A stretch of 56,110 nt of DNA from Hydrogenophaga sp. (GTDB lineage Bacteria > Pseudomonadota > Gammaproteobacteria > Burkholderiales > Burkholderiaceae_C): assembly GCA_016790705.1 (NCBI GenBank), contig JAEUOT010000038.1, positions 1-56,110 on the forward strand. Reading direction: 5' to 3'. The position numbers were made by a program, and so were the translations under genes. Of the stretch, positions 1 to 56,110 are shown piece after piece; position 1 is the first letter of the stretch, and every line of letters starts with the position of its first letter. The notes beneath the pieces were generated by a model. It was not told where the DNA came from and ran no database searches. It saw only the letters and a program-made list of their open reading frames with translations.

Positions 1-666
1 CTCGGGCCGCAGTGTGCGGACGGGGTACTGATGGACCTGGGTGTGAGTTCGCCCCAGATCGACGACCCCGAGAGGGGTTTTTCTTTTCGTCACGACGGCC
101 CGCTGGACATGCGCATGGACACCACGCGCGGCCAGAGCGTCTCCCAGTGGCTGGAAACAGCCGATGTATCCACCCTGTCGGAGGTCATCCGTGAATACGG
201 CGAAGAACGGTTTGCTCAACAGGTTGCAAAGGCGATTGATCGTCGCCGACAGGAACGGGGCCCTATTCGAACCACCCGCGAGCTGGCCGAAGTCGTGGCT
301 GGCGCGGTCAAAACCCGCGAGCCGGGCAAGGACCCTGCAACGCGCACATTTCAGGCTCTTCGGATTTTCATCAACGCCGAGCTTGAAGAGCTGCAACAAG
401 CGCTAGAGGACAGCCTGCATGTTTTGCGTCCCGGAGGTCGACTGGTCGTGATCAGCTTCCACTCACTGGAAGACCGCATGGTCAAACAGTTCATGGCGCG
501 CCACTCGCGCACCGTGGTGGATCGCCGCGCACCGTTTGCCGAGCCGGCGCCCACCCGCCTGTCGGAGGTGCGTCGGGTGATGCCGTCGGACGCCGAGGTC
601 GAGGCAAACCCCCGGGCGCGCAGCGCCGTGATGCGCGTGGCCACGCGCACGGAGGTGGCCGCATGA
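1..666 (+). CDS. rsmH: 16S rRNA (cytosine(1402)-N(4))-methyltransferase RsmH, 5'-truncated
   Basis: RsmH (MraW) methylates N4 of C1402 in 16S rRNA using S-adenosylmethionine. The reading frame is open from base 1, so the gene enters from outside the window. About 90-100 N-terminal residues, including the first SAM-binding motif, are missing if the protein has the usual ~310 residues. The visible part begins [19 protein letters not shown] and contains the family stretches [18 protein letters not shown] and ISFHSLEDR. The stop overlaps the ftsL start as ATGA. It is the first visible gene of the dcw cluster; mraZ would be expected upstream. Confidence 0.97.
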
Positions 667-971
667 TCCGGCTCAACCTGGTCCTTCTGGTGGCGGTGAT
701 GGCCAGCGCTTTCTATCTGGTCCACACCCAGTACGAATCACGCCGCCTGTACACCGCCATCGACAAGGCGCAGGCACAGACCCGTCGCCTCGAAGCCGAC
801 CATGAGCAACTGCAGGTGCAGAAGCGCGAGCAGGCGACACCGGCCCGGGTGCAGCAACTGGCCGCACGCCAGTTGCAGATGCGCCCGGTGAATCCCGGCA
901 TCACCGAGTATGTGGGCGTCACGCCGGCTGCCGGCGCGGCCGCGACGCCGACGGCAGGAGGTTCGCAATGA
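663..971 (+). CDS. ftsL: Cell division protein FtsL
   Basis: A bitopic inner-membrane protein of the divisome that works with FtsB and FtsQ to activate FtsW/FtsI. The 102-residue protein has a very short cytoplasmic N-terminus, one membrane segment at about residues 3-21 and a periplasmic coiled-coil stretch at about 27-58 rich in Q, E, R and L. Size and topology fit FtsL. It overlaps rsmH by 4 nt upstream and ftsI by 4 nt downstream, which implies translational coupling. FtsL diverges strongly in sequence, so the call rests on topology and on its position between rsmH and ftsI. Confidence 0.93.
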
Positions 972-2713
972 ACACGAGCTCCCGCCGCGGCATCAACTAC
1001 AGCGCCAGCCCGCTGCTGGCCAGCAAGACGCCGGTCTGGCGCAGCAAGTTCATCCTGGCTGCCCTGGCGCTGGCGTTCGCCGGGCTGGGCGGTCGCGCCG
1101 CGTATGTGCAGGTGTTCGGCAACGAATTCTTCCAGCGGCAAGGCGAGGTGCGGTTCGCGCGCACGCTGGATCTGCCGGCCAACCGGGGGCGCGTGCTCGA
1201 CCGCAACGGCCTCATCCTGGCGTCCAGCGTGGTGGCACAGAGCATCTGGGCCATTCCCGAGGATGTGGACAAGGCGGATCCCAAACTCAAGACGCTCGCC
1301 AAACTGCTGGAACTGCCGCTGCAGGACCTGAAGAAGAAGCTCGGCAACGAAGACAAGACCTTTGTCTGGATCAAGCGCCAGGTCGACGAGCCGGTCGCCA
1401 AAGAAATCGCGGCCCTGAACATCAAGGGCATCTACCAGCGGCGGGAGTACAAGCGCCAGTACCCCGAGAGCGAGGCCGCCGCGCATGTGGTCGGGTTCAC
1501 CAACGTCGAGGACAAGGGCCAGGAGGGTGTCGAGCTGGCGTTCAACCAGCAGCTCTCCGGCAAGGCGGGCTCGCGGCGGGTCATCAAGGATCGGCTGGGA
1601 CGGGTGATCGAGGATGTGCGGGACGTGATTCCGCCGGTCGACGGTCCGGATCTTCAGCTCTCGATCGACAGCAAGATCCAGTACTTCGCCTACGAAAAAC
1701 TCAAGGGCGCCGTGCTCGCCCACAAGGCCAAGGCGGGCAGCGCCATCGTGCTGGACGTGCAATCGGGCGAGGTGCTGGCGCTGGCCAACTACCCCAGCTA
1801 CAACCCCAACAAGCGACTGAACCTCACCGGGGAGCAACTGCGCAACCGGGTGTTGACCGACAGCTTCGAGCCCGGCTCGACCATGAAGCCCTTCGTGGTG
1901 TCGCTGGCCCTGGAAAAGGGACTGGTCAAGCCGACCAGCCAGATCCAGACCGCACCCGGTCGCCTGACCATCGCCGGCTCCACGATCAGCGACTCGCATG
2001 CCCACGGCCTGCTCACGGTCGAGGAGGTCATCCAGAAGTCCTCCAACATCGGCACGGTCAAGATGGCCATGCAGATGACGCCCAAGGACATGTGGGAGAC
2101 CTATGCGCAGGCCGGGTTCGGCCAGAAGCCGCAGGTGCCGTTTCCCGGCGCCGTGTCCGGGCGCTTGAGGCCCTACAAGACCTGGCGTCCGATCGAGCAG
2201 GCCACGATGAGCTACGGCTACGGGCTGTCGGTGTCGCTGTTCCAGTTGGCGCAGGCCTACACCATCTTCGCCCGTGACGGCGAGCTGATCCCGATCAGCA
2301 TGCTCAAGACCGAGACGCCGGCGACCGGTGTTCGCGTGTTCAGCGAGGCAACCGCGAAGTCGATGCGCAAGATGCTGCACCTGGTGACGGGCCCGGGCGG
2401 AACCGCTCCGCAGGCGCAGACCATGGGCTATTCGGTCGGTGGCAAGACGGGCACGGCCCACAAGCAGGAAGGCAAGGGCTACGCCGACAAGAAGTACCGC
2501 GGTTTCTTTGTGGGGCTGGCGCCGGTCGAAGCGCCGCGCATCGTGGTTGCCGTGATGATCGATGAGCCCAGCGACGGCGTGTATTTCGGCGGTCTGGTCG
2601 CGGCGCCGGTGTTCAGCGAGACGGTGCAGCAGACCTTGCGCATCCTGGGTGTGCAGCCCGACATGAACGTCAAGCCGCAGATCGTGACCGAAGCGGTGGA
2701 GGAGTCGTTCTGA
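968..2713 (+). CDS. ftsI: Peptidoglycan D,D-transpeptidase FtsI (PBP3)
   Basis: The septal class B penicillin-binding protein, which cross-links new septal peptidoglycan made by FtsW. It has 581 residues: a membrane anchor at about 28-44, a dimerisation/pedestal domain, then the transpeptidase domain. The three active-site motifs are intact: STMK (S304 nucleophile, K307), SSN (358-360) and KTGT (493-496). The start overlaps ftsL by 4 nt and the stop shares one base with the murE ATG. Length and motif spacing are normal for the family. Confidence 0.98.
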   Translation: MNTSSRRGINYSASPLLASKTPVWRSKFILAALALAFAGLGGRAAYVQVFGNEFFQRQGEVRFARTLDLPANRGRVLDRNGLILASSVVAQSIWAIPEDVDKADPKLKTLAKLLELPLQDLKKKLGNEDKTFVWIKRQVDEPVAKEIAALNIKGIYQRREYKRQYPESEAAAHVVGFTNVEDKGQEGVELAFNQQLSGKAGSRRVIKDRLGRVIEDVRDVIPPVDGPDLQLSIDSKIQYFAYEKLKGAVLAHKAKAGSAIVLDVQSGEVLALANYPSYNPNKRLNLTGEQLRNRVLTDSFEPGSTMKPFVVSLALEKGLVKPTSQIQTAPGRLTIAGSTISDSHAHGLLTVEEVIQKSSNIGTVKMAMQMTPKDMWETYAQAGFGQKPQVPFPGAVSGRLRPYKTWRPIEQATMSYGYGLSVSLFQLAQAYTIFARDGELIPISMLKTETPATGVRVFSEATAKSMRKMLHLVTGPGGTAPQAQTMGYSVGGKTGTAHKQEGKGYADKKYRGFFVGLAPVEAPRIVVAVMIDEPSDGVYFGGLVAAPVFSETVQQTLRILGVQPDMNVKPQIVTEAVEESF

Positions 2714-4233
2714 TGCCGCAGCGCCGAGATCCCCGCGACATTGCCGGCTGGTTGCGCGAGCGCGTGACCGGCGCGCTGCAGTGCGACAGCCGCAAGCTGC
2801 GCGCCGGAGACGGTTTCGTCGCCTGGCCGGGCGCGGCCACCGACGGGCGCCGCTACGTGGCCGCGGCCTTGCAGGCCGGTGCCAGCGCGGTGCTGGTCGA
2901 GGCGGAGGGCGTCGAGTCCTTCGGTTTCTCCGACGACCGCATCCGTGCGGTGCCGGGTTTGAAGGCGCTTGCGGGACCCATCGCCAGCGCCTATCACGGC
3001 GATCCCAGCGCAGCGCTGGACATGGTCGCCATCACCGGGACCAATGGCAAGACGTCGTCGGCCTGGTGGGCAGCGCAACTGCTGTCCGGGCTGGGTCGTC
3101 CCTGCGCGCTGATCGGCACGCTGGGCATCGGCCGCGCCCCGACGGCGGGCACGGACGGCATGCACCTGGTGTCGACCGGGCTGACGACGCCCGATCCGGT
3201 GCTGTTGCAGTCCCGGCTGCGCGACATGGTCGACGAAGGGGTGGTCGCCTGCGCCATCGAGGCCTCGTCGATCGGTCTGGTCGAAGGGCGCCTGAATGCC
3301 TGCCATATCCGGGTCGCTGTGTTCACCAACTTCTCGCAGGACCACCTGGACTTCCACGGCAGCATGACCGATTACTGGGAAGCCAAGGCGGCGCTGTTCC
3401 ACTGGCCGGGCCTGGAGTCCGCGGTGGTGAACGTTGACGATCCGCAGGGCATGGCGCTGGACCAGGCGCTGGCCGGCCGCCCCCAACTGGGTCGCTGGAG
3501 CGTGGGCATCGACCGGCCGGCGCGGCTCATGGCCCGCGACATCGCCTTCACCGACCACGGCATGCGCTTCGAGGTGGTGGAGCACGATGCCCGGGGCGCG
3601 GTGTGCGACCGCGGTGTTCTGACACTGGGACTGATCGGCCGCTACAACGTGTCCAATCTGCTGGGGGTGATCGGTGTGGCACGTGCGCTGGGCGTTGCGC
3701 TGAGCGACGCGCTGGCCGCCTGTTCGGCGCTCACACCGGTGCCGGGGCGGATGGAGCAGGCAGCGGCCGCAGCGGGCCAGCCGCTGGTGCTGGTGGATTA
3801 CGCACACACGCCGGATGCGCTGGAGAAGGCGCTGCGGGCCCTGCAGCCGCTGGCGCAGCAGCGCGGTGGCCAGCTCTGGGTGCTGGCGGGCTGCGGCGGG
3901 GACCGTGACCCGGGCAAGCGTCCGCTGATGGGCTCCGTGGTCGAACGCGAGGCGCAGCGGGTGGTGCTCACCAGCGACAACCCGCGCAGCGAGGACCCGA
4001 TGGCGATCCTGGAGCAGATGCGCGCCGGATTGCAGCGGCCGGAACGGGTGGGCGTTCAAGTCGAGCGGGCGCGCGCGATTGCCGATGCGGTGGCGCAGGC
4101 CGCGCCTGCGGATGTGATCCTGATCGCCGGCAAGGGCCACGAGGACTACCAGGAGGTCAAGGGTGTCAGGCACCCGTTCTCCGACCTGGCGCATGCACGG
4201 GCGGCCCTGGCCCGCCGGGGAGCGTCGGCATGA
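2713..4233 (+). CDS. murE: UDP-MurNAc-L-Ala-D-Glu:meso-diaminopimelate ligase MurE
   Basis: Cytoplasmic Mur ligase that adds the third residue of the stem peptide. The 506 residues show the ATP-binding loop TGTNGKT (108-114). The DNPR motif (422-425) followed by SEDP is the family signature for meso-diaminopimelate rather than lysine. This agrees with a Gram-negative wall and with the mpl gene at 32702-31281. It overlaps murF by 4 nt. Confidence 0.98.
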   Translation: MPQRRDPRDIAGWLRERVTGALQCDSRKLRAGDGFVAWPGAATDGRRYVAAALQAGASAVLVEAEGVESFGFSDDRIRAVPGLKALAGPIASAYHGDPSAALDMVAITGTNGKTSSAWWAAQLLSGLGRPCALIGTLGIGRAPTAGTDGMHLVSTGLTTPDPVLLQSRLRDMVDEGVVACAIEASSIGLVEGRLNACHIRVAVFTNFSQDHLDFHGSMTDYWEAKAALFHWPGLESAVVNVDDPQGMALDQALAGRPQLGRWSVGIDRPARLMARDIAFTDHGMRFEVVEHDARGAVCDRGVLTLGLIGRYNVSNLLGVIGVARALGVALSDALAACSALTPVPGRMEQAAAAAGQPLVLVDYAHTPDALEKALRALQPLAQQRGGQLWVLAGCGGDRDPGKRPLMGSVVEREAQRVVLTSDNPRSEDPMAILEQMRAGLQRPERVGVQVERARAIADAVAQAAPADVILIAGKGHEDYQEVKGVRHPFSDLAHARAALARRGASA

Positions 4234-5663
4234 AGACGCTGAGCGGACTGTTGCCGCAACTGAGTGGGGCGCGCACCGTCGGCGAGATCGGTGCGCCGGT
4301 CCTGCGGGTGCACACCGACACGCGCAGCCTGCAGGCGGGCGACCTGTTCGTGGCACTCAAGGGTGAGCGCTTCGACGCGCATGCGTTTCTGCCCCAGGCG
4401 CGGGCAGCGGGCGCGGTCGCGGCCATCGCGCACGGCGGGCTTGCCGCGGCGGGACTGGCGGGCGTCGAAGTGCCCGATACCCGCCTCGCGCTGGGAGAGC
4501 TGGCGCATCGCTGGCGGGCGCAGTTCGACTTGCCGCTGATTGCCGTGACCGGCAGCAATGGCAAGACCACGGTGACGCAGATGATCGCGTCCATCCTGCG
4601 CGCGGCCGCAGGCGACGCGGCCCACGCCACGCAGGGCAACCTCAACAACGACATTGGGGTGCCGCTGACGCTGCTGCGCCTGCGCGAATCGCACCGGCTG
4701 GCGGTGATTGAGCTGGGCATGAACCACCCGGGCGAGATCGGCTACCTGGCTGCGATGACCGAGCCGACGGTGGCGCTGGTCAACAACGCACAGCGCGAAC
4801 ACCAGGAATTCATGGGGACGGTCGAGGCCGTGGCGCGGGAGAACGGGGCGGTGATCGCGTCGTTGTCGCCGTCGGGGGTGGCGGTGTTTCCTTCCGACGA
4901 TGATTTCACCGGGGTGTGGCGTGAACTGGCGGGCGAGCGGCGTGTGCTGACCTTCAGCGATGTCGACGCGCGGGCCGACGTGCGCGCCCTGCACGCCGAA
5001 TGGGACAGCGGTGCCTGGGCGCTGGCATTCACCACGCCGCAGGGTGAGGCCCGCGTCGGCCTGCGCATCGCCGGTCGCCACAACCTGCGCAACGCGCTGG
5101 CCGCCGCGGCCTGTGCGTTGGCGGCCGGGGTGGCGCTGGCCGATGTCGAGCGGGGGCTCAACGCCTTCGAGCCGGTCGGAGGCCGTTCGCGGGCCCTGAG
5201 CCTGGCGCTGGCCGACCGGTCGCTGACCCTGATCGACGACACCTACAACGCCAACCCCGATTCGGTGGTGGCCGCCATCCGTGTGCTGGCCGAGCTGCCC
5301 GCGCCCCGCCTGCTGGTGCTGGGTGACATGGGCGAGGTCGGCGAGCAAGGGCTGGCGTTCCACCTGGAGGTGCTGCGCAGCGCGATGCAGGCGGGCATCG
5401 AGTCGGTGCAGTGCGCCGGCGACTGGATGGCGCAGGCCGTGGCGGTGATGGTCGCCGCCGGCGAACCGGCGCCACGCCACTGGACGGACATGAACCACCT
5501 CGTGAGTCACGTGTGCCACCAGGTGGCCAGCGCAAAACCCGCGATCCGCAGCGTGCTGGTCAAGGGGTCGCGATTCATGCGGATGGAGCGGGTGGTGCAG
5601 GGGCTGCAGGCCCTGGAGACCGCCCGCGGACAACAAGACACAAAGGACGCACATGCTGCTTAG
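4230..5663 (+). CDS. murF: UDP-MurNAc-tripeptide:D-Ala-D-Ala ligase MurF
   Basis: Adds D-Ala-D-Ala to the UDP-MurNAc-tripeptide, completing the cytoplasmic pentapeptide precursor. The 477-residue protein has the P-loop GSNGKT (108-113) and later family motifs such as [19 protein letters not shown] and [10 protein letters not shown]. The gene overlaps murE by 4 nt and mraY by 11 nt. Its substrate dipeptide is made by the ddl product further down the cluster. Confidence 0.98.
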
Positions 5664-6831
5664 CCTGGCCCTCTGGCTGCAGAGCCTGGGACCCGAGTTC
5701 GGGTTCCTGCGGGTCTTCCAGTACCTGACCTTCCGCGCGGTGATGGCCGCGCTGACGGCGCTGATCGTCGGCCTGGTGGCCGGCCCCTACGTCATCCGCC
5801 GCCTGGCGGCGCTCAAGATCGGTCAGCCGATCCGTGACTACGCGATGCAGTCCCACCTGAGCAAGGGCGGTACGCCGACGATGGGCGGCGTGCTGATCCT
5901 GTTCGCGATCGCGCTCTCGACCTTCCTGTGGTTCGACCTGACCAACCGCTTTGTCTGGATCGTGTTGGTGGTGACGCTGGGTTTCGGTGCCATCGGCTGG
6001 GTCGACGACTGGCGCAAGGTGGTGAACAAGGACCCCGAGGGCATGCGTTCGCGCGAGAAGTACTTCTGGCAGTCCGTGATCGGCCTGGTGGCGGCGTTCT
6101 ACCTGGTGTTCAGCGTGTCGGGCACGACCAACCTGCGCGTGATCGAACTGTTCTTCCGCTGGGTGATCTCCGGCTTCACCGTCGAGCTGCCGCCGCAGGC
6201 CGGTCTGATGGTGCCCTTCTTCAAGGAGATCAGCTACCCGCTGGGCGTGTTCGGTTTTGTGCTGATGACCTATCTGGTGATCGTCGGTGCCAGCAACGCG
6301 GTGAACCTGACCGATGGCCTGGACGGGCTGGCGATCATGCCGGTGGTGATGGTCGGGTCCGCGCTGGGCATCTTCGCCTACGTGACGGGCAACGCGGTCT
6401 ATTCGAAGTACCTGCTGATGCCCTACATCCCCGGGGCCGGCGAGCTGCTGATCTTCTGCGCGGCGATGGCGGGGGCGGGTCTGGCCTTTCTCTGGTTCAA
6501 CACCCACCCGGCCCAGGTGTTCATGGGCGACGTCGGCGCGCTCGCGCTCGGTGGCGCGCTGGGCACGATTGCCGTGATCGTGCGCCAGGAGATCGTGCTG
6601 GCCATCATGGGCGGCATCTTCGTGGTCGAGGCGCTGTCGGTGATGCTGCAGGTGTCCTGGTTCAAGTACACGAAGAAGAAGTTCGGCCAGGGTCGGCGCC
6701 TGTTCCAGATGGCGCCGCTGCACCACCACTTCGAGAAGAAGGGCTGGAAGGAGACGCAGGTGGTGGTCCGCTTCTGGATCATCACCATGCTGTTGTGCCT
6801 GGTGGGTCTGTCCACGCTGAAGCTGCGGTGA
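5653..6831 (+). CDS. mraY: Phospho-N-acetylmuramoyl-pentapeptide-transferase MraY
   Basis: Integral membrane enzyme that transfers phospho-MurNAc-pentapeptide to undecaprenyl phosphate to make lipid I. The 392 residues are strongly hydrophobic with about ten membrane segments. Family motifs are present: PTMGG near residue 76, [10 protein letters not shown] at 218 and HHHFEKKGW at 357. The start lies 11 nt inside murF, so it probably depends on translational coupling. A 7-nt gap separates it from murD. Confidence 0.98.
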
Positions 6832-6838
6832 ACCGGCG

Positions 6839-8605
6839 ATGAACCTGCTCAACGACCAACACGTGCTTGTCCTCGGCCTCGGCATCTCCGGGCTGTCGAT
6901 GGCGCGCTGGTGTGTGCGTCAGGGTGCGCGGGTGACCGTGGCCGACACCCGGGAGAACCCGCCGTCGCTGGCCGCCCTGCGCGCCGAGTGCCCCTCGGTG
7001 GCCTTTGTGGCGGGACCGTTTGATGACGGCCTGCTGGCCCGTGAGCGCTGGCAGATGATTGCCCGAAGCCCCGGTCTGCCACCCGAGCAACTGCTGACCG
7101 CCCGGGCCTGGGCGCAGTCGCATGGTGCGGCGCTGGTGGGCGAGCTGGACCTGTTCGCCCAGGCGCTGGAGGCGCTGGCCCGGCGCGAGACGCTGCCCTA
7201 CCGGCCCCAGGTGCTCGCGATCACCGGCACCAACGGCAAGACGACGGTGACCTCGCTGACCGGTCTGTTGCTGCAGCGCGCGGGACTGTGCGTCGCGGTC
7301 GCCGGCAACATCGGACCGGCGCTGCTGGATGTGCTGTCGGGGTCGCTGGATGCCGAGCGCGAAGGCAACGAGCGGGATGCCGCCCGTGAGGCGGCAGACG
7401 CGCAGGACGGCGAAGTCGCTGCACCGACGACGGCGGAGCCCGCCAGCGAAAGCGATGATCTGCCGCCGCAAGCGGAACCCGTCGACGACCTGCCTGAAGA
7501 GGATGCGGCCGCGCAGCCGCAACTGGTGCCGCCGCCTCCACCGCCGCCCCAGCCGCCGCACCTGCCGCAGGTCTGGGTGCTCGAACTGTCGAGCTTCCAG
7601 CTCGATGGCACGGCCGGTGGCGCCTGGGACAGCGTGCCCACTGCGGGCACGGTGCTCAACATCACCGAGGATCACCTCGACTGGCATGGCTCCATGGCCG
7701 CGTACGCAGGGGCCAAGCAGGCGGTCTTCGGCACGCAGGCGCTGATGGTGCTCAACCGCGAGGACCCGGCGGTGGTGGCCATGACGCCGGCGCAGGTGAC
7801 GGTCAAGATCGGTGGCCGCAACCGCCAGCAGCCGGCGCGTCCCTGGGCCAGCTTCGGCCTGGACATGCCGCTGCGCGCGGGCGACTGGGGCATCGAGGCG
7901 GTCAATGGCATGGAGTGGCTGGTCCGCGCCCTGCCGCAGGACGAAACCCGCCAGCGCGGACGGGGCTCGGACGCCGAGGACGAGGTGTACTACCAGCGCC
8001 TGATGCCGGTGGATGCCTTGCGCATCCGCGGACGCCACAACGCCGCCAACGCGTTGGCTGCCCTGGCCCTGGCCACTTCGACCGGGGCGGCGCTGGCCCC
8101 GATGCTGCACGGCTTGCGCGAGTACCGGGGCGAGCCCCACCGCGTCGAGCCGATCGGCATCCTCGATGACGTCGAGTACTTCGACGACAGCAAGGGAACC
8201 AATGTCGGCGCAACCCTGGCCGCCATCCGCGGGCTGGGCAGCGACCGGCGTCTGGTGGTGATCCTGGGGGGCGATGGCAAAGGCCAGGATTTCGCTCCGC
8301 TGGCCGAACCGCTGGCCCGGCACGCGCGCGCCGTCGTGCTGATCGGGCGCGACGGACCGAAGATCCGCGAGCAGGTTGCGTCGGCACTTGAAGTCGCAGG
8401 CATCCCGGTACGTGATGCCGCCGCGATGCCCGAGGCGGTGGCGCTCGCCGCACAGGAAGCCAGGGCCGGCGACGCGGTCCTGATGTCGCCCGCCTGCGCC
8501 AGCCTGGACATGTTCCGCGACTACAAGCACCGCGCCGACGTGTTCATCGCGGCCGTGCGCGCGCTCGCCGACGAGCGTGGCGTGAGCCTGGAGGGTGCGC
8601 TGTGA
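6839..8605 (+). CDS. murD: UDP-MurNAc-L-Ala:D-Glu ligase MurD with a low-complexity insertion
   Basis: Adds D-glutamate to UDP-MurNAc-L-alanine. N-terminal Rossmann motif GLGISGLS, P-loop GTNGKT (130-135), ELSSFQLD (249 on) and DDSKGTN identify MurD. At 588 residues it is far longer than the usual ~450-500. The excess is mostly one block at about residues 170-243, between GPALLDVL and [10 protein letters not shown]. That block is rich in Glu, Asp and Ala, then Pro, and includes a run of seven prolines. The flanking core motifs are intact, so the enzyme should be active. The block probably forms a disordered surface loop. Confidence 0.97.
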
Positions 8606-9894
8606 AGGCCATGCTGGTTCAGGCGCTGCAATCCCTGCGGGCACGGTTGGGCGCGCTGGTCCCCAGCCTCGCCGGGCTGGGCACGGCGCTGGGTGCCGAC
8701 GGGCTGCCGGTGCGCCTGTCCAGCCGCACCTACGCCGGCACGCAGCAGCGCCCGGTGCGCGAACTGGGCTTCGACCAGCCGCTGGCCTGGGTGGTGATCT
8801 CGCTCATGGCCTGGGGTCTGGTGATGGTCTATTCGGCCTCCATCGCGCTCACGGACAACCCGCGTTTCGCCAACTACGCCGAAGGTCACTTCGTGGTGCG
8901 CCACGCCTTCTTCATCCTGATCGGCCTGGTCGCTGCGCTGGTCATGTTCCAGGTGCCCATGCAGGCCTGGGAGCGCTTCGCACCCTGGCTCTTTGCCGCC
9001 TCGCTGGTGTTGCTGGCGCTGGTGCTGATCCCGCACATCGGATCGGTGGTCAACGGCGCACGGCGCTGGATCTCGTTCGGCTTCATGAGTTTCCAGCCCT
9101 CGGAGATGGCCAAGCTGACGGTGCTGCTCTACGCCGCCGACTACATGGTGCGGCGCATGGAGGTCAAGGAGCGCTTCTTCCGCGCCGTGCTGCCGATGGC
9201 GGTCGCGGTGCTGGTTGTGGGCATGCTGCTGCTGGCCGAGCCCGACATGGGGGCGTTCATGGTGATTGTGGTGATCGCCATGGGCATCCTGTTCCTGGGC
9301 GGGGTGAACGCGCGCATGTTCTTCCTGATGGCGCTGCTGGTGGTGGCGGCGTTCGCGGTCATCGTGCTGACCAGCGAATGGCGGCGCCAGCGCATCTTTG
9401 CCTACCTCGACCCGTTCAGCGAGGACCATGCGCTGGGCAAGGGCTACCAGCTCTCGCACGCGCTGATCGCGATCGGCCGCGGCGAGATCTTCGGCGTCGG
9501 GCTGGGCGGCAGCGTCGAGAAGCTGCACTGGCTGCCCGAGGCGCACACCGATTTCCTGCTCGCGGTGATCGGCGAGGAGTTCGGCCTGATCGGCGTGCTG
9601 ATCGTGATCGGCGCCTTCCTCTGGCTGGTGCGCCGCATCATGCTGATCGGACGTCAGGCCATTGCGCTGGACCAGGTGTTCTCCGGTCTGGTGGCGCAGG
9701 GTGTTGGTCTGTGGATGGGGTTCCAGGCCTTCATCAACATCGGCGTGAACCTGGGGGCCTTGCCGACCAAGGGGTTGACGCTGCCGCTGATGAGCTATGG
9801 CGGATCGGCCATCCTGCTGGAGCTGGTGGCGCTGGCGATCGTGCTGCGGGTGGACTACGAGAACCGGCTGATGATGCGGGGAGGCAGGACATGA
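8602..9894 (+). CDS. ftsW: Septal peptidoglycan glycosyltransferase FtsW
   Basis: SEDS-family polymerase that builds septal glycan strands from lipid II, partnered with FtsI. The 430-residue protein has a cytoplasmic N-terminus of about 60 residues, then roughly ten membrane segments. SEDS features include [32 protein letters not shown] and the C-terminal [10 protein letters not shown]. It overlaps murD and murG by 4 nt each. The second SEDS gene in the window, at 24655, is the elongation paralogue rodA. Position in the dcw cluster separates the two. Confidence 0.97.
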
Positions 9895-10970
9895 GCCGCC
9901 AACCCTGCGCCCTGATCATGGCCGGTGGCACCGGCGGTCACATCTTCCCCGGTCTGGCTGTGGCCCAGGCGCTGCGCGAGAAGGGCTGGCGCGTGCACTG
10001 GCTGGGCTCGCCCGACAGCATGGAAAGCCGGCTGGTGCCGCCGCGCGGCTTCGCGCTGGAACTGATCGAATTCGGCGGCGTGCGCGGCAAGGGCCTGAAG
10101 ACGCTGTTCCTGCTGCCGCTGCGCCTGCTCAAGGCCTTCGCGCAGGCCTTCCGCGTGGTCGGTCGCGTGAAGCCCGATGTGCTGGTGGGCTTGGGCGGAT
10201 ACATCACCTTCCCGGGCGGGATGATGGGCGTGCTGCGCGGCAAGGCGCTGGTGCTGCACGAACAGAATTCGGTGGCCGGCATGGCCAACAAGGTGCTCTC
10301 GGGCATCGCGGACAAGGTCTTCACCGCCTTCCCCGGTGCGCTCGGCAAGGGCGAGTGGGTGGGCAATCCGCTGCGTGCCGAGTTCCTGCGGCAGGGCGCA
10401 CCGGCGGAGCGTTTCGCCGGCCGCAGCGGCCCGCTGCAACTGCTGGTGGTGGGTGGCAGCCTGGGCGCCAAGGCGCTCAACGACACGGTGCCGCAGGCGC
10501 TGGCGCTGTTGCCCGCCGATGAGCGCCCGGTGGTGATCCACCAGAGCGGCGAGAGGCAGATCGACGCCTTGCGGGCGAACTACGCCGCAGCCGGTGTCGA
10601 GGCGCAGCTCACGCCGTTCATCGACGACACCGCCGCCGCGTTTGCCAAGGCCGACCTCATCGTCTGCCGGGCCGGGGCCAGCACCGTGACCGAGATCGCC
10701 GCAGTGGGCGCGGCCGCGATGTTCGTGCCGTTCCCGTATGCGGTCGACGACCACCAGACCACCAACGCGAAGTTCCTGGTCGAGGCCGGCGGTGCCTGGC
10801 TGGTGCCGCAAACCGGGTTCACGCCGCAGTCGCTGGCCGAGCGCTTGCGCTCGGTGGACCGCGCCCAACTTTTGGAGATGGCCGGCAAGGCCAAGCAGAT
10901 GGAAAAGACACAGGCCGTGGCCGCTGTCGTGGCGGCCTGCGAGCAACTCGCGAAGGTGAAGGCGTCATGA
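9891..10970 (+). CDS. murG: UDP-GlcNAc:lipid I N-acetylglucosaminyltransferase MurG
   Basis: Peripheral membrane GT-B glycosyltransferase that adds GlcNAc to lipid I to give lipid II. The ATG at 9891 overlaps the ftsW stop (ATGA) and gives 359 residues. The N-terminal GGTGGH loop is at 12-17. Further motifs are [26 protein letters not shown] and [14 protein letters not shown], all typical of MurG. The frame stays open upstream through ftsW, but that is a shadow; this start is set by homology and by the overlap. It overlaps murC by 4 nt. Confidence 0.98.
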
Positions 10971-12370
10971 AGCACGCGATCCGGCACATCCATTTCGTGG
11001 GCATCGGCGGCTCGGGCATGAGCGGCATCGCCGAGGTGCTGCTCAACCAGGGCTACGTGATCTCGGGCACCGACCTGGGCGAGAACGCGGCCACGCGACG
11101 GCTGGTCTCGCTGGGGGCGACGGTGCACAAGGGCCACGATGCGAAGTTCATCGAGGGGGCCGATGCCATCGTGACCTCGACCGCCGTCAAAGCCGACAAC
11201 CCGGAAGTGATGGCGGCACAGGCCAAGCTCATCCCGGTCGTGCCGCGCGCCGTGATGCTGGCCGAGCTGATGCGCATGAAGAAGGGCGTCGCCATCGCCG
11301 GCACCCACGGCAAGACGACCACCACCAGCCTGGTGGCCAGCGTGCTGGCCGCCGCCGGGCTGGACCCGACGTTTGTGATCGGTGGCCGGCTCAACAGCGC
11401 CGGCGCCAACGCGCAGCTCGGTTCGGGCGAATACATCGTGGTCGAGGCCGACGAGTCGGACGCGTCGTTCCTGATGCTGTTGCCGGTGCTCTCGGTCGTC
11501 ACCAACATTGACGCCGACCACATGGACACCTACGGCCACGACTTCGGCAAGCTCAAGTCGGCCTTCGTGGACTTCCTGCACAAGATGCCGTTCTACGGCG
11601 CGGCGGTGGTCTGTGTCGATGATCCGGCGATCCGCGACATCCTGCCGCAGATCGCCCGACCGATCACGGGCTACGGATTCTCCGAAGGTGCCCAGCTGCG
11701 CGCGGTCGACGTGCGTGCGGTGGATGGCCAGATGCACTTCACGGTGCAGCGCGACGACGGTCAGCCGCCGCTGCCGGTGGTGCTGAACCTGCCGGGCCTG
11801 CACAACGTGCTCAACGCACTGGCGGCCATCGGCATCGCCGAAGAGCTCGGCGTGCCGGACACGGCGGTGCAGAAGGCGCTGGCCGAGTTCAAGGGCGTGG
11901 GCCGGCGCTTCCAGCGCTATGGCGAGGCGGCGCTGCCCTCGGGCGGCACGGCGACGCTGGTCGACGACTACGGTCACCACCCGGTCGAGATGGCCGCGAC
12001 GCTGGCGGCCGCGCGCGGTGCCTTCCCGGGTCGTCGGTTGGTGCTGGCGTTCCAGCCACACCGCTACAGCCGCACCCGCGACTGCTTCGAGGATTTCGTG
12101 AAGGTGATCGGTCAGGCCGACGCGGTGCTGCTGGCCGAGGTGTACGCCGCCGGCGAGGCGCCGATCGTGGCGGCCGACGGCCGTTCGCTGACCCGCGCGC
12201 TGCGCGTGGCGGGCAAGGTCGAGCCGGTGTTTGTCGACGACATCGCGGCGATGCCGCAGGCGGTGCTGGACAACGCGCGCGACGGCGATGTCGTGCTGTG
12301 CATGGGCGCCGGTTCGATTGGCGCGGTGGCCGGACAGGTGATCGAGCTGGCCGGCAAGGAGAAGGTGTGA
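10967..12370 (+). CDS. murC: UDP-N-acetylmuramate:L-alanine ligase MurC
   Basis: First Mur ligase, joining L-alanine to UDP-MurNAc. The 467 residues show the N-terminal [12 protein letters not shown] nucleotide-binding motif, the P-loop GTHGKT (112-117), EADESDASF and the C-terminal DDYGHHPVE and FQPHRYSRT motifs. It overlaps murG by 4 nt and is followed after 2 nt by ddl. The distant paralogue mpl at 32702-31281 shares the GTHGKT loop but reuses murein tripeptide instead. Confidence 0.98.
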
Positions 12371-12372
12371 AC

Positions 12373-13338
12373 ATGGGGTCTGCAGTGAACGCGATCGATG
12401 TGAAGGCGCTCGGAAAGGTGGCCGTGCTGATGGGCGGACGTTCCGCCGAGCGTGAGGTGTCGCTGATGTCGGGTGGTGGCGTGCTGGCTGCATTGCAGTC
12501 CAAAGGGGTGGACGCCCATGCCTTCGACCCGGCCGAGCGCGACATGGGGGAGCTGCGGCGAGAGGGGTTCTCGCGCGCGTTCATCGCGCTGCACGGTCGC
12601 TACGGCGAAGACGGCACGGTGCAGGGCGCGCTGGAGCTGATGGGCATTCCCTACACGGGGCCGGGCGTGATGGCCTCGTCGGTGGCGATGGACAAGCTCA
12701 TGACCAAGCGCATCTGGCTTGCCGAGGGGCTGCCGACGCCGGCCTGGCGACAGGTGCACAGCGCGGATGAAACCCGGGCGGCGTTCGAGGCCCTGGGGGC
12801 CCCGATGATCGTCAAGCCGGTGCGCGAGGGTTCCACCATAGGCCTGACGAAGGTGACGTCGATCGAGCAGTGCGAGGCGGCCTACGCGCTGGCCTCGGGG
12901 CAGGACCCGATGGTGATGTGCGAACAGTTCATCGCCGGTGACGAGGTGACCTGTCCCGTGCTGGGCGCGGGGGCGCAGGCGCGTGCCCTGCCGCTGATCC
13001 GCATCGTGGCCCCTGGCGGCAACTACGACTACCAGAACAAGTATTTCACCGACGACACGCAGTACCTCGTGCCTTGCGGCCTGCCAGAGGGCGAGGAGGC
13101 GGCGATCCAGGCGATCGTGCTCAAGGCGTTTCTGGTGCTGCACTGCCGTGGCTGGGCGCGGGCCGACGTGATGATCGACGCCAGGAGCCGCAAGCCGTAT
13201 CTGCTGGAAATCAACACCTCGCCCGGCATGACCGGTCACTCCCTGGTGCCGATGTCGGCGCGCGCGACGGGGCTGTCCTACGAGGACCTGTGCCTGAGCG
13301 TGCTCGCCGCAGCCGCCACCGACAGCAAGGGCGATTGA
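12373..13338 (+). CDS. ddlB: D-alanine:D-alanine ligase
   Basis: ATP-grasp enzyme that makes the D-Ala-D-Ala dipeptide used by MurF. I place the start at the ATG at 12373, 2 nt after the murC stop, giving 321 residues. A longer reading from 12298 would overlap murC by 73 nt with a non-family N-terminus. The [17 protein letters not shown] stretch starts at residue 21. [13 protein letters not shown], the Glu-rich metal/ATP region and [15 protein letters not shown] near the end are typical. Within the dcw cluster the copy is normally called ddlB. Confidence 0.96.
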
Positions 13339-13348
13339 CGGAATCACT

Positions 13349-14140
13349 ATGGACCGCACCGAACTGCCTCTGGACGTCCGACTGATGAACCTGGTCACGC
13401 ATGGCCTGGTGGCGGTCTTCGTCCTGCTGTGCCTGGGAGCGCTGGCCACCTGGGTGGCCCGCAACCCGGCCTGGGCGGTGCGGCGGATCGTGGTGCAGGG
13501 GGACCTGACGCACCAGAACGCGGTCGGGCTGCGCGCCCAGCTCGCGGCACCGCTGCGCAAGGTCCCGACCGGTTTCATGACCATGGATCTCCAGCAGGTG
13601 CGCCAGATGTTCGAGGCCGTGCCCTGGGTGCGCCACGCGAAAGTGCAGCGCGAGTTTCCCAACCGGCTGCGGGTCACGCTGGAGGAGCACAAGGCGGTCG
13701 CCTGGTGGGGCGAGGCGGGTTCGGGGCAACTGGTCAGTGACCGGGGTGAGGTGTTCGAGGCCAGTCCGGACGACAGCGACGACCTGCCGGAGCTGGTCGG
13801 ACCGATCGAGCAGGCGCCGCAGATGTGGGGGCTGTTCCAGACCCTGTCCGCCGAGCTGGGGCGGCTGGACCTCACGCTGGTGAGGCTGGAACTCAATGAA
13901 CGCGGCAGTTGGCGTGCCGTGCTGGACAACGACGCCCACATCGAACTGGGCCGTGGCACGCCGGAGGATCTGCTGGAGCGCACGCGCCGGTTCACGACAA
14001 CGATTTCACAGCTCTCGCAACGCTACCCCGGCGACCTTCAGTCGGTCGACCTGCGTTACCCCAATGGCTACGCCCTGCGGGTGCAGGGTGTGACCACCGT
14101 GAGCGAAGACACCTCCAAGAAACCAACCCAAACCCGCTGA
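13349..14140 (+). CDS. ftsQ: Cell division protein FtsQ
   Basis: Bitopic divisome scaffold that forms the FtsQBL complex. The 263 residues comprise a short cytoplasmic tail, one membrane segment (about 15-36), a POTRA domain starting near WAVRRIVVQGDLTHQN (about 41 onward) and the FtsQ beta domain with REFPNRLRVTLEEHKAVAWW. It lies 10 nt after ddl and 16 nt before ftsA, the standard order. Confidence 0.96.
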   Translation: MDRTELPLDVRLMNLVTHGLVAVFVLLCLGALATWVARNPAWAVRRIVVQGDLTHQNAVGLRAQLAAPLRKVPTGFMTMDLQQVRQMFEAVPWVRHAKVQREFPNRLRVTLEEHKAVAWWGEAGSGQLVSDRGEVFEASPDDSDDLPELVGPIEQAPQMWGLFQTLSAELGRLDLTLVRLELNERGSWRAVLDNDAHIELGRGTPEDLLERTRRFTTTISQLSQRYPGDLQSVDLRYPNGYALRVQGVTTVSEDTSKKPTQTR

Positions 14141-14156
14141 ACACAAGCAGACGATC

Positions 14157-15386
14157 ATGGCCAAGGAATACAAGGATTTGGTGGTAGGACTGGACATCGG
14201 CACCGCCAAGATCATGGTGGTGGTGGCCGAGGTGCAGGCCAGCGGTGAGCTCAAGCTCGCCGGCCTGGGCGTCTCTCCCAGCCACGGGCTCAAGCGTGGC
14301 GTCGTGGTCAACATCGACGCGACGGTGCAGAGCATCCAGCAGGCGCTCAAGGAGGCCGAGTTGATGGCCGACTGCCGCATTGCCCGCGTCTACACCGGCA
14401 TCACCGGCAGCCACATCCGCGGCATCAACAGCAGCGGCATGGTGGCGATCAAGGACCGCGAGGTCACGCCGGCCGATGTGGCGCGCGTGATCGAGACCGC
14501 CAAGGCGATCAACATCTCGACCGACCAGCGCCTGCTGCTGGTCGAGCCCCAGGAGTTCGTGATCGACGGGCAGGAGGTCAAGGAGCCTATCGGCATGAGC
14601 GGCATCCGGCTCGAAGCCAAGGTGCACATCGTGACCGGCGCCCAGAGCGCGGCCGAGAACATCATCAAGTGCGTGCGCCGCTGCGGGCTGGAGGTCGACC
14701 AGTTGATGCTCAACCCGCTGGCGTCCAGCCTGGCGGTGCTGACCGAGGATGAGAAGGACCTGGGCGTGGCGCTGGTGGACATCGGCGCCGGGACGACGGA
14801 CGTGGCGATCTTTGCCGGTGGCGCGATCCGCCACACCGCCGTGATCCCGATTGCCGGCGACCTGATCACCAGCGACATCGCGATGGCCCTGCGCACGCCG
14901 ACCAAGGACGCCGAAGACATCAAGGTCGAGAGCGGTTGCGCCAAGCAGTTGCTGGCCGATCCGGAGACGCAGGTCGAGGTGCCCGGGCTGGGTGACCGCG
15001 GCCCCCGGATGCTCAGCCGGCAGGCACTGGCCGGCGTGATCGAGCCGCGGGTGGAAGAGATCTTCGCGCTGGTGCAGCAGGTGATCCGCGACTCCGGCTT
15101 CGAGGAGGTGCTGTCCTCCGGGATCGTGCTCACCGGCGGCAGCGCGGTGATGCAGGGCATGGTCGAGCTGGGTGAAGACATTTTTCTCAAACCGGTGCGC
15201 CGTGGCGTGCCGCACTACACCAGCGCCCTGTCCGACATGGTGGCCCAGCCGCGGGCCACGACGGTCATGGGCCTGCTCGAAGAGGCCCGGCTGGCAAGGG
15301 TGCGAGGACATAAGGTGGCCCAGAAGGCTGGCTCGATGCAGAGCGCGCTGGACCGTGTGAAGAACTGGTTTGTGGGGACCTTCTGA
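14157..15386 (+). CDS. ftsA: Cell division protein FtsA
   Basis: Actin-fold ATPase that tethers FtsZ filaments to the membrane and recruits later divisome proteins. The 409 residues begin with the phosphate-1 loop GLDIGTAKI and later carry ALVDIGAGTTDVAIF and the adenosine motif GIVLTGGSAVMQG. The C-terminus, VKNWFVGTF, is the amphipathic membrane-targeting helix. It follows ftsQ by 16 nt and is separated from ftsZ by a 162-nt gap that may hold an extra promoter. Confidence 0.98.
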   Translation: MAKEYKDLVVGLDIGTAKIMVVVAEVQASGELKLAGLGVSPSHGLKRGVVVNIDATVQSIQQALKEAELMADCRIARVYTGITGSHIRGINSSGMVAIKDREVTPADVARVIETAKAINISTDQRLLLVEPQEFVIDGQEVKEPIGMSGIRLEAKVHIVTGAQSAAENIIKCVRRCGLEVDQLMLNPLASSLAVLTEDEKDLGVALVDIGAGTTDVAIFAGGAIRHTAVIPIAGDLITSDIAMALRTPTKDAEDIKVESGCAKQLLADPETQVEVPGLGDRGPRMLSRQALAGVIEPRVEEIFALVQQVIRDSGFEEVLSSGIVLTGGSAVMQGMVELGEDIFLKPVRRGVPHYTSALSDMVAQPRATTVMGLLEEARLARVRGHKVAQKAGSMQSALDRVKNWFVGTF

Positions 15387-15493
15387 TGGACACGACGATC
15401 TTCGCCAGTCACAGCCGTCTCGACCGTTGCAGGGAGTGCACCGGACCCCCTGGCTGAGGGTTCTCATCGACCGAATACCACCTTACCCAACCA

Positions 15494-15499
15494 TACAAT
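15494..15499 (+). promoter_or_regulatory. Candidate -10 element upstream of ftsZ
   Basis: The 162-nt ftsA-ftsZ gap (15387-15548) holds no gene. It contains TACAAT at 15494-15499, 49 nt before the ftsZ ATG. No convincing -35 hexamer lies 16-18 nt upstream. Extra ftsZ promoters in this gap are common in proteobacteria, but here the evidence is one hexamer. A good ribosome-binding site, AGGAGA, lies just before the ftsZ start. Confidence 0.35.
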
Positions 15500-15548
15500 C
15501 GAAACCAGGCCCGGACCTCCGAGGACAAGGGCAACACAGGAGAGTCAC

Positions 15549-16766
15549 ATGAGCATCGAAATGATCGAAGTGGAAGAGTTCAACATGGGCACCCAGATCA
15601 AGGTCATCGGCGTCGGCGGCGGCGGTGGCAATGCGGTCGACCACATGATTGACCGCCGCGTCCAGGGCGTGGAATTCATCTGCGCCAACACCGATGCACA
15701 GGCACTGACCCGCAGCCTGGCGGGTCGCACCATCCAGCTCGGGGGCACCGGCCTGGGTGCCGGCAGCAAGCCTGAAAAGGGCCGCGAGGCGGCCGAGGCA
15801 GCGGTCGACGAGATCCGCACCGCCATCGATGGCGCCCACATGCTGTTCATCACCGCCGGCATGGGCGGCGGCACCGGCACCGGCGCTGCGCCGGTGATCG
15901 CCCGCGTGGCCAAGGAAATGGGCATCCTGACCGTGGGCGTGGTCACCAAACCCTTCGCCTGGGAAGGTGGCCGCCGCATGCAGAACGCCGACAGCGGCCT
16001 GGCCGAGCTCGAAGCCAACGTCGATTCGCTGATCGTGGTGCTCAACGACAAGCTGCTGGAGGTGCTGGGCGACGACGTGACCCAGGACGAGGCCTTCGCC
16101 CACGCCAACGACGTGCTCAAGAACGCCGTCGGCGGCATTGCCGAGATCATCAACGAGTACGGCAACGTGAACGTCGACTTCGAAGACGTGCGCACCGTGA
16201 TGGGCGAGCCCGGCAAGGCCATGATGGGCACGGCCACCGCCGCCGGCCCGGACCGCGCCCGCATCGCTGCCGAACAGGCGGTCGCCTGCCCGTTGCTGGA
16301 GGGTGTCGACCTGTCCGGCGCCAAGGGCGTGCTTGTGCTGGTCACCGCCTCGAAGGGCAGCCTCAAGCTCAAGGAGTCCAAGGAAGCGATGAATGCCATC
16401 AAGGCCTACGCCGCACCGGACGCCCACGTGATCTACGGCGCTGCCTACGACGACAGCCTGGGCGAGGAAATGCGCGTGACCGTGGTCGCCACCGGCCTGA
16501 GCCGCACGGGCGCAGCCCGCCGCACGGCGCCCCCGCTGCAGGTGCTGCGCACCGGCACCGACAACCAGCCGTTCAACGTGCCGACCGTCAATGCCGCTGT
16601 GGCCGGTCCGGGCGCGGGTTCCGCCCAGCCTAACTATGAGTCGATGGCCGTGCCCAGCGTCTGGCGCACCAACCGCACCCAGGCAGCGGCCAAGGTTGAT
16701 GCGCTGGCCTCGGGCGGCATGGACGACTTCGAAATCCCGGCCTTCCTGCGCAAGCAGGCCGACTGA
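15549..16766 (+). CDS. ftsZ: Cell division protein FtsZ
   Basis: Tubulin-like GTPase that forms the Z ring. The 405 residues contain IKVIGVGGGGGNAVDHM at the N-terminus, the tubulin signature GGGTGTG (106-112) and NVDFEDVRTVM in the T7 loop region. A variable linker spans about 320-390. The conserved C-terminal peptide DDFEIPAFLRKQ, which binds FtsA and ZipA, ends the protein. It is followed by a dispersed repeat (16769-16846). Confidence 0.99.
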   Translation: MSIEMIEVEEFNMGTQIKVIGVGGGGGNAVDHMIDRRVQGVEFICANTDAQALTRSLAGRTIQLGGTGLGAGSKPEKGREAAEAAVDEIRTAIDGAHMLFITAGMGGGTGTGAAPVIARVAKEMGILTVGVVTKPFAWEGGRRMQNADSGLAELEANVDSLIVVLNDKLLEVLGDDVTQDEAFAHANDVLKNAVGGIAEIINEYGNVNVDFEDVRTVMGEPGKAMMGTATAAGPDRARIAAEQAVACPLLEGVDLSGAKGVLVLVTASKGSLKLKESKEAMNAIKAYAAPDAHVIYGAAYDDSLGEEMRVTVVATGLSRTGAARRTAPPLQVLRTGTDNQPFNVPTVNAAVAGPGAGSAQPNYESMAVPSVWRTNRTQAAAKVDALASGGMDDFEIPAFLRKQAD

Positions 16767-16768
16767 GG

Positions 16769-16846
16769 CTCCCCCCGCGCCGCCTGCGGCGTCACCCCCC
16801 CCAGGGGGCAACACCTGTGGCCCGGCGAAGCCGGTTCCGCGGTGTT
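16769..16846 (+). repeat. Dispersed palindromic repeat, copy A
   Basis: An ~80-bp GC-rich intergenic element starting 3 nt after the ftsZ stop. It reads, in blocks, a C-run, GCGCCGCCTGCGGCG, a C-run/G-run pair, then CACCTGTGGCCCGGCGAAGC and CGGTTCCGCGGTGTT. Similar copies lie at 28254-28334 (opposite orientation) and 55280-55360 (same orientation). Several short hairpins can form. It resembles REP-like elements seen in Burkholderiales genomes. Whether it terminates ftsZ transcription cannot be told from sequence. Confidence 0.8.
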
Positions 16847-16926
16847 CTCGATGGGACACGGTTGGCGCTGTGGGCGGGCAATCGCCGGGATAGCTTTTCT
16901 GCTGAATGAGAGAACGTCTGCCCACC

Positions 16927-16932
16927 TAAAAT
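16927..16932 (+). promoter_or_regulatory. -10-like hexamer directly before lpxC
   Basis: TAAAAT ends 6 nt before the lpxC ATG. A sigma70 start site normally lies about 7 nt after the -10, so transcription from it would begin at or next to the A of the ATG and give a leaderless mRNA. No clear -35 is visible at 17 nt. No Shine-Dalgarno sequence precedes the ATG, which fits a leaderless message. The arrangement closely matches mpl (CCACC, then TAGAAT, 6 nt, ATG). Confidence 0.5.
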
Positions 16933-16938
16933 CGCCGG

Positions 16939-17862
16939 ATGCTTGCCCAAAGAACGCTCAAATCCCTGACCAAGGCGGTCGGCGTTGGCCTGCACGGCGG
17001 TCAACGGGTGGAGCTGACCTTGCGGCCGGCCGCGCCGGACACCGGCATCGTGTTCCGCCGCGTCGACTTGCCCGAACCGGTGGACATTCCGGTCACGGCC
17101 GAGTCGGTGACCGACACCCGGCTGGCCTCGACGATCTCCAATGGTGGCGTCAAGGTCAACACCATCGAGCATGTGATGAGCGCCTGCTCGGGACTCGGGC
17201 TGGACAACCTCTACATCGACATCACGGCCGAAGAGGTGCCCATCCTGGACGGCTCGTCGGCCTCCTTCGTCTATCTGTTGCAAAGCGCCGGCATCGCGCT
17301 TCAGAACAAGCCCAAGCGCTTCATCCGGGTCACGAAACCGGTCGAGGTCCGGGAAGGCGAAGGCCGCAACCTCAAGTGGGCGCGGCTGGACCCGTTCCAT
17401 GGCTACAAGCTCGCGTTCGAGATCGAGTTCGATCACCCGGCGGTCAATGCCACCGGTCAGCGCGTGGAGTTCGACATGGGCAGTGGCCGTTACGCGCGCG
17501 AGATTGCGCGCGCCCGCACCTTCGGTTTCACCCGCGATGTCGAAATGATGCGCTCCCGCGGCCTGGGGCTGGGTGGCGGTCTGGACAACGCGATCGTGAT
17601 GGACGATGTCAAGGTGCTCAACGCCGACGGACTGCGTTACTCGGACGAGTTCGTCAAGCACAAGATCCTCGACGCCATCGGCGATCTGTACATCGTGGGC
17701 AAGCCCCTGCTGGCGGCCTATAGCGCCTTTCGCAGCGGTCACGCGCTGAACAACCAGTTGCTGCGCGCCCTGCTGGCTCAGCCCGATGCCTACGAGATCG
17801 TGAGCTTCGACAGCGACCGGGAGGCGCCGCTGGGTTTTGCCCAGCTTGCGCCGGCCTGGTGA
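16939..17862 (+). CDS. lpxC: UDP-3-O-acyl-N-acetylglucosamine deacetylase LpxC
   Basis: Zinc enzyme for the first committed step of lipid A synthesis. The 307 residues begin [21 protein letters not shown]. The zinc ligands of the family are present: H78 in IEHVMSA, and H241 and D245 in HKILDAIGD. The C-terminal [12 protein letters not shown] motif contains the general acid/base histidine. The gene lies 172 nt after ftsZ, and its own promoter signal sits immediately at the start codon. Confidence 0.98.
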
Positions 17863-17880
17863 TGCCTGCGGACCGGGACG

Positions 17881-18057
17881 ATGCTGCTGCTGCGCTTTGC
17901 CCTCGTCCTGCTGCTGATCGTTTCGGGCGTGTGTTTCGGCGTCTATGCCGCCACCCGGGACGAGCGCTACCTGCGCTGGGGCTGGGTGATCCTCAAGTGG
18001 TCGCTGGCCGCCGCCCTGATCTTCTTCGGCATCCTGGTGCTTGAGCGGCTGCTGTAG
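17881..18057 (+). CDS. Small membrane protein of unknown function
   Basis: A 58-residue frame, MLLLRFALVLLLIVSGVCF to LVLERLL, 18 nt after lpxC. It has two hydrophobic segments, about 3-22 and 36-54, joined by a short polar stretch with TRDERYLRW. This reads as a two-helix inner-membrane protein. Only a weak GGGA precedes the ATG. It ends 15 nt before the convergent ruvC stop. I do not recognise a family. Codon use looks like a real gene, and the gap would otherwise be empty. Confidence 0.6.
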   Translation: MLLLRFALVLLLIVSGVCFGVYAATRDERYLRWGWVILKWSLAAALIFFGILVLERLL

Positions 18058-18072
18058 CCGCGCGGTCCCGGG

Positions 18073-18621
18073 TCAGTAATTGCGGCCGTCCTTGTACGCC
18101 GCGTGGGTGCGGGCCCGTGTCGGCGCCACCTTGTGGATCGCAGCCACACTGCGCGCCACCTGGGCGTGCGTGATGCACAGGCCCAGCGCATCCGCCGCGT
18201 CCTTGCCAGGCAGCCCGGGCAGTTGCAACAGCCGCTTGACCATCTCCTGCATCTGCGCCTTGTCGGCCCGTCCGTAGCCCACGACCGCCTTCTTCAGTTG
18301 CAGCGCGGTGTATTCGGCGACCGACAGCTTGTTGGCGACCAGGGCGGTCAGGCAGCAGCCGCGCGCCTGACCGAGCAGCAGCGTGGCTTGGGGATTGACG
18401 TTGACGAAGACGATTTCGCAGGCGGCGACTTCCGGCTGGTAGCGCTGCACCACCTCGCCAATGCCGTCGAACAGGATCTTCAGCCGCTCGGGCAGGAGCG
18501 CGCCGTTGTCCGGGCGGGTCTGGATCGTGCCGCTGGCCACGTAGTGCAGCGCAGGGCCCTCGGCATCGACGACGCCGAAGCCGGTGCACTGCAGGCCAGG
18601 ATCGATGCCGAGGATGCGCAT
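18073..18621 (-). CDS. ruvC: Holliday junction resolvase RuvC
   Basis: Endonuclease that resolves Holliday junctions with RuvAB. The 182 residues start [18 protein letters not shown], with the first catalytic aspartate at D7. [20 protein letters not shown] and the C-terminal [15 protein letters not shown] motif complete the acidic site. It is the last gene of a seven-gene minus-strand run and starts 10 nt after the CdsA-like gene. ruvA and ruvB are not adjacent. Confidence 0.97.
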
Positions 18622-18631
18622 GTCGGAAGTG

Positions 18632-19621
18632 TCAGAGGTTCAGGGTCCAGCGGACCGAATGGAAGAACACGGGGGCGGCGAAGCACAGCGCGTCGACCCG
18701 GTCGAGCAGTCCGCTGGCACCGGTGACGGAGCGGCCGGCCGCGCCCCAGTGTGTCACACCGCGGTCCCGTTTGATGGCTTTCATGACGAGATGGCCAAAC
18801 GAACCCGCGAGACAGGCAATCAGCGCCATGGCCAGGGCGCGTGCAGGCTTGAACGGGGTCAGCCCCGCGAGCAAGCCGCCAAGCAGGCCGCCGGCCAGCA
18901 GTCCCACCAGCAGGCTGCGCCACTGGAAGCTGGCACTGATCGCCGGCGCGACCGGGCGCTCGACGCGGCGCGAGATCAGGTGCTGCACCAGCATGCAGGT
19001 CTGCACGACCAGGACCAGAAACAGCACCAGAAAGGCGGTGCTGCCCTCGAAGCGCGGGAACTTCAGCAGCAGCAGCGCGGGGACGTGACTCATGCCGTAG
19101 ACGCAGACCATGATGCCCCACTGGAGTTTGGCGTTGCGCTCCAGGAAGCGGTGGGGGTCGTTGCCCAGTGCGCTGACCACCGGGATGGCAAGGAAGACGT
19201 AGACCGGGATGAAGACGGTGAACAGGTTGAACTCGCGCTGCCAGACCAGCGCGTACTGCAGGGGCAGCACGACGAAGAAGGCCAGCACCAGGCTGCGGTG
19301 ATCCCCCCGGCGTGTCGGGGAGAGGCTGATGAACTCGCGCAAGGTGAAAAACGAGACGAAACCGAACAGCACCAGACCGAAGCCCTCGCCGGCGGCCCAG
19401 GCCACCCAGAACAGCATCGTCATGATCCAGGCGTTGCGCAGCAGGCGCTGGTGATCGGGCGTGTGTCCGGCAGACGCCTCGGCATCGCCGCGTCGGCGTT
19501 CGCGCAGCGAGAGCAGCACCGACACCCCGCTGGCCAGCAGCAGCAGGCCAAACAGCAGCACGAACATCAGGCTGACCTGCTGGTTCGGCGTGAGGCTGCG
19601 CAGGAACGAGTTGATGCCCAT
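18632..19621 (-). CDS. CdsA-family phosphatidate cytidylyltransferase-like membrane protein
   Basis: The 329 residues are mostly hydrophobic with about eight membrane segments. The C-terminal region [17 protein letters not shown], then [17 protein letters not shown], corresponds to the CDP-diacylglycerol synthase signature (KR....KD...., then DR.D). The usual KD is RD and the Gly-rich part is altered. It lies 2 nt from a PlsC-like acyltransferase, a pairing that suggests a phospholipid-precursor branch. The genome presumably has a second, canonical cdsA elsewhere (inference). Confidence 0.82.
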
Positions 19622-19623
19622 GG

Positions 19624-20241
19624 TCAGACCTCGCGCAGCGCAAGCACCGCGTCACGGGCACGCGTCAGGAACCCGGCGCGCTCCTCGCCGGGCTCCAGCC
19701 GCACCGGTTCGCCGAAGGTGACCGAGCAGAGCACCGGCACCGGTATCACCTCGCCCTTGGGCATCACGCGCTGCACGTTGTTGATCCACGCGGGGACCAG
19801 CACCACGTCGGGAAAGCGGCTCGCCAGGTTGTACAGGCCAGACTTGAAGGGCTGGGGTTCGTCGCCGTGCCCGCGGGTCCCTTCGGGAAAGATGATCAGC
19901 GAGTCGCCCGCCGCGAGCGCGTCGATCAGCGGCTGCAGCGGGTCCTCGTCGCCCTTGCGTTCGCGCTCGACGTAGACGGCGTTGAACACTGCGGTGGTGA
20001 TCCAGCGCTTGAGGTTGGAGGCCGTCCAATAGTCCCGGGCGGCGATCGGCCGGGTGATGCTGCGCAGCTCCGTCGGCAGCGCGGCCCAGATCAGGACGAG
20101 GTCGGCGTGGCTCTGGTGATTGGCGAAGTAGATGCGCTGCTCGGCCTTGGGCGGGCAGCCGTACCAGCGGGCCTGGGCGCCGGTGAGCGCGCGCACCAGG
20201 CCCAGCAGGAACATGCCCATGGCCCTGGCGCGCCAGTTCAT
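19624..20241 (-). CDS. 1-acyl-sn-glycerol-3-phosphate acyltransferase-like protein (PlsC family)
   Basis: A 205-residue membrane-associated acyltransferase. The catalytic NHxxxxD motif is at 41-47 (NHQSHAD) and the glycerol-phosphate-binding motif FPEGTRG at 118-124. A hydrophobic N-terminal segment (about 7-20) probably anchors it. It overlaps mtgA by 4 nt and sits 2 nt from the CdsA-like gene. The likely role is to make phosphatidic acid or a related acylated lipid. Being shorter than E. coli PlsC, it may be an auxiliary paralogue. Confidence 0.85.
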   Translation of the reverse strand: MNWRARAMGMFLLGLVRALTGAQARWYGCPPKAEQRIYFANHQSHADLVLIWAALPTELRSITRPIAARDYWTASNLKRWITTAVFNAVYVERERKGDEDPLQPLIDALAAGDSLIIFPEGTRGHGDEPQPFKSGLYNLASRFPDVVLVPAWINNVQRVMPKGEVIPVPVLCSVTFGEPVRLEPGEERAGFLTRARDAVLALREV

Positions 20242-21026
20242 GGCGGGCTCACGTCACCCATGCGCGCCACGATCGTGGCGGTGCGACGGCTCAGGTAAGC
20301 CGATCCCTGGCGGGTCTCGAAGAACTTGGGGCTGGGCAGCATCACGGCGAGCCGCGCGGCCTCGGCCGGGCCGAGTTGGGCGGCCGACTTGCGGAAGTAG
20401 CGCTGTGCCGCCGCCTCGGCGCCGAAGACCCCTTCGCCCCACTCGACGCTGTTGAGGTAGATCTCCAGGATGCGGCGCTTGCTCAGCAGCGCTTCCAGCG
20501 TCAGCGTGAGCATCAGTTCCTGTCCCTTGCGCAGCAGATTGCGTTCACCGGACAGCAGCAGGTTCTTGGCCAGTTGCTGGGTGATGGTGGAGCCCCCGAC
20601 GATCTTGGCCGGCCGGATCTTGCGGATCGCCGCCTCGGCGGCCTCGGGCTTGTTGCCCAGCTTCTTCTCGATCTGGTCCTGGCGTTTCTCGAACTGGGCC
20701 TGCCGCTGTTCGTTGCGCGCCCAGGCCGTCTCGATGGCCTCCCAGTCGACGCCGCCGTGCTCGACGAAGCCCGCATCCTCCGAGGCCATCACGGCGCGTT
20801 TGAGGTGAGGGCTGATGGCCTCGTAGTCCACCCATTGCGCCGACCAGCGCCAGGTCTTGTCCGCAGTGGTGGCGCTCTCGGTGGCCACGCGCCAGGCCTC
20901 CGAGCGCATGAAGGCGGTGCTGTGCGGATCGATGACCAGCATCAGCGCGATGCGCAGCACGAAAAACAGCTCCAGCGCCACGCCGGCCAGCATCAGCCAG
21001 AGCAGCCAGCGACCGAACGACTTCAT
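20238..21026 (-). CDS. mtgA: Monofunctional peptidoglycan glycosyltransferase MtgA
   Basis: Membrane-anchored GT51 enzyme that polymerises lipid II without transpeptidase activity. The 262 residues have a membrane segment at about 7-30, the catalytic glutamate E83 in MASEDAGFVEHGG, and GGSTITQQLAKNLLLSGER at 144-162. Between them is a charged, helical-looking stretch (about 108-141, rich in Q, K, E and A), longer than in E. coli MtgA. It overlaps the PlsC-like gene by 4 nt and starts 1 nt after the TonB-like gene. Confidence 0.96.
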   Translation of the reverse strand: MKSFGRWLLWLMLAGVALELFFVLRIALMLVIDPHSTAFMRSEAWRVATESATTADKTWRWSAQWVDYEAISPHLKRAVMASEDAGFVEHGGVDWEAIETAWARNEQRQAQFEKRQDQIEKKLGNKPEAAEAAIRKIRPAKIVGGSTITQQLAKNLLLSGERNLLRKGQELMLTLTLEALLSKRRILEIYLNSVEWGEGVFGAEAAAQRYFRKSAAQLGPAEAARLAVMLPSPKFFETRQGSAYLSRRTATIVARMGDVSPP

Positions 21027-21027
21027 G

Positions 21028-21894
21028 TCACTGCGCCCCCATCTGGGTCTGGAGGCCGGCCTCGCGGGTGAAGCGGAAACGCGAGACGACCACGATCTGG
21101 TCGGCGCGCCGGCGCATGGCCTCGTTGAATTTGCCGAACGAGAGGCTGCGCACGATGGACTCGGCGCGCCGGTCGAGGGTGGTGTTGCCGGACGGCTGGA
21201 CGACTTCCGTGCCCAGCACGGTGCCGTTGTAGTTGACCGTGATCACCATGGTCAGCTCGCCGTAGAGCTTGCGGCCGCCGGACTCCGGGAAATTGGCGGT
21301 GCCGCGGTCCTCGATCTTGCGCCGCAATTCGTCGTAATAGATCGCGTAGACCTCCTCGCGGGTGGCGGGGCTGATGTAGCGTTTGCGGGGTCTTGCGTTT
21401 TCCTCGTTGATGCGCTTTTCGATCTCCGCCAGCAGCTTGGTCAGCAACTGGCGGCGGCGTTCGCGTTCGACCGTCTCGGGGTTCGGATTGACCGCCTGGA
21501 GGTCCGGCGGCGGGAGATTGGCCAATTGCTGCCGGACCTGGGCGAGGACCTGGTTCTGTTTTTCCTTCAGGGCCTCGATCAGGCGCTCGTCCTCCTCCGG
21601 CGTTTCGCCCAGCCGGGCCTCTTGCATGGAGGGTAGCGGCGAGGTCGCCCGGCCCTTCTCCGAATCGCCACCGCCCGCGAGCGAGGCCTGAGCGATGGCG
21701 TGGGCCTTGTCGGGGCGCTCGTCGCTGCGCGCGTTGACCAGAATCACCTCCAGCGGCGTGTCCTGAAACACGCGGTTGAAGCCTTCCGGGTCCACGAAGC
21801 GCACGGTGAGCAGGATGGCGTGCACCAGCACCGAGATGCCCAGGGCGATCTGGAGCGTGCTCAGCCGCCGCAGGAAGTTCAGAACCGGATTCAC
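21028..21894 (-). CDS. TonB-like envelope protein
   Basis: I start it at a GTG at 21894, because the only longer start lies inside the upstream nuclease gene. This gives 288 residues. The N-terminus has one membrane segment (about 14-31) with a histidine, as in TonB. The C-terminal ~100 residues (YGELTMVITVNYNGTVLGTEVVQPSGNTTLD) look like a TonB C-terminal domain. The middle is highly charged and probably coiled, and the Glu-Pro/Lys-Pro spacer of true TonB is absent. No exbB or exbD is nearby, so a role in iron uptake is doubtful. Confidence 0.8.
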   Translation of the reverse strand: MNPVLNFLRRLSTLQIALGISVLVHAILLTVRFVDPEGFNRVFQDTPLEVILVNARSDERPDKAHAIAQASLAGGGDSEKGRATSPLPSMQEARLGETPEEDERLIEALKEKQNQVLAQVRQQLANLPPPDLQAVNPNPETVERERRRQLLTKLLAEIEKRINEENARPRKRYISPATREEVYAIYYDELRRKIEDRGTANFPESGGRKLYGELTMVITVNYNGTVLGTEVVQPSGNTTLDRRAESIVRSLSFGKFNEAMRRRADQIVVVSRFRFTREAGLQTQMGAQ

Positions 21895-21916
21895 GGGCGC
21901 GATTATCCGTGTTGCG

Positions 21917-23965
21917 TCAGGTGCCAGCCGCAGCCTCGGCCGCACCCGGCTCGGCCTCGTTGACGTCGATGGCCAGGGCCAGCGGCGCGGCCAGCTCTTC
22001 GCCCTCGTCCTCGCCCGACTCGTCCAGCGCTTCCACCGGACCATCCAGCCGCTCGATGACGGTGCCGGAGACGTCCAGCGCGATCTCGTCGATCGCCCCC
22101 AGGCGCACCTTCACATGCGCGCCGCGCGGCAGCCCGTCCGCGCCCAGCACCGGCAGCACCAGCGGCAGCGTGTCCGCGCGCACCAGGTTGTCCTTGATCA
22201 GCGTGGCGGTCAGCTCGGTGATGCCGGCCTGTTGCAGGTGGCGCAGGGTCCAGAAGCGCTCCATGCCGTTCTGGAAGCCGTTGTAGGCGGTGTAGGCGGC
22301 GTCGAAGGCGCTGATCACCGCCATCAGGGCGGCGTCCTTGGGCTTGAACGGCGCCACCAGCGCGACGGTGTTGCCGTGGCGCGCGCAGGCGATGATCTGC
22401 CACTGGTTGACCAGGTCGACGTAGCGGCGCAAGGGCGAGGTGCTCCAGGCGTAGGCCTTGACGCCGATGCCGGCGTGCGGCGCGACCCTGGTGCCCATGC
22501 GAACCTTCATGCCGGGCGCCAGGCTGGCCTGGCTGCGGTAGATGCCGGGCACGCCACAGGCGGCCAGCCACTGGCCCCAACTGCTGTTGGCCAGGATCAT
22601 GGCCTCGGCCACCATCAGGTCCAGCGGCGCGCCGCGCGAGCGGGTGCCGATCAACACGGTCTCGCTGCCGTCGGGTTCGCTGCCGGTCACGCCCTGCAGC
22701 TTGAAGGTGTAGTCGGGCCGGTTGAAGGTCTCGGGCTTGCCGCGCACCACCTCGCGCTGCGCCTTCAGGTGCTTCGCGAGCCGGAAGATGAACGCGAGCT
22801 GCGGTTGCAGCGCCGTGATCTCGTCGCTCGCCGCGCCCGCAGCGGCGTCGCCGGTCAGCCAGGCTTCGGTGATGACGCTGTCGAGCTGGTCATGACGCAG
22901 GTTGTGCGCGATCGGCACGCGCTCCAGCGCGGTGCGGCTGTCCTTCTGCTCCAGCGTCGCTTCGTCGAAGCTCACGTAGAGCGAGACGGCCGGGCAGTCG
23001 CGCCCGGCTTCCAGCGTGTAGGACTGCACCACCGCGTCGGGCAGCATGGTGATCTTGTGGCCCGGCATGTAGACGGTGGACAGCCGGTGGCGCGCCACCT
23101 TGTCGATGGCATCGTCGGGCTTGATCGCCAGGCCGGGGGCCGCGATGTGGATGCCCAGCGTGACCGTGCCGCTGCCCAGGCCCTGCAGCGAGAGCGCGTC
23201 GTCGATCTCGGTGGTTTGCGAGTCGTCGATGGAGAACGCCTGCACAGCCGCCACGGGCAGTTCGTCGGTGATGGCCGGCGCCTGCAGGGGCGGGAAGGCC
23301 GTGCCCTTGGGGAACTGGTCGAACAGGAAGCGCTGCCAGTGGAACTGGTAGGCGCTGTTGATGGCGCCGGCCTTTTCCAGCAGGGCCAGCGGGTTGAGGT
23401 GGCTGCTGCGCGCGGCCTCGACCACGGCCTTGTACTCCGGCGCGTTCTTGTCGGGCTTGAAGAGGATCTTGTAGAGCTGCGCGCGCACCGCCTCCGGGCA
23501 GGTGCCGGCCACCAGATCGGCGGTCCAGGCGTCGATCTGTGCCTGGATCTGCTTCTTCTTTTCGATGGCGGCGAGGGCCTGGGCCACGATCTCGGCCGGG
23601 GCTTTCTTGTAGCGGCCCTTGCCGGCGCGGCGGAAGTAGTGCGGCGCGCCCTGCAGGCAGATCAGCGCGGCGACCTGTTGCTCCACGCTGGGCGGGTCGC
23701 TGAAGTAGTCGGCGGCCAGATCGGCAAAGCCGAACTCGTCTTCGGGAGCGAATTCGTAGGCCAGCTCCAGCTCCATGGTCGCGGCCAGGGCGGTGGCGGC
23801 GGGCATGAGCTGGGCCGGTGCAGGCTTCTCGAAACGCAGCAGGGTGTTGGCCAGCTTGAGCTTAAGGCGCTTGCCCGAATCGAGCTCCACCTGCAGGGAG
23901 CTTTCGGCTTCGGACATGAGGCGGCCGGTCATCAGTTTGCCGGCCTCGTCGAACAGGATGTGCAT
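21917..23965 (-). CDS. RNB-domain (RNase II family) exoribonuclease
   Basis: A 3'-5' exoribonuclease of the RNase II/RNase R superfamily. The 682 residues contain the RNB active-site cluster SIDDSQTTEIDDALSL near residue 250, followed by GIHIAAPGLAIKP and TVYMPGHKITMLP. The C-terminal part carries SPLRRYVDLVNQWQ. A C-terminal S1 domain, as in RNase R, is not obvious, so this is the shorter RNase II-like type. I prefer the ATG at 23965 (MHILFDEAGKLM) from recalled homologues. An ATG at 23983 is the alternative; neither has a strong ribosome-binding site. Confidence 0.9.
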   Translation of the reverse strand: MHILFDEAGKLMTGRLMSEAESSLQVELDSGKRLKLKLANTLLRFEKPAPAQLMPAATALAATMELELAYEFAPEDEFGFADLAADYFSDPPSVEQQVAALICLQGAPHYFRRAGKGRYKKAPAEIVAQALAAIEKKKQIQAQIDAWTADLVAGTCPEAVRAQLYKILFKPDKNAPEYKAVVEAARSSHLNPLALLEKAGAINSAYQFHWQRFLFDQFPKGTAFPPLQAPAITDELPVAAVQAFSIDDSQTTEIDDALSLQGLGSGTVTLGIHIAAPGLAIKPDDAIDKVARHRLSTVYMPGHKITMLPDAVVQSYTLEAGRDCPAVSLYVSFDEATLEQKDSRTALERVPIAHNLRHDQLDSVITEAWLTGDAAAGAASDEITALQPQLAFIFRLAKHLKAQREVVRGKPETFNRPDYTFKLQGVTGSEPDGSETVLIGTRSRGAPLDLMVAEAMILANSSWGQWLAACGVPGIYRSQASLAPGMKVRMGTRVAPHAGIGVKAYAWSTSPLRRYVDLVNQWQIIACARHGNTVALVAPFKPKDAALMAVISAFDAAYTAYNGFQNGMERFWTLRHLQQAGITELTATLIKDNLVRADTLPLVLPVLGADGLPRGAHVKVRLGAIDEIALDVSGTVIERLDGPVEALDESGEDEGEELAAPLALAIDVNEAEPGAAEAAAGT

Positions 23966-24004
23966 GGGGCGGGATTGTCCCATGCCGGACCCGGGGCCCC
24001 GCCG

Positions 24005-24631
24005 TCAGCGCGCCGGGCGCAGGAACCGGATCAGCGCCTCCAGGTGGTGCTCGAAATCGCTGATGGCATGGTCGCCTTCGGGCAGGTCCAGGACGCTGCC
24101 GCCTGCGCAGAAAGTCGTCATTTCCTGCCAGTCGAGCACTTCGTCCTTCTGCGACAGCAGGGCGAACAAGCGGTCGGGGGTTGCGGGGTGTTGTCGGGCC
24201 AGCCGGTCGATGTCCGCCGCCAGCGTCTCCAGTTCGCCGATGAATTCGGCGCGGAAGAAGATGTGTTCGTCCGGGTTCTGCCAGACCGGGTGCTCGCCGA
24301 TGTATCTGGCGAGGTCGCGCTGGGGGAACGGGGCGGGGTTGAGCAGGACGGCGCGCCAGCCGGCCCGCAGCGATTGCCAGCGGGCGTAGAAGCCGCCCAG
24401 CGAGGAGCCGATGACGGCGGAGGTCTGCACGGGCCAGTCGTCGGTCAGCCGCCGGATCATGTCTGCGGCCGCTCGCGGGGACGGCGGCAGTTGCGGGCAG
24501 CACCAGACCACCGACGGGTGCTGCGTTCGCATCCGATGCGCGACCTGCAGGGCCTTGGCCGAGCCGGGGGACGAGCGAAAACCGTGCAAGTAAAGCAGGT
24601 GAGTGGTGGCGGGGGCGGCGGTGGCGTCCAT
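24005..24631 (-). CDS. YqiA/YcfP-family alpha/beta-fold esterase
   Basis: A 208-residue serine hydrolase. The oxyanion region is LLYLHGFRSSP (HGF at 16-18). The nucleophile elbow GSSLGG is at 75-80 with S77 as nucleophile. QKDEVLDW supplies the acid and GDHAISDF near the C-terminus the histidine. E. coli YqiA is an esterase on short acyl esters; the natural substrate is unknown. It is the first gene of the seven-gene minus-strand run. Its start is 23 nt from the divergent rodA start. Confidence 0.9.
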   Translation of the reverse strand: MDATAAPATTHLLYLHGFRSSPGSAKALQVAHRMRTQHPSVVWCCPQLPPSPRAAADMIRRLTDDWPVQTSAVIGSSLGGFYARWQSLRAGWRAVLLNPAPFPQRDLARYIGEHPVWQNPDEHIFFRAEFIGELETLAADIDRLARQHPATPDRLFALLSQKDEVLDWQEMTTFCAGGSVLDLPEGDHAISDFEHHLEALIRFLRPAR

Positions 24632-24654
24632 CGGGCAAGGATAATCGCGTGTTC

Positions 24655-25809
24655 ATGGCCGCTGTTCTCGACAAACCCACACTCTGGCAACGCATCAGCC
24701 CGGTATTCCGCGGCTTCGATGTGCCGCTGGCGATTGCCGTGCTGCTGCTGGCGGCCGGTGGCCTGATCACGATGTATTCCGTCGGCTACGACCACGGGAC
24801 TCGCTTTTCCGCCCACGGGCGCAACATGCTGCTGGCCCTGGGCGTCCTGTTCGCCCTGTCCCAGACGCCGCCGCAGCGCCTGATGGCGCTGGCGGTGCCG
24901 ATGTACACCGTGGGCGTGGTGCTGCTGCTGGGCGTCGCCCTGTTCGGGATCACCAAGAAAGGCGCCACACGCTGGATCAACGTGGGTGTGGTGATTCAGC
25001 CCAGCGAGTTGATGAAGGTGGCGATGCCACTCATGCTGGCGTGGTGGTTCCAGCGTCGGGAGGGCATGCTCAAGCCGTTGGACTTCGTGATGGCCGGGGT
25101 CCTGCTGGCGGTGCCGGCGGCGCTGATTCTCAAGCAGCCCGATCTGGGCACCACCCTGCTGGTCGTGGCCTCCGGGGTGGCGGTGATCTTTTTCGCCGGA
25201 CTGAGCTGGAAGCTGATCATTCCGCCGGTGCTGCTGGGCCTGGTGGGCGTGGTGACGCTGGTGGTCATGGAGCCGCAATGGTGTGCGCCGGATGTGGACT
25301 GGAAGATCCTGCATGAGTACCAGCGCCAGCGCGTCTGCACCTTGCTGGACCCGTCGAAAGACCCGCTCGGCAAGGGGTTTCACATCATCCAGGGCATGAT
25401 CGCCATCGGCTCCGGTGGCGTCTGGGGCAAGGGTTTCATGCAGGGCACGCAGACCCACCTCGAGTTCATTCCCGAACGCACCACCGACTTCATCTTTGCC
25501 GCGTTTTCCGAAGAGTTCGGCTTGATGGGAACGCTCAGCCTGATCGCCGCGTTCCTGTTCCTGATCGTGCGTGGCCTGACCATCGCGCTGGAGGCGCCCA
25601 CCCTGTTTGCCCGGCTGCTGGCCGGGGCGATGACGACCAATCTGTTCGTCTACGCCTTTGTCAACATGGGCATGGTCAGCGGCATCCTGCCGGTCGTGGG
25701 TGTGCCGCTGCCCTTCATCAGCTATGGCGGCACGGCCATGGTGACCCTCGGGGTGTCGCTGGGGATCCTCATGTCGATCGCCAAGTCCAAGCGGCTGATG
25801 CAGTCATGA
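24655..25809 (+). CDS. rodA: Elongation-specific peptidoglycan glycosyltransferase RodA
   Basis: SEDS glycosyltransferase of the elongasome that polymerises lateral-wall glycan with PBP2. The 384-residue reading starts MAAVLDKPTLWQR. An in-frame GTG at 24649 is an alternative and has AAGGA 7 nt upstream. About ten membrane segments carry KKGATRWINVGVVIQPSELMK, RTTDFIFAAFSEEFG and LPFISYGGTAM. A -10-like GATAAT (24640-24645) ends 9 nt before the ATG. Its usual partners mreBCD and the PBP2 gene are not in the window. Confidence 0.96.
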   Translation: MAAVLDKPTLWQRISPVFRGFDVPLAIAVLLLAAGGLITMYSVGYDHGTRFSAHGRNMLLALGVLFALSQTPPQRLMALAVPMYTVGVVLLLGVALFGITKKGATRWINVGVVIQPSELMKVAMPLMLAWWFQRREGMLKPLDFVMAGVLLAVPAALILKQPDLGTTLLVVASGVAVIFFAGLSWKLIIPPVLLGLVGVVTLVVMEPQWCAPDVDWKILHEYQRQRVCTLLDPSKDPLGKGFHIIQGMIAIGSGGVWGKGFMQGTQTHLEFIPERTTDFIFAAFSEEFGLMGTLSLIAAFLFLIVRGLTIALEAPTLFARLLAGAMTTNLFVYAFVNMGMVSGILPVVGVPLPFISYGGTAMVTLGVSLGILMSIAKSKRLMQS

Positions 25810-26711
25810 CCTCGCGTCCTGCCTCGGTCGCCATGGTGGGCGCCGGCAACATGGGGGGCGCCATGGTGGCGCGTTTGTGCGATGGCGGGATGCCGGTGGT
25901 GGTGTGCGATATCGATCCGGGGCGCCAGCGGCAGGCGCTGGCCGCAGGTGCCACGTTGGCCCGGACCCCCGCAGAGGCGGCCAGCGCGCTGCGCGATGGC
26001 GGCGTGTTGATCGTGTGTGTGGTGGACGCGGCGCAGACCCGCGACGTCCTGTTTGGCAACCAGGGGGCGGTTGCGCAACTGCGGCGGGAACACACGGTGA
26101 TGCTGTGCCCGACGATTGCGCCCCAGGATACCGAGGCGCTGGCAGCGGACCTTGCCGGGCAAGGGGTCGGCTGCATCGACGCGCCCATGTCAGGCGGTCC
26201 GGCGCGGGCGCGTGACGGCAGCATGAGCCTGATGCTGGCGGGGTCGGCTTCCTTGCTGGCACGCCATGAGGCCTTGTTGGCGCGGCTGTCGTCGCGGCGC
26301 TTCGTCATCAGCGAGCGGGTGGGCGACGGCGCCCGCACCAAGCTGGTCAACAACCTGCTTGCCGGCATCAATCTGGTCGGCGCGGCCGAGGTGATCGCGC
26401 TGGCCGAGCGGCTGGGGCTGGACGCGGGCGCCACGCTGGACGTGATCGAACAGTCCAGCGGTCAGAGCTGGATCGGCTCGGACCGCCTGCGGCGGGCCAT
26501 CGCGGGCGATTTCGAGCCGCGCGCCCACGTGACGCTGCTGGAGAAAGACACCCGGCTGGCGGTCGAGGCGGCGACGGTGGCCGGCTTCGAGGGCCCGCTG
26601 GGCGCCCGTGCGGCCGCCGTCTTCGCGCAGGCGCACGCCGCCGGACTGGCCGATCTGGACGACGGCGCCCTGCTGACCCTGCTGCGCGCGGGGCGGTCCC
26701 AATCCCACTGA
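25806..26711 (+). CDS. 3-hydroxyisobutyrate dehydrogenase-family NAD(P)-dependent oxidoreductase
   Basis: A 301-residue beta-hydroxyacid dehydrogenase. The N-terminal Rossmann motif is VGAGNMGG (11-18). The substrate-binding motif is DAPMSGGPARARDGSMSLMLAG (split here: DAPMSGG, then GSMSLMLAG; S129 lies in SGG). The catalytic lysine is K179 in KLVNNLLAG. Candidate substrates include 3-hydroxyisobutyrate, tartronate semialdehyde and phosphorylated sugar acids, and sequence alone does not decide. It overlaps rodA by 4 nt (ATGA), so it is co-transcribed with a cell-wall gene without an obvious functional link. Confidence 0.85.
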   Translation: MTSRPASVAMVGAGNMGGAMVARLCDGGMPVVVCDIDPGRQRQALAAGATLARTPAEAASALRDGGVLIVCVVDAAQTRDVLFGNQGAVAQLRREHTVMLCPTIAPQDTEALAADLAGQGVGCIDAPMSGGPARARDGSMSLMLAGSASLLARHEALLARLSSRRFVISERVGDGARTKLVNNLLAGINLVGAAEVIALAERLGLDAGATLDVIEQSSGQSWIGSDRLRRAIAGDFEPRAHVTLLEKDTRLAVEAATVAGFEGPLGARAAAVFAQAHAAGLADLDDGALLTLLRAGRSQSH

Positions 26712-26759
26712 CGGAATCGGGGTCGCGGGGCAGGACCGGCGCGGCACCGTCCGGCTTCC

Positions 26760-26765
26760 TACAAT
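26760..26765 (+). promoter_or_regulatory. -10-like hexamer directly before tldD
   Basis: TACAAT ends 6 nt before the tldD ATG, with six C residues between. Transcription starting the usual distance downstream would begin at the ATG, implying a leaderless mRNA. There is no Shine-Dalgarno sequence in the spacer. No good -35 lies 17 nt upstream. Confidence 0.5.
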
Positions 26766-26771
26766 CCCCCC

Positions 26772-28232
26772 ATGATTGCCCGCGAACCCACCCTGGCCCG
26801 ACTGGCCACCGCCGAAAGCCTGCTGCTCACGCCGTACGGCCTGACCATGTCCCACCTGCAGCGCGCGCTGGGCGAGATCGCCTCGTACGGCGCCGACGAT
26901 GCCGACCTCTATTTCCAGACCACACGCAGCGAGGGCTGGAGCCTGGAAGAGGGCATCGTCAAGACCGGGAGTTTCAGCATTGATCAGGGCGTGGGTGTGC
27001 GCGCCGTCAGTGGCGAGAAAACCGCCTTCGCCTACTCGGACGACCTGTCCTGGGAGTCGCTGCTGGACGCCGCCCACACCGTGCGTTCGATCGCCGGCCA
27101 GGGCCAGAGCCGCAAGGTGCGTGTGCCGTCGGTCAAGACCTCGAAATCGCGCTCGCTGTACCCGGGGCTGGACCCTATCGGCACGCTGGACAGCGCCGCC
27201 AAGATCGCTTTGCTGGAGCAGGTGGAAAAGCTGGCCAAGGCGCGTGATCCGCGCGTGGTGCAGGTGATGGCCAGCCTGGCGGCAGAACACGATGTGGTGC
27301 TGATTGCGCGCGCCGACGGCACGGTGGCGGCCGATGTGCGACCGCTGGTGCGCCTGTCGCTGACGGTGATCGCCGAGCAGAACGGCCGGCGCGAGATGGG
27401 CAGTTCGGGTGGCGGCGGCCGTTTCGGACTCGCGTATTTCGACGACGCGACCGTGAATGGTTACGTCGAGGAGGCGGTGTCGTCGGCCTTGACCAATCTG
27501 GATGCGCGCCCCGCGCCGGCCGGGGAGATGACGGTGGTGCTCGGGCCGGGATGGCCCGGCGTGCTGCTGCATGAAGCCGTGGGTCACGGCCTGGAAGGTG
27601 ACTTCAACCGCAAGGGCTCCAGCGCGTTCAGCGGCCGCATTGGCCAGCGGGTGGCGGCCAAGGGCGTGACCGTGCTGGACGACGGTACCATCGCCGACCG
27701 CCGCGGCTCGCTCAATGTCGACGATGAGGGCTGCACCACGCAGAAGAACGTGCTGATCGAGGACGGCATCCTCAAGGGCTACATCCAGGACGCGATGAAC
27801 GCGCGCCTGATGGGTGTCAAGCCGACAGGCAACGGTCGCCGCGAAAGCTATGCCCACGTGCCCATGCCGCGCATGACCAACACCTACATGCTGGGTGGCG
27901 ACAAGAGCCCCGAGGAAATCGTCGCGTCCATCAAGAAGGGCCTGTACGCCACCAACTTCGGCGGTGGCCAGGTCGACATCACCAGCGGCAAATTCGTCTT
28001 CTCCGCCAGCCAGGCCTACTGGGTCGAGAACGGCAAGATCCAGTACCCGGTCAAGGGCGCGACCCTGGTCGGCAGCGGCCCCGAGTCGCTCAAGAAGATC
28101 AGCATGATCGGCAACGACATGCGGCTGGACAGCGGCGTCGGCACCTGCGGCAAGGAAGGCCAGAGCGTGCCGGTCGGGGTGGGCCAGCCGACGCTGCGCA
28201 TCGAAGGTCTGACCGTCGGCGGAACCGCATGA
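26772..28232 (+). CDS. tldD: Metalloprotease TldD
   Basis: TldD forms a heterodimeric zinc protease with TldE/PmbA, which degrades unfolded peptides and matures some modified peptides. The 486 residues contain the HExxxH zinc site HEAVGH (267-272) in LLHEAVGHGLEGDF, plus VDDEGCTTQKNVLIEDG and the C-terminal GSGPESLKKISMIGND. Its partner pmbA is not in the window. A dispersed repeat and the aroG attenuator follow. Confidence 0.97.
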   Translation: MIAREPTLARLATAESLLLTPYGLTMSHLQRALGEIASYGADDADLYFQTTRSEGWSLEEGIVKTGSFSIDQGVGVRAVSGEKTAFAYSDDLSWESLLDAAHTVRSIAGQGQSRKVRVPSVKTSKSRSLYPGLDPIGTLDSAAKIALLEQVEKLAKARDPRVVQVMASLAAEHDVVLIARADGTVAADVRPLVRLSLTVIAEQNGRREMGSSGGGGRFGLAYFDDATVNGYVEEAVSSALTNLDARPAPAGEMTVVLGPGWPGVLLHEAVGHGLEGDFNRKGSSAFSGRIGQRVAAKGVTVLDDGTIADRRGSLNVDDEGCTTQKNVLIEDGILKGYIQDAMNARLMGVKPTGNGRRESYAHVPMPRMTNTYMLGGDKSPEEIVASIKKGLYATNFGGGQVDITSGKFVFSASQAYWVENGKIQYPVKGATLVGSGPESLKKISMIGNDMRLDSGVGTCGKEGQSVPVGVGQPTLRIEGLTVGGTA

Positions 28233-28253
28233 GAGGAGGGAAATCCTCCAGCA

Positions 28254-28334
28254 CACACCGCGGAACCGGCTTTGCCGGGCCGCTGGTGTGGTCCCCCTAT
28301 GGGGGAAGACGCGCAGCGGCGCAGGGGGTGCGCC
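28254..28334 (-). repeat. Dispersed palindromic repeat, copy B (inverted)
   Basis: On the minus strand this reads CACCCCCTGCGCCGCTGCGC, then a C-run/G-run hairpin (CCCCC, then AGGGGG), then ACCACACCAGCGGCCCGGC and GCCGGTTCCGCGGTGTG. It matches copies A (16769-16846) and C (55280-55360) block by block. It lies between tldD and the aroG leader. Confidence 0.85.
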
Positions 28335-28359
28335 TGTAAGGCGCTCGAAATTCTGCCTG

Positions 28360-28368
28360 TGCTACATT
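28360..28368 (+). promoter_or_regulatory. Extended -10 promoter for the aroG leader
   Basis: TGCTACATT is an extended -10 (TGn plus TACATT at 28363-28368). Transcription would start near 28375-28376, only one or two nucleotides before the leader-peptide ATG at 28377. No -35 is evident, which is tolerable for an extended -10 promoter. It lies just downstream of repeat copy B. Confidence 0.5.
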
Positions 28369-28376
28369 CGCGACCT

Positions 28377-28454
28377 ATGCAAACCCGCGCCGCCATCTTT
28401 TTTGGCTTTTACTTTTGGTTCTCGGTCCCCGGCGGACGAGAGGCAACGGTGTAA
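28377..28454 (+). CDS. Aromatic leader peptide of aroG
   Basis: A 25-codon frame starting MQTRAAI. Residues 8-15 are FFGFYFWF: five Phe, one Tyr and one Trp in eight codons (28398-28421). The peptide continues SVPGGREATV to a TAA stop. Such clustering is the hallmark of a ribosome-stalling leader peptide for aromatic amino-acid control. It is followed at once by mutually exclusive RNA hairpins and the DAHP synthase gene. The same frame is open upstream to 28272, but that part lies in the repeat element and has no signal. Confidence 0.82.
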   Translation: MQTRAAIFFGFYFWFSVPGGREATV

Positions 28455-28490
28455 GCGCGCAGAGCAACCGAAACCCTCCAAACCGCCGGG
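28385..28490 (+). promoter_or_regulatory. Antiterminator region of the aroG attenuator
   Basis: Strand 1 is CCGCC at 28390-28394. Strand 2 is CCCGGCGG at 28428-28435, immediately after the aromatic codons. Strand 3 is CCGCCGGG at 28483-28490. Strand 2 can pair perfectly with strand 3 (8 bp, all G-C), which would block the terminator at 28481-28507. Strand 1 can pair with GGCGG of strand 2 and so favour termination. A ribosome stalled early in the Phe/Tyr/Trp run would leave strand 2 free. This fits classical attenuation. Confidence 0.72.
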
Positions 28491-28513
28491 CCCACAGCCC
28501 GGCGGTTTTTTTT
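28481..28513 (+). terminator. Attenuator terminator before aroG
   Basis: A perfect 11-bp stem, AACCGCCGGGC (28481-28491) with GCCCGGCGGTT (28497-28507), loop CCACA, followed by T residues to 28513. It is a textbook intrinsic terminator placed between the leader peptide and aroG, 37 nt before the aroG ATG. Confidence 0.9.
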
Positions 28514-28549
28514 CACCCGTCTACTTTCCAACCCTGCGAGGAGCCTTCG

Positions 28550-29677
28550 ATGAACGCCAAGACCACTGCCGCCAGCGATGCCTGGTATTCGCGGCCTGCC
28601 GACAAGACCAGCCAGACCGACGACCAGCGCATCAAGGACATCACCGTGCTCCCGCCGCCCGAACACCTCATCCGTTTCTTCCCCATTGCCGGTACGCCGG
28701 TGGAAGGTCTGATCAAGCAGACCCGCAGCCGCATCCACGACATCCTGCACGGCAAGGATGACCGACTGCTGGTCGTGATCGGCCCCTGCTCGATCCACGA
28801 CCCGGCCGCCGCGCTGGACTACGCGCGCCGTCTCAAGCCGCTGCGCGAGAAGTACGCCGACACGCTGGAGATCGTGATGCGTGTGTACTTCGAGAAGCCG
28901 CGCACCACGGTGGGCTGGAAGGGTCTGATCAATGACCCCTACCTGGACGAGAGCTACCGCATCGACGAGGGCTTGCGCATCGCGCGCCAACTGCTCATCG
29001 AAATCAACCGTCTGGGCCTGCCGGCCGGCAGCGAATTCCTGGACGTGATCAGCCCGCAGTACATCGGTGACCTGATCAGTTGGGGCGCCATCGGCGCGCG
29101 CACCACCGAGAGCCAGGTGCACCGCGAGCTGGCCTCGGGCCTGTCGGCGCCGATCGGCTTCAAGAACGGCACCGACGGCAACATCAAGATCGCCACCGAC
29201 GCGATCCAGGCTGCGGCACGCGGTCACCACTTCCTGTCGGTGCACAAGAACGGCCAGGTCGCCATCGTGCAGACCAACGGCAACAAGGACTGCCACGTCA
29301 TCCTGCGCGGTGGCAAGGCGCCCAACTACGACGCCACCCATGTGACGGCCGCCATCAAGGAGCTGGAAGCCGCCAAGCTGACGCCCCGGCTGATGATCGA
29401 TTGCAGCCATGCCAACAGCAGCAAGCAGCACGAGAAACAGCTCGACGTGGCGCGCGACATCGCTGCCCAACTGCAGGGCGGTTCGCGCGGTGTCTTCGGC
29501 GTGATGATCGAGAGCCACATTGAGGCGGGCGCCCAGAAGTTCACGCCGGGCAAGGACGAGGTCGCCGACCTGGAGTACGGAAAGAGCATTACAGATGCCT
29601 GCCTGGGCTGGCCGGATTCGCTGCAGGCTCTGGAAGTTCTCTCCGCCGCTGTCGCCGCAGCTCGCGCGCGGCGCTGA
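28550..29677 (+). CDS. aroG: 3-deoxy-7-phosphoheptulonate (DAHP) synthase, class I
   Basis: First enzyme of the shikimate pathway, condensing phosphoenolpyruvate and erythrose 4-phosphate. The ATG at 28550 has GAGGAG 7 nt upstream and gives 375 residues. Family motifs include VVIGPCSIHDP, RVYFEKPRTTVGWKGLINDP, GARTTESQVHR, GFKNGTDGN and IDCSHANSSKQH. This is the AroFGH-type (class I alpha) enzyme. The attenuator upstream has Phe, Tyr and Trp codons, so the sequence suggests control by overall aromatic amino-acid supply. Which E. coli isozyme it resembles in feedback inhibition cannot be told. Confidence 0.97.
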   Translation: MNAKTTAASDAWYSRPADKTSQTDDQRIKDITVLPPPEHLIRFFPIAGTPVEGLIKQTRSRIHDILHGKDDRLLVVIGPCSIHDPAAALDYARRLKPLREKYADTLEIVMRVYFEKPRTTVGWKGLINDPYLDESYRIDEGLRIARQLLIEINRLGLPAGSEFLDVISPQYIGDLISWGAIGARTTESQVHRELASGLSAPIGFKNGTDGNIKIATDAIQAAARGHHFLSVHKNGQVAIVQTNGNKDCHVILRGGKAPNYDATHVTAAIKELEAAKLTPRLMIDCSHANSSKQHEKQLDVARDIAAQLQGGSRGVFGVMIESHIEAGAQKFTPGKDEVADLEYGKSITDACLGWPDSLQALEVLSAAVAAARARR

Positions 29678-29822
29678 TTTTGCGCAACGTTTGTGCGACA
29701 AGTTAACGGGAACACACACTTGGCCTGATGCACACCGGTCGACGCCGTTGTGTAATGAACATGGATCGTCGGTCCGGTAACGGCTGGATCGACGGACACC
29801 AAGACAACTCGTTGGGGCATTT

Positions 29823-30878
29823 GTGGAACAACCGGTACTGGGTCTGGGGCTGCTGGGCTTCTCCGAGCCGATCGGTCTGCGCCTGCAGGAGTGGGCATCG
29901 CAGACGCCGGACGGTTGGCCGCTGTGGCGCGCACGCGACCCACACCTGGCCGACGCCTGGATGATTGCGGGTGATGCGGTGGAGGTGCTGGGGCGGGATG
30001 AGGTGGTAATCCGGCACCCGTTCGGCAGCGGCGAGCGGCTGACACTCAACCGTGCCGAAGTGGATCGCCCCCTGGCCTTTGCGACACCCCTGCCCGAGGG
30101 CTTTGTGTCGGCCGAATTCTTCGAGGCCGACAGCGAGAGCAGCGTGCGCCAGCGGCTGCAACGTTTTGAAGCCTGGTTGCGACCCTTGCGCACCCAGTTT
30201 GCGCTTGGGGCCGAATTGCTGGCGCGGCTGGACCAGTACCGTTCCGGTGGTGTCGTGCATGTGTCACTCAATGGCAAGCTGCTGGCGGTGATCGATCTCC
30301 CGCGCTGGCAGGCGGCGCTCTCGATTCCTGCACGTCCGGTGGATCTGGCGATGGCGCAATGGACGCAGGGCCCGTCGCTCTCGCGCGATGTTCCGCCGTC
30401 CTTCATCCGCTTGTCGCTCAACCGGGTGTTGTGGAGCTATTCGGTGCGCACGCAGCGCGACGTGCTGCCCAAACGGTACCGCGAGCTGCGGATGTACCTG
30501 CGGCGGGTGCCGCGGTTGCCGGCCCACTGGTTTGATGAGGCGCACCTGGTGCTGATGCGTGAGCTGATGACCCAGCCGGCGACCTTTTCGCAATTGCGGG
30601 ACCGCGTCGGCTGCACCGATCAAGAGCTTTCTCGCTGGCTCGGCGCGCTGTATCACGGTGGCGCTCTGACCACCGACGCCGAGAGTGCACATCGGGCGGA
30701 AGCCGAGAACCGGCGCTCGATGGTGACCTTGCGGTTCGATCATGTGGACCCGGACGTGCATTCCCGGCTGGAACACTCCGGCTCGATGGCTCCTTCCAGC
30801 ATCCTTCGTGAGGCGGTCCACTCGCCCCTGCATGTGTCCACCGGCAAGAACGACGGTGGTACCCGGCCAACATCCTGA
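29823..30878 (+). CDS. Hypothetical protein with a possible C-terminal winged-helix region
   Basis: A 351-residue soluble protein from a GTG start, preceded by a GGGG-type ribosome-binding site. I do not recognise the N-terminal ~230 residues, which contain several Trp, Pro and Leu-rich segments (GLLGFSEPIGLRLQEW, WLRPLRTQFALGAELL). A segment around 250-285 (ATFSQLRDRVGCTDQELSRW, then LGALYHGGALTTD) looks like a small winged-helix domain by its helix pattern. The last ~40 residues are polar. There is no signal peptide. The 145-nt gap before it (29678-29822) shows no gene. The function is unknown. Confidence 0.8.
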   Translation: MEQPVLGLGLLGFSEPIGLRLQEWASQTPDGWPLWRARDPHLADAWMIAGDAVEVLGRDEVVIRHPFGSGERLTLNRAEVDRPLAFATPLPEGFVSAEFFEADSESSVRQRLQRFEAWLRPLRTQFALGAELLARLDQYRSGGVVHVSLNGKLLAVIDLPRWQAALSIPARPVDLAMAQWTQGPSLSRDVPPSFIRLSLNRVLWSYSVRTQRDVLPKRYRELRMYLRRVPRLPAHWFDEAHLVLMRELMTQPATFSQLRDRVGCTDQELSRWLGALYHGGALTTDAESAHRAEAENRRSMVTLRFDHVDPDVHSRLEHSGSMAPSSILREAVHSPLHVSTGKNDGGTRPTS

Positions 30879-30966
30879 AATCGGCCCCGCCTTGGCGGGC
30901 GCACAATGGAGGGGTGCCCGGGGCGCGTCGCTCCGGGCCGCGTTCCACGTTTCAAGGAGTGACCCG

Positions 30967-31287
30967 ATGCGCAGCCAAGTGACGGTGACCTGGGGCGAAC
31001 CCGCCACCTACCGTTTTGATCTTGAAGACCAGCCCACCATGCCCAATGACCAGGCGCGCGCCTGGCTTGATGGCCAGTTCACGGCGCTTGAGTGCGAACC
31101 GATTCGCCTCACCGGCAAGGTGCTGACGGCGGACAAGATCCTGAGCGTGGCCCAGGCGGCCGGTCAGTCGCGCTTCCGTGATGCGGGCGAGCGTGAGTGG
31201 GCGCTCGCATTCGCGCGTGCCACCAGTGGAGCCTTGGGCAAGCCGGTCGTGACGGTGGATCTGGCGACGATGTCGCTGGGCTACTGA
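30967..31287 (+). CDS. Conserved-looking hypothetical protein
   Basis: A 106-residue soluble protein, MRSQVTVTWGEPATYRFDLE to TVDLATMSLGY, with a strong ribosome-binding site (AAGGAG, 30954-30959) that fixes the start. It has no membrane segment or cysteine motif. Alternating beta and helical propensity suggests a small alpha/beta domain. Its 3' end overlaps the convergent mpl gene by 7 nt. I do not recognise the family. Confidence 0.78.
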   Translation: MRSQVTVTWGEPATYRFDLEDQPTMPNDQARAWLDGQFTALECEPIRLTGKVLTADKILSVAQAAGQSRFRDAGEREWALAFARATSGALGKPVVTVDLATMSLGY

Positions 31288-32702
31288 GCCGGACCGGCGA
31301 GGGCGGCGAGCAGGCGGGCGTGGATCCCGCCAAAACCGCCGTTGCTCATGCAGACAATGTGATCGCCTGCGCGGGCTGCTGCGCTGACCTGCGCGATCAC
31401 CTCGTCGACGGACAGCGCCACCTGGGCGCGATCACCCATCGGTGCCAGTGCCTCCCTGGCGTCCCAGTCCAGTCCCCCGGCGTGGCAGAAAGCCAGCGCC
31501 GCCGTTTCCAGGCTCCAGGGGAGTTGTGACTTCATCGTGCCCAGCTTCATGGTGTTGCTGCGTGGCTCGAAAACAGCGAGGATGCGCCCCCCGTCGTTGC
31601 CCAGGCGCCGGCGCAGTCCGTCCAGCGTGGTGCGGATGGCGGTCGGGTGGTGGGCAAAGTCGTCGTAGACGGTGATAGGTCCTTCGGGCCGGGCGACGGT
31701 GCCGCGAACCTCCATGCGCCGACGGACATTCTGGAAGCTGCCCAGCGCCCGTGCGGCATCGGATGGAGAAACGCCCACGTGTTGGGCTGCGGCGATGGCC
31801 GCCAGTGCGTTGAGCTGGTTGTGCTGCCCGGTCAAGGCCCATTCGACATGCGCGACGCTCCGGCCGCGTTCCAGCACCTCGAAGTCGTGCGGCTCTCCGA
31901 GCGCGCTGAAATCGCTGACCGCCGTACCGAAGCTGCGCACCTCGCTCCAGTGGCCCATGTGCAGCACGCGGTCCAGGCTTTCTTCGAGCCCGTTGACCAC
32001 CAGGCGCCCGCTGCCGGGCACGGTACGCACCAGGTGGTGGAACTGGCGTTCGATGGCGGCCAGGTTGTCGAAGATGTCGGCGTGGTCGAACTCGAGGTTG
32101 TTGAGCACGGCGGTGCGTGGCCGGTAGTGCACGAACTTGCTGCGTTTGTCGAAGAAGGCGGTGTCGTATTCGTCTGCTTCAATGACGAAGAGAGGGCGGC
32201 GCGGTGACTGCCCGGGCGTTTCCCTGGCCCCCAGGCGGGCCGACACGCCGAAGTTCAGCGGAACACCGCCAACCAGGAAACCCGGTTGCAGTCCATTGGC
32301 TTCCAGTACCCAGGCCAGCATGGAGGTGGTGGTGGTTTTTCCATGGGTCCCGGCGACCGCCAGCACATGGCGCTCCTGCAACACGTGCTCGGCCAACCAC
32401 TGCGGGCCGCTGGTGTAAGGCGCTCCGGCCTCCAGAATGGCCTCCATCAACGGGAATTTCGGTGTGCCATCGGGCAGCCGGGCGCGGCTGACCACGTTGC
32501 CGACCACGTACATGTCCGGTTTCAGGGCCATCTGGTCGGCACCGAAGCCTTCGATCAGGTCGATGCCCAGCGCGCGCAACTGGTCGCTCATCGGGGGGTA
32601 GACGCCGGCGTCGCAACCGGTAACGCGGTGACCGGCCTCTCGGGCCAGCGCTGCAAGGCCGCCCATGAAGGTGCCGCAAATGCCCAGAATATGAATGTGC
32701 AT
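31281..32702 (-). CDS. mpl: UDP-MurNAc:L-Ala-gamma-D-Glu-meso-DAP ligase Mpl
   Basis: Murein-recycling ligase that re-attaches salvaged tripeptide to UDP-MurNAc. The 473 residues begin MHIHILGICGTFMGGLAALA and carry [43 protein letters not shown] and DDFAHHPTAI, all specific to Mpl rather than MurC. It pairs functionally with AmpD (44881-44252). Its start is 38 nt from the divergent gene at 32741, and a -10-like TAGAAT ends 6 nt before its ATG. Confidence 0.97.
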   Translation of the reverse strand: MHIHILGICGTFMGGLAALAREAGHRVTGCDAGVYPPMSDQLRALGIDLIEGFGADQMALKPDMYVVGNVVSRARLPDGTPKFPLMEAILEAGAPYTSGPQWLAEHVLQERHVLAVAGTHGKTTTTSMLAWVLEANGLQPGFLVGGVPLNFGVSARLGARETPGQSPRRPLFVIEADEYDTAFFDKRSKFVHYRPRTAVLNNLEFDHADIFDNLAAIERQFHHLVRTVPGSGRLVVNGLEESLDRVLHMGHWSEVRSFGTAVSDFSALGEPHDFEVLERGRSVAHVEWALTGQHNQLNALAAIAAAQHVGVSPSDAARALGSFQNVRRRMEVRGTVARPEGPITVYDDFAHHPTAIRTTLDGLRRRLGNDGGRILAVFEPRSNTMKLGTMKSQLPWSLETAALAFCHAGGLDWDAREALAPMGDRAQVALSVDEVIAQVSAAARAGDHIVCMSNGGFGGIHARLLAALAGPAQ

Positions 32703-32708
32703 CCGCCG

Positions 32709-32714
32709 ATTCTA
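32709..32714 (-). promoter_or_regulatory. -10-like hexamer directly before mpl
   Basis: On the minus strand TAGAAT is followed by CGGCGG and the mpl ATG, a 6-nt spacer. It is preceded by CCACC, as at lpxC. A start site at the usual distance would fall on the ATG. The -35 zone would overlap the -10 of the divergent gene at 32741. Confidence 0.5.
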
Positions 32715-32727
32715 GGTGGGGGCCATG

Positions 32728-32733
32728 CACAAT
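32728..32733 (+). promoter_or_regulatory. -10-like hexamer before the NTase-like gene
   Basis: CACAAT ends 7 nt before the ATG at 32741. With the opposing mpl hexamer at 32709-32714 it forms a very compact divergent promoter region of 38 nt. The hexamer is only a moderate match. Confidence 0.38.
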
Positions 32734-32740
32734 CCGGCGT

Positions 32741-33364
32741 ATGGACAGCATGCGCAACGACACGACGGCCGAGATGGCGGCGGTGGCCGCCCGTCTGGTG
32801 GTGGATGAAGGGCTCGAGTATGCGGCGGCCAAGCGGCGTGCCGCGCGCCAGCTGGGGCTGCCCGGGAGGGCTCCCTGGCCCGACAACGATGTGCTGGAAG
32901 CCGCCGTGCGCGAGCACATTGCCATCTTTTGTGCCGACACGCAGTCGGACGAGCTGAGGGCCTTGCGTGAACTGGCCTTGGTCTGGATGGAGCGGCTGGC
33001 GGCATTTCGACCGCATCTGTGTGGCGCCGTCTGGCACGGCACCGCCACCCGTCACAGCGACATCTATATACAGATGTACTGCGACGACCCCAAGGCGGCC
33101 GAGTGGGCACTGATCGACCTGCGGGTCGAGTACCACCCGGGATCCACCAGCGATGCGATGGGGGATCCGGTGGAGGCGCTGACCTTGCGGGTGCGCAGTC
33201 CGGCCCTGGATCAATGGGCGCTCATTCACCTGCTGGTGCTGGATCACGACGCCTTGCGGGGGGCGCTCAAGCCGGACGCGCAAGGGCGGCGCCCTCGTGG
33301 GAGCGCCGAGGACTTGCGCAGGCTGCTTCAGGCCGCCAGCGGCGATGCCGGGGTCCCGGCATGA
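32741..33364 (+). CDS. Nucleotidyltransferase-fold-like protein, apparently degenerate
   Basis: A 207-residue soluble protein. Residues 95-110, GAVWHGTATRHSDIYI, resemble the motif of MNT/KNT-type nucleotidyltransferases (G.....GTA...SDID), with Tyr at the position of the second aspartate. The preceding ~90 residues are helical, and the following part (ALIDLRVEYH) looks like the next strands of the fold. If the fold call is right, catalysis is doubtful. It overlaps the TlpA-like gene by 4 nt (ATGA) and is divergent from mpl. I cannot name a family with certainty. Confidence 0.72.
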   Translation: MDSMRNDTTAEMAAVAARLVVDEGLEYAAAKRRAARQLGLPGRAPWPDNDVLEAAVREHIAIFCADTQSDELRALRELALVWMERLAAFRPHLCGAVWHGTATRHSDIYIQMYCDDPKAAEWALIDLRVEYHPGSTSDAMGDPVEALTLRVRSPALDQWALIHLLVLDHDALRGALKPDAQGRRPRGSAEDLRRLLQAASGDAGVPA

Positions 33365-33882
33365 ACCGGCGGCAATGGATGGCGGCGGGCGTCGGGGCGA
33401 CTGCGGCTGCGGTGGGTGCCGGTGTGGCCTGGTGGCGGTTGAAGCCGGAGGCGCCGGTCGACGGCGCGGTGGACGCTTTCTGGGCGAGCGAGTTCGCGGG
33501 GGTGAACGGCGAGCGGGTCCGGGTGAGCGGGTTTCGTGGCAAGCCCTTGCTGGTCAATTTCTGGGCCACCTGGTGTCCGCCTTGCGTCGAGGAACTGCCG
33601 TTGCTCAACCTGTTTCATCGTGAGCATGCCGGGCGTGGCTGGCAGGTGCTCGGCCTTGCGGTGGACCAGGCGGCGCCGGTCGCGCGGTTTTTGCAACGCG
33701 CTCCGCTGACGTTTCCGGTGGCGCTGGCGGGGTTCGCAGGAACCGAGATGAGCCGCAGCCTGGGCAACGTGTCGGGGGCGCTGCCGTTCAGCGTGGTGTT
33801 CGGCGCGGACGGCCGGGTCCGACACCGCAAGCTGGGAAAGCTCAGTGGGGATGAGCTCGCCCAATGGTCGCAGATCGACTGA
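33361..33882 (+). CDS. TlpA-like thioredoxin-fold disulfide reductase
   Basis: A 173-residue membrane-anchored or exported thioredoxin. The N-terminus MNRRQWMAAGVGATAAAVGA has a twin-arginine-like RR followed by a hydrophobic segment, so export by Tat or a signal anchor is likely. The redox motif WCPPC is at 71-75 in NFWATWCPPCVEELP. Later features, such as the cis-Pro stretch GALPFSVVFGADG, match TlpA/ResA. A role in periplasmic thiol reduction, for example cytochrome c maturation, is plausible but not shown. It is translationally coupled to the gene before it. Confidence 0.88.
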   Translation: MNRRQWMAAGVGATAAAVGAGVAWWRLKPEAPVDGAVDAFWASEFAGVNGERVRVSGFRGKPLLVNFWATWCPPCVEELPLLNLFHREHAGRGWQVLGLAVDQAAPVARFLQRAPLTFPVALAGFAGTEMSRSLGNVSGALPFSVVFGADGRVRHRKLGKLSGDELAQWSQID

Positions 33883-34037
33883 CATCAGGGGTCGAAACGC
33901 GGGGCCGTCAAGGTGTTGTGATTGGCGTCAAAAAGCAGGTAAAGTCCCGCATCTGGTTCCCAATGCCGTCCATGAATGCTTGGTGAACCACTCTTTCAGG
34001 TGTGACGAACGGTTCTCGAACAGACGCTTCGTTCGTG

Positions 34038-34043
34038 TACACT
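34038..34043 (+). promoter_or_regulatory. Candidate -10 element for the accBC operon
   Basis: The 246-nt gap 33883-34128 contains no gene. TACACT at 34038-34043 is the best -10 candidate. A weak -35-like TCGAAC lies 16 nt upstream (34016-34021). Transcription would start near 34050, leaving a leader of about 80 nt that contains the repeats at 34071-34110. Confidence 0.4.
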
Positions 34044-34070
34044 GCGCTCCCCTGTCGGTTGGTTTGACCT

Positions 34071-34110
34071 AAATTCCATGAATTTGAGTGAAGTTAGACC
34101 AATTTGAGTG
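34071..34110 (+). promoter_or_regulatory. Inverted and direct repeats in the accB leader
   Basis: AAATTC-CAT-GAATTT at 34071-34085 is a perfect inverted repeat. It runs into AATTTGAGTG (34081-34090), which is repeated exactly at 34101-34110, 20 bp apart, two helical turns. The AT-rich composition stands out in GC-rich DNA. It could be an operator for fatty-acid-synthesis control; no known binding motif is recognised. Confidence 0.42.
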
Positions 34111-34128
34111 CCATTCGTTGGAGAAATC

Positions 34129-34602
34129 ATGGATCTGAGAAAACTGAAGACGCTGATCGACCTGGTGTCCGAGTCGAACGTGTCCGAGCTGGAAATCACT
34201 GAAGCCGAAGGCAAGGTGAGGATCGTCAAGAGTGCTCCCACGGCGGCAGTCGCTCAGGTCTTGGCCGCTGCGCCGGCCGCACCGGTTGCTGTGATGCCTG
34301 CACAGGTGGCCAGCGACAGCGCCCAGCAGGTGGCCGCTCCGGCTGCTGCCGCGGCGCCCGCAACGGCCGGTCATACCGTCAAGTCGCCCATGGTGGGCAC
34401 CTTCTACCGGGCTTCTTCGCCGGGCGCCAAGCCATTCGCCGAGATCGGTCAGACCGTGAAGGAAGGCGAGACCATCTGCATTGTCGAGGCCATGAAGATT
34501 CTCAATGAGATCGAGGCCGACAAGAGCGGCACGATCACCCAGGTGCTGGTGGAGAACGGCCAGGCGGTGGAATACGGCCAACCCCTGTTCATCATCGAGT
34601 AA
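34129..34602 (+). CDS. accB: Acetyl-CoA carboxylase biotin carboxyl carrier protein
   Basis: Carries biotin between the carboxylase and carboxyltransferase sites of acetyl-CoA carboxylase. The ATG at 34129 has GGAG 5 nt upstream and gives 157 residues ([20 protein letters not shown]). A conserved N-terminal helix is followed by an Ala/Pro-rich linker (about 43-83). The biotinyl domain has the modified lysine K123 in [12 protein letters not shown]. It lies 15 nt before accC. An in-frame GTG at 34108 is less likely. Confidence 0.98.
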
Positions 34603-34617
34603 GGGGATATCCACCCC

Positions 34618-35967
34618 ATGTTCAAGAAAATCCTGATCGCCAACCGCGGCGAAATCGCCTTGCGCGTCCAGCGGGCCTGCCGTGAGATGGGCATCAAGGC
34701 CGTGATGGTCTATTCCGAGGCGGACCGTGATGCCAAGTACGTCAAGCTGGCCGATGAAGCGGTCTGCATCGGCCCGGCGCCCTCGGGGCAGAGCTACCTC
34801 AACATGCCGGCGATCATTTCCGCGGCCGAGGTGACCGACGCTGAGGCCATCCATCCCGGCTATGGCTTTCTCTCTGAGAACGCCGATTTTGCCGAACGGG
34901 TCGAGCGCAGCGGCTTCACCTTCATCGGGCCGTCGCCGGAATCGATCCGCATCATGGGCGACAAGGTGTCGGCCAAGCAGGCCATGATCCGCGCGGGCGT
35001 GCCGTGCGTGCCGGGGTCCGAAGGTGCGCTGCCGGACGACCCGGCGGTGATCAAGAAAACCGCCAAGGCGGTGGGCTATCCGGTGATCATCAAGGCTGCC
35101 GGTGGCGGTGGCGGGCGCGGCATGCGTGTGGTCCACACCGAGGCGGCGCTGGTGCACGCGGTGCAGACCACCAAGGCAGAGGCGGCGGCGGCCTTCGGCA
35201 ATCCCGAGGTCTACATGGAGAAATTTCTCCAGAACCCGCGCCACATCGAGATCCAGGTGCTGGCCGACACGCACCGCAATGCGGTTTACCTGGGCGAACG
35301 CGACTGCTCGATGCAGCGGCGTCACCAGAAGGTGATCGAGGAAGCGCCGGCACCGGGCATTCCGCGCCGCCTGATCGAGAAGATCGGCGACCGCTGCGCG
35401 GCCGCCTGTAAGAAGATCGGTTATCGCGGTGCGGGCACCTTCGAGTTCCTGTACGAAAACGGCGAGTTCTATTTCATCGAGATGAACACCCGGGTGCAGG
35501 TCGAGCATCCGGTGACCGAGTGGATTTCCGGTGTCGACATCGTTCGCACCCAGATCGCTGTCGCGGCTGGCGAGAAGTTGCCGTTCACCCAGCGCCAGAT
35601 CCAGCTGCGTGGTCACGCGATCGAGTGTCGTGTGAATGCGGAGGACGCCTACAAGTTCACGCCGTCCCCAGGCCGGATCACGACCTGGCACATGCCCGGT
35701 GGGCCTGGTGTGCGCGTCGATTCCCATGCCTATGCCAACTATTTCGTGCCACCGAACTACGACTCGATGATCGGCAAGATCATCGTGCACGGCGATACCC
35801 GGGAGCAGGCGCTGGCACGCATGCGCACGGCCTTGTCTGAGTGCGCGGTCGAGGGCATCAAAACCAATATTCCGCTGCACCGCGAACTGATGGTCGACGC
35901 CAACTTCGTGGCTGGCGGCACGAATATCCACTATCTCGAAGAGTGGCTGTCGCAACGTGAGCGCTGA
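34618..35967 (+). CDS. accC: Acetyl-CoA carboxylase biotin carboxylase subunit
   Basis: ATP-grasp enzyme that carboxylates the biotin on AccB. The 449 residues begin [20 protein letters not shown]. They include the Gly-rich ATP lid [33 protein letters not shown] and [15 protein letters not shown]. An AAGGGG ribosome-binding site precedes the ATG. The stop overlaps the region of the prmA start. Confidence 0.98.
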
Positions 35968-35968
35968 C

Positions 35969-36877
35969 ATGGCGGGCGCCGCGGGTGCGCCGATGGTCGA
36001 GCTGGTGCTGCTGGTGCCAGAGGCGGGCGTTGAGCCGGTGGGAGATGCCCTGGTGGCGCTGGACGCGCTGAGTGTCTCGGTGGAGGATGCCGATGCGCTG
36101 ACGCCAGCCGAGCAGGCGCTGTTCGGCGAGCCGGGCATGCCGCCTCCGAAGGAGGGCTGGAACCGGTCGCGCATCGTGGCGCTGTTCCAGCATGAGGAGG
36201 CTGCGCGCGAGGCGGCGTCCCTGCTGACCCTCCAGGATTTCTTTGAAGGCGCGCAGGTGATCGGTGTGCGTGTCGTGGTCGAGCAGGACTGGGTGCGGCT
36301 GACGCAATCTCAATTCGACCCGGTGGAGATCACGCCGACGTTCTGGATCGTGCCTTCCTGGCACGAGCCGCCGGCGCAAGCCCGGGAGCTGATTCGTCTC
36401 GACCCGGGACTGGCATTCGGCACGGGCACCCATCCGACCACCCGGATGTGCCTGCGCTGGATTGCGGGTCACGCGCCGCGCGGCCAGCGGGTGCTCGACT
36501 ATGGATGCGGCTCGGGCATTCTTGCGATCGGCGCCGCCAAGTTCGGTGCTGACCCGATTGTCGCGGTCGACATCGACCCGGCGGCGGTGGAGTCGACGCG
36601 GCTCAATGCAGAAGCCAACGGTGTCGGGCTGATGACGGGGCTGCCTGATGTGGTGGATGGGTCGTTCGATGTGGTTCTGGCCAACATCCTGGCGACGCCC
36701 CTCAAGGTGCTGGCACCGCTGCTGTGTGACCGGGTGAAGCCCTGGGGCCGCCTGGTGCTCGCAGGCATCCTGGCCCGCCAGGAGGATGAGTTGCGGGACG
36801 CCTACGCGCCCTGGGTCGACCTGCGCGTGAGTGACGAGGAAGACGGCTGGATACTGATGACAGCCACGCGCGCCTGA
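35969..36877 (+). CDS. prmA: Ribosomal protein L11 methyltransferase PrmA
   Basis: SAM-dependent methyltransferase that trimethylates ribosomal protein L11. The C-terminal domain has DPGLAFGTGTHPTTRMCLRW, the SAM motif VLDYGCGSGILAIGAAKFGA and ANILATPLKVLAP. Three in-frame starts are possible: GTG 35957 (inside accC), ATG 35969 (used here, 302 residues) and ATG 35993 (294 residues, MVELVLLVPEAGVEP). The last may be right, since homologues begin close to that sequence. The accBC-prmA order is common in Burkholderiales. Confidence 0.96.
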   Translation: MAGAAGAPMVELVLLVPEAGVEPVGDALVALDALSVSVEDADALTPAEQALFGEPGMPPPKEGWNRSRIVALFQHEEAAREAASLLTLQDFFEGAQVIGVRVVVEQDWVRLTQSQFDPVEITPTFWIVPSWHEPPAQARELIRLDPGLAFGTGTHPTTRMCLRWIAGHAPRGQRVLDYGCGSGILAIGAAKFGADPIVAVDIDPAAVESTRLNAEANGVGLMTGLPDVVDGSFDVVLANILATPLKVLAPLLCDRVKPWGRLVLAGILARQEDELRDAYAPWVDLRVSDEEDGWILMTATRA

Positions 36878-36911
36878 ACCGTGGCGGGCGCCTGGATGTC
36901 ACGCAGGCGCC

Positions 36912-36920
36912 TGCAATAAT
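36912..36920 (+). promoter_or_regulatory. Extended -10-like element directly before the zinc-ribbon gene
   Basis: TGCAATAAT (TGn plus AATAAT at 36915-36920) ends 6 nt before the ATG at 36927. The spacing matches lpxC, tldD and mpl and implies a leaderless transcript. The 49-nt gap after prmA shows no ribosome-binding site. Confidence 0.5.
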
Positions 36921-36926
36921 TGGCGC

Positions 36927-38054
36927 ATGAGTTTCACCACCCGCTGTCCGGCTTGCGGCACGACCTTCAAGGTTGTCCCCGACCAGCTCAAGATATCCGA
37001 CGGCTGGGTGCGCTGTGGACACTGTGCCGACGTGTTCGATGCGACGCTCTTTCTGGAGGGCGGGTCATCGGCGCCGGCGGAGGTTCCGGCACAACCTCCT
37101 TCTCCTCCTTCTCCTCCTTCTCCGCCCCTTTCTTCTCAGGTAACGCCCTCGGCAAAGGTGGTGATCTCGCGTCCACCGCCACCGGATGGCGATGGTGATG
37201 GCGACTGGTTGCTGCGGCCGACGGCACCGAGAAGGTCGAGAGTCGACGCCGGCAACTCACGTTTCGGGCCTGCGTCGGTGCCCGCACCGGCGCCCGCCGA
37301 AGACGGTTTCGAGGAGGAATTGCGGCGCTTCGCGGGCGCTGCCCAAGCGGCCACTCCTGTGGTGGGGGCGTCAGAGGCATTGACGGCCACTGCTGCTCCG
37401 GCGAGCGTTGCAGAGGCGGCCCCCGACGAGGACCTCCCGTCGTCACCGATCAACGACGAACATGCGGCTACCGAGGTGCCGGATCGCCGTGTGGATGCAG
37501 CACCGCCAGAAACGGATGCGCCAGCGCCTCGAGATGAACCCAGTTTTGTCCGTCAGGCACGTCGCAAGGCGTTCTGGCACTCGCGCGGCATGCGCGGGGT
37601 GTTGTGGGGGCTCTGCGGGATGCTTGCGTTGGGTTTGCTGGGGCAGGTGATGGTGCATGAGCGCGACAGTCTGGCGGCGCGCCTGCCGGCTGCGGGTGGA
37701 TGGCTGGCCGCCGCCTGCCGTCCGCTGGGCTGCAGCGTCGGGGCGGTCCACCAGATCGAATCGGTGGTGATCGACAGTTCCAACCTGGCGCGTCGACTCG
37801 ACAACTTCTATGCCTTCGACCTGGTGCTCAAGAACACCGCGACGGTGCCCGTGGCCTTTCCGGCCCTGGAGCTGAGTCTCACCGACTCGCGTGAGAACGT
37901 GATCGTGCGGCGCGTGTTCCTGCCGGATGAACTGCCCGGAGCGCCTGTGCTGCTGCCTGCGCAGGGGCATCAATCCGTGAGTCTGCGTCTGTCGATCGCC
38001 GACCAGAGTGTGTCGTCCATGTCCGGTTACCGGGCGCTTGTTTTTTATCCCTGA
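36927..38054 (+). CDS. Zinc-ribbon/DUF3426 membrane protein
   Basis: A 375-residue bitopic protein. The N-terminal zinc ribbon (MJ0042 type) has CPAC at 7-10 and CGHC at 30-33. A long disordered stretch rich in Pro, Ala, Ser and acidic residues follows, including three PSP repeats from a 9-bp DNA repeat. A single membrane segment lies at about 222-242. The C-terminal ~120 residues match the DUF3426 pattern (SSNLARRLDNFYAFDLVL, then FPALELSLTDS). The cellular role is unknown. Confidence 0.9.
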   Translation: MSFTTRCPACGTTFKVVPDQLKISDGWVRCGHCADVFDATLFLEGGSSAPAEVPAQPPSPPSPPSPPLSSQVTPSAKVVISRPPPPDGDGDGDWLLRPTAPRRSRVDAGNSRFGPASVPAPAPAEDGFEEELRRFAGAAQAATPVVGASEALTATAAPASVAEAAPDEDLPSSPINDEHAATEVPDRRVDAAPPETDAPAPRDEPSFVRQARRKAFWHSRGMRGVLWGLCGMLALGLLGQVMVHERDSLAARLPAAGGWLAAACRPLGCSVGAVHQIESVVIDSSNLARRLDNFYAFDLVLKNTATVPVAFPALELSLTDSRENVIVRRVFLPDELPGAPVLLPAQGHQSVSLRLSIADQSVSSMSGYRALVFYP

Positions 38055-38066
38055 GAGCTTTTCAAC

Positions 38067-38948
38067 ATGTCCATCCTTATTTGCGGCTCGCTCGCATTCG
38101 ACACCATCATGACCTTCGAGGGGCGGTTCGCCGAGCAGATCCTGCCGAGCCAGCTGCACATCCTGAACGTCTCTTTTCTGGTGCCCGGCATGCGTCGCGA
38201 GTTCGGCGGCTGCGCCGGCAACATTGCCTATGGCCTGCGTCAACTGGGTTCGGATGCGGTGCCGCTGGCCATGGTGGGCAATGATGCGCAGGATTACCTG
38301 GCGCGTTTGCAAGGGCTGGGTGTCGACACCCGCTACATCGGGACGACCTCCGGCAACTACACCGCGCAGGCGATGATCATGACCGACCGTGACAACAACC
38401 AGATCACGGCCTTTCACCCGGGTGCCATGTCGCAGGCGCACGAAAACCGCGTTCCGACCGATGCGGGCATCCGGCTGGCGATCGTGGCGCCCGATGGCCG
38501 CGATGCGATGCTGCAGCATGCCCAGCAGTTGTCCGACGCCGGCATCCCTTTCATCTTCGACCCGGGCCAAGGCTTGCCCATGTTCAATGGTGAGGAGCTT
38601 CGTCGGTTCATCGCCATGGCAAGCTGGGTGGCTGTGAACGACTACGAGGGCAAGATGCTCAGCGATCGCACCGGCATGAGCCTGAGCGAGATCGCCACCC
38701 AGGTGAACGGACTGGTGGTGACACTGGCCGAGCACGGGTGTGACGTGTACGCAGACGGTGCAGTGGTGCGGGTCGCTGGTGTCCAGGCCTCTGCCGTGGT
38801 TGATCCGACGGGCTGTGGCGATGCGTTTCGCGCGGCCTTGCTGCACGGCCTTTCGCAGGGCTGGGCGCTGGCACGTTGTGCGGAGCTGGGCAATCGGCTC
38901 GGGGCAACAAAGATCGCGTGCCGGGGCGGACAGAACTACACGCTCTGA
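38067..38948 (+). CDS. PfkB-family carbohydrate/nucleoside kinase
   Basis: A 293-residue ribokinase-like kinase. The N-terminal part has GGCAGNIAYGLRQLG. The C-terminal PfkB signature DPTGCGDAFR is at 246-255, with D252 as catalytic base. The start MSILICGSLAFDTIM and overall length resemble the adenosine-kinase-like branch of the family, but the substrate is not certain. It lies 12 nt after the DUF3426 gene and is followed by a hairpin terminator. Confidence 0.88.
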   Translation: MSILICGSLAFDTIMTFEGRFAEQILPSQLHILNVSFLVPGMRREFGGCAGNIAYGLRQLGSDAVPLAMVGNDAQDYLARLQGLGVDTRYIGTTSGNYTAQAMIMTDRDNNQITAFHPGAMSQAHENRVPTDAGIRLAIVAPDGRDAMLQHAQQLSDAGIPFIFDPGQGLPMFNGEELRRFIAMASWVAVNDYEGKMLSDRTGMSLSEIATQVNGLVVTLAEHGCDVYADGAVVRVAGVQASAVVDPTGCGDAFRAALLHGLSQGWALARCAELGNRLGATKIACRGGQNYTL

Positions 38949-38967
38949 GCGCTCACAGGCAAACAAA

Positions 38968-38993
38968 AAGCCCGACGCTTTCGCGCCGGGCTT
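38968..38993. terminator. Bidirectional hairpin terminator
   Basis: AAGCCCGACGC (38968-38978), loop TTTC, GCGCCGGGCTT (38983-38993): an 11-bp stem with one A-C mismatch. It lies between the ends of the convergent PfkB-like (+) and histone-like (-) genes. Read on the minus strand it is followed by CTTTTTGTTTG, a good U-tract, so it should end the histone-like transcript well. On the plus strand the tail is weaker. Confidence 0.75.
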
Positions 38994-39014
38994 GCAATCA
39001 TCCTGGAGGATGAA

Positions 39015-39557
39015 TCAGGGCTTGCCGGTCGTGGGAAACGGCCAGGCAGCCTGAGGGTTCAGCTTGGTTTGAGCTGCAGGTGCCGCAGGGGCTGCCGGCT
39101 TCTTGGCCGGCTCAGCTTTTTTTGCGGGGGCTGCCTTCTTCACGGCGGCCTTCTTGGGGGCAGCAGCTTTCTTGGGAGCGGCGGCCTTCTTGGGGGCAGC
39201 AGCCTTCTTCGGTGCAGCAGCCTTCTTCGGTGCAGCAGCCTTCTTGGCCGGAGCAGCCTTCTTCGGTGCAGCAGCCTTCTTGGCCGGAGCAGCCTTCTTC
39301 GGTGCAGCGGCCTTCTTGGCCGGAGCAGCCTTCTTCGGTGCAGCAGCCTTCTTGGCCGGAGCAGCCTTCTTCGGTGCAGCAGCCTTCTTGGCCGGAGCAG
39401 CCTTCTTCGGTGCAGCAGCCTTCTTGGCCGGAGCAGCCTTCTTCGGTGCAGCGGCCTTCTTCGCCGGAGCAGCCTTCTTGGCCGGAGCGGCCTTCTTCAC
39501 AGCGGCCTTTTTAGCCGGAGCGGCTTTCTTGGCCGGAGCTTTTTTTGCAGTTGCCAT
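39015..39557 (-). CDS. Histone H1-like Ala/Lys/Pro-repeat DNA-binding protein
   Basis: A very basic 180-residue protein. The ATG at 39557 has AAGGAG upstream, which fixes the start at MATAKKAPAKK. Most of the protein is repeats of KKAAPAKK and AAAPKKAA units, resembling eukaryotic histone H1 tails. The C-terminal LNPQAAWPFPTTGKP is non-repetitive. Such proteins in Burkholderiales bind DNA and are thought to help organise the nucleoid. The number of repeats is probably variable between strains. Confidence 0.92.
   Translation of the reverse strand: MATAKKAPAKKAAPAKKAAVKKAAPAKKAAPAKKAAAPKKAAPAKKAAAPKKAAPAKKAAAPKKAAPAKKAAAPKKAAPAKKAAAPKKAAPAKKAAAPKKAAPAKKAAAPKKAAAPKKAAAPKKAAAPKKAAAPKKAAVKKAAPAKKAEPAKKPAAPAAPAAQTKLNPQAAWPFPTTGKP
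39229..39480 (-). repeat. 36-bp tandem repeat within the histone-like gene
   Basis: Seven consecutive 36-bp units, each encoding the 12 residues KKAAPAKKAAAP in some phase. Units start at 39229, 39265, 39301, 39337, 39373, 39409 and 39445. The first six are almost identical at the DNA level; the last has diverged. The near identity in DNA, not only protein, implies recent expansion or gene conversion and a likely length polymorphism. Confidence 0.92.
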
Positions 39558-39632
39558 TGTTTTCTCCTTGATCAAGTTGCAAAGAGCACTTCCACCGGCT
39601 GGATGCCCGGGAAGTGATTCAGGGACCTGGCG

Positions 39633-39650
39633 CCGTGGATGCATCCACGG
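39633..39650. promoter_or_regulatory. Perfect 18-bp palindrome upstream of the histone-like gene
   Basis: CCGTGGATGCATCCACGG lies 76 bp upstream of the histone-like start, flanked by TGGCG on the left and CGCCA on the right with a 4-nt offset. A perfect 18-bp palindrome suggests a dimeric regulator site or a cruciform. It could also be part of the leader RNA. Confidence 0.45.
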
Positions 39651-39681
39651 TTGGCGCCAAGGCCTTGAATCCTGTGACAAA

Positions 39682-39717
39682 GCCCTGTCTCAGGCACCGG
39701 AGTGTCCGAGACAGGGC
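39682..39717 (-). terminator. Hairpin terminator after nrdB
   Basis: GCCCTGTCTC (39682-39691) and GAGACAGGGC (39708-39717) form a perfect 10-bp stem around a 16-nt loop that can pair partly inside. On the minus strand it lies 39 nt after the nrdB stop and is followed by a short TTTGT. It probably separates nrdAB from the histone-like gene. Confidence 0.65.
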
Positions 39718-39755
39718 CTTGTGAAACCGTGTTCATATTCATTGAGCGGGGCGCC

Positions 39756-40895
39756 TCAGTCCCATGACAGGGCTCCGCCAGATTGGTATTCGATCACGCG
39801 GGTTTCGAAGAAATTGCGTTCTTTCTTCAGGTCGATCATTTCGCTCATCCACGGGAAGGGATTCTCCTCGTTGGGATACAGCGGCTCGAGACCGATTTGG
39901 GTGGCGCGACGGTTGGCGATGTATCGCAGGTAGCCCTTGAACATCGATGCATTGAGTCCGAGCACGCCACGCGGCATGGTGTCTTCGGCGTAACGGTATT
40001 CGAGTTCGACGGCTTTCTCGAACAGCGCCTTGATCTCGGACTTGAACTGCGGCGTCCACAGCATCGGATTCTCGAGCTTGATCGCATTGATCAGGTCGAT
40101 GCCGAAATTGCAGTGCATGGACTCGTCGCGCAGAATGTACTGGTACTGCTCGGCGGCGCCGGTCATTTTGTTCTGGCGACCCAGCGCCAGGATCTGCGTG
40201 AAGCCGACGTAGAAGAACAGGCCTTCCATCAGGCAGGCGAACACGATCAGCGACTTGAGCAGGGTCTGGTCGTTCTCGGGCGAGCCGGTCTTGAACATCG
40301 GGTCCATGATCGCGTCGATGAACGGGATCAGGAATTCATCCTTGTCGCGGATCGACTGGACCTCGTGGTACGCATTGAAGATCTCGCCTTCGTCCAGCCC
40401 CAGGCTTTCCACGATGTACTGGTAGGCGTGGGTGTGGATGGCTTCTTCAAAGGCCTGTCGCAGCAGGAACTGGCGGCATTCCGGCGCGGTGATGTGACGG
40501 TAGGTGCCCAGGGTGATGTTGTTGGCTGCTAGCGAATCGGCGGTCACGAAGAAGCCGAGGTTGCGCTTGACGATGCGGCGCTCGTCTTCGGTCAGACCGT
40601 TGGGGTCCTTCCAGAGCGCGATGTCGCGGCTCATGTTCACTTCCTGCGGCATCCAGTGGTTGGCGCAGGTGGCCAGGTACTTTTCCCAGGCCCACTTGTA
40701 CTTGAAGGGGACGAGCTGGTTGACGTCGGTCTGTCCGTTGATGATGCGCTTGTCGGCGACGTTGACGCGCCGCGCGCTGGACGACTGGGATGCGGTGGAA
40801 GAGGGCAGTGATGCGGGCACACCCGACGAAACAGGAGTCGGGGAAATCGGTGCGGGCTTAACGGCGGGTGTGACTTGATCGTCCCAGGTCAACAT
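39756..40895 (-). CDS. nrdB: Class Ia ribonucleotide reductase beta subunit NrdB
   Basis: The small subunit, which holds the di-iron centre and tyrosyl radical that start deoxyribonucleotide synthesis. I use the ATG at 40895 ([10 protein letters not shown]), with TTGGA 7 nt upstream, giving 379 residues. An in-frame TTG at 40907 is an alternative. A Ser/Pro-rich extension of ~30 residues precedes the core. Iron-ligand motifs include [15 protein letters not shown] and [14 protein letters not shown]. It is separated from nrdA by 140 nt containing a palindrome. Confidence 0.97.
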
Positions 40896-40981
40896 AGAGA
40901 TGTCCAATTCGCTGAATTATCAAAGGCTCGACTTGAATTGCAAAGCGATCACGTGCTGCGCGATGAATTTGTGTTGCGGTG

Positions 40982-41001
40982 CTGCATCGATTTCGATGCA
41001 G
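40982..41001 (-). promoter_or_regulatory. Perfect palindrome between nrdA and nrdB
   Basis: CTGCATCGA-TT-TCGATGCAG, a 9-bp inverted repeat with a 2-nt centre, lies 35 nt after the nrdA stop and 87 nt before the nrdB start. It may be an RNA processing or stabilising hairpin that sets the NrdA:NrdB ratio, or an operator. There is no U-tract, so simple termination is unlikely. Confidence 0.5.
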
Positions 41002-41035
41002 ATGTGCGCGACAAACATTCGCTTCGACACGTGAC

Positions 41036-43927
41036 TCATTGGCAGGCTTCGCAGCCGGGGTCATCAATGGCGCAGAACTTGATGTCTGTGGCAGGCTCCG
41101 CGACCGCCGTTGCAGCCGCGGGCGATGTCGACATCGTCTCTGATCCTCCGTGTGCCGAGACGGCGTTGAGTTGTCCTGCGCGGCCGGTGGATTTTTCGGC
41201 CTGTGTGGCCGAGGTGGTGCGCAGGTAGTAGGTGGTCTTGAGGCCGCGCAGCCACGCGAGCTTGTAGGTTTCGTCGAGCTTCTTGCCCGACGCGCCGGCC
41301 ATGTAGATGTTCAGGCTCTGCGCCTGATCGATCCATTTCTGTCGCCGCGCCGCAGCCTCGACCAGCCACACCGGTTCCACCTCGAACGCGGTGGCGTACA
41401 GCGCCTTGATGTCCTGCGGGACACGATCGATCGCGCGCAGCGAGCCGTCGAAGTGCTTGAGGTCCATGACCATCACGTCGTCCCACAGTCCCAGGCGCTT
41501 GAGGTCCTTGACCAGGTAGCTGTTGATGACGGTGAACTCGCCCGACAGGTTGGACTTGACCGAGAGGTTGCCGAAGCAGGGCTCGATGGAGGCGTCGACG
41601 CCGATGATGTTGGAGATGGTCGCGGTGGGCGCGATGGCCACGCAGTTGGAGTTGCGCATGCCGTCCTGCGCGATCTTCTTGCGCAGCGCATCCCAGTCCA
41701 GCGAGGACGAGCGGTCGACATCGACATAGCCGCCGCGTTCACGCACCAGCAGGTCCAGCGTGTCGGGTGGCAGCAGGCCCTGGTCCCAGAGCGAGCCGCG
41801 GAAACTCGAATAGCGGCCGCGCTCGCGCGCCAGCTCGGTCGAGGCCCAGTAGGCGTAGTAGCAGATCGCTTCCATCGAACGATCCGCGAATTCGACGGCC
41901 GCATCGGACGCGTAGGGCACGCGCAACTCATACAGCGCATCCTGGAAACCCATGAGGCCCAGTCCGACCGGACGGTGGCGCAGGTTGGAGTCACGCGCCT
42001 TCTTGACGGCGTAGTAGTTGATGTCGATCACGTTGTCGAGCATGCGCATGGCGGTGTTGACCGTTTTCTGCAGCTTGGCGTGGTCGAGCTGACCGTTGGT
42101 GATGTGGCGGTGCAGGTTGACGGAACCCAGGTTGCAGACCGCGGTCTCGCTGTCGCTGGTGTTGAGCGTGATCTCGGTGCAGAGGTTGGAGCTGTGGACC
42201 ACCCCGACGTGCTGCTGCGGGCTGCGCACGTTGCAGGCGTCCTTGAATGTGATCCAGGGGTGACCGGTCTCGAACAGCATCGACAGCATCTTGCGCCACA
42301 GGTCGACGGCGGGCATCTTGCGGTAGGGCTTGATCTCGCCGCGCGCGGCCTTCTCTTCGTAGGCCACGTAGGCTTGCTCGAAGTCGGTGCCGAACTTGTC
42401 GTGCAGGTCCGGCACGCAGTCGGGCGAGAACAGGCTCCAGTCGGCTTTCTCGATCACACGGCGCATGAACAGGTCGGGAATCCAGTTCGCCGTGTTCATG
42501 TCGTGCGTGCGGCGGCGGTCGTCACCGGTGTTCTTGCGCAGCTCCAGGAACTCTTCGATGTCCAGGTGCCAGGTTTCCAGGTAGGTGCAGACCGCGCCCT
42601 TGCGCTTGCCGCCCTGGTTGACTGCCACTGCGGTGTCGTTGACCACCTTCAGGAATGGCACCACGCCTTGCGATTCACCGTTGGTGCCCTTGATGTGTGC
42701 GCCCAGCGCGCGCACGCGGGTCCAGTCGTTGCCCAGGCCGCCGGCGAACTTGGACAGCAGCGCGTTTTCCTTGATGGATTCGTAGATGCCGTCCAGGTCG
42801 TCGGGCACGGTGGTCAGGTAGCAGCTGGAGAGCTGCGAGCGCAGCGTGCCGGCATTGAACAGCGTGGGCGTGGACGACATGAAGTCGAACGAGGAAAGGA
42901 CCTCGTAGAACTCGATCGCGCGGGTCTCGCGGTCGATCTCGTTGAGCGACAGGCCCATGGCCACACGCATGAAGAAGATCTGCGGCAGTTCGATGCGCTG
43001 CTTGCGCACGTGCAGGAAATAGCGGTCGTACAGGGTCTGCAGGCCCAGGTAGTCGAACTGCAGGTCGCGCTCGGGCTTGAGCGCGGCGGCCAGGCGCGGC
43101 AGGTCGAACTGCAGCAGCTTTTCGTCGAGCAGGTCGTTCTGCACGCCCTTCTTGATGGCCAGGGGGAAGTGGTCGGCGTAGCGCTGGCCCAGTTGCGCCG
43201 GCGGCACCTCTTCGCCCAGCACTTCCTTGACCACGGTGTGCAGCAGCAGGCGCGCGGTGGCGTAGGTGTAGTCCGGGTCCTTTTCGATCAGCGTCCGGGC
43301 CGCGAGGATGGCCGCCTTGTAGACCTCGGTCATCGGCACGCCGTCGTACAGGTTGCGCTTGGTCTCGGCCACGATGGGATCGGCCTTCACGTCCTGGCCC
43401 AGGTTGGCGCAAGCGGCTTCGATCAGGCTCTGCAGGCGGGCAAGATCCAGCGGGACCCGTTGTCCGCCGTCCATCACGTGCAGCGTGGCTTCGGCGGGCT
43501 TCTTGGCTTCGGCCTGCTGGGCACGCTCCTGCGAGCGGCGCTCGCGATAGAGCACATAGGCACGCGCGACCTCGTGGTGGCCGCCACGCATGAGGCCCAG
43601 CTCGACATGGTCTTGCACATCCTCGATGTGGAAGGTGCCGCCGCCCGGGCGCGAGCGCAGCAGCGCACGGATCACCGTCTGGGTCAGGGCGTCGACGGTT
43701 TCCCGCACGCTGGCGGAAGCGGCGCCCTGGGTGCCGTGCACCGCCAGAAACGCTTTCATCATCGCCACCGCGATCTTGCTGGGCTCGAACGGCACCACGG
43801 CGCCGTTGCGGCGGATGATCTGGTACTGGGCGAACATGGCTGCGCCGGTTGTCTCGGGGGCCGAGCCGGTGCTGCCGGTGAGTGTGAAGGAGGCGTTCGG
43901 GGTGGCGGTGGGCGTGGCGGTCAGCAT
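41036..43927 (-). CDS. nrdA: Class Ia ribonucleotide reductase alpha subunit NrdA
   Basis: Large catalytic subunit that reduces ribonucleoside diphosphates. The ATG at 43927 (MLTATPT) has GAGGA just upstream and gives 963 residues. An in-frame ATG at 43990 is possible but would sit only ~8 nt from the predicted transcription start. Two N-terminal ATP-cone-like segments are visible (QIIRRNGAVVPFEPSKIAVA and HVMDGGQRVPLDLARLQSLI). The core has SSNLCTEITLNTSDSETAVC. The C-terminus ends in CAIDDPGCEACQ, with the CxxC that relays electrons. Tandem NrdR boxes precede it. Confidence 0.97.
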   Translation of the reverse strand: MLTATPTATPNASFTLTGSTGSAPETTGAAMFAQYQIIRRNGAVVPFEPSKIAVAMMKAFLAVHGTQGAASASVRETVDALTQTVIRALLRSRPGGGTFHIEDVQDHVELGLMRGGHHEVARAYVLYRERRSQERAQQAEAKKPAEATLHVMDGGQRVPLDLARLQSLIEAACANLGQDVKADPIVAETKRNLYDGVPMTEVYKAAILAARTLIEKDPDYTYATARLLLHTVVKEVLGEEVPPAQLGQRYADHFPLAIKKGVQNDLLDEKLLQFDLPRLAAALKPERDLQFDYLGLQTLYDRYFLHVRKQRIELPQIFFMRVAMGLSLNEIDRETRAIEFYEVLSSFDFMSSTPTLFNAGTLRSQLSSCYLTTVPDDLDGIYESIKENALLSKFAGGLGNDWTRVRALGAHIKGTNGESQGVVPFLKVVNDTAVAVNQGGKRKGAVCTYLETWHLDIEEFLELRKNTGDDRRRTHDMNTANWIPDLFMRRVIEKADWSLFSPDCVPDLHDKFGTDFEQAYVAYEEKAARGEIKPYRKMPAVDLWRKMLSMLFETGHPWITFKDACNVRSPQQHVGVVHSSNLCTEITLNTSDSETAVCNLGSVNLHRHITNGQLDHAKLQKTVNTAMRMLDNVIDINYYAVKKARDSNLRHRPVGLGLMGFQDALYELRVPYASDAAVEFADRSMEAICYYAYWASTELARERGRYSSFRGSLWDQGLLPPDTLDLLVRERGGYVDVDRSSSLDWDALRKKIAQDGMRNSNCVAIAPTATISNIIGVDASIEPCFGNLSVKSNLSGEFTVINSYLVKDLKRLGLWDDVMVMDLKHFDGSLRAIDRVPQDIKALYATAFEVEPVWLVEAAARRQKWIDQAQSLNIYMAGASGKKLDETYKLAWLRGLKTTYYLRTTSATQAEKSTGRAGQLNAVSAHGGSETMSTSPAAATAVAEPATDIKFCAIDDPGCEACQ

Positions 43928-44002
43928 GGTTCCTCTGTCGTTTGTGTTGTGCGGTGTCCGTCCCGGCGCTGCGGAAACGGAGTCAGTCATCCGGCGCAGC
44001 GC

Positions 44003-44018
44003 ACACTATATCTGGTGT
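44003..44018. promoter_or_regulatory. NrdR box 1
   Basis: ACACTATATCTGGTGT closely matches the NrdR consensus (ACAC-w-A-t-A-T-a-T-w-GTGT). It overlaps the -10 of the nrdA promoter. Its start is 32 bp from box 2, three helical turns, as is standard for NrdR pairs. Confidence 0.88.
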
Positions 44019-44033
44019 GTCGAAGGGGTTCAA
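44005..44033 (-). promoter_or_regulatory. sigma70 promoter of nrdAB
   Basis: On the minus strand TTGAAC (44033-44028) is followed by a 17-nt spacer and TATAGT (44010-44005), a strong sigma70 promoter. The -10 lies inside NrdR box 1, and box 2 abuts the -35, so bound NrdR would block RNA polymerase. Transcription should start near 43998. Confidence 0.8.
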
Positions 44034-44034
44034 G

Positions 44035-44050
44035 CCACTACAGGTAGTGT
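44035..44050. promoter_or_regulatory. NrdR box 2
   Basis: CCACTACAGGTAGTGT matches the NrdR consensus less perfectly but keeps the CACTA and TAGTG arms. It lies immediately upstream of the nrdA -35. The rest of the gap up to ampD (44051-44251) shows nothing I can support. Confidence 0.82.
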
Positions 44051-44251
44051 TTCGTATGCACCTTCGCCTTGCATTTCGTTTAGCAAAATAACCATGAACA
44101 TGGTCTGAGCGACGCATGCCCCGCGTCCGCGCGCAGACGCTGGCCGTGTGGTCTGGAAGGCCGTGGTCTTGCGGGTTTCAGAGGGATTTGGCGCGCGAGG
44201 CCGCGCCGTTTCTGGTGTCGTCGCCCTGCATGCTCCGGGCGAGAGATGGGC

Positions 44252-44881
44252 TCAGTCGTCGCGTGGAGGCGTGGTCAGAACGCACTCGGGAAAACACCAT
44301 CTCGCATCGCCCAGCGCATGTGCGAGGCGAGGCCAGTCGAAGCCGGCGCCCGGGTCCTGCTTGCGGCCGGGTGCGACGTGCTCGTGTCCGGCGATGTGCC
44401 GGATCGGGCAGCGCTGCTGCAGCGCCTGGCACAGGTGGACAAGGGCGTCGTATTGGGGCGCCGCGAAGCTGTCGCCTTCGAGCCCCTCCAGCTCGATGCC
44501 GATGGAGTCGTCGTTGCAGTTCTCGCGACCTCGCCAGCGTGATGCGCCGGCATGCCAGGCGCGCGCGTCGACGTCGGCGAACTGGACGATTTCGCCGTCC
44601 CGCCGGACGAAAAAGTGCGCGGAGACTTCAAGGCCACGAATCTGTTCGAAATACGGGTGTGCCGCCCAGTCGAGCCGGTTGGTGAAAAGCTGTTCGACTT
44701 CGGGGCCCCCATAGATCCCGGGAGGCAGACTGATGGAGTGCAGCACGATCAGGTCGACGCAGGCGCCCTCGGGGCGGGTGCCGACGTTCGGCGACGGGAC
44801 ATGGCGCGCAGTCCGCAGCCAGCCGCCGTCCCAGTCGCCGGTGTCGGCGTGCACCGGATCGTCAGCCCTGGGTTTCTTCAT
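44252..44881 (-). CDS. ampD: 1,6-anhydro-N-acetylmuramyl-L-alanine amidase AmpD
   Basis: Cytoplasmic zinc amidase that frees the stem peptide from anhydro-muropeptides during murein recycling; Mpl re-uses the product. The 209 residues start with a disordered ~20-residue extension. The catalytic fold has [12 protein letters not shown] (zinc ligand H48), [23 protein letters not shown] and [16 protein letters not shown] with the second histidine and the metal aspartate. Its start lies 20 nt inside the pilR 3' end, so the two are coupled. Confidence 0.96.
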
Positions 44882-46349
44882 CGTCGGAGGGCATCGTGAT
44901 GCCCAGTCGCTGGATGCGATAGCGCATCTGGCGCAGGTTCAGGCCGAGGCGGCTGGCGGCAGCGGTCCGGTTGTAGTCGCACTCCTTGAGTGCCTTGAGA
45001 AGCACTTGCCGTTCCTGCTCGTCCAGGTAGCTTTGCAGGTCGTCCGGAATCTCGGCGGGTGCAGGTGACGCCGCAGGCGCAAGCGCCGCCTGTGCGCTGT
45101 CCATCGGCACCGGTCCCGAGCTGATGGAGTCCGGCGCGTCGGGTTCCGCGAAGTCCTGGGCCTCCAGCACATCGCCGGCGCTCAGGGCGAGCGCCCGCTG
45201 CAGCAGGTTCTCCAGCTCGCGCACGTTGCCGGGCAGTTCCTGCATCTGCAGCCACGCCAAAGCCTCTTCCGACAACCGGGGCGGCAACTGGCCCGCTTCG
45301 GCACAGAGGCGCGTCAGCAGCGCCCGGGCCAGCATGGGCAGATCGTCGCGTCGTTCGCGCAGGGGGGGCGAACGAAGACCGATCACGTTGAGGCGATAGA
45401 ACAGGTCCTGTCGAAATTCGCCGGCCCTGACCAGGGCCGCGAGGTCCTTGTGGGTGGCACTGACCAGCCGCACATCCACCGACTCTTCCTGCACGCCACC
45501 CAGCGGCCGGACCCGCCGTTCCTGGATCACGCGCAGCAGTTTGGCCTGCATCCCCAGGGGCAGGTCGCCGATCTCGTCGAGAAACAGCGTGCCCCCCTTG
45601 GCGGCCTGGAAGTAGCCTTCGCGGTCATGGCTGGCGCCAGTGTAGGCCCCCTTGCGGGCGCCGAAGAATTCGGCCTCGATCAGGTTGTCGGGGATGGCGC
45701 CGCAGTTGACCGCCACAAACGGACCGTCGGCCCGGTGGCTGCATTCATGGACTGCGCGCGCGACCAGTTCCTTGCCGGTGCCGGACTCGCCGAGGATCAG
45801 CACGGGGGCCATGCTGGTGGCGACCTTTTCGATGCGCTGTCGAATCTGCACCATCGTCGGCGAGTCCCCGACGATGCGGGCCAGTGCCTGTGCGCCGGCC
45901 GCCGGTGCCGGCAGCGCCTGGCGAATGCTGTTGCCGGCGGCATGCCGGCCTCCGGGCGAGGCCGGGTCATGGCGCTGACTCTGCAGGGCCGCCTGGACCG
46001 CAGCCCGAAGCTGCTTGAGGTCGACCGGCTTGGTCAGGTAGTCGAAGGCACCGCTCTTGAGTGCCTCGACGGCGTTCTCTGCCGATCCGTAGGCGGTGAT
46101 GACGATGGTCTTTTCGGTCCGCTGCTGTTCGGCCAGTTCGCGCAGCAGCTCGAGCCCGAGGCCATCGGGAAGTCGCATGTCCGAGATCAGCACGTTGAAC
46201 TGGCGCTGGCCCAGCCACTCCCTGGCCTGGGCGAGGTCGGACGCTGACACGACTTCGTAGCCTTCGCGCAGCAGGGTCAGTTCGTACAGGGTGCGCAGGT
46301 CGGGTTCGTCATCGACGACCAGGACGCAGGCTGAGGGTGAGGCAGACAT
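44862..46349 (-). CDS. pilR: sigma54-dependent response regulator, PilR type
   Basis: NtrC-family activator partnered with the adjacent sensor. The 495 residues comprise a receiver domain with phospho-acceptor D57 ([10 protein letters not shown]). Then follow the AAA+ domain with Walker A GESGTGKE, the sigma54-contacting loop GAYTGA and Walker [15 protein letters not shown] Fis-type helix-turn-helix ends the protein ([20 protein letters not shown]). PilR usually activates pilA with RpoN. It starts 7 nt after pilS. The pilin gene is not in the window. Confidence 0.93.
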
Positions 46350-46356
46350 GGAGGCG

Positions 46357-48156
46357 TCAGACGGTGGACATCGGCGGGGGGCCGTTGCGGGAATTGGGCG
46401 GGCGCGTCAGCGGCGGCAGCGAGTCACCGGGCGGGTAGCTCAGGCTCTGCTGCACCGGTGCCTTGGGCAGGCCCTGCAGCACCGGCGCGACGACGTAGAA
46501 CTCGTTGCCCTCCTTCTGGTCCAGACGGCTGCGCTGGTAGGCGATCTGTGCGCCATAGCGCTCGCACAGTTCCCGGCAGATGTACAGACCCAGGCCGCTG
46601 GAGCGGCTCTCCGACGAGAAGAAGGGTTCGAAGAGATGCTTGTGAACGCTCGGCTCCAGGGGCGCGCCATCACTCCACACCGAGATCCGGACCCGGTCCG
46701 GCCCCGCGGGCTGGGTGATCACGCGAATCGACGAGGGTCGCCCGCTGGCATGCCGTAGCGCGTTGTCCAGCAGGTTGATCAGCAGTCGCCGCAGGTGTTC
46801 CGGGTCGAAGCCGATGTGAACGCCCGGCGCGTGCGGATGCACGCCAAGAACCCCCTTCGACTGACTTTGGCGGTTCCACTCATGGGTGATGTGGCGCACG
46901 GTGTGGTCCAGCGGGAGGGCTGGGGCGCCTTCGTCCTGGGTGGGCTGTGCGCGAGCGACGTTCAGGATGTCGTCGACGATGCGCGAGAGCCGCTGCGCGT
47001 TCTGGTCGATCATCCGCGTCAGGCGCTTCTGCCCTGGTTCCGTGACCTCTTCGTCCAGCAGCGCGTTGGCCTGCGTGATCGCGGAGAGCGGGTTGCGGAT
47101 CTCGTGCGCCACGGCCGCCGACATGCGCCCCATCGAGGCCAGTTTCTCGGTGCGGACCCGGGCCTCCACTTCGCGCAGGTCTTCCAGGAACAGCACGCAC
47201 AGGTCGTTGGCTCGTCCGTTCTGCACGTTGGTCAGCCGGGTGCGCGCGAACAGCCGCAGGGTGGTGTATTCGTCGGGCGCAATCTGGATCTCGGTCTCCA
47301 TTTCCTGTCCGGTATGGAACGTGTGATCGACCAGCCGCGACAGACCTTCCCACTCCGCGCGTGCCGACAGCAGCAGCTTGGCGGCCTTCGGGTAGCTGTC
47401 GCCCATGAGCATGCCCTGCGCCGCAGGATTTGCGTTTCTGACCACGCCGTGACGGTCCACCACCAGGACGCCTTCGCTCAGGCTCTCGATCACCAGTTCG
47501 TTGACTTCGGCCTGGCTGCGTGCGGCGGCCTGGCTCCGGAGCGCCAAGGCTTCTTCCCTCGCAAGTCGCTGCGCCAACTGGTTGGCCAGAAAGGCGACCA
47601 CGAAGAAGCCGGTGCCGCTCAGGCCCGACTGGAGAAAGCGCGCGGTGGACACCTCGCTGAGCAGCGGCGCGCTGAGCGCGGCGGCGCCGAGCAGGTAGAT
47701 CGTGACGGCGGCCGCAGTGGCCAGCGCCAGTGTCATCGAGCCCAGGATCGCCGCCAGCAGCACCGGCAGCGCGAACAGCGGTGCGTAATTGAGGCCGGCC
47801 TGCTGAAAATGATCGAGCAGGCCGAACACCACCAGATCGACAGCGATCGTCATGAACCACTGCGCCCTGAACTGCCTGCCCGGACCCACCGGATGGGTCC
47901 AGAACAGCACCGCCATGGCGGCGCTCAGGTGCAGCGCGCAGACCAGTACCAGCCACTTGGCGCTGCCGCCGACGTTGAGCAGCAGGAAGACCTGCAAGGC
48001 CAGCAGCACCAGAGCGATGAGCACGCGTGCCCGCATGAAGGCCCGCCACAGGCGCTCGTAGGCACGCACATGGTGGGCCTGGTCATGGGTGCTGTTGCCA
48101 ACCTCCAGGGCCGAGAACCAGGAGGGCGCGAACTGCGAATTCGGGTCCTTGGCCAT
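46357..48156 (-). CDS. pilS: Sensor histidine kinase, PilS type
   Basis: Membrane sensor for type IV pilus gene control. The 599 residues have a short cytoplasmic N-terminus, about six membrane segments (roughly 45-200), then a PAS-like domain ([20 protein letters not shown]). The dimerisation/phosphoacceptor helix is [18 protein letters not shown], and the ATPase domain has [15 protein letters not shown] and [17 protein letters not shown]. It is paired with pilR. Multiple membrane helices feeding directly into a PAS domain are the PilS pattern. Confidence 0.93.
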
Positions 48157-48170
48157 GATCGCCGGGCGCC

Positions 48171-48410
48171 TCAGCGCGGGGAGGCCTCGTGCTGGCGCCG
48201 GTGTTCCGCGCAGCAGTAGTGTCCGGCGGTCCCTTTCACGGCCTCCTGTTCGGGCACATGGGTGCCGCAGCGGGCACAGGCGATCATGGGCTGGGGGGCG
48301 GGTGGCCGTGCAGGGGCGGCGTCCCTGCGGTCGCGTGCCTCGCTTTCACGGTTGTTGCGCCAGATCCAGAACGCCACAGCCAGCACCGCGAGGACCAGAA
48401 GGAACTTCAT
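48171..48410 (-). CDS. PP0621-family small protein
   Basis: A 79-residue protein with one N-terminal membrane segment (MKFLLVLAVLAVAFWIW), a basic and Pro-rich linker, and a C-terminal Cys/His cluster (ACARCGTHVPEQEAV, then HYCCAEHRRQH) that looks like a small zinc-binding motif. This matches the PP0621 family of unknown function. It lies 14 nt before pilS and 2 nt after the CcsA-like gene. Confidence 0.85.
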   Translation of the reverse strand: MKFLLVLAVLAVAFWIWRNNRESEARDRRDAAPARPPAPQPMIACARCGTHVPEQEAVKGTAGHYCCAEHRRQHEASPR

Positions 48411-48412
48411 CG

Positions 48413-49216
48413 TCAGCCGACCCTGTGCAGCACCACTTCGAGAACGAAGCGGGAGCCGACGTAACCCAGCAGCAGAAAGCCGGCGCCGAGATACAGCATG
48501 CGCACGGCGACCCGGCCTCGCCAGCCCAGCCGCCAGCGGCCCAGCAACAACACCCCCATGGTCAGCCAGGCCAGCACCGAGAACGCTGTCTTGTGGTTCC
48601 AGACCCAGCGCTCATTGATCAGTTCGGAGAACCAGCCGCCGACCAGCAGCGTCGCCGACAGCAGCACGAATCCGGCTGCGACGAAGCGGAAGGTCAGCCG
48701 CTCCAGCGTGAGGAGGGGAATGGCGGTGTCGCCGGCCGAGCCCTGTCGCATGGCCTTTTCGGCCCGTTGCATCAGCCAGGCGTGCACGACGGCGGCAGCG
48801 ATCAGCCCGTAGGAGGCGATGCCCAGTGCCCAGTGCAGCGGCATCCAGTTCGATGGCAGCGCGTGGTATTGCGCGCCAGGGAAGAACAGCGCCAGCAAGA
48901 CGGCCACCGTGCCCAGCACCGCCAGCGTCCAGCGGGCCTTGAGCTGCGGATACATCCGGCTCTCGATCAGGTAGACGGTGAGCACCAGCCAGGCGGTGAC
49001 CGACAGCGCAGGGGCGAAGCCGAATCGCGCCGGTGTCTCCAGCACGGCGGACACCAGCACCAGCAGGTGCAGCACCCACGCCGCCGCGAGCACGCCCCGG
49101 GTCTGCCGTTCGCTCAGGCGCGGATGGGCCCAGGCAAGGAAGGCATAGGACAGCGCCGCAATCGCCGACAGCAGGGCTGCAGGCGGGTTGTGCGAAAGGG
49201 CGGGCAGGATGGGCAT
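48413..49216 (-). CDS. CcsA/YpjD-like inner-membrane protein
   Basis: A 267-residue protein with about eight membrane segments. The motif GIASYGLIAAAVVHAW, and the later NERWVWNHKTAFSVLAWL with a Trp/His-rich stretch, match the cytochrome c assembly (CcsA/YpjD) family. That family includes haem-handling proteins, but the YpjD branch has no proven role. It begins the minus-strand operon with PP0621, pilS, pilR and ampD, and is divergent from ffh. Confidence 0.87.
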   Translation of the reverse strand: MPILPALSHNPPAALLSAIAALSYAFLAWAHPRLSERQTRGVLAAAWVLHLLVLVSAVLETPARFGFAPALSVTAWLVLTVYLIESRMYPQLKARWTLAVLGTVAVLLALFFPGAQYHALPSNWMPLHWALGIASYGLIAAAVVHAWLMQRAEKAMRQGSAGDTAIPLLTLERLTFRFVAAGFVLLSATLLVGGWFSELINERWVWNHKTAFSVLAWLTMGVLLLGRWRLGWRGRVAVRMLYLGAGFLLLGYVGSRFVLEVVLHRVG

Positions 49217-49366
49217 GTTGCAGAGCGTACGCCGCTCGTGCGCAGGGACGGGCGGCTAAAATCGCCCTCGGAGTTTAAAGCGTCTTGGCCGTGCGAACCG
49301 CCGGTTCCGCCACGCAACCGGACCCCGGCCCCGTCTGCCGCCACCCCCACCTTCCAGCACCACACC

Positions 49367-50737
49367 ATGGCCTCTGCCCTTTCCGACCGCCTGTCACGCA
49401 TCGTCAAGGAGATGCGCGGGCAGGCGCGCATCACCGAGTCGAATGTCACGGACATGTTGCGCGAGGTCCGCATGGCGCTGCTGGAGGCAGACGTGGCGCT
49501 GCCGGTGGTGCGCGACTTCATCGCCCGGGTCAAGGAAAAGGCGCTGGGCCAGGATGTGGTGGGTTCGCTCACGCCGGGCCAGGTGCTGGTCGGCGTGGTC
49601 AACCGCGAGTTGGCGGCCACGATGGGCGAAGGCGTCGCCGACATCAATCTGGCGGCGCAACCGCCGGCGGTGATCCTGATGGCCGGCCTGCAGGGCGCGG
49701 GCAAGACCACGACCACCGCCAAGCTGGCCAAGCACCTGATCGAGAAACGCAAGAAGAAGGTGCTGACCGTCTCGGGCGACGTCTACCGTCCGGCCGCCAT
49801 CGAACAGCTCAAGACCGTGACGGCGCAGGCCGGGGCCGAGTGGTTTCCCAGCTCTGCGGACCAGAAGCCGCTGGACATTGCCCGCGCCGCGCTGGACTAC
49901 GCGAAGAAGCACTTCGTCGATGTGCTGCTGGTCGACACGGCCGGCCGGCTGGCGATCGATGAAGCGCTGATGCAGGAGATCCGCGAGCTGCATGCCGCGC
50001 TCAATCCGGTCGAGACCCTGTTCGTGGTCGACGCGATGCAGGGCCAGGACGCCGTCAATACCGCCAAGGCCTTCAAGGACGCGCTGCCGCTGACCGGCAT
50101 CGTCCTGACCAAGATGGACGGCGACTCGCGCGGCGGCGCCGCCTTGTCGGTGCGCGCGGTGACCGGCGCGCCGATCAAGTTCGCCGGCGTCAGCGAGAAG
50201 ATCGACGGGCTGGAGGTGTTCGACGCCGAGCGCCATGCGGGACGCATCCTCGGCATGGGCGACATCGTGGCCCTGGTCGAACAGGTGACGGCCGGGGTCG
50301 ACATGGCGGCGGCGCAGAAGCTGGCCGCCAAAGTCAAGAGCGGCGGCGACTTCGACCTCAACGACTTCCTCGACCAGATCCGCCAGATGAAACAGATGGG
50401 CGGCCTGTCCAGCCTGATGGACAAGCTGCCCGGCAATCTGGCGGCCAAGGCCAGCGATGCCGACCTGACGCGCGCCGAGAAAGACATCAGGCGCAAGGAG
50501 GGGATCATCTGCAGCATGACGCCCAAGGAGCGCAGCAAGCCCGACCTCATCAAGGCCACGCGCAAGCGCCGCATCGCCGCCGGTGCCGGCGTGCACGTCC
50601 AGGAAGTCAACCGCCTGCTCAAGGAGTTCGAGCAGATGCAGGGCATGATGAAGAAGATGAAGGGCGGCGGCCTGATGAAGATGATGAAGCGCATGGGTGG
50701 CATGAAGGGCATGCCCAAGCTGCCCGGCATGGGCTGA
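49367..50737 (+). CDS. ffh: Signal recognition particle protein Ffh
   Basis: GTPase that binds 4.5S RNA and signal sequences for co-translational membrane targeting. The ATG at 49367 gives 456 residues starting MASALSDRLSRIVKEMRGQA; no clear ribosome-binding site precedes it. The N domain is followed by the G domain with P-loop GLQGAGKTTTT (107 on), DTAGRL and TKMDGDSRGGAAL. A Met-rich M domain ends in repeated MKMMKRMGG segments. A TAAAAT at 49257-49262 could be its -10, leaving a leader of about 100 nt. Confidence 0.98.
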   Translation: MASALSDRLSRIVKEMRGQARITESNVTDMLREVRMALLEADVALPVVRDFIARVKEKALGQDVVGSLTPGQVLVGVVNRELAATMGEGVADINLAAQPPAVILMAGLQGAGKTTTTAKLAKHLIEKRKKKVLTVSGDVYRPAAIEQLKTVTAQAGAEWFPSSADQKPLDIARAALDYAKKHFVDVLLVDTAGRLAIDEALMQEIRELHAALNPVETLFVVDAMQGQDAVNTAKAFKDALPLTGIVLTKMDGDSRGGAALSVRAVTGAPIKFAGVSEKIDGLEVFDAERHAGRILGMGDIVALVEQVTAGVDMAAAQKLAAKVKSGGDFDLNDFLDQIRQMKQMGGLSSLMDKLPGNLAAKASDADLTRAEKDIRRKEGIICSMTPKERSKPDLIKATRKRRIAAGAGVHVQEVNRLLKEFEQMQGMMKKMKGGGLMKMMKRMGGMKGMPKLPGMG

Positions 50738-50764
50738 GCGATTCCCCTACCGCTCTGGTGCCGC

Positions 50765-50778
50765 TTGACTGATGTCAA
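50765..50778. promoter_or_regulatory. FNR/CRP-family-like palindrome
   Basis: TTGAC-TGAT-GTCAA is a perfect inverted repeat in the form of an FNR-type site (TTGAT-N4-ATCAA with T/A changed to C/G in each arm). With flanking G and C it extends to GCTTGAC and GTCAAGC. It lies 36 bp before the ATG at 50815 and 27 bp after ffh. It could instead be a weak ffh hairpin, but there is no U-tract. Confidence 0.5.
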
Positions 50779-50814
50779 GCAGGCCATGGGGTGTGCATTC
50801 GATACTCGACGCCC

Positions 50815-51447
50815 ATGTGGATGGAGCTCAACCTCTTGATCGGTGGCCTGTGTCTCGGGCTGGCCCTGTGGCTGCGTCCCTGGCGCATGCTGGACGGCCC
50901 GTTGCTCACGCCCGCGCTGGCGGGCCTGGTGCTGCTGCCCTGGCTCTGGCTGCTGCCGCAGAAGATGCCGCAGGGCCTGCAGGTCCAGCTCTCCGGCGCC
51001 TGTCTGCTGGTGCTGATGCTGGGCTGGCCGCTGGCGGTGCTGGTGCTGGCGGGCATTGCCCTGGTGGTCTGGGGAATGGGGCAGGCGGCACCCGAGGCGG
51101 TCCTCATGCAATGGGTCTGGACCGGTCTTGTGCCGGCGTCGCTGGCGCTGGGCATCGGCGCTGTGCTCCGGCGCTGGCTGCCCGCCAATCCCTTCATCTA
51201 CACGCTCGGCCGCGCGTTCCTCGGCACCGCCGCTTCGGTGTTCGTGGCCGGGCTGCTGTTCGAGGGCCTGCAGTGGCTGGCCGGTGAGCCCGGGCGCGAG
51301 CTGTCGCTGATCGCCCGCTGGCTGATGGCCTGGGGGGATGCGTTCCTGACGGGGATGTTCGGGGCCATCTTCGTGGCCTTTGTCCCCCAGTGGCTGGCCA
51401 CATGGTCGGATGAGCGCTACCTGCGGCCGCCCACCGACCGCGGCTGA
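50815..51447 (+). CDS. Predicted multi-spanning membrane protein (COG3235/CbiM-like)
   Basis: A 210-residue protein with about six membrane segments, starting MWMELNLLIGGLCLGLALWL. Hydrophobic repeats such as LSGACLLVLMLGWPLAVLVL, and then NPFIYTLGRAFLGTAASVF, resemble proteins annotated as energy-coupling-factor-type permeases. No ATPase or substrate-binding gene is nearby, so transport is unproven. Starts at GTG 50791 and ATG 50821 are alternatives. The FNR-like palindrome upstream suggests oxygen-linked control. Confidence 0.72.
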   Translation: MWMELNLLIGGLCLGLALWLRPWRMLDGPLLTPALAGLVLLPWLWLLPQKMPQGLQVQLSGACLLVLMLGWPLAVLVLAGIALVVWGMGQAAPEAVLMQWVWTGLVPASLALGIGAVLRRWLPANPFIYTLGRAFLGTAASVFVAGLLFEGLQWLAGEPGRELSLIARWLMAWGDAFLTGMFGAIFVAFVPQWLATWSDERYLRPPTDRG

Positions 51448-51500
51448 CCGCACGGGCCGGCGCTGGCCCAATCCCCGTGTTTTCCCCTATGGGACCCTGC

Positions 51501-51529
51501 TTGTCAGGACGATGGTCCTTGCATAAACT
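51501..51529 (+). promoter_or_regulatory. sigma70 promoter of the anthranilyl-CoA enzyme gene
   Basis: TTGTCA (51501-51506), a 17-nt spacer and TAAACT (51524-51529) form a good sigma70 promoter. The surrounding DNA is unusually AT-rich for this window. The predicted start is near 51536, about 70 nt before the ATG at 51606. Confidence 0.65.
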
Positions 51530-51557
51530 TTAAACATAAACAATTCAATCATGAATT
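51522..51557. promoter_or_regulatory. Putative operator: direct and inverted repeats over the transcription start
   Basis: CATAAAC occurs at 51522-51528 and 51535-51541, 13 bp apart. An inverted repeat AATTCA-ATCA-TGAATT follows at 51542-51557. Both lie on or just after the predicted start site, where a repressor would act. Anthranilate-CoA and related aromatic-CoA genes are often under MarR-type repressors, but no such regulator is in the window. Confidence 0.5.
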
Positions 51558-51605
51558 TGTAGCGCCTGTCATCCCTGGCGCACCGGCTTCGACAAGGAGT
51601 TCCCC

Positions 51606-53924
51606 ATGAAGATCGTCTGCATTGGCGGAGGCCCCGCCGGCCTGTATCTCGGCCTGCTGATGAAGAAGCTCGACCCGTCGCACGACATCACGGTGGTCGA
51701 ACGCAACCGGGCCTACGACACCTTCGGCTGGGGCGTGGTGTTCTCGGATGCGACCATGGACAACATGCGCCAATGGGACCGCGAATCGGCCGACGAGATT
51801 CAGGAGGCGTTCAACCACTGGGACGACATCGAACTGCTCTTCAAGGGCCGGACGATCCGGTCCGGCGGTCACGGTTTCGTGGGGATCGGGCGCAAGAAGT
51901 TGCTGAACATCCTGCAGGCCCGGTGCGAGGCGCTGGGCGTCAAGCTGGTGTTCGAGACGGAGGCCGAGTCCGACCTGGACTATCCCGATGCGGACCTGAT
52001 CATCGCCAGCGACGGCATCAACTCGCGCATCCGCGGCCGGTACGAAGACGTCTTCAAGCCGGACATCGTGACCCGACCCAACCGCTACATCTGGCTCGGC
52101 ACCCACCGCCTGTATGACGCCTTCACCTTCGATTTCCAGCGGACCGAGCACGGCTGGTTCCAGGCCCACATCTACAAGTTCGATGCCGAAACCACCACGT
52201 TCATCGTCGAATGTCCCGAGCATGTCTGGCTGGCCCACGGCCTCGACCGGGCGGACCAGGCGCAGTCGATCGCGTTCTGCGAAGACCTGTTCAAGGACAC
52301 CTTGCAGGGCCACACGCTGATGACCAATGCCCGTCATCTGCGAGGCTCGGCCTGGCTGAACTTCCAGCGTGTGGTGTGTGAACAGTGGTGGCTGAAGAAC
52401 CGCAACGGCAGCCATGTGGTGCTGATGGGCGATGCGGTCCACACGGCGCACTTCGCCATCGGCTCGGGCACCAAGCTGGCCTTCGAGGATGCGATCGAGC
52501 TGACCCGCCAGTTCCAGCGTCTGGGGGACACCGCCGACCGGATTCCGGCGGTGCTGGAGGCCTATCAGGAGCTGCGTCGGGTCGAGACCCTGCGGCTGCA
52601 GAACGCGGCCTGGAACGCGATGGAGTGGTTCGAGGTCTGCGGCAAGCGCTACTGCGACCAGCTCGAACCCGAGCAGTTCATGTACTCGATGCTCACGCGC
52701 AGCCAGCGGATCAGTCACGAGAACCTGAGGCTGCGTGACAAGGGCTGGCTCGAAGGCTATGAGCGCTGGTTTTCCGAGCGGGCCGGGGTTGCGGGCCCGA
52801 CGCCGACGCCGCCGATGTTCACGCCCTACACCGTGCGCGGTGTCACGCTCAAGAACCGCGTCGTGGTGTCGCCGATGGCGCAGTACTCGGCGCAGGACGG
52901 CCTGGTCGGCGACTACCACCTGGTGCATCTGGGCGCTCGCGCCATGGGCGGGGCCGGTCTCGTGTTTGCCGAGATGACCTGTGTCAGCCCTGAGGGCCGC
53001 ATCACGCCGGGATGCCCGGGCCTCTACCGGCCGGAACACACAGAAGGCTTCAGGCGCATCGCGGACTGGATCCACAGCCACACCGACGCCAAGTTCGCGA
53101 TCCAGATCGGTCATGCCGGCGCGAAGGCCTCGACCCGTCTGGCCTGGGAGGGCATCGACCAGCCGCTGGCAAGCGGCAACTGGCCCATCATGTCGGCCTC
53201 CGAGCAGCAGTACCTGGAGGGGGTGAGCCAGGTGTCGCGGGCGATGACGCGCGCGGACATGGACAGGGTGCGCGACCAGTTCGTGGCCACGACCCAGGCG
53301 GCTGCGCAAGCGGGTGCCGACTGGCTGGAGCTTCACTGCGCGCACGGCTACCTGCTCTCGAGCTTCATCTCGCCGCTGACCAATCACCGCGACGACGACT
53401 ACGGCGGCAGCCTGGAGAACCGGCTGCGTTATCCGCTGGAGGTGTTCGCGGCGGTGCGTGCCGCCTGGCCGGCCGACAAGCCGATGTCGGTGCGCATCTC
53501 GGCGCACGACTGGGTTGAAGGCGGCATCACGCCCGACGACGCGGTGGAGATCGCCCGGGCGTTCAAGGCGGCGGGTGCCGACATGATCGACTGCTCCTCG
53601 GGCCAGGTCAGCAAGAAGGAACGACCGGTTTTCGGCCGCATGTTCCAGACACCGTTTGCCGACCGCATCCGTCAGGAAGCGGGCATTCCCACCATCGCGG
53701 TGGGCGCCATCAGCGAGGCCGACCACGCCAACTCGATCCTCGCCGCCGGCCGCGCAGACCTGTGCGCGGTGGCCCGGCCGCATCTGGCCAACCCGGCCTG
53801 GACGCTGACGGAGGCGGCCAAGATCGGTTACGTGGCGGTGGACTGGCCGCGGCAGTACCGTTCGGGCAAGGCGCAGATGGAGGCCAACTTCGCGCGCGAG
53901 AAGGCCTTGTCAGGGAAGGCCTGA
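51606..53924 (+). CDS. Fused 2-aminobenzoyl-CoA monooxygenase/reductase (salicylyl-CoA 5-hydroxylase-like)
   Basis: A 772-residue fusion. Residues 1 to ~390 are a flavin aromatic hydroxylase: FAD motif IGGGPAG (6-12), a DG-type motif [12 protein letters not shown] and [18 protein letters not shown]. Residues ~403-765 are an Old Yellow Enzyme-type reductase: [37 protein letters not shown] and [11 protein letters not shown]. This is the architecture of the anthranilyl-CoA enzyme that hydroxylates and then reduces the ring. Annotation pipelines also call it salicylyl-CoA hydroxylase. AAGGAG lies 6 nt before the ATG. The usual CoA ligase and beta-oxidation genes are absent here. Confidence 0.88.
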
Positions 53925-53940
53925 TCCACAGGGCGCTTCG

Positions 53941-55272
53941 TCAGGCGACGCACACCTCGCCGCGCAGCGAGTGCGGCAGCGCCTGGGTGATCTTCACGTC
54001 GATCATCTGGCCGATCAGCCGCGCCCCGTTCGGACCGCCGTCGAAGTTGACGATGCGGTTGCACTCGGTGCGGCCCATCAGCTCGGCGGCGTTCTTGCGC
54101 GACAGGCCTTCGACCAGGATGCGCTGCACCGTGCCTTCGCGGCTGGCGCTGATGCGGCGCACGTTCTCCTCGATCGTCGCCTGCAGGTGCTGCAGGCGTT
54201 GCAGCTTGACCTCGTGCGGTGTGTCGTCGGGCAGGTTGGCCGCGGGCGTGCCGGGGCGCGGGCTGAAGATGAAAGAGAAGCTGCTGTCGTAGCCGACGTC
54301 GGTGATCAGCTTCATCATCTTCTGGAAGTCTTCCTCGGTCTCGCCCGGGAAACCGACGATGAAGTCGCTGCTCATGGAGATGTCGGGCCGGATCGCGCGC
54401 AACTTGCGGATCGTGCTCTTGTATTCCATGGCGGTGTAGCCGCGCTTCATGGCCATCAGGATGCGGTCCGACCCGTGCTGCACCGGCAGGTGCAGGTGGC
54501 TCACCAGCTTGGGCACCTTGGCGTAGGTGTCGATCAGGCGCTGGGTGAACTCGTTGGGGTGGCTGGTGGTGTAGCGGATACGCTCGATGCCGGGGATGTC
54601 GGCCACGTATTCGATCAGCATCGCGAAGTCGGCGATCTCCTCCGTGTCGCCCATCTGGCCGCGGTAGGCGTTGACGTTCTGGCCCAGCAGCGTCACTTCC
54701 CTGACGCCCTGGTCGGCCAGACCGGCCACTTCGACCAGCACGTCCTCGAACGGGCGGCTGACCTCTTCACCGCGGGTGTAGGGCACCACGCAGTAGCTGC
54801 AGTACTTGCTGCAGCCTTCCATGATCGACACGAAGGCCGAGGCGCCTTCCACGCGCGCCGGCGGCAGGTGGTCGAACTTCTCGATTTCGGGGAAGCTAAT
54901 GTCCACCTGCGGCTGGTTCAGCCGGTCGCGGGCCTTGAGCATCTCGGGCAGGCGGTGCAGGGTCTGCGGGCCGAACACCACGTCCACGAAGGGCGCGCGC
55001 TTGATGATCTCGGCGCCTTCCTGGCTGGCCACGCAACCGCCGACGCCGATCAGCACGCCCTTTTTCTTGAGGTGCTTGACGCGACCGAGGTCGGAAAACA
55101 CCTTCTCCTGCGCCTTCTCGCGCACCGAGCACGTGTTGAACAGAATCAGGTCCGCCTCTTCGGGGTCCTGGGTTTTTTCGAAGCCCTCGGCGGCGCCGAG
55201 CACGTCGGCCATCTTGTCCGAGTCGTACTCGTTCATCTGGCAGCCGAAGGTCTTGATGAAGACTTTTTTCAT
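53941..55272 (-). CDS. miaB: tRNA-2-methylthio-N6-dimethylallyladenosine synthase MiaB
   Basis: Radical-SAM methylthiotransferase that modifies A37 of tRNAs reading codons that start with U. The 443 residues begin [20 protein letters not shown], with the N-terminal auxiliary-cluster cysteine in FGCQMN. The radical-SAM cluster CSKYCSYC has C154, C158 and C161. A C-terminal TRAM domain follows ([17 protein letters not shown]). It is convergent with the anthranilyl-CoA gene, with a 16-nt gap and no terminator. Confidence 0.98.
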
Positions 55273-55279
55273 GATGAAT

Positions 55280-55360
55280 CACCCCCTGCGCCGCTGACGC
55301 GGCTTCCCCCTGGAAGGGGGACCACGCCAGTGGCCCGGCGGAGCCGTTCCACGGCGTGTG
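55280..55360 (+). repeat. Dispersed palindromic repeat, copy C
   Basis: Reads CACCCCCTGCGCCGCTGACG, then CGGCTTCCCCCTGGAAGGGG, then ACCACGCCAGTGGCCCGGCG and GAGCCGTTCCACGGCGTGTG in blocks. It matches copies A and B. It starts 8 nt upstream of the miaB ATG on the opposite strand and lies between miaB and the small exported-protein gene. It may therefore sit in a shared transcript, or in the miaB leader. Confidence 0.85.
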
Positions 55361-55394
55361 CTGGACGGGGGTCCTGCAGTGGTTGGTTGAGGGA

Positions 55395-55748
55395 CTACTG
55401 GCCGGCGCGCTTGCGCTTCTCGGCCGCTTCGGCTTCGGTCAGGATCCAGACGTCGTGGACCATGCCGTGTGGCTCGACGGTGTAGTTGACCGTCAGTTCC
55501 TGCCCGACGATGCTGCCCGAGAGCACCAGCAGGTTGTTCGCGCCCTTGATGCGCGCGCCCGGCGACAGCTGGGCCGGCTTGCCGTCCATGGTGATGATCG
55601 GGGGCTGGGTCACGACCATGGTGCCGCGCAGGGCACTGGCCGGAAAGTTGCGCACCTGGATCTGGGCGTGGGCCAGGGTGCAGAGGCCCAGGCCGGCCAG
55701 GGCCAGCAGGAGGCGGCGCGAGGCGAAAAACGGAGAGCAGCGGTTCAT
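55395..55748 (-). CDS. Small exported protein of unknown function
   Basis: A 117-residue protein with a clear signal peptide: MNRCSPFFASRRLLLALAGL, then GLCTLAHA, with cleavage expected before QIQVRN. The mature ~89 residues look beta-rich (GTMVVTQPPIITMDGKPAQL, then GARIKGANNLLVLSGSIVG) and end in a charged helix. The family is not recognised. It is on the same strand as miaB and may be co-transcribed through repeat C. Confidence 0.8.
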   Translation of the reverse strand: MNRCSPFFASRRLLLALAGLGLCTLAHAQIQVRNFPASALRGTMVVTQPPIITMDGKPAQLSPGARIKGANNLLVLSGSIVGQELTVNYTVEPHGMVHDVWILTEAEAAEKRKRAGQ

Positions 55749-55822
55749 GGTGTAGATCCAGAGGCTGTGGGAGGCAGGTGGGGCCGCCGGGGTCGCGATT
55801 GTCTCACGCGGACCCGGGCAGG

Positions 55823-56110
55823 TCACTTCCAGCGGACCGGCTCGATGTGCACGCTGCCCTGCTGGTTCGACAGCGTGAGCGCGCCGTCCTGCACCGTGGC
55901 CTGCAGCTGCATGCTGCGTTCGGCCAGCGCCGCCAGCGCGGGTGCGACCTCGGTCGGCAGGCGCCAGACCTGCAGCTTGTCCAGCCGGGTGAGCTTGTTC
56001 TCGATGCCTTTCCACCACACGTCGGCCGCCGAACTGAAGGCGTAGACGATCACCGCGTCGGACTGGCTGCAGGCCTTCGACAGCGGCTTGTCTTCCGGCT
56101 GGCCGACCTC
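55823..56110 (-). CDS. yaeQ: YaeQ-family protein, 5'-truncated
   Basis: The frame is open to the right edge of the window, so the N-terminal part is missing. The visible 95 residues include EVGQPEDKPLSKACSQSDAV, VYAFSSAADVWWKGIENKL and SMQLQATVQDGALTLSNQQG. They match the C-terminal half of YaeQ (GEPD..RIKKAC, then WW....K, then LQATIQDG..WLS). YaeQ has a PD-(D/E)XK nuclease-like fold with no settled function. An internal GTG at 56053 is not the true start. Confidence 0.9.
   Translation of the reverse strand, partial: EVGQPEDKPLSKACSQSDAVIVYAFSSAADVWWKGIENKLTRLDKLQVWRLPTEVAPALAALAERSMQLQATVQDGALTLSNQQGSVHIEPVRWK

Follow-up and report, generated by a model that had tools for sequence, protein, structure and literature searches.

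What controls aroG, which encodes the enzyme for the first step of aromatic amino-acid synthesis, in this Hydrogenophaga genome, and could the short aromatic-rich reading frame that separates it from tldD be the sensor of a transcriptional switch? We consider it highly probable (roughly 0.88) that aroG is controlled by a ribosome-mediated transcription attenuator. The locus lies in a stretch of 56,110 nucleotides, referred to here as the window, that belongs to a host genome (G000) of 71 contigs and 84.75% completeness, and its AroG protein is 94% identical to the Hydrogenophaga pseudoflava counterpart over the best segment. The features on which the argument turns are as follows.

26772-28232, plus strand: tldD, with Pfam PmbA_TldD domains; the 5' neighbour, outside the switch.
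28360-28368, plus strand: extended -10-like element TGCTACATT, read from the sequence; the predicted transcription start is at about 28375-28377, at the leader ATG.
28377-28454, plus strand: leader peptide ORF MQTRAAIFFGFYFWFSVPGGREATV and its stop, from ORF translation and comparison with relatives.
28398-28421, plus strand: control codons TTT TTT GGC TTT TAC TTT TGG TTC (F F G F Y F W F).
28416-28428, plus strand: segment 1, TGGTTCTCGGTCC, the predicted 5' arm of a protector hairpin over the last control codons, from RNA folding.
28428-28435, plus strand: segment 2, CCCGGCGG, the 5' arm of the antiterminator, from complementarity, covariation and folding.
28434-28445, plus strand: predicted 3' arm of the protector hairpin, with a conserved GAGAGG, from alignment and folding.
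28483-28490, plus strand: segment 3, CCGCCGGG, common to antiterminator and terminator, from complementarity and covariation.
28480-28508, plus strand: terminator hairpin (segments 3 and 4) of 12 perfect pairs, from an inverted-repeat scan and covariation.
28506-28513, plus strand: U8 tract, read from the sequence.
28538-28543, plus strand: aroG Shine-Dalgarno sequence GAGGAG, read from the sequence.
28550-29677, plus strand: aroG, a class I DAHP synthase (Pfam PF00793, E 4.4e-94).

The leader comprises 25 codons followed by TAA, and its residues 8-15, FFGFYFWF, place seven aromatic residues within eight codons; ORF translation and Pfam thereby agree with a prior sequence-only reading of this DNA, which had located just such a leader between tldD and aroG. 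That reading had also described a perfect 11-bp terminator followed by a U-tract. Both the perfection and the U-tract (T8) are borne out, and the length is corrected to 12 bp, with arms at 28480-28491 and 28497-28508 enclosing a 5-nt loop. The post-aromatic segment that it had expected to pair with 28483-28490 is found at 28428-28435, where CCCGGCGG is an exact 8-nt complement of that stretch. Its broader statement that the parts of a classical attenuator are all present holds as well, since leader, antiterminator and terminator were each found and recur in relatives.

The density of aromatic codons is far from ordinary. No second 10-codon stretch with at least seven Phe, Tyr or Trp residues occurs in any of the six frames of the 56-kb window, and no such stretch arose in 2000 dinucleotide shuffles of 28233-28549 (0/2000), where even six aromatic residues were reached in only 9/2000 (plus strand, three frames). 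Terminator-like sites taken alone are not in excess (2 versus 1.5 expected in 2 kb by a generic scan), and it is the combination and the conservation of the parts, not the terminator by itself, that exceeds chance. A search of the whole window against Rfam returned 0 families at the curated gathering score.

Conservation was assessed in 170 regions upstream of DAHP-synthase genes, made up of 110 loci (including the window and the paralogue L002) and 60 lower-listed homologues; the latter are mostly the best match per genome, and rows below G018 were all omitted, as were a number of second copies. The homologues from the contig scan are the best 80 of at least 591 candidates, and the counts consequently lean towards close relatives. 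One locus that is a copy of the window (L003) was excluded, another with a weaker leader, MKNFLQFGFFKNFLTAPGAAQRV, is absent from the scan counts because the enzyme motif that serves to place the frame was not recognised in it (L061), and 12 regions with an aromatic ORF that lack the CCGCC...GGCGG terminator were left uncounted. An alignment across the Burkholderiales for aromatic codons had been suggested at the outset, and it bears the idea out, as 95 of the 170 regions carry both an aromatic leader ORF and the CCGCC...GGCGG terminator and 75 do not show this combination as defined. In 91 of the 95 a segment-2 core matches the terminator; the four that lack the core by pattern (L009, L017, L041 and L059) have shorter complements of 5-7 nt. 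Start codons are ATG in 92 leaders and GTG in 3. Every one of the 95 leaders contains Phe, 91 contain Tyr and 70 contain Trp, and 69 combine the three residues. Carriers include Hydrogenophaga, Variovorax, Acidovorax, Polaromonas, Comamonas, Rubrivivax, Massilia, Rugamonas, Janthinobacterium, Caballeronia, Trinickia and Burkholderia, and their peptides vary by clade (FFGFYFWFSVPGG, FYFWFSVPGGREA, FYFYFFWHLKPLADREG, FFFTGYFYFSNSNPKAVE) while the layout stays constant.

Within the same upstream-region scan the Polynucleobacter, Cupriavidus and Thauera homologues were without a leader by the criteria used, a Rhodocyclus locus had an aromatic ORF and no CCGCC...GGCGG terminator, and the second DAHP synthase of the host genome (L002) had no leader upstream. 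Five Cupriavidus or Polynucleobacter DAHP synthases of 75-76% identity (L074, L076, L065, L066 and L068) have no leader upstream, which could reflect either lineage-specific loss or a different paralogue. In Candidatus Burkholderia humilis (L099) the leader frame seems to continue through the terminator without a stop, and the switch may therefore be degraded in that symbiont. A contig labelled Anaerolineae (L104) bears an aromatic-rich leader beginning MSRYFSFFSWYGYF 5' of a DAHP synthase, with a differing terminator-like sequence, and is perhaps an independent case.

With tldD immediately upstream and terminator-like sites not rare, the hairpin might be read as the ordinary terminator of tldD and the aromatic ORF as a by-product of U-rich sequence. 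We find this scarcely credible. A tldD match lies within 1.5 kb upstream at 54 of 84 leader-bearing loci, yet the leader is also present at the 30 of 84 where there is none; the aromatic codons are kept while their third bases vary (TTT/TTC, TAT/TAC); a -10-like element stands between tldD and the leader; and segment 2 co-varies with the terminator.

This covariation is clearest at the base adjoining the core, a three-way set across segments 2, 3 and 4 that reads C-G-C in 42 loci and T-A-T in 23. At this position segments 2 and 3 form a Watson-Crick pair in 68 of 91 loci, against a permuted mean of 39.7 (0/10000 permutations as high), and segments 3 and 4 do so in 89 of 91. Agreement between segments 2 and 3 is not above permutation at the second position (59/91 versus 55.6 permuted; 1018/10000) and is weakly above it at the third (34/91 versus 24.1; 69/10000); the 3:4 pairing itself is present in only 70/91 and 30/91 loci at these two positions. 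In an alignment of 62 of the 73 non-redundant leaders (A1) the 2:3 helix has 84.3% of its cells paired versus 81.1% in shuffles (0/500 as high) and 26 cells changed on both sides versus 11.6 (0/500), with no excess of doubly changed pairs (3 versus 2.7). The 3:4 helix has 91.0% of cells paired versus 88.3% (0/500 as high) and four doubly changed pairs versus 1.8 (2/500). For both helices the percentage paired, the doubly changed cells and the covariation score exceed all 500 shuffles, and for neither does the number of pair types do so. Shifting the partner by 1-3 columns lowers 2:3 pairing from 84% to 21-55% and 3:4 pairing from 91% to 31-63%. The five core pairs test little because they hardly vary, and the permutation and shuffle statistics all retain the shared ancestry among loci. 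The compensatory changes that the sequence-only reading had proposed looking for are thus present inasmuch as both pairings co-vary, with some measures falling short of an excess over shuffles.

The spacing of the elements also fits an attenuator. If segment 2 is taken to start 2 nt ahead of the GGCGG core, then in 87 of 91 leaders it lies 9-18 nt beyond the beginning of the last aromatic codon, and in 50 of the 65 measured it lies 13, 15 or 16 nt beyond that of the last Trp codon. A ribosome covers about 12 nt beyond the start of its A-site codon; with that footprint, one stalled at the last aromatic or Trp codon would just abut segment 2 and leave it free, so that the Trp codon sits near the last position from which a stalled ribosome does so. 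In minimum-energy folds of the segment without segment 4 the 2:3 core pairs form in 90 of 91 loci. With a ribosome placed at Trp 14 in the window, 28429 onward is free, and RNA made as far as 28492 adopts the antiterminator fold (-25.3 kcal/mol); once segment 4 is made the terminator becomes the more stable fold, and antitermination must for that reason be kinetic, the antiterminator having to form first. If the ribosome is instead placed at the stop codon, the RNA left uncovered forms the terminator. Untranslated RNA ending at 28491 prefers the antiterminator in these folds, and the full untranslated RNA the protector together with the terminator.

Before segment 3 is made, 28416-28428 (Trp 14 to Pro 18) pairs in the predicted fold with 28434-28445 around segment 2. 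In 56 of 72 loci the stretch that follows the aromatic run carries the complement of the locus's own GRRA 4-mer 3' of segment 2, versus 37.1 when swapped (0/10000), and in 34 versus 19.0 when collapsed to 47 distinct cases. This position-specific test was defined after the data had been seen, and it omits 19 of the 91 loci, which have no such 4-mer. A general search for protector pairing downstream of the aromatic codons was negative, with a mean of 11.8 versus 12.3 shuffled and 12.2 swapped. With one test positive and the other negative, a protector (1:2) helix is likely but less secure than the other elements. A CCGCC near the leader start was also tried as the protector segment, and it is in excess (22/91 versus 5.7 expected) but absent from most loci, and was rejected.

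From these elements, their conservation, covariation and spacing we infer the following mechanism. Transcription would start at or beside the leader ATG, and a ribosome would translate the leader as the RNA emerges. Were charged tRNA-Phe, tRNA-Tyr or tRNA-Trp scarce, the ribosome would stall within codons 8-15; a stall at the later control codons would cover segment 1 and bring the leading edge of the ribosome to segment 2, which could then pair with segment 3 as the antiterminator before segment 4 is made, letting RNA polymerase enter aroG. With charged tRNAs available the ribosome would instead continue across segment 2 as far as the stop codon; segments 3 and 4 would then pair as the terminator, and the transcript would end at about 28513.

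On this mechanism the leader would sense three amino acids, and read-through would respond to starvation for each. Phe probably dominates among them, because it accounts for 420 of the 659 aromatic codons across the 95 leaders. A stricter version, to which we would give tentative but serious consideration, holds that the attenuator is real and senses Phe (almost) alone, the Tyr and Trp codons being passengers, either because the shortage met is mostly one of Phe or because few positions count. The codon share and the presence of Phe in every leader, as compared with 91 for Tyr and 70 for Trp, speak for it, as does the aroR leader of Corynebacterium glutamicum (Phe-Tyr-Phe), for which passages of PMC11802643 report a response to Phe but none to Tyr. 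Against it stand the presence of Trp in 70 of 95 leaders, its position 13, 15 or 16 nt ahead of segment 2 in 50 of the 65 measured, and the co-occurrence of all three residues in 69.

The spacing between promoter and leader differs between groups of loci. We grouped 47 loci as Comamonadaceae-like (L001, L004-L006, L083, L085 and the leader-bearing members of L033-L080; the grouping is our own and includes Rubrivivax and Roseateles), and 46 of these have a -10-like hexamer whose first base lies 15-12 nt upstream of the leader ATG, a number never above 6 in shuffles. The same spacing occurs in 15 of the other 48 loci (shuffles: mean 2.5, at most 9), and Burkholderia and Massilia types show, by eye, a TATAA- or TATAG-like element farther upstream. 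In the window the element TGCTACATT lies about 8 nt before the ATG, and a Shine-Dalgarno-like 4-mer precedes the leader in just 1 of the 95 regions. Because of this -10 spacing and the near-absence of Shine-Dalgarno sequences, the leader is probably leaderless in the Comamonadaceae-like genomes, its translation starting at the 5' end of the RNA.

A further reading makes the aromatic peptide a sequence-specific nascent-chain arrest peptide, or has the leader RNA or peptide act in trans, with starvation attenuation secondary. In its favour are the apparent leaderless start and the Sinorhizobium meliloti trpL peptide peTrpL, which is described as acting in trans (PMC7298713). We hold this to be very unlikely, as the clade peptides FFGFYFWFSVPGG, FYFYFFWHLKPLADREG and FFFTGYFYFSNSNPKAVE diverge while aromatic content and RNA segments are kept, a pattern that codon sensing fits better than does a single arrest peptide. 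Although speculative, and in our view unlikely as a whole, there is a bolder extension of the attenuator: that these leaders form a large attenuator family, independent of the known ones, whose members each read Phe, Tyr and Trp together at the first step, that translation in the Comamonadaceae-like genomes is leaderless, and that the prematurely ended transcript (about 137 nt), along with its leaderless peptide, may additionally act in trans, as described for S. meliloti trpL. Were it true, ribosome and polymerase would be synchronised without a ribosome-binding site in these bacteria.

Codon choice within the leader is skewed as well. Phe is encoded by TTT in 234 of 371 cases in leaders versus 103 of 660 in the adjoining DAHP-synthase genes, the TTT share is higher in the leader than in the DAHP-synthase gene at 81 of 84 loci, and in the window TTT makes up 4 of 5 leader Phe codons versus 1 of 23 in three genes nearby. 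In the leu leader of Salmonella the rarity of Leu codons is said to be important, and by analogy it is reasonable to suppose that the rare TTT is a slow codon that would raise sensitivity; another reading is that TTT would keep the leader RNA unfolded.

To what extent is the arrangement specific to DAHP synthase? A covariance model of the leader (R1), for which we counted only full-length matches and not the partial ones to the terminator part alone that occur in many genomes, has one full-length match in the host genome (E 1.2e-26). Across 300 genomes of the order it matches at full length in 78 places in 77 genomes of 14 families at E <= 2.3e-8. A DAHP synthase lies downstream in all 36 strong matches checked (36 of the 78 places), of which 14 are identical to rows of the model alignment, 2 to loci selected by protein, and 20 were new to the analysis. 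Among 230 genomes searched in the class, two of one family outside the order (G309 and G453) combine the leader and terminator with a DAHP synthase.

Some matches lie elsewhere. Three full-length ones (L224-L226; E 3.4e-8 to 1.1e-7) have no recognisable class I DAHP synthase. At these, in three genomes of family f27, an aromatic leader and terminator-like hairpin precede an ORF of about 200 residues, and Pfam matched nothing in the one copy scanned of the three. The match L227 (E 1.3e-6), as read from the sequence, is a Leu-rich leader close to an ORF resembling leuA and is not before a class I DAHP synthase, four weak full-length matches (L209, L221, L234 and L235) are not before a class I DAHP synthase, and further weak ones (e.g. 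in G511, G526, G448 and G470) fall outside the downstream-gene check. One genome (G235) has two contigs, each with a leader and a DAHP synthase (L228 and L229), through either duplication or mixed assembly. Two loci outside the order (L207 and L208) share GCCGCCAG-type terminator arms with the L032 and L154 family inside it, and joint transfer of leader and gene might account for the likeness.

In the host genome (84.75% complete) a Pfam search for the Trp repressor, the one regulator sought, found none, and the leader may on that account be a main aromatic control there. Upstream of trpE in the same genome (L236, about 1197-1280) we noted by eye a possible Trp leader, MFVSRTISAGFAPGRNGRGAWPWRKPA, with two Trp codons; a TACACT lies upstream of its ATG, and a clear U-tract terminator was not seen. 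More widely, the leader is predicted to govern flux into the shikimate pathway across a large group of bacteria that takes in Variovorax, Comamonas, Massilia and Burkholderia relatives, and the system is well suited to asking whether one leader senses three amino acids and why TTT is preferred.

Several known systems come close to this leader. In the pheL and trpL leaders of E. coli the control codons lie just before the alternative hairpins, and each serves a terminal branch and one amino acid; the logic here is the same, placed at the first common step and with a mixed leader. In Sinorhizobium meliloti, an alphaproteobacterium, trpL is leaderless, reads Trp only and precedes trpE, and the leader described here resembles it in that the peptide probably begins at the 5' end of the RNA.

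Passages of PMC11802643 name the E. coli pheA (pheL) and trp (trpL) attenuators and describe aroR-aroF of C. glutamicum, where a Phe-Tyr-Phe leader acts through ribosome-mediated attenuation and is reported to react when Phe is limiting (Neshat et al. 2014 as cited there); the aroR leader also appears in PMC4046766. Both it and the present case have a leader peptide controlling a DAHP-synthase gene by attenuation, reported there and predicted here. Compared by those descriptions, aroR belongs to an actinobacterium and has three aromatic codons with Trp unmentioned, whereas the leader here has seven including Trp. The uORFC-13-1 motif upstream of Acholeplasma aroF (24 representatives in Acholeplasma and unknown organisms; passages of PMC8632094) is similar in its predicted upstream ORF with one or more Phe codons, followed by a terminator and a DAHP-synthase gene, and differs, as described there, in having a possible ribosome-binding site and at least one Phe, with Tyr and Trp unmentioned. 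For Vibrio, putative attenuators ahead of aroA(I-alpha)-tyrA are listed as a database prediction (PMC1173090, Table 7), likewise of attenuation at a proteobacterial DAHP-synthase operon, in other species.

The passages of PMC5343134 on control of gammaproteobacterial aroG by TyrR and TrpR do not mention an attenuator at aroG, and the main text of PMC2965389 contains 0 mentions each of aroG and DAHP. Our literature search, which lay outside most subscription papers and supplementary lists of attenuators, found no description of a Burkholderiales aroG leader. Attenuation of DAHP synthase is accordingly already known as a principle; the Burkholderiales leader is new to it and widespread, and is a mixed leader of three amino acids with a probable leaderless start.
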